Of a stretch of DNA of 64,000 nucleotides, positions 1-64,000 are shown in pieces. Made by a program: the position numbers and the translations under genes. The stretch is taken from positions 1-64,000 of the forward strand of contig NZ_JACDNP010000005.1 of the NCBI RefSeq assembly GCF_013839425.1, read 5' to 3'. The notes below the pieces were generated by a model, which saw nothing but the letters and a program-made list of their open reading frames with translations, was not told where the DNA came from and did no database searches. Numbering within the stretch: position 1 is the first letter of the stretch; the number at the start of each line of letters is the position of its first letter. Origin of the DNA: Halorhabdus salina. Lineage in GTDB: Archaea > Halobacteriota > Halobacteria > Halobacteriales > Haloarculaceae.

Positions 1-135
1 CGTGCTGAAATGTGCCGTCAGAAACGTCGAACTAGCGCTTGACGCCTCTACCCGTGGAAATTAAGCATCTAAACAAGGCCGTTTGAGAGTAATTGAGAAA
101 ATCAGAGTGCTGCTGTCAGGCAGCAGCTGATTGCC

Positions 136-330
136 TTATGCGCGAACGACGTTCGTCGCGCGGGGCCCTTTGGGGGCCTGTTCGATGTCGAATTCGATCG
201 ATTGTCCTTCTTCGAGGTCCGGGCCGCCAACGTCCTCCATGTGGAAGAAAACGTCATCGTCCGCGTCCTCAGTCGTGATGAAACCGTAACCGCCAGTCTC
301 GTGGAAGAAATCCACCTTTCCGTCTGCCAT
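136..330 (-). CDS. cspA: Cold-shock domain protein (CspA family)
   Basis: A 64-residue single cold-shock domain protein, predicted to be a cytoplasmic single-stranded nucleic-acid binder and RNA chaperone. The nucleic-acid-binding signatures are visible as GYGFIT (RNP1-like) followed by DDVFFH (RNP2-like), and the length is the normal one for the family. I start it at the ATG at 330 because MADGKVDFF is the usual beginning of these proteins; an upstream ATG at 339 would add only MFV. A TATA-like GGGTTATCC (minus strand) lies about 31 nt before the start, which fits a nearly leaderless transcript. Confidence 0.93.
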   Translation of the reverse strand: MADGKVDFFHETGGYGFITTEDADDDVFFHMEDVGGPDLEEGQSIEFDIEQAPKGPRATNVVRA

Positions 331-355
331 TACAAACAATTGTAGGCCCGTTCCG

Positions 356-365
356 TGGATAACCC
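356..365 (-). promoter_or_regulatory. Probable TATA element of the cold-shock gene
   Basis: Read on the minus strand this is GGGTTATCC, centred about 31 nt upstream of the ATG at 330. That is the position expected for a haloarchaeal TATA box serving a nearly leaderless mRNA. Inferred from position only. Confidence 0.4.
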
Positions 366-412
366 TTCCGAGAGTCGCGCTACCACGGGCACTAGATGTC
401 CAATCAGGAAAT

Positions 413-565
413 TCAGGCTACCAGGGGCGCGAGATCTTCGTCGTAACACGACTCACAGACGTAGTAATCGAGTGCCCCTGCCTCGTCGTGGGTGTGGACG
501 AGCAGATGCACCGTGCTGTCGAATGGGACCGTCCCGCCACAGACGGCACAAGTTTCGGGAGACAT
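413..565 (-). CDS. Small zinc-finger-like protein
   Basis: A 50-residue protein with two Cys pairs, CAVCGG near residues 5-10 and CESC near residues 38-41, the layout of a small zinc ribbon. It has no other domain. The start MSPETCAVCGG at 565 is preferred over a longer reading from 637, whose extra 24 residues are basic and unlike the acidic remainder. The protein is typical of the many short haloarchaeal zinc-ribbon proteins; its function is unknown. It is the second of two small minus-strand genes at the start of the window. Confidence 0.7.
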   Translation of the reverse strand: MSPETCAVCGGTVPFDSTVHLLVHTHDEAGALDYYVCESCYDEDLAPLVA

Positions 566-680
566 GCTCAACCGTGATATTCGATCACAACCTACATAGC
601 TGTTTGTGATCGTTCGTGCTCTCTCACTATACTGCAACGCCGGTTGCCACGCTCAGCGCTCACTACCGTTCGCACAGAAG

Positions 681-764
681 CGGTGTCCTGGCGAAGGAAG
701 TGAGCCAGCACTCGTCGGATGACGAATGGAATCCGACGGTGTCCTGGCGAAGGAAGTGAGCCAG
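681..764. repeat. Direct repeat pair in intergenic DNA
   Basis: The 28 bases at 681-708 recur at 737-764 (both begin CGGTGTCCTGGCGAAGGAAG). They lie in a gene-free stretch, 566-1034, just before a relic of the tRNA-Ser 3' end at 792-819. I see no coding sequence here. The pair probably belongs to the decayed left edge of the islet that ends at tRNA-Ser. Confidence 0.6.
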
Positions 765-791
765 GGCTCGTCAGACGACGATAGGAGTCTG

Positions 792-819
792 ACGGTGGGG
801 CTGGGAGTTCGCCGAGTAT
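792..819 (-). repeat. Relic of the tRNA-Ser(UGA) 3' end
   Basis: This stretch matches 2973-3000 except for one base and resembles the 3' end of tRNA-Ser(UGA) at 3295-3312 (GGTGGGGCTGGGA). It lies about 2.5 kb from the intact tRNA, so the DNA between looks like an insertion whose ends carry copies of the tRNA terminus. No integrase gene is visible. Confidence 0.5.
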
Positions 820-973
820 AACAGTCGTCGTGAATACGGCAATTTCATTCACGGGATTTGTAACAAGCAGCTGGTCAATACATCCTCTATACTTATTATC
901 TCGGAAAATGACAGAAAAATATACGAACAAGTCTATGACAGCCTCTGTTCATGACTCGTAAATGTCTGAATAG

Positions 974-995
974 GATTCAAACATCTCTTTGAGTC
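974..995. promoter_or_regulatory. Operator-like inverted repeat before the HTH regulator
   Basis: GATTCAAACA, 2 nt, then TCTTTGAGTC: a 22-bp inverted repeat with one mismatch. It ends 39 nt before the regulator ATG at 1035. A near-identical palindrome (1691-1712) ends exactly 39 nt before the lipoprotein ATG at 1752. The position is immediately upstream of where the BRE/TATA should be. Likely binding site of the neighbouring regulator, by inference. Confidence 0.65.
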
Positions 996-1034
996 TGCCA
1001 TAGGGACATTCTACCCCAAACAGATAACACAACT

Positions 1035-1679
1035 ATGTCTTCACTACTACCCTTGAAACCCACCCCCAGAACAGCTTCAGATCGTGATTTGGAACCGAGG
1101 CTCGTTGGATTCGAAGATGAATCCGCGGAACAGATTCTATCGGCGGTCACCTCAACAACAGCACGCCGCATCCTCAACCAAATCTATACCGAACCAATGA
1201 CAGTATCGGATATCGCTACTGAGATTGACTCCTCAGTACAGAATGTCAGCTATCATCTCGACCGACTTCGAGACGCGGAGTTAGTGGAAGTCATCGAGAC
1301 GTGGTATTCGGAACAAGGGCGCGAAATGGATGTATATGCCCCGACCAATAGCGCTCTTGTCCTCTTTGCGGGAGCAGAACGAACAACTCCGTCACTCACG
1401 ACTGCGTTGCGTCGCGTCTTCAGCGCAGTCGGTATTGTGGGGGTTGTCAGTGCAATTGTCCATGTACGCTGGTCAGTACTGACACCCTCACCATCGTCCC
1501 GGAGTGTTGAACTCCCCATTCAGCAACCTGACCCAACCATGTGGGAGATGCTCGTTACGTTCGGGACCGGCCCCGGTGGGTTCGTTCTAGGGGTCGGCGT
1601 CTTCCTGATCCTGTTCTTCTTCGTGGCGTGGTACTGGCGAACGTATCGTCCAGCACGGAGCCACACTCAATCGATGTGA
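1035..1679 (+). CDS. Membrane-anchored winged-helix (ArsR-like) regulator
   Basis: 214 residues. Residues 30-90 form a winged-helix DNA-binding domain of the ArsR type (ILSAVTSTTARRILNQIY, then SDIATEIDSSVQNVSYHLDR as the recognition region). Two hydrophobic segments follow, about 129-147 and 181-200, so the DNA-binding domain should be cytoplasmic and tethered to the membrane with a short external loop between. The 72-nt gap to the following lipoprotein gene contains an inverted repeat that also precedes this gene, suggesting auto-regulation and control of the lipoprotein. Composition is less GC-rich than that of neighbouring core genes, which fits an acquired islet. Ligand unknown. Confidence 0.8.
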   Translation: MSSLLPLKPTPRTASDRDLEPRLVGFEDESAEQILSAVTSTTARRILNQIYTEPMTVSDIATEIDSSVQNVSYHLDRLRDAELVEVIETWYSEQGREMDVYAPTNSALVLFAGAERTTPSLTTALRRVFSAVGIVGVVSAIVHVRWSVLTPSPSSRSVELPIQQPDPTMWEMLVTFGTGPGGFVLGVGVFLILFFFVAWYWRTYRPARSHTQSM

Positions 1680-1690
1680 GTGGTTTCCGG

Positions 1691-1712
1691 GACTCAAAGA
1701 CGTCTTTGAATC
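1691..1712. promoter_or_regulatory. Operator-like inverted repeat before the lipoprotein gene
   Basis: GACTCAAAGA, 2 nt, TCTTTGAATC: a 22-bp inverted repeat with one mismatch, ending 39 nt before the ATG at 1752. Similarity to the upstream site continues into the following ~24 bases (both run TCTG..ATAGG, then end in CCCC). This is the second member of the pair described at 974-995. Confidence 0.65.
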
Positions 1713-1751
1713 TGGGATAGGACGATACTTGACCCCTTCCAATGGAAGTAT

Positions 1752-2714
1752 ATGGAACGTAGAACGTTTCTGGCAAGTGCTGGAATTGGCCTCACAACCG
1801 CAGTCGCTGGCTGCACATCCCAAGCAGCATCGAGTGACTCAACGGAAACGGACTCAGGGGAGACGAGCACGTCCACGGGTACACAGACTGAGACAGACCC
1901 GATGGAGGATGCAACGCACATCGAAACTGATGCAACCGCCGAACGAACTATCGGGACTGCATCGCTCGAAGAGCGTGGCCTCCGAAACACGCACCACGTG
2001 GCATTCACGAATCCGACAGAAAGGACCCACAAGGGAACAATTACGATTTCGAAGGCTAGCGAGCCGGTGTTCGAGGAATCCGTGGAACTCGAACCGAACG
2101 CGAGCATCATTGGGTCACTGACCGATCTCGGGAGATACAGCGTAGGCGTCTCGATTCCCGAATTGGACGCGGAGGAGACGATCTCCGTCGAACCCAGCCA
2201 ATTTACCTGTAATGTGACCAGGACGACAGTCAGCGTACAAGACGACAATACGCTCGATTCGATGGCTGTTTCGACGCGAATGGCATGTCCCGGTGTCGTC
2301 ACCAAGACAGTACCCGCCGATGGGCTAGCGTCGTATACACTCGGCGACGACCCGAGTCCTGCGGATACGGGGGAATTTAGCCACACGCTCATGCTTCAGA
2401 ACCCGTTGGAGGAAACGTGGACGGCCCGAATTCTCGTCGAGAACGACTCGACAGCGCAATTCGACGGCGTCTACACGGTCGAGCCCGAGGGAACTGTGTT
2501 GCTGACCTTCACTGAGAGTGATACGTACACGCTCTCGATGAGCGTACTCAAAACCGAGGCCACGGTGACTGAGCAGATCACTCCCGAAAACTTCAACTGT
2601 AACGAATCCTCGACCCGAGCGAAGATCGACGCTGCAGGAAAACTCACGGCGAAAACCGTCTCGACGCGTATGGCTTGTGACGTCGAGACAAATTCGACAA
2701 ACGAGTCCTCGTAG
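1752..2714 (+). CDS. Tat-exported lipoprotein with two repeated domains
   Basis: 320 residues. The N-terminus MERRTFLASAG..VAGC is a twin-arginine signal with a lipobox; Cys21 would be lipidated and anchor the protein outside the membrane. A Ser/Thr/Glu-rich linker follows. The rest is two tandem domains of about 110-130 residues, each closing with a Cys-Asn pair, about 20 residues, and VSTRMAC. The four conserved cysteines could form disulfides or bind metal. I recognise no enzyme motif. The gene follows the membrane-anchored HTH regulator and has its own copy of the shared operator, so it is probably the regulator's target. Confidence 0.8.
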   Translation: MERRTFLASAGIGLTTAVAGCTSQAASSDSTETDSGETSTSTGTQTETDPMEDATHIETDATAERTIGTASLEERGLRNTHHVAFTNPTERTHKGTITISKASEPVFEESVELEPNASIIGSLTDLGRYSVGVSIPELDAEETISVEPSQFTCNVTRTTVSVQDDNTLDSMAVSTRMACPGVVTKTVPADGLASYTLGDDPSPADTGEFSHTLMLQNPLEETWTARILVENDSTAQFDGVYTVEPEGTVLLTFTESDTYTLSMSVLKTEATVTEQITPENFNCNESSTRAKIDAAGKLTAKTVSTRMACDVETNSTNESS

Positions 2715-2827
2715 CCGGGGTACGGCCGTCGCCGCGTTTCTCCCAACAGAGTTACATTCTCACAGCCACTGACCGACTGTTTCAGCCAGTTAGGTGAATA
2801 AAGAAACCGTGTGCACAACAACTGATA

Positions 2828-3053
2828 ACGAGGCGAACGTCGATCGACGAACGGAGAGAGTCGATCGGGATTTGAACCGGACCCAGACGGTCGCTCACTT
2901 CGTTCGCGCTGCGACTGGTAGGGCTCAAATCCAGGTGTACCATTTGCTCCTCGCATGTTTGCTCGGAGCAAAACGGTGGGGCTGGGAGTTCGCCGGGTAT
3001 CACGAGGCGAACGTCGATCGACGAACGGAGAGAGTCGATCGGGATTTGAACCG
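2828..3053. repeat. 52-bp perfect direct repeat beside tRNA-Ser relics
   Basis: The 52 bases at 2828-2879 are repeated without change at 3002-3053 (both start ACGAGGCGAACGTCGATCGA and run into GATTTGAACCG, the T-arm complement of tRNA-Ser). Perfect conservation against decayed surroundings suggests a recent duplication. Confidence 0.85.
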
Positions 3054-3262
3054 AAGCCAGACGTTCCGGGCATGCGGCCTCTCTTCGTTCGGTCGTTCCG
3101 GGACTGCGACTGGCAGGCTTCAAATCCCAGTTGACGAATTCGTCGCTCGCGGTTTTGCTCGCGAGAAAAATACGGTGGGGCTGGGATTTGAACCAGAGGA
3201 AGACGATCGCGCTCACTTCGTTCGCGCGCTGCGACTTCCAGGAGTTCGAATCCCAGGTTTCC
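2868..3262. repeat. Three palindromic units derived from the tRNA-Ser 3' half
   Basis: Three units sit between the lipoprotein gene and tRNA-Ser. Each has a T-arm-like left arm (GGGATTTGAACC type) and its reverse complement as right arm, around a 40-65 nt core: arms 2868-2880/2921-2934, 3041-3053/3117-3130 and 3180-3195/3243-3257. Between units and next to the acceptor-end motif GGTGGGG are hairpins with different sequences, such as CCGCTTC..GAAGCGG and TTTGCTCC..GGAGCAAA. Apparent reading frames here are by-products of the repeats. The stretch 2715-3294 contains nothing else. Confidence 0.75.
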
Positions 3263-3294
3263 GCTTCGCTCGTCACGTCCGTTCCTCGCAGAAG

Positions 3295-3378
3295 CGGTGG
3301 GGCTGGGATTTGAACCCAGGAATCCGTGAGGATACCTGCTTTCAAGGCAGGCGCAATGGGCCGCTCTGCCACCCCACC
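3295..3378 (-). tRNA. tRNA-Ser(UGA)
   Basis: An 84-nt class II tRNA on the minus strand. Acceptor arms GGTGGGG/CCCCACC with discriminator G, anticodon stem CCTGC/GCAGG around loop CTTGAAA (anticodon TGA), a long variable arm (TCCTCACGGA region) and a T-arm CTGGG/CCCAG with loop TTCAAAT. No CCA is encoded. Its 3' end faces an array of its own decayed 3' fragments. Confidence 0.95.
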
Positions 3379-3470
3379 AGCATCATCCAATTCTAAATGG
3401 CCGAAGTAAATCCTGTCGATCGAAACTCCGGACCGGCAACCTTAATCGCCCCCTGGCCACACCCTGAGCT

Positions 3471-4853
3471 ATGTCCGATCGTGATCCGCTCTCGGCCGTC
3501 TCACCACTCGATGGCCGGTATGCACGCTACACGGAACCACTGGTTCCCTACACCAGCGAGTCGGCGCTCATCCGCGCCCGCGTCCGCGTCGAAGTAGAGT
3601 ACCTGATCGCCCTCGCGGACCTTGAGAAAACACCACTCGAAATCGACGCCGCTCAACGCCAGCACCTTCGGGCCATCTACGAAGATTTCGACGAGGCGGA
3701 CGCTGCGCTCGTCAAGCAAATCGAAACCACCGGAACCGAAACCTACGATGCCACCAACCACGACGTCAAGGCCGTCGAGTATTTCCTTCGGGAACGCCAG
3801 CCAGCGGGCCTCGAGGCTGATCAGTGGCTGCACTTCGGCCTCACCAGCGAGGACGTCAACAATCTCGCCCACCGACTGCTGCTCAAACCGGCCGTCGAAG
3901 ACGTCATTCTGCCCGCGTTGCGGGACGTCCGGGACGCACTGATCGATCTCGCTCACGACTATCGCGATACGCCGATGCTGTCTCGCACGCATGGCCAACC
4001 GGCGACGCCGACCACCTTCGGCAAGGAGATGGCCGTCTATGCCTCCCGTCTCGGGCGCGCGATCGGGCGGGTCGACCGAGCAAGTGGCGACCTCGCTGGT
4101 AAACTCGCCGGCGCGTCTGGCACCTATGCGGCCCATCACGTCGCCTATCCAGACGTCGACTGGCCGACCTTCGCCGAGTCGTTCGTCCGCTCGCTGGGCC
4201 TCGAACATGAACCACTCACGACGCAGGTCAATCCCTGTGACGACCTCGCGGCGCTGTTCGACGCCCTCCAGGGGGCCAATCGCGTCCTGCTCGATCTGGA
4301 TATGGACGTCTGGCTGTACGTCGCCGATCGGTATCTCGGCCAGCAAACGGCCGACGGTGAGACGGGGTCCTCGACGATGCCCCACAAGGTGAACCCGATC
4401 GACTTCGAGAACAGTGAGGGCAACCTCTCGAAGGCCAACAGCGACCTCGACTTTTTGGCCGGGTACGTCACCAACTCCCGGCTCCAGCGGGACCTCTCGG
4501 ACTCGACGGTCAAGCGGAACATGGGTGGGGCCCTGGCCCACTGCCTGATCGGCTATCGCAAACTCGAAACCGGGCTGGGCAAGGTCGTTCCCAACGAGCA
4601 GGTGATGGGTGACGATCTCGAAGCGACGCCGGAAGTCATCGGCGAGGCCGTCCAGATGATCCTCCGCCGGGAGGGTCACGGCGACGCCTACGAGCAGGTG
4701 AAAGCCCTCACTCGCGGCGAGGACGTCACGCTCGCGGACTTCCGGGCCTTGTTCGCGGAGTTGGACGTCGATCCCGATGTGCAGGAGGAACTGGCTGCGC
4801 TGACGCCAGCCTCCTATACAGGGCTGGGCGCAGAACTGGCCGACCACACCTGA
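3471..4853 (+). CDS. purB: Adenylosuccinate lyase
   Basis: 460 residues, normal length for PurB of the fumarase/aspartase superfamily. It cleaves SAICAR and adenylosuccinate, releasing fumarate, in purine synthesis. The superfamily regions are clear: TSED at 125-128, the catalytic-histidine region RTHGQ at 172-176 and the signature loop SSTMPHKVNP at 300-309 with the catalytic serine. The protein is cytoplasmic and homotetrameric in the family. It stands alone, 92 nt beyond the divergently oriented tRNA-Ser. The ATG at 3471 gives the conserved SPLDGRYAR start region. Confidence 0.97.
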   Translation: MSDRDPLSAVSPLDGRYARYTEPLVPYTSESALIRARVRVEVEYLIALADLEKTPLEIDAAQRQHLRAIYEDFDEADAALVKQIETTGTETYDATNHDVKAVEYFLRERQPAGLEADQWLHFGLTSEDVNNLAHRLLLKPAVEDVILPALRDVRDALIDLAHDYRDTPMLSRTHGQPATPTTFGKEMAVYASRLGRAIGRVDRASGDLAGKLAGASGTYAAHHVAYPDVDWPTFAESFVRSLGLEHEPLTTQVNPCDDLAALFDALQGANRVLLDLDMDVWLYVADRYLGQQTADGETGSSTMPHKVNPIDFENSEGNLSKANSDLDFLAGYVTNSRLQRDLSDSTVKRNMGGALAHCLIGYRKLETGLGKVVPNEQVMGDDLEATPEVIGEAVQMILRREGHGDAYEQVKALTRGEDVTLADFRALFAELDVDPDVQEELAALTPASYTGLGAELADHT

Positions 4854-4992
4854 CTGCCAGAGCCTGTGGCGGCGTATCGCCCAACGAGCGTCCTGCAATC
4901 GTTGTGCCCGGTTTCAGGCCGATCGAACCGCTCCCGTGTAGATCGTGCGACGGATCGACACCCTCTTTTCCACCCCACTGAGAGGTATCGCC

Positions 4993-5973
4993 ATGACGAA
5001 GGAAATCGCCGCCATCCCGGGCGACGGTATCGGCCAGGAAGTGCTGCCCGCAGCCATCGACGTGCTGGAAGCGCTCGATCGGGATTTCGAGTTCGTGGAG
5101 GGGCGGGCCGGCAACGCAGTCTACGAACGAGAGGGGACGCCCCTGCCCGAGGAGACGCGGGAACTGGCCCGCGAGGCCGACGCGACGCTGTTCGGCGCGG
5201 CAGGCGAACTCGCCGCCGACATCATCCTCCCGTTGCGCGAGGACGTTGGGTCGTTCGCGAATGTTCGCCCCGCGCGAGCCTACCCTGGCGTCGACGCTGT
5301 CAAGCCCGAAACGGACCTCGTGTTCATCCGCGAGAACACCCAGGGTGTCTACGCCGGCATCGAATCGGATCTCACTGACGACGTGGCGACGTTGACTCGC
5401 CTCATCACCGAAGACGCCTCCGAGAAGATCGCCGAATACGGCTTCGAGTACGCCGAGGAACACGACGCCGATCGCGTGACGGTCGCCCACAAAGCCAACG
5501 TCATGCGCAAGACGGACGGCCTGTTCGTGGATACGGCCGCCGAGGTCGCCGACGAGATGGACGCCGACTACGACGAGACCCTCATCGACGCCCTGGCGAT
5601 GCACCTCGTGATGCACCCAGAGGACTACGACGTGATCATTACGCCGAACCTCGCCGGCGACGTGCTCTCCGATCTCGCCGCCGGACTTGTCGGCGGCCTG
5701 GGCATGCTGCCCAGCGCCAACATCGGCGACGACAATGCGCTGTTCGAACCAGTCCACGGCTCGGCACCCGACATCGCCGGCCAGGGCGTCGCCAATCCCT
5801 CGGCGATGATCCTCTCTGGGGCCATGCTGCTCGAGTACTTCGAGTTCGAGGACGACGCGGCCCGCGTCCGGCAGGCAGTCCTGAAGACGCTGGAAGACGG
5901 GCCACGGACGCCCGATCTCGGCGGCGACGCCTCGACGACGAAGTTCACCGAGGCTGTGCTCGATCGACTGTAG
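4993..5973 (+). CDS. leuB: 3-isopropylmalate dehydrogenase family protein (LeuB-type)
   Basis: 326 residues of the isocitrate/isopropylmalate dehydrogenase family. [10 protein letters not shown] lies at the start, the substrate-loop region [17 protein letters not shown] in the middle and the metal/NAD region [16 protein letters not shown] then [10 protein letters not shown] near the end. The likely reaction is oxidative decarboxylation of 3-isopropylmalate in leucine synthesis. The ATG at 4993 is chosen over one at 4945 because the extra 16 residues are not family-like. No leuA, leuC or leuD is adjacent, so a related substrate (isocitrate, homoisocitrate or tartrate type) cannot be excluded from sequence alone; a separate icd lies at 25415-26692. 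Confidence 0.88.
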
Positions 5974-6079
5974 GCTGTCCCGGTCAGCTTTTCGTCCCGC
6001 ATTCATCGAACGGTTCTGAGGCACTCGGAAAGACCGACTGTCTTAAGGCACAGTAGTGTGACCCTTCGAAGGACAGGAG

Positions 6080-6100
6080 ACGTCGGTCCGAGACCGACGT
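6080..6100 (+). promoter_or_regulatory. Perfect hairpin or operator in the pfkB leader
   Basis: ACGTCGGTC, loop CGA, GACCGACGT: a perfect 9-bp inverted repeat between a TATA-like TCTTAAGG (6041-6048) and the pfkB ATG at 6119. A strong Shine-Dalgarno sequence (CCGGAGG, 6102-6108) directly follows. Such a leader is unusual among the mostly leaderless mRNAs here. It may be a regulator site or an RNA hairpin gating the ribosome site. Confidence 0.6.
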
Positions 6101-6118
6101 TCCGGAGGCAGACGAACC

Positions 6119-7030
6119 ATGATACTCACAGTCACACCGAATCCGGCGGTCGACCAGACGATCGTTATCGACGAAGCACTCGAAGCAGGCACCGTACAGC
6201 GTTCGACTGACGCACAGTTTGACTCAGGGGGCAACGGGATCAACGTCTCGCAATTCCTCCGGGCATTGGACTCCGAGACGGTTGCGACGGGGATTATCGG
6301 TGGGTTCACCGGCTACTTCATCGAACAGGATCTCGAGACCTACGATGTCCCGACAGACTTCGTCGATGTCGGCGATCCGACCAGAATGAACACGACGATT
6401 CTCCCGCCCGAGAATGAGTACAAGCTCAATCAGTCCGGGCCGGAAGTCCCAGAAGCGAAAGTCGACGAACTGATCGAGACACTCAAAGAACATGACCCGT
6501 CGGTGATCAACATCGGCGGGAGTCTCCCGCCGGGTATGGATGCCCAAGACGTCGACCGACTCGCTGAAGCCGGCGACTGGGATACAGCGCTGGACGTCCA
6601 CGGCGAGTTGATGCCCGATCTCGAACACACCTACGAGTATTGCAAACCCAACCGCGAAGAACTCGCGAACGCAACGGGAATCGAGATAGAGACGATCGAC
6701 GACTGTGCGGAAGCCGCCCAGGAACTCCAGTCGTGGGGGTACGAACGCGTGCTTGCATCGATGGGGGCCGAAGGCGCTGTGCTCATCACGCCCGAGGAAA
6801 CACTGTTTGCCCCGTCCCTTGACGTCGATGTCATCGATACTGTCGGCGCGGGCGACTCGATGTTCGCTGGCGCACTCTGGGCCTACGAACAGGGCTGGGA
6901 CGACGAGGACGCCCTGCGTTCGGGCGTGGCAACCTCTGCCCATCTTGTGCAGGTCAAGGGACCGAGCATCCGAGAACTCGATCCGGAATCGCTGATGGAC
7001 GACGTCCGCGTGTGGTCGATGCGCAGCTAG
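6119..7030 (+). CDS. pfkB: 1-phosphofructokinase (PfkB family)
   Basis: 303 residues of the PfkB/ribokinase superfamily, nearest in character to fructose-1-phosphate kinase: N-terminal [13 protein letters not shown], then SGGNGINVS at 37-44 for sugar binding, and DTVGAGDS at 240-247 with the catalytic base Asp246 and the anion hole. It would phosphorylate fructose 1-phosphate to the 1,6-bisphosphate, feeding the aldolase encoded immediately downstream. Unlike the fructose locus of Haloferax volcanii, no PTS genes flank the pair, so fructose must enter another way. The start is supported by a good ribosome-binding sequence 11 nt upstream. Confidence 0.93.
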
Positions 7031-7083
7031 CTTGGGCCAGATCGTCCCGTATCGAACAGTCGGTCGCGGCGATTTTCGCATAT

Positions 7084-7090
7084 GTTTTAA
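7084..7090 (+). promoter_or_regulatory. TATA element of fba
   Basis: GTTTTAA, 36-42 nt before the ATG at 7126, gives fba its own promoter in addition to any read-through from pfkB. Position-based inference. Confidence 0.4.
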
Positions 7091-7125
7091 CGTCGGCACC
7101 GGAAGGTCTCGGTGGTGACTTACTA

Positions 7126-8118
7126 ATGGCGTTTTACGGCGGAGACGAACTTTCGAAGGTGTACGACGAGGCCCTCGACGAAGGGTTCGGACTCGTCGCG
7201 AGCAACATCGCGGAACCGAACACGATGATGGGGCTCATGGAGGGGGCCGATCAGGCCGACTCTGATCTCCTCATCCAGATGAGTGCCGGCGCGTGTCGGT
7301 TCGCCGGGAACGGCGACGCCGAGGCAGGCCTGCGCGCGATGGGCAACTACATCGACACCATCGCCGAGGCCTACGACATCGGCGTGTTCCTCAACATGGA
7401 CCACCAGACGGACATGGACTTCATCGACATGCAGGTCGAGACGGCCATTCCGTCCTCGATCATGATCGACGCCTCCCACGAGGACTTCGAAGAGAACGTC
7501 GCCCGCTCGAAAGAAGTCGTCCAGAAGACCGAACAGGCAGACGAGGAGATTCTCGTCGAGGCCGAACTCGGCCAGATCAAGGGCGTCGAGGACGAAATCG
7601 TCGCCGAAGAGGCGTTCTATACCGACCCCGAGCAGGCCGTCGAATTCATCGACCGGACCGGTGCCGACCTGCTGGCGATCTCGGTCGGCACTCAGCACGG
7701 CGTCGCCAAGGGCAAGGACCTCGACTTGCGTCCCGACCTGGCAACCGAGATTCACGAGACCCTGTCCGATCACGGGCTGGACACGCCACTTGTCCTCCAC
7801 GGTTCCTCGGGACTGCAGCCCGATCAGCTGTCGGACTTCATGAACCGTGGCATCTGTAAAGTGAACAAGGACACGCGCTATCAGTACGAGTACACGCGAA
7901 CGCTGTTCGACCTCTACCGCGAGGAATCGAACGACATCGTCCCGCCGGAGGGCGTCGAGGATCAGCGCGACTCGTTCTTCAACGACGTCGACTGGTCGCC
8001 CAACAAGGACCGCTTCGATCCGCGCGTCGGCGGCCGTGACGTTCGCGAGCGCATCGCCGAGGTCTACGCCGGTTTGGCCGAAGTCTCCGGAAGCGCCGGT
8101 AACAGCCTCTATAAGTAA
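7126..8118 (+). CDS. fba: Class II fructose-bisphosphate aldolase
   Basis: 330 residues. Zinc-dependent aldolase that reversibly splits fructose 1,6-bisphosphate into glyceraldehyde 3-phosphate and dihydroxyacetone phosphate. Class II features: NMDHQTD (metal-binding histidine), GTQHG (second histidine), LHGSSG (third histidine and phosphate loop) and NKDTRYQ near the C-terminus. I start at the ATG at 7126 (MAFYGGDEL); an in-frame opening to 7012 would overlap pfkB and adds non-family residues. It is encoded 95 nt after pfkB in the same direction, forming a fructose-degrading pair. Confidence 0.95.
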
Positions 8119-8214
8119 CGATCCTCTGCCCGGCCCTGTCGTGATTTTTCTTGCTGTAGTCCCCGCAACTATTATGTAGCGGCCATATGTAGCGTCCTCC
8201 GGGGTGTCAATCCT

Positions 8215-8319
8215 ATGTCAGCAACGCAGGCGGTGGCGGAAGTTGAACTGGACGTTATCGAAGACATTGCGCGCCGAAAACAGCGTGACGAGGAGTACGC
8301 GAAGCTAGCTCCCTGGTAA
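8215..8319 (+). CDS. 34-residue acidic small protein
   Basis: ATG at 8215 to TAA at 8317-8319, encoding MSATQAVAEV and so on to KLAPW: a charged, probably helical protein with C-terminal Trp. A TATA-like CTATTATG (about 8168-8176) lies some 40 nt upstream, so it has its own promoter. Codon use with mostly C or G third positions resembles neighbouring genes, and it neatly fills the gap between fba and the convergent gene at 8338. I do not recognise the family. Short length keeps confidence moderate. Confidence 0.6.
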   Translation: MSATQAVAEVELDVIEDIARRKQRDEEYAKLAPW

Positions 8320-8337
8320 CGACGGCACACCGGGTTT

Positions 8338-9207
8338 TCAGCTGCTTTTCTCAGCGGGTCGACTGACTGATGCTTGCCAGGCCGACGTATCGAGTGCCAC
8401 CAGTGCCCGGAGTCGCCCTCGGGGCGGTCCCGGCAGGTCGGCTGTCAGGTCATCGACGGTCTGTTCGTGCGTTGCGAGCAGGGACAGGACCGCTGACTCG
8501 TCCATCAGTTGGCGGGCATTCCAGGGGTCGTCCTCGCCATCCTGATACTGCTCGTAATCGAGGACGACTTGCCGGTGTCTGTAAATGGTTTCCCCGAGTC
8601 GCTCGTATCGCTCGATGGTATCGTCGCTTTCGTCATTGACGACTGCAGCTAGACCCGTGAGCATTCCGTACAGGGACGCCTGTCGATCGAGGAGAGATCG
8701 GTAGGTCTCAGCGTCCGGCGTTGCCGTCGATTCGACCATCGGGACACACATCACTTCCTGTGCCTGGGTGGCCCAGTAAGTCGAAGCGTCCGCTTTGAAT
8801 CTACTGAGCAGTCCCATCAGCGTCGGGACCAGTAGTTGCGAGACCAGCAGGGCTTCGGTTTCTCGGTCACTGGCGACGTCACCGTCGAGAAGGTCGTCGA
8901 CGATGTCGAAGTATTCCTGGGTAACGATCGTCAGTTTGCAGAGGGCATCCCGATCCGGTGCCGGCATCGAGAGTGCCTCGGCCACCGAATCAATCACCAG
9001 TACTGTATCGAGTTTCGGTCGCCGTTCCCGCTTCGGTAACGCGTCGCTCGTCGAAAACGCAAGCTCGTAGACAATTTCGACGACATCGGGCGGCAACTCC
9101 TGGACGATCGTGGCGACGTGATCGAGCATCTCTTCCCGACAGTCCTCGGCATACGTCTCGAATTCGCGACGTTCGTCGCCCGAAAGCGTCGATGGTCGAT
9201 AGAGCAC
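8338..9207 (-). CDS. Class I isoprenoid-synthase-like helical protein
   Basis: 289 residues, mostly predicted helix. Residues 100-110 (FDIVDDLLDGD) resemble the first Asp-rich metal-binding region of polyprenyl diphosphate synthases, and residues 216-228 (LDYEQYQDGEDDP) stand where the second Asp-rich region falls. Both are degenerate compared with canonical DDxxD, and the lysine/arginine pyrophosphate sites are not obvious. It may be a divergent enzyme of isoprenoid or carotenoid metabolism, or a catalytically inactive relative. It ends 19 nt from the convergent 34-residue ORF. Confidence 0.6.
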   Translation of the reverse strand: MLYRPSTLSGDERREFETYAEDCREEMLDHVATIVQELPPDVVEIVYELAFSTSDALPKRERRPKLDTVLVIDSVAEALSMPAPDRDALCKLTIVTQEYFDIVDDLLDGDVASDRETEALLVSQLLVPTLMGLLSRFKADASTYWATQAQEVMCVPMVESTATPDAETYRSLLDRQASLYGMLTGLAAVVNDESDDTIERYERLGETIYRHRQVVLDYEQYQDGEDDPWNARQLMDESAVLSLLATHEQTVDDLTADLPGPPRGRLRALVALDTSAWQASVSRPAEKSS

Positions 9208-9245
9208 GCCAGTCCTGTACTCCGAGCGATCACTTCAACGTTGTG

Positions 9246-9902
9246 TCACTCCCGTGGTTCGTCTCTCTCGGACAGTCTGGCAATCATGTCAGCGACGAAC
9301 GCCCGTTCGTCCTCATTGACGCCGTGGCCCATGCCCTCATAGAGCCGTTTCGTCACGTCAGCGTTCAACTGTTCGAAGACCGTTGCCGTCTCGTGGACGC
9401 GTTCGGCAGGGATGTGCGGGTCGACATCGCTACACCCCAAGAAGACGGGCGTTCCGTCGAGATCACCGTCGTACTCGGCCTGGTCAATTGATTCGCCGAT
9501 GAGGCCACCGCTCAGGGCAGCCAGACCCCCGTAACGATTCGGGTTCCGGGCGACGAATTCGCTGGCGAGACACGCACCCTGTGAGAAGCCCACGAGGGCA
9601 ATCGCCTCTCTCGAAATCCCGGCGTCTGTGGCTGTTTCGATGGCCGCTCGAATCGCTTCCAGACCAGAGGTACGTCCAGGTTCGTTGGAGTCGACTGGTG
9701 CCGTGAACGGGTTCGGGTACCAGGTGTTTCTCGCTGCCTGTGGAGCGAGATACGCGATGTCTTTCGTCGGGAACTCAGTGGCCATCTGCAGGATGCTGTT
9801 GGCCGTCGCGCCCCGTCCGTGGACGAGCACGACCGCGGCGGCAGCCGAGTCGACGGACTGGCCGGCGGTTTCGAGTGGCTGTCCCTGGTGTGGGCCGGTC
9901 AC
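9246..9902 (-). CDS. Phospholipase/carboxylesterase-type alpha/beta hydrolase
   Basis: 218 residues, cytoplasmic (no signal). The oxyanion region VLVHGRGA is followed by the nucleophile elbow GFSQGA, then an Asp in SDVDPHIP and the catalytic His in GMGHGVN. This order and spacing match the carboxylesterase/lysophospholipase family (YpfH/Est type). The translation starts with GTG at 9902. It lies 38 nt downstream of the start of the isoprenoid-synthase-like gene on the same strand and may be co-transcribed with it. The substrate cannot be told from sequence. Confidence 0.85.
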   Translation of the reverse strand: MTGPHQGQPLETAGQSVDSAAAAVVLVHGRGATANSILQMATEFPTKDIAYLAPQAARNTWYPNPFTAPVDSNEPGRTSGLEAIRAAIETATDAGISREAIALVGFSQGACLASEFVARNPNRYGGLAALSGGLIGESIDQAEYDGDLDGTPVFLGCSDVDPHIPAERVHETATVFEQLNADVTKRLYEGMGHGVNEDERAFVADMIARLSERDEPRE

Positions 9903-10019
9903 TAGCAGTCACCCTGGTTCGTCTTGTGATGTCCCGCTCGTGTCTCGTCGATGAGTATCATCTTTCAACGTTGTACCGCCCCGTCGCTTAAGACAGTTGC
10001 TGTCAAAGTGCTAACTGTA

Positions 10020-10165
10020 TATCACCCGTTGAACTCGACGAGGAGAGCATCGCACGTCTCGACGGGCTTCGGGTGGACGAGAAGGCCGACGATGAACTCG
10101 TGGTGCTATCAACATCTACGAGTCCGAGGAGGTGACTCTGTATCACGCCGGAGACGAGCTATGGC
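10020..10165 (+). pseudogene. Frameshifted remnant of a small VapB-like protein gene
   Basis: Two frames together read VELDEESIARLDGLRVDEKADDELV, then after a shift near 10110, INIYESEEVTLYHAGDEL. The two halves read as one short protein of the kind found in haloarchaea as small antitoxin-like (ribbon-helix-helix) proteins, interrupted by a frameshift. There is no start codon in frame at the left end. It sits in the 256-nt gap before the convergent DUF gene. Family assignment is from memory of such proteins. Confidence 0.45.
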
Positions 10166-10608
10166 TCGTGGGTCTGCTCGCAGATATCTGCCCACCGACC
10201 GCGGTCTTCGAGACGCGACTGTAATCGGTCCGTGTATCTTTGAGCTAGATTTTCGGCCGCTTCGCGGAGTGCGTCGGACTGCTCGTTTCCGAACCCGAGA
10301 GCGCCTTTGATACCGTCGAGTAGCCCGCCGCTGCTGGCCGATGTGCCAGTACTGTCGGGGGCGATCCCGCCACTCCCTCCGTCGTCCATTCGACGGAGTT
10401 CCGGCATCACGCTCGATAGTTTACTCGTGTCGGCAACCAGGTGGGCTGTCTCTGGTTGTGCCGCCCCTTCAATCTGGAACTCGACTGCGGTCATGACGAG
10501 GCCCCACTGCTGGCTGGATAGCGGCGATGTCGCGACTTCGTCCGTGAATTCCTGATCTGTTTGCATCCGCTCGGCGGCCATCTGGTCGACCCAGGAGTTC
10601 TCGCTCAT
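10159..10608 (-). CDS. Conserved haloarchaeal protein (DUF5799-like)
   Basis: 149 residues, acidic, no membrane segment. The N-terminal half (DQMAAERMQTDQEF..SQQWGLVMTAVEFQIEG) is followed by a Gly/Ser-rich linker around residues 78-100 and a helical C-terminus. It resembles the haloarchaeal family annotated DUF5799; function unknown. It is divergently transcribed from the dehydrogenase at 10700 across 91 nt. Confidence 0.7.
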   Translation of the reverse strand: MSENSWVDQMAAERMQTDQEFTDEVATSPLSSQQWGLVMTAVEFQIEGAAQPETAHLVADTSKLSSVMPELRRMDDGGSGGIAPDSTGTSASSGGLLDGIKGALGFGNEQSDALREAAENLAQRYTDRLQSRLEDRGRWADICEQTHEP

Positions 10609-10699
10609 GGGGCCCTGTTCTCACCCGACCACTATCAGCGTTGTCGCTCAACGGCTCGTTCGTTACGTTTCTATCCCCGGGACGTGAACTGCCAGTACC

Positions 10700-11596
10700 A
10701 TGACCCAGACAGTCGGAGTTATCGGTCTCGGCGCGATGGGCGCGCCAATGGCAGAGAATGTCAGCGCTGCTGGTTATCCGCTGATCGTGTACAATCGGAC
10801 ATCTGAACGAACAGAGCCGTTCGCTGACGCTGGCCACGATGTGGCGGATTCGCCCGCCGAAGTCGCCGAGCGAGCCGGCATCGTGATCGTGATGGTTACC
10901 GACGACGAGGCCCTCGAAGCCGTTTTGGAGGGTGACGACGGCGTTCTCGATGGGATCACGGACGGCACGATCTTCCTCCAGATGAGTACGGTCACCCCGG
11001 CGGCGACCGCAGCTGCGGCCGAAGCTGTCCAAGACGCCGGCGGACGCTACGTCGACGCACCGGTTTCGGGGACGGTCGGCCCGGCCGAGGACGGGACACT
11101 TACCGTGCTGGCCGCTGGCCCGGACGATCTGCTCGACGAGGTCGATCGTATTCTTTCGGCCATCGGCGAACCGATCGTCGACTGCGGGGCTGTCGGCGAC
11201 GGGACTCGCATGAAACTGTTCGTCAACCTTCTGCTTGGGGACATGATGAGCGCGTTCGCGGAAGCACTTGCCTTCGGGACTGCCCAAGGGCTGGACGACG
11301 ACGACATGCTGACAGTCGTCGAAGCGGGCGCGGTCGATTCGCCACTGTTCTCGATCAAGGGCGAGAACATCGCCGCGGGCGACTTCGAACCACGGTTCCC
11401 GATCGACCTCCAGTTCAAGGACCTCCGGTACGCGGTCGAGGCGGCCAACGAGGCGGGCGTCCCGTTGCCCCAGACCGCCGCCGCCAGAGAGACGTTCAGC
11501 GCCGCCAGCGGAATGGGTCACGGCGAGGAAGACATGGCTGCGGTCGTGAAGTTCTTCGAGCGCGTGGCCGGCCTGTCCATCGGCGAGCGGGAATAA
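10700..11596 (+). CDS. Beta-hydroxyacid dehydrogenase (3-hydroxyisobutyrate/glyoxylate reductase type)
   Basis: 298 residues. Rossmann fold with GLGAMGAPMA at 9-18, the substrate-binding DAPVSGTVGPAEDGTL around 118-133 and the catalytic lysine in GDGTRMKLFVNLLL. These are the hallmarks of the family that reduces or oxidises small 3-hydroxyacids or reduces glyoxylate and succinic semialdehyde with NAD(P). The exact substrate is undetermined. A stand-alone gene, 16 nt from the convergent zinc-finger/membrane gene. Confidence 0.9.
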   Translation: MTQTVGVIGLGAMGAPMAENVSAAGYPLIVYNRTSERTEPFADAGHDVADSPAEVAERAGIVIVMVTDDEALEAVLEGDDGVLDGITDGTIFLQMSTVTPAATAAAAEAVQDAGGRYVDAPVSGTVGPAEDGTLTVLAAGPDDLLDEVDRILSAIGEPIVDCGAVGDGTRMKLFVNLLLGDMMSAFAEALAFGTAQGLDDDDMLTVVEAGAVDSPLFSIKGENIAAGDFEPRFPIDLQFKDLRYAVEAANEAGVPLPQTAAARETFSAASGMGHGEEDMAAVVKFFERVAGLSIGERE

Positions 11597-11612
11597 CTGG
11601 CGTACTGTCCAG

Positions 11613-11888
11613 TCAAACCAGTGCGTAGGTCATCAACAACAAGAAGTACAACACAATCAGTGCGAGCAGTGCTTTGAGTCGGAAGACGTTGAGCCGATCG
11701 CTTTCGGCCTCGTAGGCGTCCTCGAAGGCCGCTATGGCTGTTTCTCCCAGGGTATCGGCGTGGTCGTACCCCCGATGCAGTGCCAGCAACTCCTCGCGGA
11801 CGAACGGGCGGCCACACTCCGGGCAGCGTGAGGGGGCCGCGTCTTCGGGTACGTCGAACGCTGTGTCGTCGAGTGGTTCGGTGGTCAT
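11613..11888 (-). CDS. Zinc-finger protein with C-terminal membrane anchor
   Basis: 91 residues. CPECGRPF at 22-29 with HRGYDH (39-44) makes a C2H2-like finger; residues 72-90 (LKALLALIVLYFLLLMTYALV region) form one transmembrane helix. The start at 11888 was taken because longer readings upstream run through the coding strand of the next gene in another frame. The gap to the following membrane-protein gene is two bases, so both are one transcript. Probably a small membrane-bound accessory protein; role unknown. Confidence 0.75.
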   Translation of the reverse strand: MTTEPLDDTAFDVPEDAAPSRCPECGRPFVREELLALHRGYDHADTLGETAIAAFEDAYEAESDRLNVFRLKALLALIVLYFLLLMTYALV

Positions 11889-11890
11889 AG

Positions 11891-13315
11891 TTAGAGGAAC
11901 GGCGGCTGAATGGTCGGTTGCGTGACGATCCAGAGGCTGGTCATCGTGTACAGTACCATCACGGCGATCACTGGATACTGGCTCCGGATGGCCTGCAGGC
12001 GACCCGGGAACAATTCGAAGGCAGTCGCATGGGCGATCCAGATCGCAAGCAGGTGGCCTGCGAGAACGCTCGCGACGGGAACGGCCCCGAACCAGCCCGG
12101 CAGCGAGAGGACGGGGACGGTCGCCGGAGGCGACAGCGGCGAACCGAGGACTGTCACCAGCACCGGCACGAGTGAGAGGAAGTAACCCAGATAGTGGGCG
12201 AGATGGTAGCCGGCAGCGATCGCTACCAGTGGCGGGGCGAAGCGCCTGGCGAGGGTTTGGGCGGCCATGTAGGTCTCTCCAGTCCTCCGGGCGTATCGCG
12301 AGGCGAGTCGGTAGATTGCAAGAAAAAGACCGAACCCGCCGGCGAGGACGAGCGGATACAAGAGGTGGACCGGGATACCCACTTCGACCAGCGGCCGGGC
12401 TATTGCCCGCCAGGCTGGCGTTGTCACGAACCCGTCGTAGGTCGTCGACCACAACAGTGCGACGACGAACGCGACCTCGCTGGCATCACTGACTAGATCG
12501 GGTCGCGTCAGTCCGATGCCTGGGCCCCTGATCGAGAGTTGGTTCGTCCCCAGTGTCGCTCGATCGGTGTCTGTCGCCGTCCTATCGGTCGCGATCGGCG
12601 CGACGTGGCCGTAGTAGTAGAACACGCGGGTCACTGGGTCGACGCGCTCGAACCACGCGGTAGTGCCGAAGACGACAGCTCCGCCGAGCGTTATGGCGGA
12701 GTAACCCAGGACGACCGTCGAGAGCAGCGCCGGCGCGTCGGCCAGCGGACTCACCACTTCGATCCAGATGAGTGCGAGCAGGCCCACGGCGCTCGGCCAG
12801 GCACCCACGTCCGGAAGCGGTCGATCGAGGGACGGCAGCCAGGTGGCGATCGTTCGCCAGGGATTGAGGACGTGCCAGGTGCCACCCAGCAGGTATGTGG
12901 TGGCCGTGTATCCCGCCCACCAGCCGACCCAGACGGCAAGCACAGCGAGATTACCAAGGCCTTGGATCGGTCCCAGGTAGCCAATTGCGACGATGCCAAA
13001 CAGACCCAGAACTCCAACGATGCGGACGAGCGCCATGGGGTGGCCCGAGCGGGGAAACGGGATCGTCGCCCGCCAGTCGTGCAGCGAATCGATCAGGCGG
13101 CGGTCAGTGACGAACGAGGCAAGCAGAAAGGACGCCCCGACGGCGGCCCCGCCCGTGAGCAAGAACAGCCACGTGGGGACGGTGACTGTCTCCCGGGCGG
13201 CTGCACCTAGGCTGCCGCCATGGGCACGCACGGGCCCGGTGAGGACGAAGAGTGCGACGAGCCATCTCACCATCGAGAGTGACCGACCGAGCGCACGACC
13301 GGGACGCCAGACCAT
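11891..13315 (-). CDS. Polytopic membrane protein (fenitrothion-hydrolase-like annotation group)
   Basis: 474 residues with about 10-12 hydrophobic segments. The start could be 13315, or 13273, which would begin directly with a signal-like segment ending in VRAHGGS. Internal motifs such as GTWHVLNPWRTIATW and conserved histidines in the late helices (GYHLAHYLGYF, AGHLLAIWIAHA) could bind heme or metal. Similar actinobacterial and haloarchaeal proteins carry the doubtful name fenitrothion hydrolase. It is transcribed divergently from heme-copper oxidase subunit III, which hints at a respiratory or copper-related job, but that is inference. Confidence 0.75.
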   Translation of the reverse strand: MVWRPGRALGRSLSMVRWLVALFVLTGPVRAHGGSLGAAARETVTVPTWLFLLTGGAAVGASFLLASFVTDRRLIDSLHDWRATIPFPRSGHPMALVRIVGVLGLFGIVAIGYLGPIQGLGNLAVLAVWVGWWAGYTATTYLLGGTWHVLNPWRTIATWLPSLDRPLPDVGAWPSAVGLLALIWIEVVSPLADAPALLSTVVLGYSAITLGGAVVFGTTAWFERVDPVTRVFYYYGHVAPIATDRTATDTDRATLGTNQLSIRGPGIGLTRPDLVSDASEVAFVVALLWSTTYDGFVTTPAWRAIARPLVEVGIPVHLLYPLVLAGGFGLFLAIYRLASRYARRTGETYMAAQTLARRFAPPLVAIAAGYHLAHYLGYFLSLVPVLVTVLGSPLSPPATVPVLSLPGWFGAVPVASVLAGHLLAIWIAHATAFELFPGRLQAIRSQYPVIAVMVLYTMTSLWIVTQPTIQPPFL

Positions 13316-13447
13316 TGCCAGGGCGTACGGCGGTCGGGGACCTGTAAGTTCCGACGGATGGCTTCCGGAACGGGCCCGACTGGCCGGACGCCGGCAAAAG
13401 GGTCCCCCGAAGGTGGCTTTTTAGCCGTCGGTGGGGTAGCAGTTCCC

Positions 13448-14299
13448 ATGAGCATCGTAGAGGATTCGGACGGGCACGACGGTCATCACCTTCCGGCCGA
13501 GGAGGACTGGCCCCGCGGGTTCGGCGAGGCCAGCTGGTGGCCGTTTATCACCGCCATTGGCGGGGCCGGCTTCTACGTCGGGGTCGCGCTGTGGGTACTC
13601 GGCATGGGTGAAGACGCGCTGGTTGGCCCGACGGTCGGGCCGGCGGCGATCGCGGGCAGCGTTCTGTTGTTGCTGGTTGGGATGTACGGGTGGCTGTATC
13701 ACGCCTTCGTCGCTGACTTCTGGGAGCGTGGGACCGCGACGCGCTCATCGAGTGCACTCCGCTTTGGTATGTTGCTGTTCCTGGGGTCAGAGATCGCTAC
13801 CTTCGGCGCTGGGTTCGTCTATTACTTCTTCATCAGAGCTGGCGCGTGGCCACCCCAGGAACTCCCACACCTGCTTGGCAGTCTCGTCTTGATCAATACC
13901 ACAATCCTGATCGCCAGCAGTGTAACGCTGCACTTTGCCCACGTCTACCTCCGCCGAGGGAACCACCGACGTTTCATGCAGTTACTCGGCGTGACCCTGG
14001 CGCTTGGTGTCGTGTTCATCGCCGGCCAGGCCTATGAGTACTACGAGTTTATCATCGGTGACGGCTTTTCAATCACTGAGGGTGCCTTCGGCAGCGCCTT
14101 CTATGGGTTGACGGGCCTCCACGGTGCCCACGTAACACTTGGCGCGATTCTATTGGGAATTATCTACGCCCGGGGACTGGCCGGCCAATACACCCAGGAG
14201 CGCCACACGTCTGTGAGTACGGTCTCGATGTACTGGCACTTTGTCGACGCCGTCTGGATCTTCCTGGTTGTCGTACTGTACGTCGGTGCCGCGGCCTGA
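13448..14299 (+). CDS. coxC: Heme-copper terminal oxidase subunit III
   Basis: 283 residues with about seven membrane helices. Typical subunit III motifs are present: WPFITAIGG, SEIATFGAGFVYYFFIR with the conserved acidic residue in helix 3, FYGLTGLHGAHVTLG and SMYWHFVDAVWIFLV. It belongs to the oxygen-reducing cytochrome oxidase complex in the membrane. Subunits I and II are not in the window, so this is a separately located subunit gene. Start MSIVEDSDGHD at 13448 is preferred; upstream in-frame residues to 13358 look non-coding. Confidence 0.93.
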   Translation: MSIVEDSDGHDGHHLPAEEDWPRGFGEASWWPFITAIGGAGFYVGVALWVLGMGEDALVGPTVGPAAIAGSVLLLLVGMYGWLYHAFVADFWERGTATRSSSALRFGMLLFLGSEIATFGAGFVYYFFIRAGAWPPQELPHLLGSLVLINTTILIASSVTLHFAHVYLRRGNHRRFMQLLGVTLALGVVFIAGQAYEYYEFIIGDGFSITEGAFGSAFYGLTGLHGAHVTLGAILLGIIYARGLAGQYTQERHTSVSTVSMYWHFVDAVWIFLVVVLYVGAAA

Positions 14300-14342
14300 G
14301 GCCGGCGACTGGATTGAAGGGCCTGCTTTTCATACTGGACGT

Positions 14343-14585
14343 ATGGAACAACTGGACGTGGGTGATGGCTTCGACGTCCACGAGTATCGTCACGGACTCA
14401 AACTTCTCAGTGAGGATAGAGCAACGATGTACCTTGCCAACCGCGAGGGGTTTGCCTGTCCAGCCTGTTCGAAACCCTTCGAGAAACTGCTCATCTCTGA
14501 GAAACGCACACACACGTTCAACTCGCCACCGGGTCCGTTCTGCCTCGTCCGAACTGACGAGCAACTACTCGTGTTGACCCACTGA
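14343..14585 (+). CDS. Small haloarchaeal zinc-ribbon-like protein
   Basis: 80 residues. It holds VHEYRHGLKLLSEDRATMYLANREGFACPACSKPFEKLLISE, with one CPAC pair and downstream Cys/His residues, and resembles a small family in haloarchaea sometimes labelled flagella cluster protein (DUF7385-like, from memory). No membrane segment. It starts 43 nt after coxC and may be co-transcribed. Function unknown. Confidence 0.7.
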   Translation: MEQLDVGDGFDVHEYRHGLKLLSEDRATMYLANREGFACPACSKPFEKLLISEKRTHTFNSPPGPFCLVRTDEQLLVLTH

Positions 14586-14650
14586 TATCGGTGGACGTCT
14601 CCGGCTGCTTTGAGCGGTATCGACTGCTTGGGCGGCGGCCCGACTTCCCG

Positions 14651-14995
14651 TCAAACATCGAGCGATTGCCACTCTTCGACGTGAGTTTTCGTTTCCTTGC
14701 CAAAATCGACGGTAACTTCGATAACGTCGCCGTCAAGTTGGAGCTCGATCGACTCGAAATCCGGCTCGTAGACGCTGTGATGGTGGCCATTCTGGTCGAT
14801 TCGGATCTCCTTTTCGAGCAAGTTGTATTCAGACAGAATATCGAGACGGCGATATATTGAGGAGAGACTCCCGTCGCAGATGTTAGATATATCTTGGGCC
14901 GATCGCTGTGCGTCGTTCGTCGCTATCAGGATTTGACGCGCACGATCATCTGATATCACCTCGTATATATTAGCCGGCTGCCATTCATTCGACAT
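14651..14995 (-). CDS. Winged-helix transcriptional regulator
   Basis: 114 residues. Residues 5-60 form an ArsR-type winged helix (YEVISDDRARQILIATND..SAQDISNICDGSLSSIYRRLDILSEYNLLEKE), followed by a beta-rich C-terminal part (SIELQLDGDVIEVTVDFG). This is the common form of haloarchaeal small HTH proteins. No metal-binding cysteines are seen apart from one. The 373-nt gap to hmgA (14996-15368) is AT-richer and holds the divergent promoters but no gene. Confidence 0.8.
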   Translation of the reverse strand: MSNEWQPANIYEVISDDRARQILIATNDAQRSAQDISNICDGSLSSIYRRLDILSEYNLLEKEIRIDQNGHHHSVYEPDFESIELQLDGDVIEVTVDFGKETKTHVEEWQSLDV

Positions 14996-15368
14996 CTATG
15001 AACATCCCATTACCACATATCAGATTTTGTATCCCCGTCAAAACGCGTCGCATTAACACACTCTCGGCATATATCCGTCGAAAATTTAGTAGATGATATC
15101 GTTCCAGTATCGGCTGGAACTCTCGCTGCCTCTATGAGGGGTATTTTCCGGTCTGACGTGCTTTCTGCCACAGGACCGCTCTCGTTGTCGTACTGATAGT
15201 GCTCGGTAACTCGTCCTCAAGCGTCTGCGTGTCCTTGGTTCACCGATTATTCCGTGCGATAACTGGCACGATGTGGTCCTTCAAGCTACTGGTATCCGGT
15301 TTCGGGACGATTCGGTATTGCCGTCCGGAACGCAAACTGTTAGGGGGCCGGCCGTCGAGTGTGCGCGT

Positions 15369-16580
15369 ATGGCTGACGTGACTGAGCTCCTCGAACGTCT
15401 CCGGAGCGGTGAACTTCGTCTCCACGAACTTGCCGATCACGCGCCTGCCGACGAGGCAGCAAGTGCACGGAGAGCGTACATCGAATCCGAGACAGAGACG
15501 GACTTGGAGACGGTCGGTTCGTATTCGATCGATGCTGCCGATGCCGATCCCAATATCGAGAACATGATCGGAGCGATTCAAGTACCACTCGGCGTGGCGG
15601 GGCCGCTCCCGGTCGAGGGCGACGTAGCTGGAGACGACTATCAGGTACCCCTCGCGACAACCGAAGGGGCACTCGTGGCGAGTGTCAATCGCGGCATGAC
15701 CGCGATCCGCGAGGCCGGCGGTGCGACGACGTCCATCGTGAAGTCGGGAATCACCCGTGCGCCGGTCTTCACCGTCGAGAACGTCGCTGAGGCCACCGAG
15801 GTCGCGGACTGGGTTCGCGACCACGAGGCCGAGATCGAGTCTGTCGCCGAGGAGACGGACCCACACATCGCCTTCGAGGACGTAACGCCGTACGTCGTCG
15901 GTGATTCGGTGTTCCTCCGATTCCGGTACGATACGGGTGACGCGATGGGGATGAACATGGTCACGATCGCGAGTCGTGCGGTGAGCGAACTCGTCGAAGA
16001 CGAGACGCCGGCAGAACTGGTCGCGCTGTCGGGCAACCTCTGTTCAGACAAGAAACCCGCGGCGATCAACGCCGTCGAAGGCCGCGGGTACACGGTCGGG
16101 GCGGACGTCTTCATTCCGGACGATGTCGTCGAGGAACGCTTCCATGCGACGAGTGAAGATATCGCGGCGGTCAACACGCGCAAGAATCTCGTCGGGAGTG
16201 CCAAAGCCGGCAGTCTGGGGTTCAACGCCCACGTGGCGAACATCGTCGGGGCCGCGTTCCTCGCACTGGGCCAGGACGAGGCCCAGGTGGTCGAAGGATC
16301 GAACGCGATCACGAGTCTGGAAGCCCGTGACGACGGGCTCTACGCCAGCGTTACCCTGGCATCACTCGAAGTCGGGACGGTCGGTGGCGGGACGGCACTC
16401 CCTACCCAATCTGAGGCACTGTCAATTCTTGGCGTCGCGGGCGGTGGCGATCCCGTCGGTTCGAACGCCGACGAACTCGCCGAAGTCATCGCTGCCGCGT
16501 CCCTGGCGGGTGAACTGTCTCTGCTTGGTGCACTCGCCTCGCGACACTTGTCCAGCGCCCACGAAGAACTCGGTCGCTGA
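15369..16580 (+). CDS. hmgA: 3-hydroxy-3-methylglutaryl-CoA reductase
   Basis: 403 residues, class I HMG-CoA reductase of the soluble archaeal type. It makes mevalonate with NADPH, the committed step to archaeal lipids and carotenoids. Signatures: ENMIGAIQVPLGVAGPL, the catalytic-Glu region TTEGALVASVNRG, the cofactor region DAMGMNM and the catalytic-Lys region SGNLCSDKKPAAIN. The C-terminal histidine region is around ASRHLSSAHEELG. ATG at 15369 gives a full-length enzyme; a TATA-like CTGTTAGG about 28 nt upstream suggests a leaderless mRNA. Confidence 0.96.
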   Translation: MADVTELLERLRSGELRLHELADHAPADEAASARRAYIESETETDLETVGSYSIDAADADPNIENMIGAIQVPLGVAGPLPVEGDVAGDDYQVPLATTEGALVASVNRGMTAIREAGGATTSIVKSGITRAPVFTVENVAEATEVADWVRDHEAEIESVAEETDPHIAFEDVTPYVVGDSVFLRFRYDTGDAMGMNMVTIASRAVSELVEDETPAELVALSGNLCSDKKPAAINAVEGRGYTVGADVFIPDDVVEERFHATSEDIAAVNTRKNLVGSAKAGSLGFNAHVANIVGAAFLALGQDEAQVVEGSNAITSLEARDDGLYASVTLASLEVGTVGGGTALPTQSEALSILGVAGGGDPVGSNADELAEVIAAASLAGELSLLGALASRHLSSAHEELGR

Positions 16581-17015
16581 TCAAGCGTCCGTTTCGGTCT
16601 CTTCTTCAATCGCACCGGTTTGCGAATCGTTCGTATCGTCGACGGCGACGAGTTCGTACCCCAGCCCTTCCCCAATCATGAACAGCCCGCTGAGAACCAG
16701 GATCACTGCGCCAGTTCCGACGAATAGGGGGCCAGAGCGGGCTTGTGGTGCCAGGAAGACCATCGTCATGCCCGCCGACCCCGACAGTGCACCGACACCA
16801 CGTCTGTAGGCTCCCCGGGTCGCAGAGAGTAAGCCCCAGACACACAGTCCGACTGCCAGCGCACTTGCGACGAGTGCGATCACATCGTAGCCGCTGACCC
16901 GTACGGTCACGTCGGCGGCGGTTCGGCCGGCAAAGACGATGCTAGCCGCCACGAGACCGAGGCCAGCGACGATCGGCACCGAGAGCGTCGAATCGTCGAG
17001 GTCTCTTTGGGTCAC
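16581..17015 (-). CDS. Four-helix membrane protein of unknown function
   Basis: 144 residues with four predicted membrane helices (about 10-30, 42-64, 73-90 and 95-115) and an acidic C-terminal tail. No family recognised. Its stop codon directly abuts the stop codon of hmgA (convergent, no gap). The 310-nt stretch beyond its start, 17016-17325, contains no gene I can support. Confidence 0.65.
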   Translation of the reverse strand: MTQRDLDDSTLSVPIVAGLGLVAASIVFAGRTAADVTVRVSGYDVIALVASALAVGLCVWGLLSATRGAYRRGVGALSGSAGMTMVFLAPQARSGPLFVGTGAVILVLSGLFMIGEGLGYELVAVDDTNDSQTGAIEEETETDA

Positions 17016-17325
17016 GTTTGCACGCTTTGCTCCCGTCCCTCTTCAAACTGTGCGATCACTCGAATGGTATAGCGGACTCGGTGGCCCACGACTTTCACTT
17101 TCAGTCCTAGCTCTTGGCCGACACGTTTAGCTGATAGCGAACGATACGATGACGCTCGTCGGCGAGCACCGACAGGCGTCGACAAGACGGTGACATCGTT
17201 GGATCTTACGAAGACTGCACTCCCAAAACGCGTACAGCCCTGGCTGGGCCTGCTCAGATAGCACCTGGCGATTCTCGTGGCGACGGTCGCGTTGTTGCGG
17301 GCGCTTGGAGGCGTCTAACCCGGCT

Positions 17326-17850
17326 TCACAGCAGGCGATACGTCCCGTTATCCTCGGTCGCCTGACCCGACCTGACCAGCGACTGGAGTGCCCGTCGAAC
17401 GTACGATTCGGGTACCCCGTGTTCGCTCGCGTACGTGCGTACAGCATCTTCATCCGGGTCGTCGAGGTGATCGAGCGCTTCCAGGACGATCTCGCGGCGA
17501 CTCCCGGTCGTGGTCGATCCCTCACTCGCCCGGTCGCCGGCCGCAGTTGCCTCGTCGCTGTCGACACCCATCGATTCGAGATACGTCTCGTTGTCGATTA
17601 CGTTCTCGCGGACGCGTCTCTCCATCTCCGCGTACGAATCAAGCCCCTCGAAGGCGTCACCCAGATCCTGGCGTTCGGCGAGCATCGCCGCCCGTACTTC
17701 CCTGGCCGCGTCGGCGTCCTCCGTTTCGACAAATTTCCGGCGCAACTCGAATTGCCGCCGCTTCCCACAGCGCGGACACTGAGTTGTCTCCGGGCGCCCC
17801 TCGACCACCCACAGCGCGCTACATGCCGAACACCCGACGACCGCGTACAT
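17326..17850 (-). CDS. Zinc-ribbon plus winged-helix-like protein (DUF5817-like)
   Basis: 174 residues. An N-terminal zinc ribbon CSAC..CPRCGKRRQFELRRKF (residues 7-39) is followed by an acidic helical middle and a C-terminal segment (residues 120-172) resembling a small winged helix (REIVLEALDHL..ESYVRRALQSLVRSGQA). It resembles the haloarchaeal DUF5817 family. Probably nucleic-acid binding. Neighbour of the GNAT gene on the same strand, 37 nt away. Confidence 0.75.
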   Translation of the reverse strand: MYAVVGCSACSALWVVEGRPETTQCPRCGKRRQFELRRKFVETEDADAAREVRAAMLAERQDLGDAFEGLDSYAEMERRVRENVIDNETYLESMGVDSDEATAAGDRASEGSTTTGSRREIVLEALDHLDDPDEDAVRTYASEHGVPESYVRRALQSLVRSGQATEDNGTYRLL

Positions 17851-17887
17851 ATTCGCTCCTGTTCTGGGAGCGACTTGAACGCTCTGA

Positions 17888-18325
17888 CTACTCCTCGAGG
17901 GTTTTCGTCATTTCGACGTGGGGGATCCCCGCCTCCATGAACTCCTCGTTGACGCGGTCGTATCCGAGGTACTCGTAGAATTCAGCGACGCGCAACTGGC
18001 CGTGAAGGGTTAGCGTCGTGAGCTCACGATCACGAGCCTCGCGCTCGACGGCGTCCATGAGGGCCTCGCCTAGTCCGTTCCCTCGGTGGGATTCCAGGAC
18101 AGCGAGGCGTTCGATCTTTCCGAGGCCGGCCTCAGGTTCTCGCAGTCGTGCTGCGCCGACAGGATCGTCGTCCGCGTAGGCGACGAAGTGGACCGCTTCG
18201 TCTTCGTGCTCGTCGATCTCGATGTCGGGGTCGACGCCCTGTTCCTCGACGAAGACGGCAAAGCGAACCTCGTAGGCGTCCTCGCGGGTGCCACCGACCT
18301 CGATTCGGTATTCCAGGTTCGTCAT
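17888..18325 (-). CDS. GNAT family N-acetyltransferase (ElaA-like)
   Basis: 145 residues. The acetyl-CoA-binding motif is clear: KIERLAVLESHRGNGLGEALMD (about 75-96), preceded by VGAARLRE and followed by HGQLRVAEFYEYLGY. The N-terminal EVRFAVFVEEQGVDPDIEID fits the ElaA subgroup. The acceptor is unknown. It lies beside the transposase relic at 18405-18905 but is itself intact. Confidence 0.88.
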   Translation of the reverse strand: MTNLEYRIEVGGTREDAYEVRFAVFVEEQGVDPDIEIDEHEDEAVHFVAYADDDPVGAARLREPEAGLGKIERLAVLESHRGNGLGEALMDAVEREARDRELTTLTLHGQLRVAEFYEYLGYDRVNEEFMEAGIPHVEMTKTLEE

Positions 18326-18404
18326 TGGTTCTGGGAGTGTCTAGCCGTTGGCTGTCTATGGGCGTTGCGTTCGCGATCGGCAATCGGCTCCAGCAAGGTA
18401 GTGT

Positions 18405-18905
18405 TCAGATACGCTGGCTCCATGCGAATGCGAACGATCTAAGCCAGCCGTCGGCCGAATCTGCAGTAGCGTGAGTGAACGCCTATATCCTACCGCACAC
18501 GGGGCTACTCGCCCTTCGCTTGTTGGGAGTAGCGTGAGACCTGCCTCACGGACCATGCGAACGGGCGCTAAGCGCCCGTGAGCAGATGGGGCTTCGCGCC
18601 CTTGTGTAACGCTGCCTCAATTTGAAACCGAAGACGGCCTAGGTTTTCCCTCGCGAAAGGCCCGCCCGACACTGTTCTGAGTTCCATGGCGTTCGTCTCT
18701 GAAATTGAGGGCGTGTCGGGTACAGGCGTCTTTCAACGAGTCGTCGATGGGAAACACGGCGTTCACGAGCGCAAGCTCTCGTGTGGCCCATCAGAACGCG
18801 ACGCGTTCTGCGGATGTCGTCGATATCGTGTTTCTCGCGGAGTTCCGCGAACAACGAGTGTGCGCCCGTGCTGTTCGTCGTTGGATAATTCGGCTTATTC
18901 TGGAG
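18405..18905 (-). pseudogene. Decayed IS6-family (ISH14/IS240-like) transposase
   Basis: Three fragments in different frames read, in transposase order, LFAELREKHDIDD, then DDSLKDACTRHALNFRDERHG plus TQNSVGRAFRE, then ADGWLRSFAFAWSQRI and stop (18405-18407). These are the C-terminal DDE-domain landmarks of IS6-type haloarchaeal transposases. The reading is broken by frameshifts and by about 190 bp of unrelated sequence before the last fragment. No intact terminal inverted repeats were identified. The remaining bases from 18326 to 18998 hold no gene. Confidence 0.75.
18435..18625. mobile_element. Insertion of about 190 bp inside the transposase relic (possible MITE)
   Basis: This block separates SSVSN from ADGWLRSF in the transposase relic. 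It contains a perfect hairpin (ACGGGCGC TAA GCGCCCGT, 18561-18579), a 10-bp direct repeat GTAGCGTGAG (near 18468 and 18531), and ends resembling imperfect inverted repeats (GCAGTAGCGT versus GCAGCGTTAC). Compatible with a small non-autonomous element; exact borders are uncertain. Confidence 0.35.
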
Positions 18906-18998
18906 GACGCGCGTTCGATCAGACGGCGCTGGAAGTCATTCGAGACGATCGATATCGGTGCAACACGTACACGCGAGAGAGTAAACTTCACAGCAATA

Positions 18999-19529
18999 TC
19001 ACAGCACGACGGCGGCGGTCGCGTCGGCGAGTTCAGCGTAAAACGGTTCGCGTGTCTCTGCGCGGACCGCATCGAAGAACGTCTCGAACCACTGCCGAGG
19101 ATGCTCGTCGAAGAACTGTTCACAGGTTTCCGGCGGAGCTACTGTCGACAGATGGCTGGCAAATTCGAGCTCGGTCGCGATATGGTCGGGAAGATCCGAC
19201 CACTCGGAATCGAGGCCGAGACCGTATTCGTCATACCAGTCGACGACTGCCCGCGTGGACGGTCCGAGAACGTTGCCGGCGGCGTCGCCGTCACCGTCGC
19301 GATAGATACTCTCGTAGGGTGGGCACGGTGGGCCGTCCGGACCGACAAACAGCCGAGTGTGTTCGGTCCGTAGTGTCGTCAGGTCAACTGTGTCCAACTC
19401 GACGACGCCTGCGAGCTCTCCCGACTCGATGGCCGCACGGAGCCGTTCGTCCGGTTGCCGCCAGCACCGCGCCAGCACCGCGTAGCCCTGGGAAACCTCC
19501 GTCGCATCGGCGGACGCGGCGTCACTCAT
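18999..19529 (-). CDS. dmsD: TorD/DmsD-family molybdoenzyme chaperone
   Basis: 176 residues, all-helical. VLARCWRQPDERLRAAI at the start, then LRTEHTRLFVGPDGPPCPPYESIYRDGDG, the conserved TorD signature with CPPYES, and WSDLPDHIATELEFASHLS. Such chaperones bind the Tat signal of the catalytic subunit until the molybdenum cofactor is inserted. The start at 19529 overlaps the end of dmsC by 8 nt, so the two are translationally coupled. Last gene of the cluster. Confidence 0.87.
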   Translation of the reverse strand: MSDAASADATEVSQGYAVLARCWRQPDERLRAAIESGELAGVVELDTVDLTTLRTEHTRLFVGPDGPPCPPYESIYRDGDGDAAGNVLGPSTRAVVDWYDEYGLGLDSEWSDLPDHIATELEFASHLSTVAPPETCEQFFDEHPRQWFETFFDAVRAETREPFYAELADATAAVVL

Positions 19530-20862
19530 CGGTGCCACCGTCTGTTCGGACTTCTCCACCGTCAGCGGCTGTAGTATCTCCAGTCGATTGTGGTCGGGCT
19601 TCCTCTCCAAGTGCCGAACCCGGGAATGCGGGGAAATACCGCAGGCCGAGGGTGAGGATCAACGCGCCGAATGCGACCAGCCCGAGCGAGACCAGCAACT
19701 CAATCACTGTCGGCGTGTAGACCCCGACCGTCGACCAGATGTTTGATCCGATACCGCTGTACTCGGTCCCGGTCGTGACGCCGGGTGCGGCTCCGATGTT
19801 GAGTTCGGTGTAGCCGGTGAAGATGAGGTTGACGCCCTCAAAGAGGATCCCGATGATGGCGAACACGCTTGCAGTAAACACAGCCCAGACACGTGTCCGG
19901 AGAGACGGGACGATCAGCAATGCTAGGGGGATCACCCCACCGACAACTGTCCACAGCCAGAACGACACTGTGTCACCTACGAGAAAGCCACTGGTGATCG
20001 TCCAGAAGTCGAAGTTCGCTGCCCACGCGTGGGGTAGCCGTTCGGCCCCGACGAGATAGACGATGTGAACGGCGACGAACACGCCGAGCACTTTCCCGAG
20101 CTCTGAGACCAGTTCCGTTGAGAGCTTGAATCGGGTGAACCGATCGGCGAGAATCGCCGTCACGAGCATCAGCGCTAGTCCCGAAACCAGCGCCTTCATG
20201 ATGAACATGGGGGCAACCAGTGGACTGAACCAGCTGCCACGACCGATCTGTAACGCGAAGATCCAACCAGTGACCGAGTGCAACGCGACTGCAAGTGGGA
20301 TCGCGATCGCCGCGGCCCAGAACGATAGCTTTCGATCACGCTGGCGGCCGGCTTCCGTATCCTGGACGCCGAAGGCAAGCCGCGACCCACGGGCAGCCAG
20401 ATCACGCCGGGTCAACAACCAGAAGTATACAGCACAGAACAGCCCGTACAGCACGACGATCGCGAAGTCCCATACCATCGGCGATCGGAAGTCCGGTGAG
20501 AGGAAAAACCCGACCACTCGGGTAGGTCGGCCCAGGTCGGGAAGGATCAGCAGGCCTGCGACCACGATGCAAGCGAAGCTGACCAGCACCCCGAGCGCCG
20601 CGATCGAGTCGTACCGGTCGGAATGGAAGAACTTCGGCACGCTCGAGATGATCAATCCGCCAGCAGAGAGCCCGACGAAGAAGACGAACAGCATGATGTA
20701 CAGCCCCCAGGAGAAGACGTTGTCCATTCCAGTGACGATCAGGCCTTGGCTGAGCTGGTAGGCCCAAGCCACCAGTCCGACGAGGACGAGCCCGCTCAAT
20801 GCGGCGACCCAGGCCTTCCCGCGCGTCCCGAATTTGTTGGGTGGCGCGACTGCGTTGCTCAT
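19522..20862 (-). CDS. dmsC: NrfD/DmsC-type membrane anchor subunit
   Basis: 446 residues with about nine to ten membrane helices, no heme ligands obvious. The family features are GLYIMLFVFFVGLSAGGLIISS and AGLLILPDLGRPTRVVGFFLSPDFRSPMVWDF. It takes electrons from menaquinol and passes them to the iron-sulfur subunit. The C-terminal tail is soluble and acidic. It overlaps dmsB by 4 nt (ATGA) and dmsD by 8 nt. Confidence 0.9.
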   Translation of the reverse strand: MSNAVAPPNKFGTRGKAWVAALSGLVLVGLVAWAYQLSQGLIVTGMDNVFSWGLYIMLFVFFVGLSAGGLIISSVPKFFHSDRYDSIAALGVLVSFACIVVAGLLILPDLGRPTRVVGFFLSPDFRSPMVWDFAIVVLYGLFCAVYFWLLTRRDLAARGSRLAFGVQDTEAGRQRDRKLSFWAAAIAIPLAVALHSVTGWIFALQIGRGSWFSPLVAPMFIMKALVSGLALMLVTAILADRFTRFKLSTELVSELGKVLGVFVAVHIVYLVGAERLPHAWAANFDFWTITSGFLVGDTVSFWLWTVVGGVIPLALLIVPSLRTRVWAVFTASVFAIIGILFEGVNLIFTGYTELNIGAAPGVTTGTEYSGIGSNIWSTVGVYTPTVIELLVSLGLVAFGALILTLGLRYFPAFPGSALGEEARPQSTGDTTAADGGEVRTDGGTDE

Positions 20863-21608
20863 TGTTCCTCGCCTCCGTCAGTCGCTGGGACACCGGGCTC
20901 GGCGTTCCGTCGTTTGGGCGGCTCGTCGAGTTCGGACTCCATCTCGTTGCCGAGGTGATTTCGGCCAGGAGACATTTCCCCACGAATGTAGTAGGTGTTC
21001 GGATCGGTCTCTAGGTCCTCAAGGAGTTGCGTCGTTTCGTACTGCTTGACGTACCGGGAGACGGCACTGTCCGGATCATCGAGATCTCCGAAGATCCGTG
21101 CGCTGGACGGGCAAGCAATGGTACACGCCGGATCAAGTCCCTCGTCCAGTCGGTGACTACAGAACGTACACTTTTCGACGACACCACGTTCGCGCTGCTC
21201 GACGTTGCCGGTCCCTTTGGGGGCCGTCGTTTCGGGTTTATCGTAGTTGAACACCCGAGCGTTGTACGGACAGGCCGCCATGCAGTACCGACAGCCCATG
21301 CACTTGTCATAGTCAATCTCGACGATCCCGTCTTCACGCGTGTACGTCGCGTTGACCGGACAGACCTTGACGCACGGTGCGTTCTCACAGTGCTGGCACG
21401 CTGTCGGCTGGTATTGCATCGACAGCGTTCCGTCGCCCCCATCGACAGGGTACTCTCCAGCCGGCGTATCGATGTTCTCGCCACCAGTGGTGAGGATTCG
21501 GTTCCAAGCCTGGCCCATGCTCACGTTGTTCTCGTCCTTGCACGCCACTGCGCACGAGTGACAGCCGATACACCGCTCTTGGTCGATTACCATGCCGTAG
21601 TTGGTCAT
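20859..21608 (-). CDS. dmsB: Four-cluster ferredoxin subunit of a DMSO reductase-type enzyme
   Basis: 249 residues. Four Cys groups for four [4Fe-4S] clusters: CIGCHSCAVAC (15-25), CQHCENAPCVKVCP, CMGCRYCMAACP and CTFC with a later CTIACP. The length is usual for DmsB/NrfC proteins. It passes electrons from the NrfD anchor to the molybdenum subunit and, given the Tat signal of DmsA, would travel outside with it. It overlaps the end of dmsA by 4 nt. Confidence 0.93.
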   Translation of the reverse strand: MTNYGMVIDQERCIGCHSCAVACKDENNVSMGQAWNRILTTGGENIDTPAGEYPVDGGDGTLSMQYQPTACQHCENAPCVKVCPVNATYTREDGIVEIDYDKCMGCRYCMAACPYNARVFNYDKPETTAPKGTGNVEQRERGVVEKCTFCSHRLDEGLDPACTIACPSSARIFGDLDDPDSAVSRYVKQYETTQLLEDLETDPNTYYIRGEMSPGRNHLGNEMESELDEPPKRRNAEPGVPATDGGEEQ

Positions 21609-24076
21609 GCTGTATCACCACCGTGTTGCAGTTGGTCGATCCAATCTGTCTCGGTCGGATCGTCGTACTTACTCGTATCGAGGTCCTCTGGGGCCGGCTC
21701 GATCTCGACGCGCGTATCGTAGAACGCGAAGTTCTCGATCGTCTCGCTGACGTCCGTGTGCGTCAAGTTATTATGGTGGCCCGCAATGTAGTGCTCGCCC
21801 CACCACCCCTGATCAGTGTTGACGTGCCCGGGTCGGTAGGCGTCGTTGTACTTCGCCTTGACGATCATCTCGCCGCGGTCGTTGTAGACCCGGACGTACT
21901 CGCCGTCCTCGATCCCACGCTCTTTGGCATCTTGTGGATTGATGTCGATCCGCGGTTCGGGATTGATCTCCCGCATCATCGGATTCTCGGCCCATTGAGA
22001 GTGGATCCGCCACTTCGAGTGGCCCTGCATGAACAACAGCGGATATTCGTCGGCCAGTTCGTGATCGTCGGCCGTTCGATCTTCTAGCGGAACGGGAAGT
22101 TCGAGAGAGACGCCCTTCTCGCTCGGGGCGTCCTCGTCGTAGATTTCGAGGCGGCCAGAGGGCGTGTTGAACTCGTCAGTGAAGATGATCTCGTCAGTTT
22201 CGAGGTGAATTGTCCCCTTTTCGCGGATCTCCTCGAACGTGAACCGGTCTTCCCCTTCGAGAATCTTTCTGAGGAGCGTCGTCCGGTCGCGTTCGAAGTG
22301 TTCGCCGTATCCCAGCCGGTCGGCGAGTTCGGCGATCATCCAGTGGTCGGACTTGGATTCCCACAATGGATCGTGGACCGGCTCGCGGTACATCGCGTGG
22401 GGGTGTTCGCCGGCCCCAGTGATGTCTTCCCGTTCGGTCCAGTGTGAGGCGGGCAGGACGATATCGGCGTGTTGGACTGTTGGTGTGTGGTGGATGTCCG
22501 CCACCGCGACCAGGTCCAGATTCGATAGCGAGTCAATCCACTGTTGGCGGTCCGGGAGCTGGTTGGCGACGAAGTTCGAGGACTGCGTGTACATCATCTT
22601 CAGCGGTGGGTCGGCATCACCCTGAAGTGCCGAAAGAATCCCTTTCTGCTGCATTCGTCTGGTCCCTGGACTGCCCTCAACGGCCCCGTAGTCGCTCCGA
22701 TACCCGGAGCCAGCGAACCGGCCACCGGTGACACAGCCGCTACGACCGTAATCGCCGGTAAGTGCCAGGAGGATTGCGTACGCCTGGCCGAAGACGTGGC
22801 CGTAGACGTATCGGTCCACGCCGAGGCCCGTCATGACGCCGCCGGGCCCGCGGGTAGCGAGCCAGCGGACCGCCTGTCGAACGTTGTCGGCATCGACACC
22901 GATGGTCTCCTCTATGTCCTCCGGGGCGTAGTCGGAAGCGGTCTCCTCGAGTTCCGTCAGTGCCGTCCGTACTTCGTGGCCGCCGAATTCGAAGGTCCCT
23001 CGCAACGCGTACTCGCCGTACGTCTCCGGTTCGAGTGCGACTGCTTGACCGGCGTCGGCATCGTAGGCGACCGGCGTTTCGTCGTCACCGTCTGGGAAGA
23101 CGTCACCGGTTTTGAGGAGAGCGCCGGTATCGGTTCTGACGAGCGCTGGCGCAAGTGTCCGTTCTCGGAGGAATTCAGTGTCCTCGAGGTCTTCTTCCAG
23201 CACGGTGTGGATCATCCCCATCACGAGGTGGATGTCCTTACCTGGCTTGACAGGCAACCAGAGATCGGACTTGGCCGTCGTCTGGTTGTACACCGGGTCG
23301 ATCCCGACGATTTTCGTCCCACCCTCGATGGCATCCAACAGGAACCGCGCGTCAGGATTGAGACGGCTTCTGAAGACGTTGCCGCCCCAGATGAGGATCG
23401 TGTCGGCGTTCTTAATGTCCGTCCGCATGTTGGTGGGTGTGTTGAAGTACCCTGCCCCCGTGATCCGTCGGAAGCCGAGGCCAACATTAATGTCGATCGA
23501 CCAAGACATCATCGTTCCGCCGAAAAGGTTCGCTAGCCGGCTGTACACCGTGCCATTGATCCCGCTACCGCCAGAACCAAGTTCGAAGTAGACGCTCTCG
23601 GGGCTGTACTCCTCCCGAATACGGTCCATCTCGCCTGCGACGTAATCGAGGGCCTCGGACCACTCGATGCGCTCGAACTCGGCGTCCGGTCCCCGTCCCT
23701 GCGGGTTCGGATTCTCGGGCGACCAGTCGCTTCGCTTCATCGGATACTTCAGCCGGTTCGGGTTGTATGTCCGGTGTAAGTGGGTCTGTCCTAGCGTACA
23801 GGCCCGTCGAAACTCTTCCCGATCAGGAATCGCCGGCTCGACCTTCCGGATCTGTCCGTCCCGAACGTGGATATCGAGCGGACAGTGGCCCCGACAATTA
23901 GGCGAACAGTAGCCATGGACAACCGTGTTCTCCTGCAGAAAGCGCTCGACGTCGTTGATCTCTGAATCGTCACTCAACGACTGGAGCACGTTCGAACCGC
24001 CGATACCCAGGACACCTGCGGCCGCCCCGGCACTGAGCAGCACACTCCTGCGGGTAACTCCATCGCGCTTACTCAT
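21605..24076 (-). CDS. dmsA: Molybdopterin oxidoreductase catalytic subunit, DMSO/TMAO reductase type
   Basis: 823 residues after choosing the ATG at 24076, which opens MSKRDGVTRRSVLLSAGAAAG, a twin-arginine export signal. The [4Fe-4S] site is C57-x3-C61-x3-C65 and C93. The molybdopterin domains follow, with ILIWGGNVFRSRLNPD and a C-terminal dinucleotide-binding domain (WRIHSQWAENPMMREI..GEYVRVYNDRGEMIVKAK). The context (anchor, ferredoxin, TorD chaperone, Bat-type regulator) points to anaerobic respiration with DMSO or TMAO outside the cell. Another substrate such as a sulfur oxyanion cannot be excluded. Confidence 0.9.
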   Translation of the reverse strand: MSKRDGVTRRSVLLSAGAAAGVLGIGGSNVLQSLSDDSEINDVERFLQENTVVHGYCSPNCRGHCPLDIHVRDGQIRKVEPAIPDREEFRRACTLGQTHLHRTYNPNRLKYPMKRSDWSPENPNPQGRGPDAEFERIEWSEALDYVAGEMDRIREEYSPESVYFELGSGGSGINGTVYSRLANLFGGTMMSWSIDINVGLGFRRITGAGYFNTPTNMRTDIKNADTILIWGGNVFRSRLNPDARFLLDAIEGGTKIVGIDPVYNQTTAKSDLWLPVKPGKDIHLVMGMIHTVLEEDLEDTEFLRERTLAPALVRTDTGALLKTGDVFPDGDDETPVAYDADAGQAVALEPETYGEYALRGTFEFGGHEVRTALTELEETASDYAPEDIEETIGVDADNVRQAVRWLATRGPGGVMTGLGVDRYVYGHVFGQAYAILLALTGDYGRSGCVTGGRFAGSGYRSDYGAVEGSPGTRRMQQKGILSALQGDADPPLKMMYTQSSNFVANQLPDRQQWIDSLSNLDLVAVADIHHTPTVQHADIVLPASHWTEREDITGAGEHPHAMYREPVHDPLWESKSDHWMIAELADRLGYGEHFERDRTTLLRKILEGEDRFTFEEIREKGTIHLETDEIIFTDEFNTPSGRLEIYDEDAPSEKGVSLELPVPLEDRTADDHELADEYPLLFMQGHSKWRIHSQWAENPMMREINPEPRIDINPQDAKERGIEDGEYVRVYNDRGEMIVKAKYNDAYRPGHVNTDQGWWGEHYIAGHHNNLTHTDVSETIENFAFYDTRVEIEPAPEDLDTSKYDDPTETDWIDQLQHGGDTA

Positions 24077-24323
24077 CGTACTCCTCCGGTTTCGTCGGTC
24101 GATCATCGACGCCGAACTCATCGAGGACGGCATCGTGATACTTTTTGTGGAAGTCAGTCTCGGACATCTCACCGATACTGACCCGAACTGCATCCCGACC
24201 CATCTGTTTGCCCAACTCCGTGCTGTGGGTACTTTCGTCGAGGATTTCCTCGACCGACTGCTCCCAGTCCTCGTCGTCTAACCGACGCGCCATCTCGTCG
24301 TGTGTGTCGGTAGTATTAGTCAC
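24069..24323 (-). CDS. Small acidic protein leading the dms operon (dmsE position)
   Basis: 84 residues, acidic, helical, no cysteines. It contains DTHDEMARRLDDEDWEQSVEEILDES and SIGEMSETDFHKKYHDAVLDEFGVDDRPT. The same kind of sequence occurs in haloarchaea as an N-terminal extension of ferredoxin subunits, so it may be a docking or assembly piece for the complex. It overlaps dmsA by 8 nt, so it is translated with it. By position it equals dmsE in the Halobacterium dmsREABCD order; function unknown. Confidence 0.75.
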   Translation of the reverse strand: MTNTTDTHDEMARRLDDEDWEQSVEEILDESTHSTELGKQMGRDAVRVSIGEMSETDFHKKYHDAVLDEFGVDDRPTKPEEYDE

Positions 24324-24385
24324 TTTGAGCCACCGTGGCTCTATCTACGCCCCCTCTTACCAACTCGCTATCCAGACACTATTGC

Positions 24386-24426
24386 GGTCTTTAAATACCA
24401 CCGCGAGTTCTCGCAACTTATCGCGG
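24386..24426 (-). promoter_or_regulatory. Promoter of the dms operon with upstream inverted repeat
   Basis: On the minus strand, GGTATTTAAAGACC (24386-24399) contains a good TATA box about 70 nt before the operon start. Directly upstream of it is CCGCGA (24421-24426) with its complement TCGCGG (24401-24406), 14 nt apart. This placement next to BRE/TATA suits activation by the Bat-type regulator encoded just upstream. Confidence 0.5.
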
Positions 24427-24433
24427 ATACAGG

Positions 24434-25081
24434 CTATATTTCATCGCTGAACAGATCCTGCATGACCTTTGCCTCAGCCGAGGAAAGTCGCTTCGAGAGA
24501 GCTGATTTCGAGATACCGATCTCGTGGGCTAGCTCCTCGAATTCGATCGTCCGCGGGCGATCATAGTAGCCAGCGACGATCGCCCACTGGATCGTCTCAC
24601 GCTCGATATCAGTCATATTCTCGAGGTTGACGAGTTCCGACCGACGTTCGTCTGCCCCGCTATCGATGACGAGTTGCTGGAGGCGGACACTCTCCGCGAT
24701 CTCCCGAAGGTCCGTAACGACATCTCGTAATGTCTCTCTATCGGGTGGATTCGTCCTAACGAGTACCCCATGGTCGGTTATTGCTTGCAACGAAGGGTTA
24801 CAGCCGTGACTAGCGACGATTCGGCAGATACACTCCCCGTCGATCGCCCTCTGACGGTAGTGGACTGCGGAGTCCTCGGTGGTGCAACGAGACGTGACGT
24901 GACAGGTATCGTCTATCACGTGATGCTCTATCGGCGAGGTGCCGTCACCACCGTGTGCCACGAGACAGGCACAGTCAGACCCTTCAACGATGATTTCGGC
25001 ACTCAAACGGCGTCGAGAATCGCATTCTACTCTCCGATCGTTGCCGACTGCATCGGCCGTAGCACTCGATTGGGGACACAT
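24434..25081 (-). CDS. dmsR: Bat-type HTH_10 regulator of the dms operon
   Basis: 215 residues from the ATG at 25081. The C-terminal 55 residues form the haloarchaeal HTH_10 domain (ERETIQWAIVAGYYDRPRTIEFEELAHEIGISKSALSKRLSSAEAKVMQDLF). The N-terminal 150 residues have several Cys (CACLVAH, DTCHVTSRC, ECICRIVASHGC), which could sense redox state or bind metal. It is positioned 110 nt upstream of the dms genes in the same direction, as DmsR is in Halobacterium, and likely activates them without oxygen. The 333-nt stretch upstream (25082-25414) has no gene. Confidence 0.82.
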   Translation of the reverse strand: MCPQSSATADAVGNDRRVECDSRRRLSAEIIVEGSDCACLVAHGGDGTSPIEHHVIDDTCHVTSRCTTEDSAVHYRQRAIDGECICRIVASHGCNPSLQAITDHGVLVRTNPPDRETLRDVVTDLREIAESVRLQQLVIDSGADERRSELVNLENMTDIERETIQWAIVAGYYDRPRTIEFEELAHEIGISKSALSKRLSSAEAKVMQDLFSDEI

Positions 25082-25414
25082 ATGAACTCGTTCGTGTCGA
25101 GGTGTCCTGAATCTATTGTCAGATATTCGTCGTAATCTCGACAAGCTGACCATACTCACCGCTGACAACAGTCACGACTGGGTGCTACTTCGTCATAGAC
25201 TACCGTCTGGGGGAGCCAACCCAGTACTCAAGCACCGCGAATTCACCTGTCATGGCGTCGCCAACAATATATTTCTTGATGACATGACCTCCCATCAACG
25301 CTCACATATCGAATCACCGGCCCTCAAACGGTCACAGCAAACGGATTCGAACGGTTTGTTTAGGTCCGACGCTCGATGTCGTCGGAACGCGCGTTCCGAC
25401 TGCGCGAAAGCTCG

Positions 25415-26692
<1,278 letters not shown>

Positions 26693-26788
26693 GTTCCGAC
26701 CCTCGCTCGTGGTCCACAAAGGCCTGCCGCTTTCCGCGAGAATCGAACTTCCGGCACGTCTTGCAGTGTTTCCGATGCAGGCGGTGAC

Positions 26789-27484
26789 TCACCACATCGC
26801 GGCTGCGACCCCGACGGCGAGCGCCGGCCCCTGCGTAACGATCGCTCGCGGCAGTCGCTGGCGGGCACCGTCGAGCGTATCGGTGAGGGCGCCTGTCGCC
26901 CCGTCGAGAACCCCTTCGCCGTGGCCGACCAAGATCCGGTCAGGCTCCATCTCACCGAGGAGCTCCCGCGGGGGAAACGCCCGACAGGGTAACGTCAGTG
27001 TGACCCGCTCGCCCCCGACCGTCCAGTGAGTCGAGAGTAGGTCCGGCGTGTACAGCGTCCCGTCAGACTCCCGGTAGGCGACCCCCTCGCGCCAACCCGG
27101 AAGCGGATCGACGCGCTCGACGATGAACCCCGACTTTCCGGGTTCGCGTTCGTAGCGTTCGATCGGCGCGTTGACGGTCCCGGGGACGCGATCCATCCAC
27201 TCCGGGAGGAACACGGACACATCGTAGCGATCGGCGAAGACGTCGGCGTCGCGGGTGTGCCAGTTCGAGAGGACGGCGACGCCGACCACCTCGCCGAGAT
27301 CCGCGATCAGGTCGTCCACTCCAGGTGCATCCAGTGGATCGAACAGCCAGACGCCGTCGTCGCCTCTGACGGCGTGACTCGCTCGCTCCCCCCGTTCGTC
27401 AGGGTGGGCGATCCAGCCGACACCGGCGTCGAAGCGATCGACGATCCGGGGATCGGTCGCCTCGCCGCGATCGTAGATCGGCAT
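26789..27484 (-). CDS. Degenerate metallo-beta-lactamase-fold-like protein
   Basis: 231 residues. The pattern GVWLFDPLDAPGVDDLIADLGEVVGVAVLSNWHTRDADVFADRYDVSVFLPEW follows the early strands of the metallo-beta-lactamase fold, but the HxHxDH metal motif is replaced by NWHTRDAD; GHGEGVL later may hold a histidine. It could be a non-canonical hydrolase or a binding protein. The C-terminus ends with a short hydrophobic segment. Start at 27484 (MPIYDRGEATDP); 27511 is an alternative. Confidence 0.6.
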   Translation of the reverse strand: MPIYDRGEATDPRIVDRFDAGVGWIAHPDERGERASHAVRGDDGVWLFDPLDAPGVDDLIADLGEVVGVAVLSNWHTRDADVFADRYDVSVFLPEWMDRVPGTVNAPIERYEREPGKSGFIVERVDPLPGWREGVAYRESDGTLYTPDLLSTHWTVGGERVTLTLPCRAFPPRELLGEMEPDRILVGHGEGVLDGATGALTDTLDGARQRLPRAIVTQGPALAVGVAAAMW

Positions 27485-27550
27485 GGTCGGGACTGGCGAG
27501 GTGTGGGCCAAAGAGCTTCCGGACCCGGGCGAAGAGCGGATCGTCGGCGG

Positions 27551-28036
27551 TCAGTCCAGTCCGGCCGCGAACGCGTAGGCCGCCTCGCCGCCTTTTGGGT
27601 AGCCGCCGTCGAGGCCGATCCGCCAGCCGTCGAGTTCCGCGGGGTCGTCGATCGCGTTCGTGACGACGGTCCTGACGTCGAGTACGTCGACGCCGTAGTA
27701 GTCGTGGGGGATGTCCCGAAGGTACTGGAGTGCCGTCTCGAAGAGACTGCACATTCCTGCATCGTTCTCGAAGTCGTAGTGCTTGTACGCGCCCGCCGCG
27801 ACCTGGACCATCCCGTGGAGGAAGGCACTCTCGGTCGTCCCGCTCCCGTAGTTGTACCATTCGTCCTCGAAACAGTCGTGTGAATCGTGATAGCCCCCGT
27901 CGTTGTAGAGGGCAACGCCGTGGACGACCGCACGCCGGAGCGTCGCGTGCTCCCACTGGCCCTCCGCCGGGTGCCAGCCGGTCGGCGATCCGCTCGCGGG
28001 CGGACCCACGGATGGGTCGCGCGTATGACGGTCCAT
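27551..28036 (-). CDS. DUF309 family protein
   Basis: 161 residues. The family signature is HxxWE-like: [64 protein letters not shown]. The protein is helical and cytoplasmic. The biochemical role is not known. It is followed on the same strand by the metallo-beta-lactamase-like gene 66 nt away. Confidence 0.8.
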
Positions 28037-28159
28037 TGATTGTCGGGAGGGGCCGAAAACGGGTAAGTTCAGCGTCCGGGGAAGTGCGACCGTTCGGACG
28101 TGTCGGACAGATCGAAACCGCGTGATTTAACCGCCCGAACGAAGTGTTCCCGAATGCGT

Positions 28160-28243
28160 GCGAGGGTAGCCAAGCCTGGAAACGGCGGCGGACTCAAGAT
28201 CCGCTCCCGTAGGGGTCCATGCGTTCAAATCGCATCCCTCGCA
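28160..28243 (+). tRNA. tRNA-Leu(CAA)
   Basis: 84 nt. Acceptor GCGAGGG/CCCTCGC with discriminator A; anticodon stem GCGGA/TCCGC around loop CTCAAGA (anticodon CAA); long variable arm TCCCGTAGGGGTCC; T-arm ATGCG/CGCAT with loop TTCAAAT. It is followed by hairpins and further copies of its acceptor end CCCTCGCA. Confidence 0.95.
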
Positions 28244-28338
28244 CTGCTGGGCCCATGCGGCCCCTCGCAACAGTGCAGGAAGATCGTCCCTCTCGGGGGC
28301 CATCTTCCCTCGCAAAATTACTGCTGAAGTTGACTGGG

Positions 28339-28557
28339 AAGCCACGCCTGGAAACGGCGGCGGACGCAAGATCCGCTCCCGTAGGGTCCTCGTGAGTAGC
28401 GAGGACGAACGACAGTGAGTCCTCGACCAGAGCGAACGGAGAGCATAGCGAGCCGTGAGCAGCGAGGACGAACGACAGTGAGTCCTCGGAGCGAGCGGTG
28501 TAACCGCGAGCAGAGTGAGTCTTCCGGTGGTCCATGCGTTCGGTTGCATCCCTCGCA
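28339..28557 (+). pseudogene. Broken second copy of tRNA-Leu(CAA)
   Basis: From GCCACGCCTGGAAACGGCGG (28341) through the anticodon arm to CTCCCGTAGGG the sequence copies tRNA-Leu, but the anticodon loop has changed from CTCAAGA to CGCAAGA. In the variable arm about 150 nt of repeat-rich DNA is inserted; the copy then resumes at GGTCCATGCGTTCGG and ends in CCCTCGCA. The T-loop is altered and the 5' acceptor strand is missing. It cannot make a functional tRNA. Confidence 0.85.
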
Positions 28558-28856
28558 CTGCTGGGCCCACGCGGCCCCTCGCAACCAGTGCAGGAAGATC
28601 GGCGAGGTCGCGAAGCGACCTCGATGCGAACGGCGCGCCGCGCCGTGAGCTGGAGCGGTCTTCCCTCGCAAAATTACTCACAGCATACAACCCGATAGCG
28701 ACTGCACTACCGGCTTCGAAGTCATCTACAGACAGCCGTTCCCACCGTAGTGGGTGGCTGCGCACTGGTGTAAATCTCGGAAGAACGATTTCACTAATTA
28801 CTAAATGCCTGGGGGTCGTAGGTGAATGTACAACAGGATGTCAGCCCGAGCACCAG

Positions 28857-28897
28857 GTGACTGTCGCGTTTCGAGGACGGTCACGCGATTCACGTGA
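28857..28897. promoter_or_regulatory. Possible operators before the GH3 gene
   Basis: GTGACTGTC (28857-28865) and GACGGTCAC (28876-28884) form an inverted repeat with one mismatch; a second palindrome TCACGTGA lies at 28890-28897. Both are 30-70 nt before the GH3 ATG at 28928, where sugar-responsive control would be expected. Inference from position. Confidence 0.35.
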
Positions 28898-28927
28898 TCC
28901 AGCCTGACGTCTACCCATAGCTAATCC

Positions 28928-31153
28928 ATGACTAACCCAGATTCTTCCAACGACCGAATCGATGCACTGATCGAGAAACTCACCCTTCAGGAGAAGATCG
29001 ACCTCGTTCACGGCGATCACGACCCGGCCGAACTGGCGACAGGGTATCTGCCGGGCAACGACCGCGTTGGGGTTCCGTCGCTGTCGCTGGTCGACGGCCC
29101 GATGGGTGTTCGGGCAGTCACCGCGACGGCGTTCCCCGCCTCGATCGCGCTGGCAGCCGCCTGGGACAGTGACCTCGCACGCGAGCAGGGCGAGGCCCTC
29201 GGGACGGAAGTCTTGGGCGCCGATCAGGACGTCCTGCTGGCTCCCGGGTTCAATATCATCCGGGCCCCGCAGTGCGGTCGCTCTTTCGAATACTACAGCG
29301 AGGATCCACACCTGTCGAGTCGACTCGCCGTTGGGACCATCGAGAGCGTCCAGTCGGCCGGCGCGATGGCGACGGCGAAACACTACGTGGCCAACAATCA
29401 GGAACACCAGCGACACGCCGTCAGCGCCGAGGTCGACGAGCGAACGCTCCGAGAGATCTATCTTCCGGCCTTCGAGGCGGCCGTGAAAGAAGCCGACGTG
29501 GCGTCGGTGATGGCGTCGTACAACCGAATCAACGGCACCTATGCGACCGAACACGAGCGGCTTCTCACGGATGTCCTCAAAGACGAGTGGGGCTTCGATG
29601 GCTTCGTCGTCTCGGACTGGTGGGCAACGACCGACGCCGTCGGTGCTGCCCGTGGCGGGCTCGACCTCGATATGCCCGGCGTCCCGGTCCACGAATGGCA
29701 GGAGAACGAGAGTCGCATCCACCGGGCGATCGGTGCGTTGCCTGATGCCGCGCCGAAAGACAAACTCGCTGCACTCGCGGCCAAACCGTGGCTGCCTGAC
29801 GGGGCGAATCCGAACCTCTTCGAGGGGAGCGTTTTCGAGGACCCACTCCGGGAAGCCGTCAAGGGTGGCAAAGTCCCCGAAACTGCCCTCGATGAGAAGA
29901 TCGCTCGCACGCTCTCCCAGATGGAACGCTTTGGCATGTTTGACGACGAACAACCCGAGGGGTCGGTTAACGACCCTGCCCACGAGACGGTTGCTCGTCG
30001 CGTCGCCGAGCGTGGGACGGTCCTCCTCCAGAACGACGGCGTCCTCCCGCTGGATGAAGAGCCTGCATCCATTGCTGTCATCGGGCCGAACGCCGACAAG
30101 GCCAAGATCGGTGGCGGCGGGAGTTCTGAAGTCGATCCCACCGATGCCATCAGCCCGCTCGATGGCATCCGTGAACGCACAGATGGCGAGACAACCGTCT
30201 CCTTCGAGCGCGGCGTCGAACGGATCGAGGACCCCCACGACGAGGATGAGGGTCCCTTCGGTCTCCCCGTTCCGGATGCGATCGACGACGCACTGTCGGG
30301 CGACGACGAGGGCCCATCGATCGACGCGGCGGCTCGCGTTGCCGAGTCTGCGGACGTCGCTGTCGTCGTGGTTCAGGACAACGCTTCAGAGAGCGAGGAC
30401 CGCTCGCTATGGCTGCCCAACGAACAGGATCAACTGGTCGCTGCTGTCGCCGATGCAGCCGAGAAGACGGTCGTCGTCGCGCGGACGGCCGGACCGGTCC
30501 GGATGCCCTGGGCCGGTGACGTCGACGCGATCGTCGAGACCTGGTATCCCGGTCAGGAAGACGGCCACGTCACCGCCTCGGTCCTCTTCGGCGATGTCGA
30601 CCCGAGCGGCCGCCTGCCGGTCACCTTCGCCCGCCGGACCGATCATTACCCCGCAAGCACGGAGGGCCAGTACCCTGGCATCGAACTGGAGGCGGAGTAC
30701 TCCGAGGGTGTGTTCGTGGGCTATCGGCACTTCGACGCTGAGGACATCGAACCGCTGTTCCCGTTCGGGCATGGCCTGAGCTACACCGACTTCGAGTACG
30801 ACGACGTGACCGTCGAGGCAGGTGACGGCCCCGAAGCGACGGTGGAGGTAACCGTCGAGAACGTCGGCGATCGCGACGGTCACGAGGTCGTTCAGGCGTA
30901 TCTCGGCCAGGACGACCCGTCGGTCGAACGCCCGCCCAAAGAGCTGGCTGCCTTCGAATCGGTCGAACTCGCCGCCGGCGAGTCCAAGACGGTCACGCTC
31001 GAAATCGAGGAGCGTGACTTCGCCTATTACGACACCGAGGAGTCGGCCTGGACGGTTGAGGACGGCGACTATACGGTGTCAGTCGGCCGCTCCTCGCGGG
31101 ACATCGTCGACACTGACACGGTTTCCGTCGAGGACTTGACGGTCGTCGAATAA
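28928..31153 (+). CDS. Glycoside hydrolase family 3 beta-glucosidase
   Basis: 741 residues, full length for three-domain GH3 enzymes. The N-terminal barrel carries the substrate site RSFEYYSEDP and KHYVANNQEHQRH, and the nucleophile region GFVVSDWW with Asp230. The alpha/beta sandwich domain follows after about residue 360 (VLPLDEEPASIAVIGPNADK), and a fibronectin III-like domain ends the protein (FEYDDVTVEAGDGPEATVEVTVENVGDRDGHEVVQAYL). No signal peptide, so it acts inside the cell on imported beta-glucosides or xylosides. Stand-alone gene, downstream of the tRNA-Leu repeat zone. Confidence 0.95.
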   Translation: MTNPDSSNDRIDALIEKLTLQEKIDLVHGDHDPAELATGYLPGNDRVGVPSLSLVDGPMGVRAVTATAFPASIALAAAWDSDLAREQGEALGTEVLGADQDVLLAPGFNIIRAPQCGRSFEYYSEDPHLSSRLAVGTIESVQSAGAMATAKHYVANNQEHQRHAVSAEVDERTLREIYLPAFEAAVKEADVASVMASYNRINGTYATEHERLLTDVLKDEWGFDGFVVSDWWATTDAVGAARGGLDLDMPGVPVHEWQENESRIHRAIGALPDAAPKDKLAALAAKPWLPDGANPNLFEGSVFEDPLREAVKGGKVPETALDEKIARTLSQMERFGMFDDEQPEGSVNDPAHETVARRVAERGTVLLQNDGVLPLDEEPASIAVIGPNADKAKIGGGGSSEVDPTDAISPLDGIRERTDGETTVSFERGVERIEDPHDEDEGPFGLPVPDAIDDALSGDDEGPSIDAAARVAESADVAVVVVQDNASESEDRSLWLPNEQDQLVAAVADAAEKTVVVARTAGPVRMPWAGDVDAIVETWYPGQEDGHVTASVLFGDVDPSGRLPVTFARRTDHYPASTEGQYPGIELEAEYSEGVFVGYRHFDAEDIEPLFPFGHGLSYTDFEYDDVTVEAGDGPEATVEVTVENVGDRDGHEVVQAYLGQDDPSVERPPKELAAFESVELAAGESKTVTLEIEERDFAYYDTEESAWTVEDGDYTVSVGRSSRDIVDTDTVSVEDLTVVE

Positions 31154-31297
31154 TCGATTTCAGGAGTATCTGTTTTCGACGCGATGGCTGATCTTCAGTG
31201 AAGAACTGACCGAACCCGAACGCCGTCTGTGTCTCAGAACCGGCGAAGCGTTTCCTGGGGACAACAACTATCATGGTCCGGTCCGTCGCTTGTGCGT

Positions 31298-31705
31298 ATG
31301 GCACAAACGTACGACCGCGGGGCCGTCGAGGACGTCGGCCGCTGGCGAGAGTTCTCCGCCGGGATGTGGGCGTGGGTGCTCCACAAGTTCACCGGCTGGG
31401 TGCTCGTCGGCTATCTGTTTACGCATATCGCTGTGTTGAGTACCGCTATCGGCGCTGATCCGGCCGCCGCACCCCAGGATCTGTACACGACGACGCTTGT
31501 GGGACTGGAAGACTTGCTGGTCGTGCGACTGCTCGAAGTCGGGTTGCTTGCCGTCGCAGTCTTTCACATGCTCAACGGCATTCGACTCCTGTTTATCGAT
31601 CTGGGCCTCGGACTAGAGCGCCAGGACCAGAGCTTCTACGCATCGCTGATCATCACGGGCGCAATCGCGGTCGCCAGCGTCCCAACGTTCCTCGCGGGGG
31701 TGTGA
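31298..31705 (+). CDS. sdhC: Succinate dehydrogenase cytochrome b subunit
   Basis: 135 residues with three membrane helices. [28 protein letters not shown] contains the usual region with a likely heme-ligand histidine; a second histidine lies in [12 protein letters not shown]. Membrane anchor and quinone site of complex II. Start at 31298 ([12 protein letters not shown]) follows a TATA-like ACTATCAT about 30 nt upstream. First gene of sdhCDBA. Confidence 0.93.
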
Positions 31706-31708
31706 TCG

Positions 31709-32077
31709 ATGGCAGAATACTACTCTTCGTTCGAATCGGGCGGCTGGGGCTGGTTCCTCCAGCGGATTACAGCCGTCGTCTTGATCGGAACGCTTGCCTT
31801 TCATTTCTTCCTGCTGCACTTCGTCAACCACGCCGCCGAGATCACGCTTGCGGGGACCCAAGCCCGGATGAGTCAGGTCGGGTATTTCCTGACGATGATT
31901 GTCTTCCTCGTCACCGCGACGTTCCACGGCGTCAACGGAGTGTACAACGCACTGCTCAACCAGGGCATCTCGGGGACCCAAAAGCGCGTCGCCAAGTTTG
32001 GTCTCTCGCTGGCCGGTCTGCTATTGATCGTCCAGGGAGTCCGCGTGGCAATCGCAATGGCGGGGATTAGCCTATGA
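31709..32077 (+). CDS. sdhD: Succinate dehydrogenase membrane subunit
   Basis: 122 residues, three membrane helices, with GGWGWFLQRITAVVLIGTLAFHFFLLHFVNH and TATFHGVNGVYNALLNQGISG. It pairs with SdhC to hold heme and quinone. It begins three bases after the sdhC stop and overlaps sdhB by 4 nt (ATGA), so translation is coupled. Confidence 0.92.
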   Translation: MAEYYSSFESGGWGWFLQRITAVVLIGTLAFHFFLLHFVNHAAEITLAGTQARMSQVGYFLTMIVFLVTATFHGVNGVYNALLNQGISGTQKRVAKFGLSLAGLLLIVQGVRVAIAMAGISL

Positions 32078-33003
32078 GTGCCGACACTGACCCAGAGACG
32101 GACACAGAAGCGGAGGTCGAAGCCGAGACAGAGACGCCGCCTCCCGCTGACACCGAGCCGGAACCGTCCGTGCCTGAACCCGGCACGGAATCCCACCAGG
32201 ACAGGCGGATGCGCGAAAAGGGCGAACAGGCGATCGCCCGCGAGGAGGCAGCCGCGGACGCGGCGGCCGAAGAGATCGAAACCGTCGAGATCCGGGTCTA
32301 CCGGTACGATCCCGAGGTCGAGGGCAAGACGACGCCACGGTTCGACGCCTTCCATGTCCCCATCGAAGAGGGAATGACGGTACTTGACGCGTTGATCTAT
32401 GCGCGCGACGAGTTCGATTCGAGTCTGACCTTCCGTCACTCCTGCCGGCAGGGTGTCTGTGGGTCGGACGCGCTGTTCGTCAACGGCGCCCAGCGGCTCG
32501 GGTGTCAGACCCAGATTTCCGATCTCGAGGCCCCGGTCCAGATCGAACCGTTGCCCCACCAGGAGGTCGTCAAGGATCTCGTCGTGGACATGCAGCATTT
32601 CTACGAGCAGATGGACGCCGTCGAGCCGTACTTCGATCCGGACGAGGAACCTGAAGAGGATCTAGAGGAACAACGCCAGACCCGAGAGAACCGCGAGAAG
32701 ATCAAGCTCTCGACGCGGTGTATCCAGTGTGGGGCGTGTACGTCCTCGTGTAACGTCGCTGCTGGTGACAACCAGTATCTCGGTCCAGCGGCGATCAACA
32801 AGGCCTATCGGTTCGTCATGGACAAACGCGAAGGCGAAGATCGTCGGAAGCAACGTCTGGAGACTGTCAAACAGGAACACGGCGTCTGGCGGTGTCAGAC
32901 CCAATTCTCCTGTACGGAGGTCTGTCCGAAGGACATCCCGCTGACCGAGCACATTCAGGAACTGAAGCGCGAAGCGATCAAGGAAGACATCAAATTCTGG
33001 TGA
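32074..33003 (+). CDS. sdhB: Succinate dehydrogenase iron-sulfur subunit
   Basis: 309 residues, longer than the usual ~240-290 because of a 70-residue Glu/Asp/Pro-rich N-terminal extension before VEIRVYRYDPEVEG. The [2Fe-2S] site is SCRQGVCGSDALFVNG with a later Cys; the [4Fe-4S] and [3Fe-4S] sites are CIQCGACTSSC and CTEVCP. It carries electrons from the flavin of SdhA to the membrane quinone. The acidic extension is probably a salt adaptation, not a catalytic part. Confidence 0.94.
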   Translation: MSADTDPETDTEAEVEAETETPPPADTEPEPSVPEPGTESHQDRRMREKGEQAIAREEAAADAAAEEIETVEIRVYRYDPEVEGKTTPRFDAFHVPIEEGMTVLDALIYARDEFDSSLTFRHSCRQGVCGSDALFVNGAQRLGCQTQISDLEAPVQIEPLPHQEVVKDLVVDMQHFYEQMDAVEPYFDPDEEPEEDLEEQRQTRENREKIKLSTRCIQCGACTSSCNVAAGDNQYLGPAAINKAYRFVMDKREGEDRRKQRLETVKQEHGVWRCQTQFSCTEVCPKDIPLTEHIQELKREAIKEDIKFW

Positions 33004-33008
33004 TTACA

Positions 33009-34841
33009 ATGCACGAACACGACGTCATCGTCGTCGGTGCGGGCGGCGCGGGGTTACGAGCAGCGATCGCGGCCAAAGAGGAGGGGGCCGACGTAGCTAT
33101 CGTGACGAAGCTTCATCCAGTCCGCAGCCACACGGGCGCGGCCGAGGGCGGGATCAACGCGGCCCTTCAGGAGGAAGACTCCTGGGAAGACCACGCCTAT
33201 GACACGATGAAGGGCTCGGACTTCCTGGGGGATGCCCCGGCGATCGAGACCCTGACAAAGGACGCCCGGGAGGACGTCATCCAACTCGAACACTGGGGGA
33301 TGCCCTTTTCCCGCGAAGAAGACGGGACGGTCTCTCAGCGCCCCTTCGGCGGGCTTTCCTATCCGCGGACGACCTACGCCGGTGCGGAGACGGGCCACCA
33401 CCTGCTGCACACGATGTACGAACAGGTGGTCAAGCGCGGGATCGAGGTCTACGAGGAGTGGTACGTCACTGACCTCGCGGTCACCGACGAGGACGATCCC
33501 GAAGACCGGACCTGTCACGGCGTCGCCGCCTACGACATCAAGAACGGCGCAGTCGAGGGATTCCGTGCTCGGGACAGTGTCATCCTGGCGACCGGCGGAC
33601 TCGGCCAGGTGTTCGATCATACGACCAACGCGGTCGCCAACACCGGCGACGGCCAGGCGATGGCCTACCGGGCTGGCGTGCCCTTAGAAGACATGGAGTT
33701 CGTCCAGTTCCATCCCACGTCGCTTCCCTCGACCGGCGTCCTCATCTCCGAGGCTGTCCGTGGCGAGGGTGGCATCCTCTACAATGCCGAGGGTGAGCGA
33801 TTCATGTTCGAGCGCGGGTACGCCAACAACGAGGGCGAACTCGCCTCCCGTGACGTGGTCTCTCGGGCGGAACTCACTGAGATCAACGAAGGGCGGGGAA
33901 TCGAAGACGAATACGTCCACCTCGATATGCGCCACCTCGGTGAAGAGCGCATCATGGACCGATTGGAGAACATTCTCCATCTCGCAGCGGACTTCGAGGG
34001 CGTCGACGGCTTAGAGGAGCCCATGCCGGTCAAACCCGGCCAGCACTACCAGATGGGTGGTATCGAGACCGACGAGAACGGCGAGACCTGTATCGAGGGG
34101 CTCTATGCGGCCGGTGAGTGCGCCTGTGTCTCAGTTCACGGCGCCAATCGTCTCGGTGGGAACGCCCTGCCGGAACTGTTCGTCTTTGGCAAGCGCGCGG
34201 GCTATCACGCCGCCGGCCGGGATATGAAGACGGCAGAGATCCCGACTGGGCCATCGGCCCGCAGTGAGGCCGGTGACGTGAGCCCGGCGGTCGAACCTGG
34301 GGCGATCGAACCTGCCACGGACGAGGACGCGGTCGCCGATGGCGGCCAAACGGCTGACCCGACGGCTATCGTCGATCAGGAGGTCGAAGCTGAACGGGAA
34401 CGCATCGAGCGCCTTCTCGAAGACGACGGGACGAACCACGCCGACATCCGCGCGGACGTCCAGCAGACGATGACCGAATACGTCAACGTCTTCCGGACCG
34501 AGGAGGGGATCGAGACGGCACTCGAAGACTTGCAGGATGCCCGGCGGGACTACCAAGACGTGGCAGTCGAGGATCCATCCCGGACGTTCAACACTGACCT
34601 CATCCACACCTTGGAGACGCGAAATATCATCGATCTCGCCGAGACGATCGCGCTGGGTGCACTCGCCCGGACTGAATTCCGTGGGGCCCACTGGCGGGCT
34701 GAACACCAGACCCGTAAGGACGACGAGTGGCTCAAGCATACGATGATCGCCTGGAACAACGGCGATCTCGACCTCTATTACGTCCCGGTCATCCTCGACG
34801 GTGAGAGCAAAACGTACGAACCGGTCGACCGCAGTTATTGA
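33009..34841 (+). CDS. sdhA: Succinate dehydrogenase flavoprotein subunit
   Basis: 610 residues. VIVVGAGGAGLRAAI at the N-terminus binds FAD, and RSHTGAAEGG carries His41, the position of covalent FAD attachment. Substrate-site regions QFHPTSL and HGANRLGGNALPELFVFG follow. It oxidises succinate to fumarate. An acidic linker near residues 415-460 is a haloarchaeal insertion. Start at 33009 (MHEHDVIVVG), 5 nt after the sdhB stop. A hairpin (CCGTCTGCTGACGG) right after the stop may end the transcript. Confidence 0.95.
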   Translation: MHEHDVIVVGAGGAGLRAAIAAKEEGADVAIVTKLHPVRSHTGAAEGGINAALQEEDSWEDHAYDTMKGSDFLGDAPAIETLTKDAREDVIQLEHWGMPFSREEDGTVSQRPFGGLSYPRTTYAGAETGHHLLHTMYEQVVKRGIEVYEEWYVTDLAVTDEDDPEDRTCHGVAAYDIKNGAVEGFRARDSVILATGGLGQVFDHTTNAVANTGDGQAMAYRAGVPLEDMEFVQFHPTSLPSTGVLISEAVRGEGGILYNAEGERFMFERGYANNEGELASRDVVSRAELTEINEGRGIEDEYVHLDMRHLGEERIMDRLENILHLAADFEGVDGLEEPMPVKPGQHYQMGGIETDENGETCIEGLYAAGECACVSVHGANRLGGNALPELFVFGKRAGYHAAGRDMKTAEIPTGPSARSEAGDVSPAVEPGAIEPATDEDAVADGGQTADPTAIVDQEVEAERERIERLLEDDGTNHADIRADVQQTMTEYVNVFRTEEGIETALEDLQDARRDYQDVAVEDPSRTFNTDLIHTLETRNIIDLAETIALGALARTEFRGAHWRAEHQTRKDDEWLKHTMIAWNNGDLDLYYVPVILDGESKTYEPVDRSY

Positions 34842-34948
34842 CGCGAATACCGTCTGCTGACGGTGTTGGTTTGCCACTACTGACTGATTTGTGTCTGTAC
34901 TTCTATGGGGACGCTGCTATTATTGAGTGAACGGATCGAAAGTAAAGT

Positions 34949-34978
34949 GGGTGGGGTGGGGGGGTGGGGGAGAGTGGG
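34949..34978 (+). other. G-rich tract with quadruplex potential
   Basis: Thirty bases made almost only of G with single T or A breaks (runs of 3, 4, 7 and 5 G). Located in the 374-nt gap after sdhA (34842-35215), which has no gene. A palindrome CACCATATGGTG follows at about 34979-34990. On the plus strand the tract could fold into a G-quadruplex in the 3' region of the sdh transcript. Confidence 0.7.
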
Positions 34979-35215
34979 CACCATATGGTGCCACACGAAC
35001 AACACAGTGCATCATGGTAAAAAGGTTGTTGGCCGCATTATCATAACTGATTCTCGTATGTACGATCGACCAACTGCGTGGAGATGGCGTGGCATACCAT
35101 TCGATAAGATGCGTCGTCGTCGGGCTCACTCTGATAGCAGTTGTTGATCTGAGGAGCTATCGTTGGCGTCGAATAAGTCTCGAAGCCGGACATATAGGTG
35201 TATACTCGAAGTCGA

Positions 35216-35665
35216 TCAGTCTGAACTGGCGTCCAGATGCGTACAGTGCTTTGCCTCGGCATCATAACAGTCCGGGCATTCCTCACGGCGGTCGACGTAC
35301 CGGGTCAACCGAGCGGCAACATCGTCACTTAGTGCGTGTTCGAGTTCGCACGCTTCCTCGTGAAACCCCTCAGTCACGTCCAGTCCATCGACGAGGAATC
35401 GCTCGATGAGGCAGTGTTTGGCTAGTAAGTCCGCTGCTTGACGCTCACCTGCGTCGGTAAGGGTGGCTCCGCGTCGCTTTTCGTATTCGAGGAGTCCGTC
35501 GTCCTGGAGGCGCGAGAGCATCTGTGTAACGCTGGGCGGGGAGACAGCTAGTCGGTCAGCGATTGCACCGGTCCGAGCCGGCTGGCCGTCCCTGGAGAGC
35601 AGATATATCTCCTTGAGATACATCTCGACGCTCTCGCTGACGGCCGAACTGCCGTGGTGGCTCAT
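35216..35665 (-). CDS. DtxR/IdeR-family metal-dependent regulator
   Basis: 149 residues. The N-terminal winged helix (SVEMYLKEIYLLSRDGQPARTGAIADRLAVSPPSVTQMLSRLQDDGLLEYEKRRG) is followed by the dimerisation and metal domain HCLIERFLVDGLDVTEGFHEEACELEHALSDDVAARL. The C-terminus holds CPDC and H/C residues (EECPDCYDAEAKHCTHLD) that might bind metal. No SH3-like third domain, as in short archaeal members. It would repress iron or manganese uptake genes; no such genes are adjacent. Confidence 0.9.
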   Translation of the reverse strand: MSHHGSSAVSESVEMYLKEIYLLSRDGQPARTGAIADRLAVSPPSVTQMLSRLQDDGLLEYEKRRGATLTDAGERQAADLLAKHCLIERFLVDGLDVTEGFHEEACELEHALSDDVAARLTRYVDRREECPDCYDAEAKHCTHLDASSD

Positions 35666-35751
35666 GATAGTTTCGTGTAATGCCCAACCAATGAAATACT
35701 CACGGGTCCGCTAAAGTTGGTCGCCCCTCACACCGACTGCCCGATGGACGT

Positions 35752-36120
35752 TTAACTCTGTCTCGTCGTCGGTTCGAGCCCCAGCGCGAGCCCAATGTTG
35801 AGCGCTGTCAGGAAGACGCCAAGCACGAACAGCCCCAGCGCGAGCCGAATATCCGATGTGATCGGGAGGGTCGGACTGATACCGAGGGTCGCAGCCCCCG
35901 CCATCAATCCGCCCGCCGCGCCCGACCAGCGAGCCGTCTGCCAGTCGTCACCCGGTGACGTATAGCGGGCGAGATATCGGAGTGAGAGAGCAATCCCGAG
36001 TGCCCAGAAGAGTCCGAGCATGACTGCGAACATCGGATCGGCGACCAACCACGCGTACGTTGCGCCCCCGACGGCACTACCGATTACTGCCGAAAACGTC
36101 CACGAGAGGGCACGATGCAT
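35752..36120 (-). CDS. Four-helix membrane protein of unknown function
   Basis: 122 residues from the ATG at 36120; hydrophobic segments near 5-25, 28-48, 68-90 and 98-118. An upstream ATG at 36189 would add 23 residues. No family recognised. It is probably in one transcript with the zinc-ribbon gene upstream (ends 36246). Confidence 0.6.
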   Translation of the reverse strand: MHRALSWTFSAVIGSAVGGATYAWLVADPMFAVMLGLFWALGIALSLRYLARYTSPGDDWQTARWSGAAGGLMAGAATLGISPTLPITSDIRLALGLFVLGVFLTALNIGLALGLEPTTRQS

Positions 36121-36245
36121 GCACTCAGATGGCTTCCAGACCGCCTTAGTCACTTTGGTCGTATGGTGAGTGACGAACGTGTCCCCCATGCTCACGGACT
36201 GGGAATCGTCTACCGGCGAGGGGCTGGTAGCGACACTGTCCCGAC

Positions 36246-36422
36246 TTAATCGTTTACGTCCCCCGCGACGATGCGTGAGTTCGAACTCACCGCCCAGGTG
36301 TGCCCACACGCTTGGTTGGTACACTCGTACGCGTAGCTGTCAACACCTTCGGCATGCGTCCCCTCAGCCCCACACTTCGGACAGTACGTCTGATACGATT
36401 GATCGACGGTCGCGTTTACCAC
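36246..36422 (-). CDS. 58-residue zinc-ribbon protein with GTG start
   Basis: GTG at 36420-36422 to TAA at 36246-36248. It contains CPKCGAEGTHAEGVDSYAYECTNQACGHTWAV, a compact zinc ribbon of the transcription-factor/ribosomal type (CPKCG then C-x4-CGHTW). No ATG is available in frame upstream. The CPKCG..CGHTW pattern is strong enough to support a gene despite the length. Upstream of the membrane-protein gene on the same strand. Confidence 0.75.
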   Translation of the reverse strand: MVNATVDQSYQTYCPKCGAEGTHAEGVDSYAYECTNQACGHTWAVSSNSRIVAGDVND

Positions 36423-36531
36423 GGATAGACAAACGCTCGGCGATATCCATAATGAAAGTTACGGTTTATTTTTGTCCGACACGAACTCCTCACCAGTGGT
36501 GTTATAACCTAGGCGAATTCATCCGAAGAAG

Positions 36532-36540
36532 AAATATTAA
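36532..36540 (+). promoter_or_regulatory. TATA element of the metE pair
   Basis: AAATATTAA, about 30 nt before the ATG at 36567, the right place for a leaderless haloarchaeal promoter. Confidence 0.5.
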
Positions 36541-36566
36541 AGGCCCTCATTCCGTAACCGGATATA

Positions 36567-37559
36567 ATGACAGAGATAGTTGCGACCACACCAGGGTTGT
36601 ATCCCTTGCCGGACCGGGCAAAAGACGACCTAGCAGATCGCAAAGGCCACCAGAAGAGCGACCTTATCAGCGGCAACGAAGGCAACGCGATCACCGAGGC
36701 ATACGATCACGCCCGCGAGGAAGTGATCGAGCGCCAGCAGACAGCTGGTCTCGACCGGGTCGTCGAGGGGCAGTTACGGTGGGACGACATGCTTGCCCAC
36801 CCGCTCGCGGTCCACGACAACGTCGATACCCGCGGAATCGTGCGGTATTACGACAACAACAACTTCTATCGCGATCCGGTGATCGAGGGCGAATTGACGC
36901 CGGACGGCGATGTCGCGAGCGAACTCGATGCGGCGGCCGAACTCGTCGATTCGGGACTCCAAGCGGTCCTGCCTGGTCCGTACTCGCTTGCGGACCTTGC
37001 CTCCGACGAGCACTACGGTGACGACGCGGCGCTGCTCGACGGCGTCGCGCAATTCCTCGCGGGGGAACTCGAGCAGTTCCCCGACGTCGAGACGCTGTTC
37101 CTGCTCGAACCGTCGCTCGTGACCGACGCGCCGGGTGATGGCGACGACGAGCGTGCGAGCAAGGCCATCGACACTGTCGCGGACGCAATCGACGCCGAGG
37201 TCGTCGTCCACACCTACTGGGGCGCACTCGAAGAGAAGGTACACGCGCATCTACTCGATGCCGACGTCGACGCCCTGGGGTACGACCTGGTCAGCGATCA
37301 CGAACAGACGATCTACAACGTCAACGAGTACGGGACAAAAGACGATGTGGCACTCGGCCTCGTCGACGGCCAGAACACGCTGTTGGAGACGCCCGCGGAG
37401 ATCCGAGAGCGTATCGAGTGGTTCAGTGAGGAGACGGTCAACGACTTCGAGACCGTCTACGCGACGCCCAACACCGAACTGTTCTACCTGCCAGTCAACA
37501 AGGCCGAGGCCAAACTCGATGCGCTTGCCTCGGCGGCAACCGAGGAGGTGTCCCTATGA
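36567..37559 (+). CDS. MetE-like protein, N-terminal partner
   Basis: 330 residues of the MetE/UROD-like barrel superfamily. It carries GLYPLPDRAKDDLADRKGHQ at the start and GPYSLADLASDEHYG, but lacks the zinc-binding cysteines and histidines of catalytic MetE. It probably supports or regulates the catalytic protein encoded next, with which it overlaps by 4 nt (ATGA). The two-gene arrangement is common in haloarchaea, where methionine synthase is short and does not match the fused bacterial form. Confidence 0.85.
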   Translation: MTEIVATTPGLYPLPDRAKDDLADRKGHQKSDLISGNEGNAITEAYDHAREEVIERQQTAGLDRVVEGQLRWDDMLAHPLAVHDNVDTRGIVRYYDNNNFYRDPVIEGELTPDGDVASELDAAAELVDSGLQAVLPGPYSLADLASDEHYGDDAALLDGVAQFLAGELEQFPDVETLFLLEPSLVTDAPGDGDDERASKAIDTVADAIDAEVVVHTYWGALEEKVHAHLLDADVDALGYDLVSDHEQTIYNVNEYGTKDDVALGLVDGQNTLLETPAEIRERIEWFSEETVNDFETVYATPNTELFYLPVNKAEAKLDALASAATEEVSL

Positions 37560-38611
37560 GCAACACACGCGAGCAATTCCGGCCGGCCGATCACGAGAAC
37601 GACCACTTCCTGCTGACGACCGTCGTCGGTTCGTACCCGAAGCCAAAGTGGCACGACCGCGCCCGCGAACTCTTCGAAGACGAGGACGCCGACTTCGATG
37701 CGGATGAGTGGGAAGAGTCGAAAGACGACGCCGCCCGGATCATCACCGACGAACACGAACGGGCGGATCTCGACGTGATCACCGACGGCGAGATGCGGCG
37801 CAACGAGATGGTGGAGTTCTTCGCCAAGCGCATCGAGGGGTACGACTTTAACGGCCGCGTGAAGGTCTGGGGGCACAACTACTTCGATAAACCTAGCGTC
37901 GTCGACGACGTCGAGTACACCGAGTCCTGGCTCGTTGATGAATACGAGTTCACCGCAGACGTCGCCGACGCCCCCGTCAAGGTTCCTATCACGGGACCCT
38001 ACACACTGGCTTCCTGGAGTTTCAACGAAGTCTATGACTCCGAAGAAGCGTTGACCTACGCGCTGGCTGATCTCGTCAACGAGGAGATCGAGGCGCTGGT
38101 CGATGCTGGCGCGCGCTACATCCAGATCGACGAGCCCGCCCTGGCGACGACACCCGACGATCACGCCATCGTCGGGGAGGCCCTCGAACGGATCGCCAAA
38201 GACGTGCCCGAGGATGTCCGACTCGGTCTGCACGTCTGTTATGGCGATTACTCCCGGATCTACCCCGAAATGCTGGAGTACCCCGTCGAAGAGTTCGATC
38301 TCGAACTCGCCAACGGCGACTTCGAGCAGATCGACGTGTTCAAAGACCCCGAATTCACGAAAGACCTCGCGCTGGGCGTGCTCGATGTCCACGACACCGA
38401 GGTCGAGTCCGTGGCGGAGATCAAGGAAAACATCAAGAAAGGCCTGGAGATCGTGCCGCCCGAGCGCCTGACGGTCTCGCCGGACTGTGGCGTGAAGCTC
38501 CTCCCCCGCGAGGTCGCCTACGAGAAGATGGCGAACCTCGCCGAGGCCGCCCGTGAAGTGGAAGCCGAACTGGACGCCGGTGAGATTGACGTGCCCGCAG
38601 CCGAGAACTGA
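37556..38611 (+). CDS. metE: Methionine synthase (MetE catalytic-domain type)
   Basis: 351 residues matching the catalytic C-terminal barrel of cobalamin-independent methionine synthase. LLTTVVGSYPKPKW at the start; ITDGEMRRNEMVEFF; IQIDEPAL; the zinc-site region LGLHVCYGDYSRI with His and Cys; and VSPDCGVKLLPRE with the last Cys. It transfers a methyl group to homocysteine. Archaeal enzymes of this size may use a corrinoid or pterin methyl donor in place of folyl-glutamate; the donor is undetermined. Confidence 0.92.
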   Translation: MSNTREQFRPADHENDHFLLTTVVGSYPKPKWHDRARELFEDEDADFDADEWEESKDDAARIITDEHERADLDVITDGEMRRNEMVEFFAKRIEGYDFNGRVKVWGHNYFDKPSVVDDVEYTESWLVDEYEFTADVADAPVKVPITGPYTLASWSFNEVYDSEEALTYALADLVNEEIEALVDAGARYIQIDEPALATTPDDHAIVGEALERIAKDVPEDVRLGLHVCYGDYSRIYPEMLEYPVEEFDLELANGDFEQIDVFKDPEFTKDLALGVLDVHDTEVESVAEIKENIKKGLEIVPPERLTVSPDCGVKLLPREVAYEKMANLAEAAREVEAELDAGEIDVPAAEN

Positions 38612-38626
38612 TCGCTATTGCGTTTC

Positions 38627-39100
38627 CTACCGATTTTCGACCGCTTCGATCGCCCGCTTTCCGATCTCGACGACGTCATTCGCCAGCCTGTCGCTTGCTG
38701 CCTCCAGGTCAGTCGCCGAAAACCATTCCCAGGCCTCGGCCGGTGCTTCGCCATCTGCGGGATCGATGGCACGACTATCGACGGCGCCATAGAAGATGAA
38801 GTCGATGTGCTGGTGGCCGACCTCGCCGTCGTGGACATTGATGTCTTCGAGCAGGAAGTGCTGTGGCTGAGGGATACTCTCGGCCGTCGCTGAGTCGAGG
38901 TCACCTTGGGGCGCGATCAGCTCCGGGTCGAGGCCGAGTTCCTCCCTGACTTCCCGGCGCGCGGCGACATGTGGCAATTCGTCGCGATCGATGTGGCCAC
39001 CCGGTGGGAGCCACATGTCGAGTTTGTCGTGTTCGTGGAGGGCTGTCTGGCCGTCGTGGACGACGTAGACTGTCGCGACGAAATGGCGGGTTGTCTCCAT
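38627..39100 (-). CDS. Nudix hydrolase
   Basis: 157 residues. The Nudix box GHIDRDELPHVAARREVREELG is complete (G-x5-E-x7-REVxEELG). METTRHFVATVYVVHDGQTALHEHDKLDMWLPPGGH precedes it. The substrate is a nucleoside diphosphate linked to something; unknown. ATG at 39100 is preferred over a GTG two codons upstream. It ends 15 nt from the convergent metE. Confidence 0.9.
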   Translation of the reverse strand: METTRHFVATVYVVHDGQTALHEHDKLDMWLPPGGHIDRDELPHVAARREVREELGLDPELIAPQGDLDSATAESIPQPQHFLLEDINVHDGEVGHQHIDFIFYGAVDSRAIDPADGEAPAEAWEWFSATDLEAASDRLANDVVEIGKRAIEAVENR

Positions 39101-39174
39101 ACGCACGGCCGAGAGGGCAATCGAGTTGAACCTGCCGAAACGGACGCCAGAAGAGCGTGAAATAGAGGGCGCGA

Positions 39175-40146
39175 TTAACTCGCCTTGATGCCTTCTTTGG
39201 CTTCGAGCAACTCGTGATAGCGGTTGCGGATGGTGACTTCGGAAATGTTTGCGACCTCACTGACTTCGTTCTGGGTCACCTTCTCGTTTGCCAGCAGCGA
39301 GGCGGCGTAGATGGCCGCGGCGGCCAGGCCGACCGGACTCTTCCCGGAGTGGACGCCTTCCTGCTTTGCGTTCTCCAGCAGGTCACGGGCGTGTCGCTCG
39401 GCCTCTTCGGTGAGATCGAGGTCCGAGGCGAATCGAGGGACGTAACTCGTCGGGTCAGCCGGCTTGACTTCCAACCCGAGTTCGCGGACGACGTACCGAT
39501 AGGTTCGGGCCGTTTCGTCTTTCTCGACTCGGGAGACGTTGTTGATTTCGTCGAGGCTCCGCGGATTGCCCGCCTGGCGCGCGGCAGCGTACAGCGAGGA
39601 GGTGGCAACGCCCTCGATCGAGCGGCCGGGAAGGAGATCCTCGTCGAGTGCGCGGCGATAGATCACCGAAGCGGTCTCACGGACGTTTTCGGGCAGACCC
39701 AGTGCCGAAGCCATACGATCGATCTCGCCTAAGGCCTGCTTGAGATTTCGCTCTTTGCTATCTCGCGTGCGGAAGCGCTCGTTCCAGGTCCGGAGGCGCT
39801 GCATTTTCTCGCGCTGGCGCGAAGAGAGGGAGTTGCCGTAGGCGTCTTTGTCCTGCCAGCCGATGTTGGTCGAGAGGCCCTTGTCGTGCATCATGTTGGT
39901 GGTGGGCGCACCGACCCGGCTCTTTTCGTCTTTCTCTTTGGAGTCGAAGGCCCGCCACTCAGGCCCCGGATCGATCTCGTCTTCCTCTACCACCAGTCCA
40001 CACTCACTGCAAACCGTCTCTCCGCGTTCGGAGTCCGACCGGAGGCTGCCGCCACACTCTGGACAGACGTGTTCGGTTTCCTGTTCGTCCTCACTAGTCT
40101 CTTGCTGACTCGCTCGCTCGTAACTTCTGAGGGTCGTATCTGACAT
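39175..40146 (-). CDS. tfb: Transcription initiation factor IIB
   Basis: 323 residues. Zinc ribbon CPECGG..CSECGLV (about 28-50), the B-finger/linker region PGPEWRAFDSKEKDEKSRVGAPTTNMMHDKGLSTNIGWQDKDA, then two cyclin repeats starting near 130 and 225 ending with the recognition helix SEVTIRNRYHELL. It recruits RNA polymerase to TBP-bound promoters and contacts the BRE. Haloarchaea carry several TFBs; which paralogue this is cannot be told. Divergent from gatC across 179 nt. Confidence 0.96.
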   Translation of the reverse strand: MSDTTLRSYERASQQETSEDEQETEHVCPECGGSLRSDSERGETVCSECGLVVEEDEIDPGPEWRAFDSKEKDEKSRVGAPTTNMMHDKGLSTNIGWQDKDAYGNSLSSRQREKMQRLRTWNERFRTRDSKERNLKQALGEIDRMASALGLPENVRETASVIYRRALDEDLLPGRSIEGVATSSLYAAARQAGNPRSLDEINNVSRVEKDETARTYRYVVRELGLEVKPADPTSYVPRFASDLDLTEEAERHARDLLENAKQEGVHSGKSPVGLAAAAIYAASLLANEKVTQNEVSEVANISEVTIRNRYHELLEAKEGIKAS

Positions 40147-40225
40147 TGGTCGAGTACGTCACGGGCCGGAGGCCCGAAGAACTGTTTCGCTCGTCTTTGT
40201 GTTTTCTTTGGGAGAACTTAAATTC

Positions 40226-40239
40226 TTTGGTCGACCAAA
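40226..40239. promoter_or_regulatory. Perfect 14-bp palindrome upstream of tfb
   Basis: TTTGGTCGACCAAA, a perfect palindrome. On the minus strand it runs directly into GAATTTAAG, a TATA-like sequence about 70 nt before the tfb ATG. It overlaps the BRE position and could bind a regulator or TFB itself. Confidence 0.5.
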
Positions 40240-40325
40240 ACCGGCAGCCATCACCGGAAATACGGCGTCCTATTCGGGACCCGATGTTTCGAAACCCTTA
40301 GTGGCGGTCCCACCCAGGCGAGGAT

Positions 40326-40604
40326 ATGAGCGAATCGGCCGTCGATCCCGACGAGGTCGAACACATCGCGGATCTCGCGCGGGTGAATCTAGATCCCGAG
40401 GAACGCGAGCGGTTCACTGAGCAGTTCGCGGACATTCTCTCGTATTTCGAGACGCTCGATGAGGTGCCCGAAGTGGAACCGGACGCGGAACTGACCAACG
40501 TCATGCGCCCCGACGAGGTCACCGAGAGTCTCGACCGCGAACAAGCCCTGGAAAACGCTCCTGACAGCGAAGACGGGTTCTTCAAGGGGCCAAACGTCTC
40601 ATGA
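40326..40604 (+). CDS. gatC: Asp/Glu-tRNA amidotransferase subunit C
   Basis: 92 residues, the normal short GatC. VEHIADLARVNLDPEERERFTEQFADILSYFETLDEVPEVEP is the conserved core and NVMRPDEVTESLDREQAL..FFKGPNV the tail. It bridges GatA and GatB in the enzyme that makes Asn-tRNA or Gln-tRNA from mischarged tRNA. A TATA-like CCCTTAG lies about 30 nt upstream. It overlaps gatA by 4 nt. Confidence 0.94.
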   Translation: MSESAVDPDEVEHIADLARVNLDPEERERFTEQFADILSYFETLDEVPEVEPDAELTNVMRPDEVTESLDREQALENAPDSEDGFFKGPNVS

Positions 40605-41908
40605 GCTACAACGCCTATATCACCAAGGAGCCGATCGACGGAGCCGACGACGGCCCGCTGGCCGGTCGTACCGTCGCCGTCAAGGACAATATCTCGACGG
40701 ACGGCGTCCGGACGACGGCGGGCTCTGCGATGCTCGAAGACTATGTGCCGCCCTACGATGCAACGGTCGTCGAGCGCCTCAAGGCGGCCGGCGCGACGAT
40801 CCCCGGCAAGACCAACATGGACGAGTTCGGGATGGGGACGACAACGGAGACGTCGAACTTCGGGCCGACGGAGAACCCCGCTGCCGAAGGGCACGTCCCC
40901 GGTGGCTCTTCGGGTGGCTCGGCGGCGGCGGTCGCCGCGGGCGAGGCTGATCTCGCGCTGGGAAGCGACACCGGCGGGTCGGTCCGGTGTCCAGCCGCCT
41001 TCTGTGGCGTCGTCGGGATCAAGCCGACCTACGGACTGGTCTCCCGGTACGGACTGATCGCCTACGCCAACTCCTTAGAACAGATCGGCCCGATCGCGCC
41101 AACAGTCGAAGACGCGGCCGAACTCCTCGAAGTGATCGCCGGTCAGGACCCCAATGACGCGACGACCCGTGACGCGACCGACGAGATCAGTGGTCGGACG
41201 CCAGACGACGATATCCGGGCGTACACCTTCGCCGACGCAGCCGACGGCGATGTCGATGGGCTAGAGATCGGGATCCCCACGGAACTGCTTGCCGGTGCCG
41301 ACGAAGACGTCGTCGAGACGTTCTGGGATGGGATCGACGAACTGGAATCGAAGGGCGCGAGCTATCACGAGGTCGACCTCCCGTCGGTCGAGCACGCTGT
41401 CGAGGCCTACTACGTGATCGCGATGAGCGAGGCCTCGTCGAACCTCGCCCGGTTCGACGGCGTTCGCTACGGCCGTTCGGGTGGCTACGACGGCAACTGG
41501 AACGAGACCTTCGCCAGGGCCCGCGAGGAAGGCTTCGGCGAAGAGGTCAAGCGGCGCATCCTCCTTGGGACGTATGCACTTTCGGCGGGCTATCACGACA
41601 AGTACTACAAGAAGGCCCAGGACGCTCGCGCCTGGGTGAAACAGGACTTCGATTCGGCACTCGAAGACGCCGACGTCCTGGCCAGTCCGACCATGCCAGT
41701 CCCCCCGATGGAGCGCGGCGAGAGTCTGGACGATCCCCTCAAGATGTACCTCGCAGACGCCAACACGACGCCGGTCAACCTCGCGAACCTCCCGGCGATA
41801 TCCGTGCCAGCCGGCGAGACCGACGACGGACTACCAGTCGGACTCCAGTTGGTCGGTCCGGCATTTGGCGAGCGGACGATCATCCGGGCCGGGAGTGCGC
41901 TGGCCTGA
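40601..41908 (+). CDS. gatA: Asp/Glu-tRNA amidotransferase subunit A
   Basis: 435 residues of the amidase-signature family. AVKDNISTDG provides the catalytic Lys, GGSSGGSAAAVAAG the cis-Ser, and SDTGGSVRCPAAFCG the nucleophile Ser region. It releases ammonia from glutamine and passes it to GatB. GatB is not in the window. The stop is followed 25 nt later by the end of the convergent glycosyltransferase. Confidence 0.95.
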   Translation: MSYNAYITKEPIDGADDGPLAGRTVAVKDNISTDGVRTTAGSAMLEDYVPPYDATVVERLKAAGATIPGKTNMDEFGMGTTTETSNFGPTENPAAEGHVPGGSSGGSAAAVAAGEADLALGSDTGGSVRCPAAFCGVVGIKPTYGLVSRYGLIAYANSLEQIGPIAPTVEDAAELLEVIAGQDPNDATTRDATDEISGRTPDDDIRAYTFADAADGDVDGLEIGIPTELLAGADEDVVETFWDGIDELESKGASYHEVDLPSVEHAVEAYYVIAMSEASSNLARFDGVRYGRSGGYDGNWNETFARAREEGFGEEVKRRILLGTYALSAGYHDKYYKKAQDARAWVKQDFDSALEDADVLASPTMPVPPMERGESLDDPLKMYLADANTTPVNLANLPAISVPAGETDDGLPVGLQLVGPAFGERTIIRAGSALA

Positions 41909-41932
41909 GAACGAAAAATCTCGTTGCGGTCC

Positions 41933-43051
41933 CTAGTATTCCGCGAGGATGCGTTCGTAGACGTCCGTGAGTCGATCCACGGCGTGATCGATGCTGATCG
42001 TCTCGCGTCGACCGAGACATTGCTCGGCGAGCGTATCCCGTTCGGCGAGCACGCGATTTATCGCCGCCTGAAAGCCCGTGGTGTCACCCTGGGGGTAAGA
42101 GTAGCCGTTGACGCCGTCTTCGATGGTATCCGCCAGGGCACCGCTGTCGACGCCGGCGACTGGTGTCCCACAGGCGTTGGCTTCCAGCGCGACAAGTCCC
42201 TGCGTCTCGACGGGACTCGGGAACGCGAAAACATCCAATGCGGAGTAGAAGGCTGGCAACTCCTCACGCGGCAGAAAGCCAAGAAAGCGAACGTCGACGT
42301 CGGCTGCCTGTGCCCGTGCTTCGACATCCTCACGAGCAGGGCCGTCACCGCCAAAGACGACGGTCACGTCCATCCCGTCGGTGGCCGCGACGATGTCCGA
42401 GAGACACTTTTCGTACCCGTGACGACCTGTGTACCCGACGAGGGGGCGGTCAGTCGGCAGATCGTACTGTGCACGAAAGTCATCGCCGGCGACCGGCTGG
42501 AATCGCTCTACGTCGATACCGTTCGGCACAACCTCGACCGGTGTCGAGACATCGACCGTCTCGACGATGTGATCACGGGCGCGCTCGCTCGGTGCGACCG
42601 CGATGTCGGCACGATTGAAGAACCACCGCTCGTAACTTGTCGCCGTCCGTCGGACCGTCTGCTCGACGCGTTCGCCCAGCGAGACGTACGCTGCGTACTC
42701 ACTGGTCGGTGTGTGATAGGACGCGATCAGCGGGAGGTCCCGCGAGCGAGCGACCCGCATCGCGCTCACACCAAGCCCGAACGGGGTGTGGGCATGAACG
42801 AGGTCCACGTCCCCGATCGCCTCCGGGACGCGCGGGACGCCCATACGAAACCCCTCGTAAAACGGAAACGGAAGGCTCCGGACGGGATACTCTCGATCCT
42901 CCGGCTCGTAGTCCTCGGCGTCCGGGTAAACGATCGCCATGTCGCCACCGCGGGTTTGCCAGCGGTCCCGCCAGGCCTGGACAGTGTAGCTGACGCCGTT
43001 GACCGTCGGCAAATAGGTGTCCGTGAACGCGCCGACAGACGGCAGTGCCAT
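41933..43051 (-). CDS. GT4-family glycosyltransferase
   Basis: 372 residues of the GT-B fold. N-terminal FTDTYLPTVNGVSYTVQ and the donor-binding motif ETQGLVALEANACGTPV (E-x7-E) are typical of retaining GT4 enzymes. VVPNGIDVERF and GGDGPAREDVEARA complete the C-terminal domain. Haloarchaeal relatives act on glycolipids such as glycosyl archaeol; the acceptor here is unproven. No signal peptide; cytoplasmic face of the membrane. Confidence 0.9.
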   Translation of the reverse strand: MALPSVGAFTDTYLPTVNGVSYTVQAWRDRWQTRGGDMAIVYPDAEDYEPEDREYPVRSLPFPFYEGFRMGVPRVPEAIGDVDLVHAHTPFGLGVSAMRVARSRDLPLIASYHTPTSEYAAYVSLGERVEQTVRRTATSYERWFFNRADIAVAPSERARDHIVETVDVSTPVEVVPNGIDVERFQPVAGDDFRAQYDLPTDRPLVGYTGRHGYEKCLSDIVAATDGMDVTVVFGGDGPAREDVEARAQAADVDVRFLGFLPREELPAFYSALDVFAFPSPVETQGLVALEANACGTPVAGVDSGALADTIEDGVNGYSYPQGDTTGFQAAINRVLAERDTLAEQCLGRRETISIDHAVDRLTDVYERILAEY

Positions 43052-43146
43052 GCTGGAGTTGACTTGGCCGAGGACCGATTAATGCGTTGTGATACGCCCA
43101 GCGTCGACCGACACCCCTAACCCGGCGACTGGGCTACGTGAGGGTG

Positions 43147-43440
43147 ATGAGCGACGACGGGACTATCGCTGCCGAGCGGATCGAGGTTCTCGCCGAGCAG
43201 GCCCGCGAGGCGGCACGAGCAGGCCACTCCGACCGCGCACAGGAGTGCGTTCGTCGGGCACGTCGGGTCGCGGAACGCCACCGGCTTTCCCTGCCCCCAT
43301 CGTTCGAGCGGTTTGTCTGTGATCGCTGTGATACCTATCTGCGTCCCGGACGGAACGCACGGGTTCGAACACAATCTGGCCATGTTGTCGTGACGTGTGA
43401 CTGCGGTGGCCAGACTCGGTACCCATACGCCGACGAGTGA
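43147..43440 (+). CDS. rnp4: RNase P protein component 4 (Rpp21)
   Basis: 97 residues. A helical N-terminus (ERIEVLAEQAREAARAGHSDRAQECVRRARRVAERHRLSLP) and the zinc ribbon FVCDRCDTYLRPGRNARVRTQSGHVVVTCDCGG are the Rpp21 layout. It partners with Rpp29 on the RNase P RNA for tRNA 5' processing. First gene of a short set with yhbY and mscS. Confidence 0.92.
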   Translation: MSDDGTIAAERIEVLAEQAREAARAGHSDRAQECVRRARRVAERHRLSLPPSFERFVCDRCDTYLRPGRNARVRTQSGHVVVTCDCGGQTRYPYADE

Positions 43441-43513
43441 CAGGGGCCAGTGAACGGGCGACAGTGCTCGTAGTGGCTAACCTTGAAGCGCGTCCGGTCC
43501 AAACCCATTTGAT

Positions 43514-43762
43514 ATGAGTGATCTGAATCCGAGCGACGCAATGCACAAACTCGACGTGACTCTCTGGGTCGGTAAACACGGCGTCGATGCCGTCGCCGAC
43601 GAACTCGCCGATCAACTCACAGACCGTGAGTTGGTGAAAGTCAAGTTTCTCCGGGCTGCACGCGCGGACGGTGACGTCGAAGCACTGGCGACAGAGCTAA
43701 CTGAACAGGGTGGTGGGTCCGTCGTCGAGACACGTGGCCACACGGCGGTGATCAGGGGATGA
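43514..43762 (+). CDS. CRS1-YhbY domain RNA-binding protein
   Basis: 82 residues; the YhbY fold is evident from TLWVGKHGVDAVADELADQLTDRELVKVKFLRAA, including the GKHG loop, a GxxG-like site. Relatives bind pre-ribosomal RNA. It overlaps mscS by 4 nt and follows rnp4 by 73 nt, a setting that suits RNA processing. Confidence 0.9.
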   Translation: MSDLNPSDAMHKLDVTLWVGKHGVDAVADELADQLTDRELVKVKFLRAARADGDVEALATELTEQGGGSVVETRGHTAVIRG

Positions 43763-44667
43763 TTCCTCCCGGGCCCGTACCACTCCAGGTCGAGTCCGGA
43801 TTCATCGCGCGGTTGCTGGAGAACGCAAACGTGCCCTACGCGGATGTGACCGGGGCTGTAATCACGTTTATCCTGGTCTCAGTCGGTGTGTATTTCCTCG
43901 GCCGAATGACTATCGTCCCGCTGGTCAATCGCGTGCTGAAAGCTCGGGATCTCGACGCTCACGCGCGAACGCCGATCAAGAAGCTCACCGGTGCTATCGT
44001 CGTGTTCGTCGCCATCGCGGTCGCCTTTGCCTTTGCGGGTTTCGGGAATATCCTCACTGCGCTGGCGACCATCGCCGCGGCCGCGACGCTTGCTATCGGG
44101 TTCGCTATGCAGGACGTGATCGCGAACTTCGTCGCCGGCGTGTTCATCTTCACGGATCAACCGTTCCGCATCGGCGACTGGATCGAGTGGGACGATCGTA
44201 GCGGCGTCGTCGAGGACATCAGCCTCCGCGTGACTCGCGTTCGGACCTTCGACAATGAACTCCTGACGGTGCCCAACTCTCACCTGACCGACGGCGTCAT
44301 CAAGAATCCGGTCGCCAAAGAGCAACTCCGCCTGAAGTTCACGTTCGGCATCGGATACGACGACGATATCGACAAAGCGACGGAGATCATCGTCGAGGAA
44401 GCCGAGGCCCACGACGAAATCCTCGACGATCCCGCGCCGTCGGTGCGTCTCATCGAACTTGGAGACTCCTCGGTCGGCCTGCAGTCGCGGATCTGGATCG
44501 CGAATCCGAGCCGCGGCGACTTCGTCAAGACCCGCGGGGAATACGTCCAATCTGTCAAAGAGCGATTCGACGACGTAGGGATCAATATCCCGTACCCGAA
44601 TCGCACGATCGGTGGCGGACTGGAACTCGAAAACGCCGACGGAATCGTCGAGCCGGTCGACGACTGA
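43759..44667 (+). CDS. mscS: Small-conductance mechanosensitive channel (MscS family)
   Basis: 302 residues. Three membrane helices in residues 20-120, the pore-lining helix being FGNILTALATIAAAATLAIGFAMQDVIANFVAGVFI, then the MscS beta domain IGDWIEWDDRSGVVEDISLRVTRVRTFDNELLTVPN and a C-terminal alpha/beta domain. It releases solutes when osmotic pressure falls, relevant for a halophile facing dilution. Its start codon overlaps the yhbY stop. Confidence 0.93.
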   Translation: MIPPGPVPLQVESGFIARLLENANVPYADVTGAVITFILVSVGVYFLGRMTIVPLVNRVLKARDLDAHARTPIKKLTGAIVVFVAIAVAFAFAGFGNILTALATIAAAATLAIGFAMQDVIANFVAGVFIFTDQPFRIGDWIEWDDRSGVVEDISLRVTRVRTFDNELLTVPNSHLTDGVIKNPVAKEQLRLKFTFGIGYDDDIDKATEIIVEEAEAHDEILDDPAPSVRLIELGDSSVGLQSRIWIANPSRGDFVKTRGEYVQSVKERFDDVGINIPYPNRTIGGGLELENADGIVEPVDD

Positions 44668-44862
44668 ACGCCAGACGAGTTCGCGGACGGCTACGGTACT
44701 ATCTTGCGCGAACAGTCCACTTGCATTTGTGCCAACCACCTGCTGCACTAGTATTGGTACAACCGGCTACAGAGCATCCGCGCTGAACGAAGTGAGGCGC
44801 GGTTCACCGGCGACGAGACGCGAAGCGACGAGTCGCCGGGTCGTTTTGCCCCACGTTTTTGC

Positions 44863-44916
44863 GGGGAGGGGTACCCGCAGTGAGCAGCGAGGCTGCGAAC
44901 GAGGATACCCCTCCCC
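44863..44916. repeat. Perfect 11-bp inverted repeat downstream of SRP RNA
   Basis: GGGGAGGGGTA (44863-44873) and TACCCCTCCCC (44906-44916), 32 nt apart. It lies beyond the 3' end of the SRP RNA gene and after the mscS gene. It may protect or terminate transcripts from either side. The 273-nt gap 44668-44940 has no gene. Confidence 0.6.
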
Positions 44917-44917
44917 G

Positions 44918-44926
44918 TAAAAAGTG
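44918..44926 (-). terminator. T-rich terminator of the SRP RNA
   Basis: On the minus strand a run of five T (ACTTTTTAC) occurs about 15-22 nt past the predicted 3' end of the SRP RNA. T-runs are enough for archaeal termination. Confidence 0.45.
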
Positions 44927-44940
44927 GTATATGAATGGAA

Positions 44941-45249
44941 TCGGACAGCCGAGATGGCCCGGCGTTCGGACGTGGGGAATCCCGCGTGCCTCCTCCACCC
45001 CGCGACCCTGCGAGCGGCAGGTGTCCGAGGGTCCGCTGCTCGCTTCCGCGCCTGGCGGAGTGCCCTCGGTTACCGACACCGGCACGCCCCTGCAGGCGAT
45101 TTGGTGTCGACCGCTACCCCCGTAGGACGAGGCTTCGACGTTGGCTAACGGGGCCCGCGTCCGTCTGTCCGGACGCCCCCGGGGTTCGGCCCCCGCTAAA
45201 GACCATAGCGCGGGTGACGAGCGGGGCCTAACCGCCCGGCCTAGTCCGG
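44941..45249 (-). ncRNA. ffs: Signal recognition particle 7S RNA
   Basis: About 309 nt on the minus strand. The domain IV hairpin is unmistakable: CGCCAGGCGCGGAAGCGAGC followed by AGCGG, with the conserved GGAAG tetraloop side and AGCAG. Ends pair through CGGAC (5') and GTCCG (3'). Domain III/helix 8 lies next to TGTCGGTAACCGAGGGCAC. It binds SRP54 and SRP19 and targets membrane proteins. A TATA-like CCCTTATGGG about 25 nt upstream serves as promoter. Ends are set from pairing and could be off by a few bases. Confidence 0.93.
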
Positions 45250-45319
45250 TTTGAACGTACTTCGGTTGCCCATAAGGGCCTTTCGGCTCGTGATTCTGCC
45301 TCGACCACGACAGGGATCG

Positions 45320-45703
45320 TCACCAGATCCGAAGTTCTCGTGCGTACCAGGCCGCGACGATCGGAATCGCGCCAGCCGTCGCGACGAGGGCGTGACGGTG
45401 AAAGCGTGTGATCGACAGCACGTCAGTTCTTGCTGTCAGCGCCCAGGCAATCGCCATCCCGGAGGCCAACAGCCCAATTGCCAGCGTGATACCAGCGGCG
45501 AGGGCGGGATCGGTTCGTTCTTCGTGGCCCGCAGCAAAGACGATCACGGCGATCAGGACAAGTAACCCGCCGAGCAATGGGTTCACTACCCCCGTATCGT
45601 AATAGAGGCCGGCCCCCGAAGACTGGAACGGGATTGCCAGTGCCGAAAGGAAGGCCAAACAGGCCAACACACCCACGAGCGGGGCCAGACGGGTTCGATC
45701 CAT
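45320..45703 (-). CDS. Four-helix membrane protein (DUF7548-like)
   Basis: 127 residues with four hydrophobic helices (about 8-26, 41-60, 68-90 and 103-122) and a short loop with SGAGLYYDTGVVNPL. It resembles a small haloarchaeal membrane-protein family of unknown role. Encoded upstream of the SRP RNA on the same strand, 70 nt away. Confidence 0.65.
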   Translation of the reverse strand: MDRTRLAPLVGVLACLAFLSALAIPFQSSGAGLYYDTGVVNPLLGGLLVLIAVIVFAAGHEERTDPALAAGITLAIGLLASGMAIAWALTARTDVLSITRFHRHALVATAGAIPIVAAWYARELRIW

Positions 45704-45787
45704 GGGAGTGCCTGGGACCGACGTGACCTTAATGGCGACGTTCCGCGGACCGAAAAGCGCACAACCTGGGAGTCACAACGCATGGTC

Positions 45788-46093
45788 ATGGGATTTGGCG
45801 ATACCGCAAAGAAGCTTCAGAAAGTCACCGGCATGGCAGAAGATCTCTACGAGAAGATGAACGATCTCCGCGGACAGATCCAGTCACTCCGGGAGGAACT
45901 CGAAACCACGAGCGAACAGGTTAACGAGATGGAACGTGACCTCGCCGAACAGCGGGCGTTGCTGGAAGCGCTAGCCGAGGAACAAGGACTCGATGTCGAC
46001 GCGATCGTCGCGGACACTCATATCGAGGACACTGCTGCGGTGGCCGACGCTGAGGGAGGAGCCGAAAGCGACGACGAGACAGTCGAGCAGTAA
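45788..46093 (+). CDS. Coiled-coil protein (DUF5798-like)
   Basis: 101 residues, highly acidic. MGFGDTAKKLQKVTGMAEDLYEKMNDLRGQIQSLREELETTSEQVNEMERDLAEQRALLEAL is one long heptad-pattern coiled coil, followed by an Asp/Glu-rich tail. A conserved haloarchaeal family of unknown function. An upstream ATG at 45782 adds two residues. Convergent with the CoA-binding gene, 6 nt apart. Confidence 0.8.
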   Translation: MGFGDTAKKLQKVTGMAEDLYEKMNDLRGQIQSLREELETTSEQVNEMERDLAEQRALLEALAEEQGLDVDAIVADTHIEDTAAVADAEGGAESDDETVEQ

Positions 46094-46099
46094 GTCGCC

Positions 46100-46513
46100 T
46101 CAGGCGAGCAGCCGCTGGTGTTCGACTTTCAGACAGTGGTCTTGGACGACGCGCCGGCCGGCGTCTTCGGCCCGCGCGACAGCGTCGTCGTGGGTAATCC
46201 CGAGTTGAAGCCAGATCGCTGGTTCGTCCTCGTGATCGAGTGCGGCATCGACGATTTCGGGTACTTCGTCGCTCGGCCGGAAGACGTTCACAACATCGAT
46301 CTTGTCGGGGACGTCGGCGAGGGAATCGTAGGCCTTGCGGTCGAAAATCTCCTCGGCGAAGGGATTGACCGGGATCACGTCGTAGCCCGCATCGAGCAGG
46401 TATTTCGGAATGTCGTGGGCGTCTTTACCGGGCGTCGAGGAACACCCGACGACGGCGATAGTGGTTGTGGTATCGAGTAGTTCTCTCAGTCGGCCATCGT
46501 CGTCGATTGGCAT
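46100..46513 (-). CDS. CoA-binding domain protein
   Basis: 137 residues with one Rossmann-type CoA-binding domain: TIAVVGCSSTPGKDAHDIPKYLLDAGYDVIPVNPFAEEIFDRKAYDSLADVPDKIDVVNVFRPSDEVPEIVDAAL. The family (YccU-like) is probably a CoA- or acyl-CoA-binding regulator. ATG at 46513; an upstream start at 46546 is not family-like. Confidence 0.88.
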   Translation of the reverse strand: MPIDDDGRLRELLDTTTTIAVVGCSSTPGKDAHDIPKYLLDAGYDVIPVNPFAEEIFDRKAYDSLADVPDKIDVVNVFRPSDEVPEIVDAALDHEDEPAIWLQLGITHDDAVARAEDAGRRVVQDHCLKVEHQRLLA

Positions 46514-46608
46514 ACCTAAGTATGGGGGTGCGTTATGGAAAAACATACCGTCGAACTAGATAGAGACATTTTTTACAGTGGATCCCCTCCATCCGAATGT
46601 AACCGAAA

Positions 46609-46683
46609 GGGCGCTTAGCTCAGCCTGGACAGAGTACTTGGCTTCGGACCAAGCTGTCGTGGGTTCAAATCCCTCAGCGCCCG
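46609..46683 (+). tRNA. tRNA-Arg(UCG) with a T-stem mismatch
   Basis: 75 nt. Acceptor GGGCGCT/AGCGCCC with discriminator G; anticodon stem CTTGG/CCAAG with loop CTTCGGA (anticodon TCG). The T-stem is GTGGG against CCCTC, so position 50 T faces position 64 T. The repeats downstream preserve the 3' side CCCTC, suggesting that the terminal part of the gene was exchanged when an element integrated. Otherwise standard; no CCA. Confidence 0.93.
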
Positions 46684-46975
46684 TACTTCTGTCGCTCGCA
46701 AATCGCGAGCGACGAATTCGTGATTCTGAGGGATTTGAAGCAGGGAGTGGGAGGTGAGCGAGCGTAGCGAGCGAACGGGAGCGACTGGGGTTCAAATCCC
46801 TCAGCGCCCGTAGCCGGTTTTTGCAGTTCCAATCGCAAGACAGCGACGGGTCTATATGCCGTGTGAACGAACTGTCTATGCTTTCGTTCGATGGTCGAAC
46901 GGGCGCGAGAGTGTCACGGGAATTCGCGTCCAACCAAATAGGTCTTCATGCGGGAAATTAATCGTCGATTGACAA
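46684..46975 (+). repeat. tRNA-Arg-linked palindromic repeat, copy A
   Basis: Directly follows the tRNA. Order: hairpin GTCGCTCGC-AAATC-GCGAGCGAC; T-arm palindrome CTGAGGGATTTGAA (46726-46739) with its complement ending in CAGCGCCCG (46791-46810); the inverted repeat CGTTCGA-TGG-TCGAACG near 46885; AATTCGCGTCCAACCAAAT; and a final TTAATCG..GATTGA. Bases 46677-46737 recur at 49214-49274 with one change. The gap to the next gene has nothing else. Confidence 0.8.
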
Positions 46976-47088
46976 TACACATTCAGAATCTGTCAGAACG
47001 GCAGTGCAAGATATAGAGGCTGTATTTCGTGCCGGGGAGAAAGTTCGGAACATTTACTCGCTTGACGGTAGTAAAATATGTAGTTGAG

Positions 47089-47523
47089 ATGACCGCAGAC
47101 ATTCGGGCAGTAGCCCTCGGCGCGGTACGCCGGAATGACGAGCTCCTCGTCTTCGAGGAACAGTCACCCGACACCGGGGAGCCGTACTACCGATTACTGG
47201 GGGGCGGCGTCGAGTTTGGTGAACACAGCAGTGATGCGGTGGTTCGTGAGTTCGACGAAGAACTGGGCGTTACGTTCACCGAGCCAATGGACTTGGGGAC
47301 GTTCGAACAGGTCTTCTCGTACGATAGAGAGCCGGCTCACGAGCTCTGGCGGGTCTACGAAGGCTCTATCGTCGAGGATTGGCCCTATGAGGAGGACTCG
47401 TTCACCTTTGTCGAACCGGAACTTGGAATCGAACTTCTCGCTTGCTGGATGTCTATCGAGCGACTTCGAGATGACGACATAACGTTCTATGTCTCGGAAG
47501 TACTTGACGCGGTGACGAGGTAA
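47089..47523 (+). CDS. Nudix hydrolase in the tRNA-Arg islet
   Basis: 144 residues. The Nudix box is GVEFGEHSSDAVVREFDEELG, close to the consensus although REF replaces RE-hydrophobic. MTADIRAVALGAVRRNDELLVFEEQSPDTGEPYYRLLGGG precedes it. TATA-like AAAATATG about 20 nt upstream. Less GC-rich than core genes and bounded by palindromic repeats A and B, so probably acquired. Substrate unknown. Confidence 0.85.
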   Translation: MTADIRAVALGAVRRNDELLVFEEQSPDTGEPYYRLLGGGVEFGEHSSDAVVREFDEELGVTFTEPMDLGTFEQVFSYDREPAHELWRVYEGSIVEDWPYEEDSFTFVEPELGIELLACWMSIERLRDDDITFYVSEVLDAVTR

Positions 47524-47670
47524 ACCGACACTCCACCCGGTGCATACGCGCGTTGTATCTTGCAGCGCGAGATATATGACACAATTCTGAGTGATTGTCG
47601 TCACTGAGACACTCGATTTCGACCGTCTCACGCTCTGAAATGGGATCCGTTCGACAGTCGAACGAGCGCC

Positions 47671-47970
47671 CTCAGCGCCCGTAGCATTTTGCTGCGAGCA
47701 ATCCGCGAGCAGCAAATGTGCCATCTGAGGGATTTGAAGGAGAGAAGACACAGCGTCGAGCGTAGCGATACGACCGTCTTCGCGTGCTTCAAATCCCTCA
47801 GCGCCCATACATTTGAGGCGCGCGATTATCGACCGACAGCGCAGCGATAATCGGTCGAGCGGAGCTAATTTTGCTTTCGTTCGATGGGCGAACGAGGGAG
47901 TGGTTATCACCTAGATTCGCGTACAACCAAACTAGTTGGTAGAGAGAAAATCAATCGCTGATTGATGCGA
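47671..47970 (+). repeat. tRNA-Arg-linked palindromic repeat, copy B
   Basis: Starts with the tRNA end CTCAGCGCCCGTA. Its hairpin TGCTGC..GCAGCA has a different sequence from that of copy A but the same place and fold. T-arm palindrome CTGAGGGATTTGAAG (47725-47739) and CTTCAAATCCCTCAG (47787-47801); TTCGTTCGATGGGCGAACG; TTCGCGTACAACCAAAC; TCAATCGCTGATTGA (47951-47965). The rest of 47524-48024 has no gene. Confidence 0.78.
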
Positions 47971-48024
47971 GATTTCACTCACGAGGTCTACTCTGCTAAT
48001 TGGTATCAGTGAGTTGTTTCTGTA

Positions 48025-48366
48025 TTAGTCGGCCCGGCTGGCAAACCACCGACCGAGAACAGCGATCCCGAGAAGGTGCACAATGAGTCCACCGAGGAGA
48101 AACAATGCCCAAAATGGATCGCCAATGATGCCAGCCTCAACAGCCTTCACCGGCCAGTAGGTTGGGGGGATTCCATCAGCAAATTGGAGGGGTTCTGGCA
48201 CCAACGCCACCACTACAGCAGGTCCGAGCACGATTCGGTTCACCAGCTTGCTGAGCGCAATCCCCTCGATACTGTTTGAGGCCAGCGTTGCGAACACGAA
48301 CGCTATAATCGGCCCCCGAACCCTCCAACCACTACCGAACCAACCAGTACAGGTAATGCACGTCAA
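48025..48366 (-). pseudogene. C-terminal fragment of an ABC-2 type permease
   Basis: About 95 credible residues, with SNSIEGIALSKLVNRIVLGPAVVVALVPEPLQFADGIPPTYWPVKAV and a last membrane helix ending in GRWFASRAD. This resembles the end of haloarchaeal ABC-2 permeases (fluoroquinolone-export type), whose other helices are missing. The first 19 residues of the frame are probably not part of it. Neither the upstream part nor an ATPase gene is present, so this is a truncated remnant in the islet. Confidence 0.55.
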
Positions 48367-48478
48367 CGAGGCCGATTACAGCGAGCGCTGGTAGCGTCGC
48401 TAACACGCTCAATACGTACGCTGTCGCCTCTCGATAGTCTTGTGTCGGATGTATGGGATAGCGGTGACTATACTCCAT
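48332..48478 (-). CDS. 48-residue single-helix membrane protein
   Basis: ATG at 48478. MEYSHRYPIHPTQDYREATA is followed by one hydrophobic helix (residues 20-39) and ends VHYLYWLVR. The amphipathic start plus single helix is typical of small haloarchaeal membrane peptides. It overlaps the beginning of the permease fragment. Modest support. Confidence 0.4.
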   Translation of the reverse strand: MEYSHRYPIHPTQDYREATAYVLSVLATLPALAVIGLVDVHYLYWLVR

Positions 48479-48507
48479 TGGTAATTATATATTTCTTACA
48501 TATCTGC

Positions 48508-48669
48508 TTAATTGTTTGTATCCCCCTCCCTGCTCGCTCTGTGTGGAAAGGGATATTCTCGCCTCAATTCTGGTAAAACCGTCGTTCCGAGTGCCGCGCC
48601 GAACATGACTCCGAGCAGCATTGCGAAGGCAATCCGTTCGCTCACCGTGTCGTCGGAGACGTCAAACAT
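48508..48669 (-). CDS. 53-residue small membrane protein
   Basis: ATG at 48669, TAA at 48508-48510. MFDVSDDTVSERIAFAMLLG, then VMFGAALGTTVLP completes a single hydrophobic helix, followed by a charged tail. No family recognised. Part of a run of small membrane-protein genes on the minus strand within the islet. Confidence 0.4.
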   Translation of the reverse strand: MFDVSDDTVSERIAFAMLLGVMFGAALGTTVLPELRREYPFPHRASREGDTNN

Positions 48670-48757
48670 CTATCTCGGGCAATGTTCCGGGACGGAAATA
48701 TACCTGTGGGGGTATTCTGATCTTGAACCGTGTGTGACGAACCGTGGAGCAGAGCTA

Positions 48758-49090
48758 TTAGTTTATCTGGTTGTGTTCCCAAGCAGACTCGTAGCCGGGG
48801 GCTCCGCGAATCATTCGGACTGTAATGGCGAAAACGGCGATCACGAATACCAGCCAGTACCACGCCGAATCGGCGGTCGGCTCCCAGAGTTCCAAGATGC
48901 CTACACAGACTGTGAGCACCGCAACGATCAGCGTATATATCCCGATAAAGTTCGCTAACCCCTCCTCGTCGGTGACTTGGTCAGGATCATGGCCTGCGAT
49001 CAGGTGCATCATTCCAGCGTACCGGATTAGAATACCGAGGACGCCGATGAACAACCCGCTGCCGATGACAAGAATTGCGTTTGCAACCAT
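48758..49090 (-). CDS. Three-helix membrane protein (DUF3784-like)
   Basis: 110 residues. Helices near 3-25, 45-65 and 78-95; between the first two lies MMHLIAGHDPDQVTDEEGLANFIG, the motif seen in DUF3784-type proteins. ATG at 49090 is chosen because MVANAILVIGSG opens a helix; six more residues are possible. Function unknown. Positioned just left of repeat copy C. Confidence 0.65.
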   Translation of the reverse strand: MVANAILVIGSGLFIGVLGILIRYAGMMHLIAGHDPDQVTDEEGLANFIGIYTLIVAVLTVCVGILELWEPTADSAWYWLVFVIAVFAITVRMIRGAPGYESAWEHNQIN

Positions 49091-49213
49091 ATAGTGGATT
49101 ATCACCACTCATCTATTCATAGCTAATGGTCTAGTTTGTCGGGTCTGTCTAGTGGTCTGACACTTCAGAGAGGATGGTCACACAGTCCACGCCGGAAAAA
49201 TGAGAAGTATGCC

Positions 49214-49505
49214 GCGCCCGTACTTCTGTCGCTCGCAAATCGCGAGCGACGAATTCGAGATTCTGAGGGATTTGAGTAGAGAACACGCAGCGTCAAGCGT
49301 AGCGAGACGACCGTGGTCGCGTGGTTCACATCCCTTAGCGCCCGTGGCCGATTTTTGCGGATCTAATCGTATGATAGCGACGGGTTTGGGTGCCGTGTGA
49401 ACGAACTGCCCAGGCCTTCGTTCGACGGGCGAGTGGCTGGCACGGGACCTCGCGTCTAGCCATACTGGTCCTGTGGCCGAACATCAATCGATGATTGAAG
49501 GGAAT
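49214..49505 (+). repeat. tRNA-Arg-linked palindromic repeat, copy C
   Basis: Contains a 61-bp near-perfect copy (49214-49274) of the end of tRNA-Arg and the start of copy A, then a decaying T-arm palindrome (CTGAGGGATTTGA and GGTTCACATCCCTTAGCGC), TTCGTTCGACGGGCGA, and a perfect palindrome TCAATCGATGATTGA (49484-49498). The DNA between copies A and C (about 2.5 kb) is thus flanked by direct repeats of the tRNA end. No other gene in 49091-49715. Confidence 0.82.
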
Positions 49506-49715
49506 CTCTCACAGTTGCCGGAACGTCTCCGCTCCTATATTGTTGTTTTCTGTTATAACTGGCGTGCTGAATATCGGGTGTGAGTTCAGCAAACCGCCAT
49601 CATTTATTTCCCGCTATCTGGGGTGAAATATCCGTTAGGTAGGTCTGCATATTGGATAGATTGGTGCTTATGTATCTGCGGTAACTTCATATCGTTTCGA
49701 AAAGTGAACTCGGGT

Positions 49716-49919
49716 ATGCGACTACAGTACGTTGTAGTTGGCGTATTTGCCCTTCTATTTGGGATCACGATGGTCGTCTGGCCTGAGACTGTTGCACGCT
49801 GGAGAAATAGTGGGGCAGTGAATGCTGATCCCACTCCTGGGCTGGTCAAACTGACTCGATATGTTGGTGGACCCGCACTCCTCATTCTCGGGGTCATCCT
49901 CGTCACAGGCGGTTTGTAA
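49716..49919 (+). CDS. 67-residue small membrane protein
   Basis: MRLQYVVVGVFALLFGITMVVWPETVARW has one helix, and residues 46-66 form a second (YVGGPALLILGVILVTGGL). This two-helix form with WPETVARWRNSG resembles small DUF6199-type proteins. ATG at 49716; 31 upstream in-frame residues are not credible. In the islet, between repeat copies C and D. Confidence 0.6.
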   Translation: MRLQYVVVGVFALLFGITMVVWPETVARWRNSGAVNADPTPGLVKLTRYVGGPALLILGVILVTGGL

Positions 49920-49991
49920 CACCCGATTCGATTTCTATCAGGCATCTCCTGTACTGAGTGATTTGGCGACCGCGATCTGATCCATCTATCA

Positions 49992-51259
49992 GTGCAAGAC
50001 TCGCGCCCTCTATCTTGCACAGATACTATCGCCATACCAATTTGCTGTTAGTAATCGCGTGATCGACTCAGACCGACCTGCCCCAGCCAATGCTGTCTGG
50101 CAGTATCACTTACGACTCCTGGGAGAGCCACGCGAGGGCGTCACGCCGGCATTCGAGTAGCGTCCCGAGGTGGTCGGCATCAACTGCAGTACATTCGCCG
50201 CCGACTTCGGTAACGAGAGTACGAACCGGGTCGAATGGCGCGTTTTCGTCGGCCGTTCCGTGCCAGACACGGAGTTCGGTGTCGGGCAGGTCAGGCGTCT
50301 GTGTCGTCGCCGCCGATCGCAGTTCCCGGACCGGAGCACGGGCACTTTCTCGGAGTGCCTCGTGGTAGTCGGCCGCGATTGTCTCGACAGTTTCGGGTGA
50401 CAGGTCACGGTCGGTGAGTTGGTCGACGATGACCTCAGGACCAGATCGGCGGGCTCGCCAGCCCCCGAGTCGGAAGAACCCGCGGAGCAAGAACGGTACG
50501 CGAGCCAGCGTTGTGAGCGCACCGCCGCTCCCAGGGACCGTCGCGCTGAGGAGTGCGATCCGGCCCGTCCGGTCGCTGGTTGCGGCGGCGAGTGCAAACG
50601 GTCCACCGCCGGAAAATCCTAAGACTGTCGCCGTTTCCACCGACTCGTGAGCAAGCAGCGTTTCGTAGTCGCGTCGCCAGTCCATCAGTCCTCGATCCCC
50701 CGGTGGTGCGTCCGAGCGGCCGTATCCCGGTCTGTCGGGAACGAGCAGCCGAACCCCTGCATTGCTGGCAGCGTCGTCGAGCAACCGAGCGAACAGTCGC
50801 GAACCTGGGATGCCGTGATTGGCGACGACAGTCGGGCCAGCCGTCTCGCCAGCGACCGTGTAGGCCAGCGTCCGGTCATCGGGAAGTCGACACTCGACCG
50901 TCTTCGGCCCGTCGGCAGACATCGTGGGAGAGGGCACACCAGACGGCACTGTCGACAGGGTAATTAACTGGTTCGGCTCAGAGAACCGCCAGCAAGCGGC
51001 TGAATCGTCTCTCTGTAGTCAGCACAGCGGTTCTATTTTTAGACGAGATATAGATGGTGGGTCATAGAGCGTTGGACGAGCGGGACTAACGAGACAGATA
51101 CCGGAGATCGAGCGTCCAACAGCCCGATATCTACGAGATCATCGGGGGACGCCGCGAGTGATCCATCTCTCGGCGCACAGCGCGCTCATTCTTTGCCCTA
51201 TATCGACCGATTCTCCTCGCCCGCTATTCGGGCAGACCGTCGTGCAAGACTCGCGCCCT
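49992..51259. repeat. 18-bp direct repeat flanking the hydrolase gene
   Basis: GTGCAAGACTCGCGCCCT occurs at 49992-50009 and again at 51242-51259, on either side of the alpha/beta hydrolase gene. Identical over 18 bases. Possibly the trace of an insertion. Confidence 0.6.
50110..50922 (-). CDS. Alpha/beta hydrolase
   Basis: 270 residues. VVANHGIPGSRLFARLL gives the oxyanion HG; LGFSGGGPFALAAA is the nucleophile elbow (GFSGG); the Asp lies in HGTADENAPFDPVR and the His in AVDADHLGTLLE. Soluble, no signal. ATG at 50922 (MSADGPKTVECRLPDD) is preferred to 50949. It lies between 18-bp direct repeats inside the tRNA-Arg islet. Substrate unknown. Confidence 0.85.
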   Translation of the reverse strand: MSADGPKTVECRLPDDRTLAYTVAGETAGPTVVANHGIPGSRLFARLLDDAASNAGVRLLVPDRPGYGRSDAPPGDRGLMDWRRDYETLLAHESVETATVLGFSGGGPFALAAATSDRTGRIALLSATVPGSGGALTTLARVPFLLRGFFRLGGWRARRSGPEVIVDQLTDRDLSPETVETIAADYHEALRESARAPVRELRSAATTQTPDLPDTELRVWHGTADENAPFDPVRTLVTEVGGECTAVDADHLGTLLECRRDALAWLSQES

Positions 51260-51354
51260 GTGTTCATCACGGTCCGCAAAATGTATTGTATTCCTATCAA
51301 TTCCGGATTTTCAGACTTCCCGAATTCGGGCGCTTCACACCCTGAAAGCGTATC

Positions 51355-51520
51355 CGTTCGACAGCCGAACGAGCGCCCTCAGCGCCCGCTTGCTGTCGCG
51401 AACAAATCCGTGAGCGGCGAATGTGCCCTCGACGGGGTTTGAAGTAGACAAGTCATCGGCCGCACAACGGGGTGAGAAAGACCGTCTTGACGTGGTTTAA
51501 GCTCGTTTGCGCCCGCAGAA
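51355..51520 (+). repeat. tRNA-Arg-linked palindromic repeat, copy D (degenerate)
   Basis: TTCGACAGCCGAACGAGCGCCCTCAGCGCCCG matches the entry to copy B. A degenerate hairpin (TTGCTGTCGCGAACAAATCCGTGAGCGGCG), GGGGTTTGAAGTAGAC and a worn right arm (TGGTTTAAGCTCGTTTGCGCCCGC) follow. It marks the far edge of the tRNA-Arg islet, 4.8 kb from the tRNA. The rest of 50923-51574 shows no gene. Confidence 0.6.
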
Positions 51521-51574
51521 AATAGCTACGGATCACTGCAAGTGAATCGGCTCATTCGAAGCTGACTAACTCCC

Positions 51575-52297
51575 TCACTCGTTCGTCTCGCCCTCTTCGC
51601 CTTCGCTATATCGTTCCATCGCCATTTCGTACCCACGCTGGGCCTGCTCGAACGTCTCCCGCAGGTCTTCGATCGGCGTCTCGGCCGCGTCGACTCGCAG
51701 GTCGTTGTAGTATGGATCGTTCGGTTTCTCTTCGGTCGACCTGACGAGCAAGGCCGCGCTCTGGACGGGCAACTCCTCGCGTTTGTCACCACCCTCGGCG
51801 TGGCCCGCTGCCAGTGCGTCGATCAATCGACTCGCCAACGGCCCCTCGGCGTCCGCTGCTGGGTCGATCGACGGGGCAGTCGACTCGTAGGTCGCTGCCA
51901 CCGCTTCGATCACCGACTCGCCGGTGAGCAGATTTCCGGCGACGGTGTAGTTCTCCCCGACGACGTCGCCGTACCACGGCTTGCAGTCCTCACCGGAGAA
52001 GGCAAATTCCCCGTCCGCATCGACGCCGTGGAGTTGTCGCTGTGGCGCCTCGTCGTCGGCATTCAAGAGCGCTTCCAGTGCGTCTTCGACGGCCAGCCCG
52101 TCGTCGAGATAGTCGATTCCCTTTCGGCCGAGTTCGACGTTGACGACGCTTTGAGTGGCGACGGCACCGTTCTCGCTGGCAAAGGGGCACAGCGTGCCGA
52201 CACCCGCCAGTCGCGTCGTCACGGCGACGCCGAACCGCGTGTGTTCCTCGCCCTCGTCGTCCGTGTATCGCTCGCGGACGCAGATGCTGAAGGTCAT
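51575..52297 (-). CDS. DUF1028 family protein (Ntn-hydrolase-like)
   Basis: 240 residues. MTFSICVRERY at the start, then FGVAVTTRLAGVGTLCPFASENGAVATQSVVNVELGRKGIDYLDDGLAVEDALEALLNADDEAPQRQLHGVDADGEFAFSGEDCKPWYGDVVGENYTVAGNLLTG are the DUF1028 core. Solved relatives have the Ntn-hydrolase fold; their substrate is unknown. An acidic tail ends the protein. ATG at 52297 is used; an extension to 52306 is possible. Confidence 0.85.
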   Translation of the reverse strand: MTFSICVRERYTDDEGEEHTRFGVAVTTRLAGVGTLCPFASENGAVATQSVVNVELGRKGIDYLDDGLAVEDALEALLNADDEAPQRQLHGVDADGEFAFSGEDCKPWYGDVVGENYTVAGNLLTGESVIEAVAATYESTAPSIDPAADAEGPLASRLIDALAAGHAEGGDKREELPVQSAALLVRSTEEKPNDPYYNDLRVDAAETPIEDLRETFEQAQRGYEMAMERYSEGEEGETNE

Positions 52298-52957
52298 ACT
52301 CACCACAACGACCGGAATCTACCTCAGTGTTCGGGATCGCGCGGTACTCCACTGGGAGATCTCTTCTCACGGGTGGTACCGATCGATCAGCGGTATGCTG
52401 AGAGCGGCGTACGAAGTTGCCAGTCATCCTCGGTCGGGTCCAATCGATGCGGTTCAGCCCCGCGTTCGGCCAGGATACCGGCGTGATAGAGCTTCGCCTT
52501 GGGCTGAAAGACCATCGGCGAGTGATAGATTGCTCAATCTTCGAGCGCGACTGTCCTGAGATCGCCATCACGAGTGAACGCCGGATGGTGCTGATGCAGA
52601 CTCGTGACGAGGTCGACTAACGACGGTGAGGGAACCCGTCGTCGTAGCGTGTCTGAAGCTCTTCGAGCAGCAATTTCGTCGTGGGATAGACAACGATCAC
52701 GCATCGTGTTATCTCGCCTCAGAGGAGCGCAATATCGACGAATCGTTGGCGCAAGCGCTACCTCGCTTCGGTTGCTCGAACCCCCGCCAGCGCCCTTGCC
52801 AATCCCAAAAGCGAGCAGTATCACACATCTCGAAGCGAATATCGTCGCGAGTGCGATCGAGTTGCGTGACACGGAGATGGGACAGCTGGCGGAGTGGCTG
52901 CCGTCGAACCGCTCACGGAGCGCCAGGGCTTAACTCCCATCCGGCCAATCGACAAGT
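52298..52957. other. Gene-free stretch of about 660 bases
   Basis: Several short frames exist on both strands but none has family features or the acidic composition of local proteins. The residues they give (many Arg and Ser) look like out-of-frame readings. It contains the upstream regions of the DUF1028 gene (left) and the inositol phosphatase gene (right). I see no RNA gene or repeat here. Confidence 0.5.
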
Positions 52958-53785
52958 ATGGACGCCCCACTGGAGCTAACGGTTGCCCACGAGTCCGCCC
53001 TGAAAGCGGGTTCCATCATCGACGATCGAGTCGGGACGGACTTCCGGTCGGCCGAGGGGACTGTCGCCAAGGAGAGCGGAAACGACCTCGTGACTGACGT
53101 CGATCGGGGCTGTCAAGCAGTCATCGTCGAGACGATTAACGATCGGTTTCCGGACGATCGGATCATCGGTGAGGAAGACGACCAGCCTAACACGACCGGT
53201 GACGGCCGCGAGTGGATCGTCGACCCGATTGACGGGACGGCCAACTTCGCGACTGGCTTTCCCTACTACTGTGTCTCGATCGCCTTCCACGTCGATGGCG
53301 ACCCCACGATCGGCGTGATTCACTCACCCGAGACGGCCCTCGGCCGGACGTTCTACGCCGTCGCGGGTGATGGCGCGTACTGTAGCACGGATCACAGCCT
53401 CGATGGCGAACCGATCCACGTCAGCGATCACGACACGCTTGATGGCGCACTCGTCCAGAGTCGGCTGAGCGAACGGAGTTCTGCCCGTCGAGCACGTGAT
53501 CTGGCGATGGTCGTGCCGCTGCTCGAACGCGGGGTCAAATTCCGACGGACGGCGAGTACGGCGCTGAACCTCTGCCAGGTCGCGACTGGCAACGCAGACG
53601 GCTACGTCGTGGGATCGAGTAACGTCTGGGACTTCGCCGCGGGAGAACTGCTTGTCGCGGAGGCTGGCGGGACCGTCAGCCGCCACGAGACGACGCCGAT
53701 GGATGCACAGGTGATTGGGTCGAACGGCCACATTCAGTCGGCGCTTGAAGGGCTGGTCGAACACACGACTGGCCGTGAACGATAA
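52958..53785 (+). CDS. Inositol monophosphatase family phosphatase
   Basis: 275 residues. Metal and substrate motifs are intact: IIGEED (Glu), WIVDPIDGTANFATG (DPIDGT) and WDFAAGELLVAEAGG near the end. Archaeal members hydrolyse inositol phosphate and often fructose 1,6-bisphosphate, so a gluconeogenic role is possible. ATG at 52958 (MDAPLELTVAHES). It begins 22 nt after a stretch with no gene. Confidence 0.92.
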   Translation: MDAPLELTVAHESALKAGSIIDDRVGTDFRSAEGTVAKESGNDLVTDVDRGCQAVIVETINDRFPDDRIIGEEDDQPNTTGDGREWIVDPIDGTANFATGFPYYCVSIAFHVDGDPTIGVIHSPETALGRTFYAVAGDGAYCSTDHSLDGEPIHVSDHDTLDGALVQSRLSERSSARRARDLAMVVPLLERGVKFRRTASTALNLCQVATGNADGYVVGSSNVWDFAAGELLVAEAGGTVSRHETTPMDAQVIGSNGHIQSALEGLVEHTTGRER

Positions 53786-53834
53786 CAGCCAGTTGACGCG
53801 AAACACGTAACTCCCCGCCGGTCGATCACTCGAT

Positions 53835-54836
53835 GTGGCGACTCCCCTCCGATTCCGGCGTTCGGACGAACGCTGGACGGCCGGCCGTGTGCGCTCGGAT
53901 CTCTACGCCGCGCTGGAGGCGAATATCGGCGCGACGATGGACAGCCCGTGGTACCGCCAGCCGGAGGGCTACGACGCACGCCGGTTCGACATGGACAACG
54001 GCGACGTCGCGCTGTTCGCCTGGGACGACGACCGTGGGTACTGGATGGGCAACACGGAGACTCCCCGGGCGCTGTGGGAGACCGAGAAGTACACCTTCGC
54101 CGAAGTGGCTGCCCCGATTGCCCCATGGGCCGAGCGTGAACTACTCGCTCAACTCCACGAGGAAGCCCCGTGGTTGGAGGCGTACCCGCACATTTCGACG
54201 TTTTTCCTACCTGTCCTGCTCTCGAAAGACGGGCGACACACTACCCGGACGTTCTTTCACGAACACGCCGCCGGGTTTCCCCATGCCTCACGGGAGGCAG
54301 GGCTCTCCTACTACGAGGAGTTCCTCGCGACCGATCCGTTCGACGATCGGTACGTGATGGCGGCGAAACTCGGGACGGCCAAACAGCTGGACTTAACGCG
54401 GATGAGCGCGGCCATGAGCGAGTTCACCGTCGCGAAACTGTTGATCGACGCCGGGTACGACATCACGCCGGAGATTGACGTGACGACGGGTCACGCGATC
54501 GATTTCCGGGCTGACAGCGACGGGACAGGGCTTCTCGTGGAAGTGACCCGACCGCTCGCGCCCAGCGATCGGAGCGCGGGGTCTGCCGCTCGGTCGATCC
54601 GCGAGACCGTCGAGACCAAGACCTCCGGTCAGTTGCAGCGACACGGCGGTGGCGTCACGCTGTTCGTCGACTGTTCGTCCTTCGACGACGGCGAGTGGGA
54701 GCGATTGCTTGCCGAGAAACCGTCCGTGGGACACAAGCCGGCGGTCGTCTTCCGCGTACGACCGGGTGAGTCGACTGTGGCGTACACCATCGGCTCGGCC
54801 CCAGTTGACTTGCCGGACGCCGTCGACGTCTGGTGA
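53835..54836 (+). CDS. DUF5784 family protein, possible nuclease-like fold
   Basis: 333 residues, soluble. The N-terminal two thirds (WYRQPEGYDARRFDMDNGDVALFAWDDDRGYWMGNTETP) are specific to haloarchaea. The C-terminal part, with EFTVAKLLIDAGYDITPEIDVTTGHAIDFRADSDGTGLLVEVTRPLAP, follows the order of a restriction-endonuclease-like fold (E..D..EVT) but the final residue pattern is EVT, not ExK. I recall the family as DUF5784. Possibly DNA-related; unproven. Confidence 0.75.
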   Translation: MATPLRFRRSDERWTAGRVRSDLYAALEANIGATMDSPWYRQPEGYDARRFDMDNGDVALFAWDDDRGYWMGNTETPRALWETEKYTFAEVAAPIAPWAERELLAQLHEEAPWLEAYPHISTFFLPVLLSKDGRHTTRTFFHEHAAGFPHASREAGLSYYEEFLATDPFDDRYVMAAKLGTAKQLDLTRMSAAMSEFTVAKLLIDAGYDITPEIDVTTGHAIDFRADSDGTGLLVEVTRPLAPSDRSAGSAARSIRETVETKTSGQLQRHGGGVTLFVDCSSFDDGEWERLLAEKPSVGHKPAVVFRVRPGESTVAYTIGSAPVDLPDAVDVW

Positions 54837-54885
54837 CCGAAGCCGAACCGAGTGTTTCATGCGGGTCGGACGCCGATACTGAGGT

Positions 54886-55512
54886 GTGACTTACGTCTCT
54901 CGCGAGGAATCCAACCCGTTCGGGTTCCGACCCGATTGTGATCGGTTCGTTCCCGGCTTTGGCGACGTCGCGGCGGATTTTCACGTGATCGGCGACCACC
55001 CCGGCGTCCACGGCGGCGTCAGCACTGGAATTCCCTTCACCGAGACGGGAGGTTCCGAACGTCTTCAGCGGGCGCTGCTCAGGGGCGATCTCCTCCACAC
55101 GACGGGATCGACACCGGACGTAAACGCGACGTACCTCTCGTATCTCCATCCCTGCGTTCCGGAGGGAACGCTCAGCGAAGAGAACTACAGGCGTGCCGCG
55201 ACGTTCGTCGAGTCCGAAGTGCGGGCCATCACCGCCCACGTCCTCCTGCCGGTCGGTGAACGGGCGACGCGGTGGGTGTTCGAGCATATGACGACACAGC
55301 CAACCGACGACATCGATATGGACGCGCTGCACGCGACGGAAGTACTCGGGAGCGGGTGGCTGGTGTATCCGACCGCCGATCCGGACGGCTGGTCGGACGG
55401 TGACGGACGAAAACTCGGAGAAGCGCTGTTGGCGCTTCAAGAGCAGGATTACAGACGTGAGGCCGATTTAGGACGACTGGTTGGCGGTGACGATCCGTAT
55501 TTCGTTCGGTAG
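54886..55512 (+). CDS. Uracil-DNA glycosylase superfamily-like protein
   Basis: 208 residues with a GTG start at 54886. GFGDVAADFHVIGDHPGVHGGVSTGIPFTET fits the first UDG motif region (GxxPG), and ATYLSYLHPCVPEGTLSEENYRRAATFVESEVRAITAHVLLPVGERATRWV matches the middle strands. The catalytic residues are not clear, so activity is uncertain. It follows the DUF5784 gene by 49 nt; the pair may work together on DNA. Confidence 0.7.
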   Translation: MTYVSREESNPFGFRPDCDRFVPGFGDVAADFHVIGDHPGVHGGVSTGIPFTETGGSERLQRALLRGDLLHTTGSTPDVNATYLSYLHPCVPEGTLSEENYRRAATFVESEVRAITAHVLLPVGERATRWVFEHMTTQPTDDIDMDALHATEVLGSGWLVYPTADPDGWSDGDGRKLGEALLALQEQDYRREADLGRLVGGDDPYFVR

Positions 55513-55573
55513 TCGACATCCGGATGCGCGCCGCAAGGATCGCTGAAACGACTGCAGCCGATCGCTCGTCGCT

Positions 55574-56956
55574 CTAGAGATTCCCTAAGAACTCGGCGAA
55601 GTCGCCCGTCAGGAAGGTCGCGTACTCCTGGATGCCGAGGATCAGCGAGACGATCAGGACGATCAAGACCGGCACACGAACGGTCCACAGCCAGATTGAG
55701 CCGAGCGATCCGAACCGACCGATTCCTTTGCTCAGCTCGCCGATCGCTTCGTCCGCATGCACCCAGACAACGAGGGTGACAAGTAAAATCCCGCCAGTCA
55801 GGAGCAGGATCTTCGCCGCGAGGATGTCGTAGAGGTCAACCATGACGGTGTCAATTGTAACTGGTGCGCCAAGCAGGAATATCAGTCCACCAATGGTTGC
55901 TGTTGCGGTAAAGCGGTCGAAACCGAATTCGTCGATCGCATAGGAGACGACAACTTCGATGAGGCTGATCGCTGAGGACAGCGCAGCCATCGCGACGGTT
56001 CCGAAGAACAGCACACCGACGACAGTTCCCAGTGGAATACCCCCGAGGGCTTTTGCGACGCTTACGAAGATTGCCCCTGCCCCCGGGTCGCCCGGGCTGA
56101 CGTCTGCCGAGAAAAGGATCGGAAAGACGATGAGTCCGGTCAGGAGCGAAATGCCCGTATTGAACACCACAATACTCGCTCCGTCGACGCCAAGGTTCTC
56201 GTCTTCAGACAGGTATGAGGCATACGTGATCATTACACCCATCCCGAGCGAGAGTGTGAAGAATGCCTGGCCAGCAGCCGCAGGCACGATACTCTGCCAG
56301 TTATCGAGTAAGTATCCGAGATCCGGTGACAGATAGTAGCTATAAGCATCGGCCGCGCCCGAAAGCGTGAAGGCGTAGACAGCAAGCGCTGCGAAGATAG
56401 CGATGATGGCCGGCACCATGATCTTCACACCCAGTTCGATCCCTCGCTGGACGCCCAGCGCGACGATCCCGATAACGATCAGCATGAACAGCCCGTGGAA
56501 CAACAACGCGTCCCAGCCAACAGAGATTTCGCTGAAATACTGGGCTGCCATTGGTGGCGCACCTTCCGCCACTTCGCCAGTGTATCCTCCGTTCGCGCTA
56601 CCGAGGATGTATCGCATGACCCACCCACCAACGACGCTGTAATACGACATAATGACGAACCCGATAAAGACGAACAATCCGCCGAGGTACTTCCACGCAC
56701 CCCCGGCAAATTCGCGGATTGCACCGACTGTGTTAAGTCCCGTCTTTCGACCGACGACAAATTCAACCATCATCGCCGGGAACCCGATCAAGACAACGAA
56801 TGCCAGGTACATGACGAGGAACGCGGCCCCGCCTTCCTGTCCGACCTGGAAGGGGAATCGCCAGATGTTGCCAAGTCCGACGGCGCTCCCCACCGCCGCC
56901 AGGATGAATCCAATTCGTGTCGACCACGTTTCACGATCTGCATCAGTAGTGCTCAT
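55574..56956 (-). CDS. Sodium-dependent transporter (neurotransmitter:sodium symporter family)
   Basis: 460 residues with 11-12 membrane helices. WSTRIGFILAAVGSAVGLGNIWRFPFQVGQEGGAAFLVMYL is the family's first-helix signature with the sodium site. Bacterial and archaeal relatives (LeuT, TnaT) import amino acids with Na+. ATG at 56956 (MSTTDADRETWS). Stand-alone gene. Confidence 0.93.
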   Translation of the reverse strand: MSTTDADRETWSTRIGFILAAVGSAVGLGNIWRFPFQVGQEGGAAFLVMYLAFVVLIGFPAMMVEFVVGRKTGLNTVGAIREFAGGAWKYLGGLFVFIGFVIMSYYSVVGGWVMRYILGSANGGYTGEVAEGAPPMAAQYFSEISVGWDALLFHGLFMLIVIGIVALGVQRGIELGVKIMVPAIIAIFAALAVYAFTLSGAADAYSYYLSPDLGYLLDNWQSIVPAAAGQAFFTLSLGMGVMITYASYLSEDENLGVDGASIVVFNTGISLLTGLIVFPILFSADVSPGDPGAGAIFVSVAKALGGIPLGTVVGVLFFGTVAMAALSSAISLIEVVVSYAIDEFGFDRFTATATIGGLIFLLGAPVTIDTVMVDLYDILAAKILLLTGGILLVTLVVWVHADEAIGELSKGIGRFGSLGSIWLWTVRVPVLIVLIVSLILGIQEYATFLTGDFAEFLGNL

Positions 56957-57126
56957 ACATTGCCAGCCTTTCACAGCTCCCTAAATTAAAACGTCGATAT
57001 TTGCCGGGACTTGTCAGGGCGATAGTGTGACGATTTCGAGCGTATATAGAGGGTGCATCCACAATCGTGCAGAATCGACGTCAGTCGGGGCCGATACATT
57101 TGTTCGCCAAGTATATCAATCCGATA

Positions 57127-57840
57127 TTAGGATTCACCGTACACCGGGACAGCTGCACCGCTGGTCGGGGCGGCGGCATCGCTGGCCAGGAACTGAATCA
57201 CGTCGGCGATCTCGTCGGGGTCGACCCACGACTCGTGGTCAGCGTCCGGTATCGCCTCACGGTTTGCCGGCGTGTCGATCACGCTCGGCATGATTGCGTT
57301 CGCACGGACGACGCCTTCGTTCTCGGCGGCGATCGACTCGGTGAGCAACCGCACGGCGGCTTTCGAGGCTCGATAGAGAGCATCGCCGTCCCCACCCTCC
57401 AGTGAGGATCGCGAGGCCACGGTGACGATCGATCCCTCGCTCTCCTGAAGGTGTGGGAGGGCGTGCTTGGTCGCGAGAAAGGCCGTCCGGACGTTGACGT
57501 CGAACAGCAACTCGAAGGTCCCGATATCAGTCGCTTCGACTGGATCGCCACCGCGCCACGTGCCAGCGACGGCAATCAGTGCGTCCAGGCGACCGTGTGT
57601 TTCGAGTACCGTCTCGATCACCGACTCGACTGCCCCTTCGTCGGTGAAATCGACCACGTGCGTCGAGAGCCGCGTCGAATCAGTGTCGAGCATGTGGGCA
57701 TCGTCGTCCGGGGCGATGACGTCTGCGGCCGCGACCGTCGCCCCGGCATCGAGGAACGCCTCGACGGTGGCACTCCCGAGCGCGCCGCCCGCACCCGTGA
57801 CCAGGACAACCTGTTCGTGAAAGTCGTATTCGATCGTCAT
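57127..57840 (-). CDS. Short-chain dehydrogenase/reductase
   Basis: 237 residues. TGAGGALGSAT is the cofactor loop; VAGTWRGG sits in place of NNAG; the catalytic Ser is in TVASRSSLEG and Tyr-Lys in YRASKAAVRLL. Classical SDR, substrate unknown. ATG at 57840 is used since upstream in-frame residues are not SDR-like. Divergent from the ABC operon across 99 nt. Confidence 0.9.
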   Translation of the reverse strand: MTIEYDFHEQVVLVTGAGGALGSATVEAFLDAGATVAAADVIAPDDDAHMLDTDSTRLSTHVVDFTDEGAVESVIETVLETHGRLDALIAVAGTWRGGDPVEATDIGTFELLFDVNVRTAFLATKHALPHLQESEGSIVTVASRSSLEGGDGDALYRASKAAVRLLTESIAAENEGVVRANAIMPSVIDTPANREAIPDADHESWVDPDEIADVIQFLASDAAAPTSGAAVPVYGES

Positions 57841-57939
57841 TGCGGGACAATCACACGCATACAGCATAAAGCTACGCTGGTCGGTCGGGACCGCCGGAGA
57901 GCCAAAGTATAGGGGCGTGCATCCGCTAGGTCCGAGCGA

Positions 57940-58860
57940 ATGATCGAGGTCCGGGACCTGCGCAAGGAATACGGTGATTTCGCGGCCGTCCAAGGAAGCA
58001 CGTTCTCGGTCGAGCGCGGTGAGGTCTTTGGCATCATCGGGCCCAACGGCGCGGGCAAGACGACGACGCTAAAGATGCTCGCCGGACTCATCGAACCGAC
58101 CGAAGGCACTGTTCAGGTCGCAGGCCTGGACACCGACGATGCCGATATGAAACGCCAACTGGGCTTTCTCCCGGAGGAATCCCCACTGTACGAGGAAATG
58201 ACACCCGTCTCGTACCTTTCGTTTTTCGCCGATCTCTATGACGTCCCCAAGAACGTGGCAACCCGGCGAATGCACGAGACACTCGACCGGCTTGATCTGG
58301 ACCACCGCGATCGACAGCTCGGCGACATGTCCAAGGGGATGAAACGCAAAGTCGCGATTGCCAGATCGTTGATCAATGATCCCGACGTGCTCGTCTACGA
58401 CGAACCGGCCAGTGGTCTGGATCCGCTGACGACGAACTTCATCATCGACTTCACGACCGAACTCGCCGAAGAAGGCAAGACGATCGTCTTCAGCGCACAC
58501 AACCTCTTTCACGTCCAGAGTATCTGTGATCGCGTCGCCATCATGAACGAGGGTGCAATCGTCGCCCGGGGGCCGCTCTCGAAGCTCCGCGAGGAGCACG
58601 GTGAGACGACCTATCACGTCTACACGTCCGTCGAAGTGCCCGGCAGCGTCCGCGAAAACGGCAGTTACAAACGTAGCGTGACCTCGATGCAGGCCGTCGA
58701 GCAAACCCGTGAAGCCGCGGCCGACCGAGACGGGACTGTCATCGACATCAGGACCGAGGAGTCCAGCCTCGAAGAGGTCTTCCTGAACGTCGCCAATCCG
58801 GATCGTGCCGGGACAGCATCCTCGACAGCAGACGAGCGGAGCGCCGACTCGGAGGCCTGA
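57940..58860 (+). CDS. ABC transporter ATP-binding protein
   Basis: 306 residues. Walker A GPNGAGKTTTLKML, Q-loop at LGFLPEE, signature SKGMKRKVAIARS (degenerate from LSGGQ), Walker B DVLVYDEPASGLDP, and the switch His in SAHNLFHVQ. It belongs to the ABC-2 export type (NatA/DrrA-like). A C-terminal 75-residue domain follows. First of three coupled genes with two permeases; two bases separate it from the next start. Confidence 0.95.
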   Translation: MIEVRDLRKEYGDFAAVQGSTFSVERGEVFGIIGPNGAGKTTTLKMLAGLIEPTEGTVQVAGLDTDDADMKRQLGFLPEESPLYEEMTPVSYLSFFADLYDVPKNVATRRMHETLDRLDLDHRDRQLGDMSKGMKRKVAIARSLINDPDVLVYDEPASGLDPLTTNFIIDFTTELAEEGKTIVFSAHNLFHVQSICDRVAIMNEGAIVARGPLSKLREEHGETTYHVYTSVEVPGSVRENGSYKRSVTSMQAVEQTREAAADRDGTVIDIRTEESSLEEVFLNVANPDRAGTASSTADERSADSEA

Positions 58861-58862
58861 CC

Positions 58863-60722
58863 GTGGAACTGAGAAAGTTCCTCCGGATCGCTCGCTGGGA
58901 AGTCACCAAAAACGCCGGCGGGATCGACCGCCGAACGGCGGCGATCACCGTCGGTGCCCTGGTCGTGCTGGGTGTGCTTGCTCCGTTGATTGCAAGCCAG
59001 GGTGTTGCGCTCGATTCCGGTATCTACCGGGCCGGTGTCGACGAGTCGAGTCCGTATCACGAGGTCCTGACCGACGACGCGACGTTTGCCGTCCATCCGG
59101 CGAGTTCCGACGCCGTCGAGGAGGGACGCGTCGACATTCTCATCGAGGGGACGGAAGTCGTCGACTGGGCTGACTCCGCGAAGGGCCGGGCCGCCTTAGC
59201 GGAACTTCGCAGCGCTGTTCAGCGGTTTAACGACCAACTGATGGGCCAGGATCCCAATCAGACTGCGGCATCGCCAGTCTCGGTGACGTTGCGGTACGTC
59301 GAACGCTCGCTGGCGACCACCCAGAGCGCTGGCGACGGTGGGGCCGACAGTGGCGGGAGCGATGACGGTGGGACTGGCGGTGACGGAACTGGCGGTACTG
59401 ACGGTAGTTCCGGGAGCAGCGACGGGTCGGATACGACCGACGGCACAACGGGCGACACCGACGGTGGGGGAGACGACAGTGGCGGTGGTCCGCTCGGTGG
59501 ACTCGGCGGCTTGGCGGGTGGACTCGGAGATGGCGGCACTTCGGGAGCACCGTCGGACATTGCGCCGCCGTTCCCGTTTGGTTCGCTCGTGTTGGCGTTC
59601 GTGTTCGTCCTCCCGTTGAACTTCGTCATCCAGGCCTACGGGAGCACGATCCTCAGTGAACGGATCAACCGCCGGGGTGAACTCATGCTCGTCTCGCCGG
59701 TCTCCCGTGGTGACATCATCGTCGGCAAGACGTTGCCGTACTTCCTGGGGGCGATGTTCTTCGAGGGGTTGATCACGGTTGGCTTGCTGACGCTTGGCGC
59801 TGAGGGGGCCACTGGCTGGATCTCGCTACTGGCCGTGACGCCGCTGGTCCTGTTGTTCCTCGGCGCGACCTTCCTCGGGGCGATGTTCGCCCGTTCGTTC
59901 AAAGAACTCACCTTCGTGACCGTGACGATCACCGTCGCGTTGACCAGTTTCGCGTTCGTGCCGGCGATCTTCACGGACGTGACGCCGATCGCCCTCATCT
60001 CGCCGCTGACGATTGTCGTCCGGGACCTACAAGGGCAGGCGATCAGCCTCGTCGAGTTTGGCTTCTCGACGCTGCCGGCGATGTTGACAGCGATCGTCAC
60101 GTTCGGTCTCGGTGCCGGGCTGTACCGCGAGGAAGACATGTTCACTCAGCGGCCGATCCCGCTGAAAGCACTCGATGCCCTCTCGGGCCGGATCAAACGC
60201 CGATCGAGCGCGGCGAAGTTGAGTATCCTCCTCCTCCCGTTCGTGTTCGTCACCGAGTTGATCGCCGTCGCGATGTTGTTTGCCGTTCCGCAGTCCTTTG
60301 CATTGCCAGCGATCTTGATCGTGGTGGCGGTCGTCGAAGAACTCGCCAAGAGCATTCACCTCTACGCCGGGTTCGTCCACCGGAAGTACGTCCGGACGAC
60401 CCGCAACGCCGTGATCGTCGGGTCGCTGTCCGGGCTCGGGTTCTTCCTGGCAGAGAAGGTCTCCCTCGTCGTCCAATTGCTCGGTGGCGACATCCCGGAC
60501 GTCGAGCAGGCGGCCTTCCTCACCGGCGGCGCGGGACCGGCTGTCTCGGCTCTCGTAGCGATTGCGCTCTTGCTGGCACCGCTTGCGCTGCACGCGGTGA
60601 CGGCGACGGCCTCAGCGATCGGGGCAGCCCGGAGTCGACGCGGCTACGTCGTCGGGCTGACGGTCGCAATCGGCATTCACCTTGCGTACAATCTAACGGT
60701 GGTGAGTTTCGTTGTCGGGTGA
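58863..60722 (+). CDS. ABC-2 permease fused to a PrsW-like membrane protease
   Basis: 619 residues, GTG start. The first part is a NatB/ABC-2 permease: one helix at 25-46, an extracellular lobe (50-150), a Gly/Ser/Asp/Thr-rich linker (155-230) and helices from 238 to 420 with SERINRRGELMLVSPVSRGDIIVGK. The second part (450-619) has the motifs of PrsW-type proteases in membrane helices: EELAK (492-496), FFLAE (527-531), H577 followed by a Gly ten residues on, and HLAYN (606-610). Export and intramembrane proteolysis thus appear joined in one protein. The next gene overlaps its end by 11 nt. Confidence 0.8.
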   Translation: MELRKFLRIARWEVTKNAGGIDRRTAAITVGALVVLGVLAPLIASQGVALDSGIYRAGVDESSPYHEVLTDDATFAVHPASSDAVEEGRVDILIEGTEVVDWADSAKGRAALAELRSAVQRFNDQLMGQDPNQTAASPVSVTLRYVERSLATTQSAGDGGADSGGSDDGGTGGDGTGGTDGSSGSSDGSDTTDGTTGDTDGGGDDSGGGPLGGLGGLAGGLGDGGTSGAPSDIAPPFPFGSLVLAFVFVLPLNFVIQAYGSTILSERINRRGELMLVSPVSRGDIIVGKTLPYFLGAMFFEGLITVGLLTLGAEGATGWISLLAVTPLVLLFLGATFLGAMFARSFKELTFVTVTITVALTSFAFVPAIFTDVTPIALISPLTIVVRDLQGQAISLVEFGFSTLPAMLTAIVTFGLGAGLYREEDMFTQRPIPLKALDALSGRIKRRSSAAKLSILLLPFVFVTELIAVAMLFAVPQSFALPAILIVVAVVEELAKSIHLYAGFVHRKYVRTTRNAVIVGSLSGLGFFLAEKVSLVVQLLGGDIPDVEQAAFLTGGAGPAVSALVAIALLLAPLALHAVTATASAIGAARSRRGYVVGLTVAIGIHLAYNLTVVSFVVG

Positions 60723-61869
60723 GCCGCCACGCTCCGGAGAGCCCGGAGACACGAATGCCTCTGCCGGGCCACCGCCCCGGCGCTCGTCAGGCAGCGATCC
60801 GTCGGCAGGCCAGTCGGACACCGGGAGTATCCGTCTGGCGATCGCAAAGCGCGATATTGCCTCGCTATCCCGCGAAAAGACGATCGTGCTAGCGTTGCTC
60901 ATTCAGTTGTTTATCGCGGCGTTCTCGTCGTTCCTGGTCGTCGGGCTTACCTCGTTGTACGATCCCGGCTCCGTCGAGGCGGCTGGTCTCGAAGTTGGTG
61001 TCTCCGGTGACGCAGCGACGGAGCTCCAGGAAGCCGCACGAGAGGTCGACGGGATAGAGACCGTCCGGTTCGGAAGCCCGGCCACGGCAATGGCCCAATT
61101 CCAGGAACGCCGCGTCGACGCCGTACTCGACGGCCGACTCGAAAATGGAACAATAGCCGTGACGGCAACGGTCCCCGATGGAAGTATCCAGTCGACACTG
61201 GCTGTCGTCCAGATCCGGACGATCCTCGAAACGCTTGAACGAACTGAGCGAGTCGAACGCGCCCAGTGGCTGGACCGGCCGCCACTCCCGCTTCCCCAGG
61301 AGACCTCGGCCAGTCCGTACTTCGGGTTTACCTACACCGTGCTGGTGCCGCTGCTGTTGTTCTTGCCGCCGTTCATCAGTGGGTCGATCGCCGTCGACGC
61401 CATCACGGAGGAGATCGAACGCGGGACCCTGGAGCTTTTGCGCGTCGCGCCCGTCTCGCTGACGGACATCGTCGACGGCAAGGCCCTCGGGATGGCCGTG
61501 CTAGCTCCGTTGCAAGCAATTCTCTGGATCGTCCTGCTTGGGGCTAACGGCATTACCGTCCGGAACGTCCCGTGGCTCGTCGCCCTCGTCGGAGCCGCGT
61601 CTGTCCTCGTGGTCGTGGTCGGAGTCGTCCTCGGCCTCGTCACAGCTCGTCGCCGCCAGGCCCAATTGCTGTACTCGATTCTCGTCCTGACCGGATTTGC
61701 TGGACTGGCACTCTTACCCGAACATCCGACGACGGTCGTGGCGAAACTCGCCGTCGGGAGTGCGACGGCGACGACGACGGCGACAGTCGTCGCACTGGCT
61801 CTCAGCGCTGTCCTGCTGTACGCGGGGATGCGGCGCTACGTCAGGACGCTCGATCCGGAACGGTACTGA
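60712..61869 (+). CDS. ABC-2 type permease
   Basis: 385 residues, apparently starting with TTG at 60712 inside the end of the fusion gene; no ATG or GTG gives a full-length product. One helix near 57-80, an extracellular lobe (85-200) rich in charged residues, then five helices from 208 to 370 including ISGSIAVDAITEEIERGTLELLRVAPVSLTDIVDGKALG, the ABC-2 coupling region. It completes a heterodimeric exporter with the fusion permease. The unusual start implies translational coupling. Confidence 0.85.
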   Translation: MSGEPPRSGEPGDTNASAGPPPRRSSGSDPSAGQSDTGSIRLAIAKRDIASLSREKTIVLALLIQLFIAAFSSFLVVGLTSLYDPGSVEAAGLEVGVSGDAATELQEAAREVDGIETVRFGSPATAMAQFQERRVDAVLDGRLENGTIAVTATVPDGSIQSTLAVVQIRTILETLERTERVERAQWLDRPPLPLPQETSASPYFGFTYTVLVPLLLFLPPFISGSIAVDAITEEIERGTLELLRVAPVSLTDIVDGKALGMAVLAPLQAILWIVLLGANGITVRNVPWLVALVGAASVLVVVVGVVLGLVTARRRQAQLLYSILVLTGFAGLALLPEHPTTVVAKLAVGSATATTTATVVALALSAVLLYAGMRRYVRTLDPERY

Positions 61870-61910
61870 CGTCCGGAAGCGCTGGCAGTGCCGTCGTGCG
61901 GGAATCGTCC

Positions 61911-61920
61911 TGTAATTTAA
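61911..61920 (+). promoter_or_regulatory. TATA element of the radical SAM gene
   Basis: TGTAATTTAA, about 35 nt before the ATG at 61952: a clear promoter, so the radical SAM gene need not depend on the ABC operon. Confidence 0.5.
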
Positions 61921-61951
61921 GCCCCTGACGGCCCCAGATTCGCCGAGATAG

Positions 61952-63169
61952 ATGCCCGAGGACCAGCCACACGACGAGGGTCATTCATCGCCACGCGACC
62001 CCGGCTCGACTGGACACCATGGGGCCGACCCGATCGGGGACGGCTATCCGGGACCCCACGACCAGCCTGGCGCTGACGGCCACCCCGGTGGGCAAGATAG
62101 TTCCCATCCAGGCGGTCACCCAGGTAGCAGGGACTACGACAAGCAGCCGCTGATCGTCACCTGGGAAGTCACGCAGGCCTGCGAACTGGAGTGTGACCAC
62201 TGTCGGGCCGAGGCCCAACCCGAGCGTGATCCAGCCGAACTGTCGACAGTGGACGGACGAGCCTTCATCGATTCTATCGCGGACTTTGGCCGTCCCCGGC
62301 CGATTCTCGTGTTCTCCGGTGGGGACCCACTGGAACGGCCGGACTTGTTGGAACTGCTCGATCACGCCCGACAACAGGGCATCACGACGGCCGTGACGCC
62401 GGCGCCGACGGCCAACCTGACTGAAGACGTAATCCACCGACTGGCAGACGCGGGCGTCAAGCGGATTGCGCTCTCGCTGGACGGTGCGACGCCCGAAGCT
62501 CACGACGACTTTCGCGGGGAAGACGGATCCTTTGCCCGCGTCGAGCAGGCTGCCCGGCAGGCCCGTGAGGCCGGCATGGAAATCCAGATCAACACGACTG
62601 TCACCGCCAACACGGTCGACGATCTCCCCGAAATCGCCGACATGGTCGAGGACTTCGGCGCGGCCATGTGGGAGGTGTTCTTCCTCGTACCGATCGGCCG
62701 CGGTGAGGACCTCCAGCAACTCGACGCCGATCGGACCGTCGATGTCATGGAGTGGCTCTACCGCCGCCAGCGGGAATCACCGTATCGCGTCATCACCGTC
62801 GAGGCACCCCATTACCGCCGGGTCGCCGACGAGCTTGAACGCCGGGAGTCCGACGAGGGAGTTCGCGTTGGCTCGACTCGGGCCGGGAAGGGCTTCGTGT
62901 TCGTCAGCTACGAGGGAGAGGTCTATCCATCGGGCTTTTTGCCCAAGAGTGGCGGGAACGTCACCGATCGGGGCCTGGTCGACATCTACCGGAACGCCGA
63001 TCTGTTCCAGCGACTCCGGGATACCGAGCAGTTCGTCGGTTCGTGTGGCTCCTGTGAGTACCTGGATATCTGTGGCGGTTCACGATCGCGCGCCTATGCT
63101 GTGACGGACAATCCGCTGGCGAGTGATCCGCTCTGCCCGTGGGTCGACCAGGTCGAGGACGCGACGTGA
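61952..63169 (+). CDS. Radical SAM/SPASM protein with His/Gly/Pro-rich N-terminus
   Basis: 405 residues. The radical SAM cluster motif is CELECDHC (residues 73-80, Cx3Cx2C). The SAM site GGDP is in VFSGGDPLERPDLL. The C-terminal SPASM-type region has CGSCEYLDICGGSRSRAYA with a last Cys in DPLCPW, for extra iron-sulfur clusters. It resembles TIGR04053-type proteins related to heme (AhbC/D) and peptide-modifying enzymes. The first 60 residues are full of His, Gly, Pro and Asp and may bind metal. Substrate unknown. Confidence 0.88.
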   Translation: MPEDQPHDEGHSSPRDPGSTGHHGADPIGDGYPGPHDQPGADGHPGGQDSSHPGGHPGSRDYDKQPLIVTWEVTQACELECDHCRAEAQPERDPAELSTVDGRAFIDSIADFGRPRPILVFSGGDPLERPDLLELLDHARQQGITTAVTPAPTANLTEDVIHRLADAGVKRIALSLDGATPEAHDDFRGEDGSFARVEQAARQAREAGMEIQINTTVTANTVDDLPEIADMVEDFGAAMWEVFFLVPIGRGEDLQQLDADRTVDVMEWLYRRQRESPYRVITVEAPHYRRVADELERRESDEGVRVGSTRAGKGFVFVSYEGEVYPSGFLPKSGGNVTDRGLVDIYRNADLFQRLRDTEQFVGSCGSCEYLDICGGSRSRAYAVTDNPLASDPLCPWVDQVEDAT

Positions 63170-63198
63170 GTGACGCGAAATAGTCAGTAGGCCGAGGG

Positions 63199-64000
63199 TT
63201 ACTCGTCGGTTTCAGACCCTGATCCAGATTCAGCACGGGGATCAGGCAAGTCATAGGAGATGCCAGTGAGAGTGACTGAAACGTCCCACAGCTCCCTAGC
63301 GAGAGTTTCGTCGTACGATCGATCACTGGAGCGCTGGATCTCGGGGGCTCCGCGCATGTTCAACAAGCCGCCAGGACCGACGTAGTCTCCCCCAGTCACC
63401 TCCGAATCGGTTGCAGCCCGCACCATCGGCAATGCGCCTTTGGCCGCAGATTGTGCAAAGACCACGTTCGCTACTTTCATGAGCCAGAGGCGGACTCGTG
63501 AGCCGGATTGTTCAGGCCCGCGTCGCTGGAGGTTGGTCGCAGCGTATCCCGGATGACAGGCAACGCTCGTGATCTCGGCGTCGGCCGCCTGCAAACGACG
63601 GTCGAGTTCGTAGGCGAACAGCACGTTCGCGAGTTTCGACTGGGCGTAGGCGTCGAACCGATCGTAGGACTGCTCGCCCTGGAGGTCGTCGAAGTCGATC
63701 TCCCCGCGTTCGTGCAGGCCGCTACTCTGGGTGACGACCCGACTCTGTCCGGGCGTTTCCTCGAGTTTGTCGAGCAGCAGGCCAGTGAGGACGAAGTGGC
63801 CGAGGTGATTGACACCGAACTGCATCTCGAATCCGTCGACGGTTTCGCTCCGCGGGATTGCCATCACGCCGGCGTTGTTGCAGAGAACGTGGAGTTCCGA
63901 ATAGTCTGCTTGCACCGTCTCAGCGAACGCGCGGACGCTGTTGAGGTCGGCAAGGTCCAGTTTCTCGATCGAAAGTGTGGGCTCTTCGACCGTGTTGCGT
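63199..64000 (-). CDS. Short-chain dehydrogenase, retinol-dehydrogenase type (partial)
   Basis: The C-terminal 266 or so residues; the start and cofactor loop lie past the window's right edge. VLCNNAGVMAIP, FGVNHLGHFVLTGLLLDKL, the catalytic Ser in RVVTQSSGLHERGEI and Tyr-Lys in YAQSKLANVLFAYEL are diagnostic, followed by CHPGYAATNLQ. Similar to WWOX/retinol dehydrogenase-like SDRs common in haloarchaea. Convergent with the radical SAM gene, 29 nt apart. Confidence 0.92.
   Translation of the reverse strand, partial: RNTVEEPTLSIEKLDLADLNSVRAFAETVQADYSELHVLCNNAGVMAIPRSETVDGFEMQFGVNHLGHFVLTGLLLDKLEETPGQSRVVTQSSGLHERGEIDFDDLQGEQSYDRFDAYAQSKLANVLFAYELDRRLQAADAEITSVACHPGYAATNLQRRGPEQSGSRVRLWLMKVANVVFAQSAAKGALPMVRAATDSEVTGGDYVGPGGLLNMRGAPEIQRSSDRSYDETLARELWDVSVTLTGISYDLPDPRAESGSGSETDE

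Follow-up and report, generated by a model that had tools for sequence, protein, structure and literature searches.

Membrane-bound one-component regulators of surface structures have been described in Sulfolobus acidocaldarius as ArnR and ArnR1 (PMC6396743), and transmembrane transcription regulators (TTRs), which combine a DNA-binding domain and a transmembrane region in one polypeptide, are also known in archaea (PMC10269533). The main text of the TTR census features no word starting with 'halo', and the family, operator and regulon considered here are not described there. Promoters with a regulator site close to the basal elements have been described for GvpE (the GvpE UAS; PMC4390858) and TFB-RF1 (PMC5937170), where an element of 13-20 nt sits at a fixed, close distance upstream of BRE/TATA and the TFB-RF1 site is palindromic. 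In Haloferax volcanii, the regulator CsmR recognizes a semi-palindromic site (TATCA-N4-TGATA) adjoining the TATA box and controls motility and cell shape (PMC13286277).

Here, we analysed a 64,000-nucleotide stretch of the Halorhabdus salina genome (the window) that encodes a predicted membrane-anchored regulator followed by a lipoprotein, each preceded by a copy of the same palindrome. The features of this locus are:

974-995, plus strand: operator 1, upstream of the regulator gene, an imperfect 22-bp palindrome (GATTCAAACATCTCTTTGAGTC) with the core TCAAA-N6-TTTGA at 977-992
1007-1013, plus strand: putative TATA-like element of the regulator promoter (CATTCTA, about -28 to -22 from the ATG), assigned from sequence and its AT-rich block
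1035-1679, plus strand: predicted membrane-anchored regulator of 214 aa, with a winged HTH at the N-terminus (about aa 33-90) and two C-terminal hydrophobic segments
1691-1712, plus strand: operator 2, upstream of the lipoprotein gene (GACTCAAAGACGTCTTTGAATC), with its core at 1694-1709
1724-1730, plus strand: putative weak TATA-like element of the lipoprotein promoter (GATACTT, about -28 to -22)
1752-2714, plus strand: Tat lipoprotein of 320 aa, with an RR signal, lipobox Cys21, an acidic linker and two tandem Ig-like domains

Judged by analogy, ArnR/ArnR1 of Sulfolobus is the closest known functional counterpart of the window regulator. Both have an N-terminal HTH and two C-terminal transmembrane helices, and both are associated with inverted-repeat operators upstream of the promoter and with surface structures, where the effect of ArnR on its target is positive and a positive effect is proposed here. 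In contrast to ArnR, no HAMP or sensor domain is present (no Pfam match, with only ∼35 residues from the wing to the first transmembrane segment). The ArnR operator is TCGAC-N5-GTCGA, with two boxes at flaB (PMC6396743), whereas TCAAA-N6-TTTGA usually occurs as one box at many promoters, and the autoregulatory sites and lipoprotein partners seen here also set the two systems apart. The window protein is not an ArnR, since neither the HAMP/sensor region nor the ArnR operator was found. It does fit the TTR definition, given a DNA-binding domain and a transmembrane region in one protein, with membrane insertion predicted. GvpE is leucine-zipper-like, and neither GvpE nor TFB-RF1 is described as membrane-anchored in the accessible parts of their papers. 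These systems are likened to the present one by promoter layout and not by sequence comparison.

The preliminary description of this locus had reported two 22-bp sites, each ending 39 nt before an ATG (1035 and 1752), with a likeness that continues into the promoters. Both observations were confirmed in the sequence, where the likeness runs on through TCTG..ATAGG. Operator 2 matches the reported pattern (GAYTCAAASA-N2-TCTTTGARTC) perfectly on both strands, while operator 1 departs from it at a single minus-strand position. Even when up to three mismatches were tolerated, no further copy was present in the window, where shuffled sequences gave an expectation of 0, and a search of the whole genome (2.86 Mb) returned, besides the pair, a single site with three mismatches. 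The invariant portion of the operator is narrower than this pattern and corresponds to the 16-bp core TCAAA-N6-TTTGA. In addition, the sequence GGATAGGaCGATA flanking the lipoprotein TATA-like element is strongly conserved.

Pfam analysis identified an ArsR-type winged HTH in the regulator (HTH_20, E 9e-13; HTH_5, 39.4 bits against a cut-off of 22). Hydrophobic segments lie at about aa 129-149 (TM1) and 182-201 (TM2), separated by a loop of ∼32 aa, and KD windows scoring at least 1.6 start at aa 124-132 and 173-185. The earlier assignment as a membrane-anchored winged-helix regulator therefore holds, with anchoring and membrane topology predicted from sequence. The protein contains no cysteines, so it has no Cys metal site, and it scores 38.9 bits against an NCBIfam ArsR/SmtB metalloregulator cut-off of 55, which together set it apart from typical metal-sensing ArsR proteins. 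Its domain order is that of the haloarchaeal PF24267 (HVO_1552_C)/HTH_20 family, and two paralogs in the same genome (C9, 63.6 bits; C5, 32.2 bits) pass the Pfam gathering score of 27, while the window protein falls just under it at 25.2 bits. The AlphaFold model (pLDDT 46) was too poor to use, and a PDB sequence search returned only a weak HTH match (PH1932, 1uly).

Homologs of the N-terminal part were found in 362 of 392 genomes (E <= 1e-20), so the family spans almost the whole order. The window-type regulator (E of about 1e-48 or lower in that search) is patchily distributed, with 96% identity in Halomicrobium katesii, 81-86% in several Halorubrum, 85% in Halobellus, 75% in Halosimplex and more diverged copies elsewhere. 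A recognition helix of the form [ST]S[VL]QNVxYH is strongly conserved in two diverged regulator lineages that have the operator upstream.

The adjacent gene encodes, as previously described, a two-domain Tat lipoprotein, with an RR motif, the lipobox MERRTFLASAGIGLTTAVAGC and two mutually homologous domains of ∼100 aa each (28% identity, E 1e-16), each of which ends in a C-x25-C pair (C153/C179 and C283/C309). Structure prediction yielded two tandem beta-sandwich domains, for which a fold search returned only generic Ig-like matches (PepT extracellular domains, with low TM-scores). The META/HslJ model PF03724 scored 27.9 bits against a threshold of 24, with the best stretch covering only 34 of 109 positions, and the structural model shows two Ig-like beta domains. 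The lipoprotein is present in 34 of 293 genomes, 28 of which have a window-type regulator, and its gene directly follows that of the regulator in almost all loci; no sampled genome appears to have a window-type regulator without the lipoprotein. These co-occurrence counts are slightly approximate, as the genome sample was reconstructed from listed identifiers.

The pair looks to have been acquired horizontally and recently. Its GC content is 54%, compared with 61% for the window, and it is bracketed by two 31-bp direct repeats (792-822 and 2973-3003; 94% identical), features that fit recent acquisition, which would explain the 96% identity to Halomicrobium katesii. The repeats resemble the 3' part of a nearby tRNA-Ser gene (3294-3378) and may possibly be remnants of integration at a tRNA gene. 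A plasmid search with the pair gave no match. In Halomicrobium katesii, homology appears to break off at the operator, but the idea that a transferred unit ends there was rejected, as the break is only an insertion of ∼140 bp in that genome. This insertion lies directly at the first operator (L037, about 3790-3948), which is intact, and the aligned pieces around it overlap by nine bases (GATTCAAAC), resembling a target-site duplication. Non-coding, tandem-like duplications also flank the pair (681-736/737-792, 56 nt, 86%; 2825-2892/2999-3066, 68 nt, 94%), and a small cold-shock-like protein is encoded on the minus strand at 136-339, just upstream of the GC-poor island.

Conservation of the palindrome before homologous genes, on which the preliminary description had made its reading depend, was assessed by alignment of upstream regions after identical regions had been dropped. 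The core was retained with at least nine of its ten bases in 31 of 33 distinct regions upstream of the regulator and likewise in 31 of 33 upstream of the lipoprotein, and it precedes both genes even where the proteins are only ∼45% identical. In these regions it nearly always lies 42-44 nt from the start codon, although a small number of regulator genes begin 48-50 nt away. Six orphan lipoproteins, encoded with no adjacent regulator, also retain 9-10 of the 10 core bases.

The core is not limited to the pair. The H. salina genome contains eight cores, compared with one for the reversed pattern, and five of the eight lie 43-44 nt before an ATG, where the downstream genes encode the regulator, the lipoprotein, a paralogous membrane-anchored regulator (C5), a secreted SIMPL-domain protein (C22; PF04402, E 2e-44) and a small membrane protein (C1). 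As a rough estimate, ∼2,900 genes in 2.86 Mb give a ∼0.6% chance of a gene start within a 6-nt window per random site, so five of eight at the canonical spacing has a chance probability of the order of 1e-10. The C5 promoter features two operators exactly 54 bp apart, both in this genome (L096, 3276 and 3330) and in genome G195 (L105, 2021 and 2075). The remaining two cores are ∼124 nt before the start of a Tat lipoprotein gene and between convergent genes. These associations are also conserved across orthologs: SIMPL genes carry the core, at nine or more of its ten bases, in 28 of 29 distinct upstream regions, 42-46 nt before the start, while C5 regulator genes carry it in all 30 distinct upstream regions (15 at 10/10 bases and 15 at 9/10). 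Over all four gene groups, most start codons fall 42-46 nt past the core.

Across 75 core sites in 10 genomes, coding-like frames begin most often 43-48 nt away (32 starts, compared with 0-18 in other 6-nt bins), a conservative count because the coding filter misses the window genes, whose third-position GC is low. The genes at this distance mostly encode secreted proteins, lipoproteins (including further, unrelated Tat lipoproteins), small membrane proteins or regulators. Under the coding filter, roughly one in two of the 75 cores lacks a gene start at the canonical spacing, which implies that some are chance occurrences or serve otherwise. Counts over the host family (93 genomes) gave 422 cores and 56 reversed controls, a ratio of about 7.5, whereas 20 genomes without a close regulator, some of which contain weaker homologs (e.g. 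G003), have 61 cores and 30 controls. As the reversed control ignores dinucleotides, the baseline ratio is about 2 rather than 1.

C9-type paralog regulators lack the operator upstream of their own genes. The core palindrome does recur near regulators of this type (L097 1711, L109, L239, L242, L246, L249, L255 and L272), and in H. salina this copy is downstream of the C9 regulator gene, between convergent genes. A different palindrome (ACAAAA-CG-GTTTTGT/AACAGATTTGTT) lies only ∼24 nt before the start of C9-type regulators (L084, L085, L087, L088, L094 and L095) and is possibly their own operator or promoter. The gene of a further paralog regulator, C20, and a lipoprotein gene point away from each other, and CCAAA-N6-TTTGA lies in the stretch that separates the two (L098, 2715-2838).

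Together, these results point to a regulon that we consider real with a probability of about 0.72: the sites are operators of a haloarchaeal regulon under a family of membrane-anchored, ArsR-like winged-helix regulators, dimers of which bind the core and probably activate their own gene along with envelope genes. As the operator precedes two separate paralog lineages, we infer that this family is the strongest candidate for the binder. A regulator dimer, held at the membrane by its two C-terminal helices, would bind TCAAA-N6-TTTGA and control its own gene (autoregulation) together with genes for surface or membrane proteins. The adjacent lipoprotein, exported and lipid-anchored, would be a dedicated partner or output that, once co-induced, may act as a reporter on the regulator, or damp it, via the outer loop that joins the membrane helices, and the signal would be the state of the cell envelope.

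Whether the bound dimer activates or represses was considered from promoter geometry. When promoters were aligned on the core, a TATA-like, AT-rich block was seen 14-19 nt past the core and the start codon ∼43 nt past it. Leaderless genes of haloarchaea show this arrangement, and among the protein-coding transcripts of H. volcanii 72% are leaderless (PMC4983044). The core would accordingly lie directly before BRE/TATA, at about -59 to -44; the regulon genes of H. salina are thus inferred to have leaderless starts. A palindrome at a fixed distance just upstream of BRE/TATA is the layout of an upstream activating element, a functional likeness that carries no claim of sequence kinship. GvpE elements adjoin the BRE with a requirement for close spacing and GvpE activates (PMC4390858); TFB-RF1, also an activator, has its palindrome ahead of a weak BRE, likewise at a conserved distance (PMC5937170). 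This shared layout makes activation the likelier sign for the core, in which case the bound dimer would recruit TFB/TBP.

Alternatively, the bound dimer could repress by blocking access of TFB to the BRE until an envelope signal frees the site. ArsR-family proteins are usually repressors. The targets of CsmR, whose motif adjoins the TATA box, rise in the deletion strain (PMC13286277), so operator position alone is no proof of activation. Against repression, the core stops ∼10 bp short of the expected BRE and leaves the TATA element and start uncovered, the spacing varies very little, TATA boxes at the lipoprotein promoters are poor, and the second C5 site, 54 bp further up, is expected of an upstream activating element. 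On balance, we regard repression as somewhat unlikely.

Many genes with the operator do not adjoin any regulator gene, as would be seen if an unrelated cytoplasmic global regulator read the operator and the membrane-anchored proteins were merely among its targets. This is quite improbable, given that the operator precedes two separate lineages of the membrane-anchored family, that the excess of the motif is greatest where this family occurs and that autoregulation is the simplest reading.

The preliminary description had instead viewed the two genes as a self-contained sensing pair. Several observations favour a cassette whose members control only each other: the genes are adjacent in nearly all loci and apparently mobile together, the extended 22-bp pattern is matched within the genome by only these two sites, and only lipoprotein promoters have the extended flanks GACTCAAAG..CTTTGAATCTGGGATAG. 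Yet the core stands at equal spacing before the SIMPL gene, the small membrane protein gene, another regulator and other lipoproteins, and orphan lipoproteins retain it, so the idea of a closed pair was not upheld and the probability that we assign to it is low. What does find support is the sharing of an operator by the two genes, conserved in ∼33 distinct pairs, within a target set that is wider than the pair.

Finally, the similarity of the regulator and lipoprotein promoters means that one may have arisen by copying of the other, but a duplication artefact or chance likeness with no regulatory meaning has a negligible probability, as the core is kept at fixed spacing down to ∼30-45% protein identity and before unrelated genes, and a chance palindrome is ruled out by the genome scan and the phylogenetic footprints.

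Building on the activating regulon favoured above, a broader picture can be put forward tentatively, and we would not yet bet on it: a haloarchaeal envelope response in which several paralogous regulators use a common operator code (at about -51) to activate genes for lipoproteins, SIMPL proteins and small membrane proteins, with the window pair as a horizontally mobile module whose lipoprotein acts as an external sensor or feedback subunit.

In the literature searched, which covered HVO_1552, SIMPL/DUF541 proteins of haloarchaea, envelope stress in these archaea and ArsR regulators tethered to the membrane, there was no earlier account of the operator or regulon, no published work specifically on HVO_1552 and no described haloarchaeal transcriptional response that ties cell-surface state to surface-protein genes, and archaeal membrane-bound transcription factors are known mainly from ArnR. 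The shared operator and fixed promoter geometry provide a ready list of candidate regulon members, and the system is directly testable in genetically tractable haloarchaea. From the genomic patterns, related regulators bound to the membrane appear to control surface and membrane proteins in a network that extends across the haloarchaea and had not been described before, and the operator offers a probable function for an unstudied regulator family with close homologs in nearly every genome examined (362 of 392).
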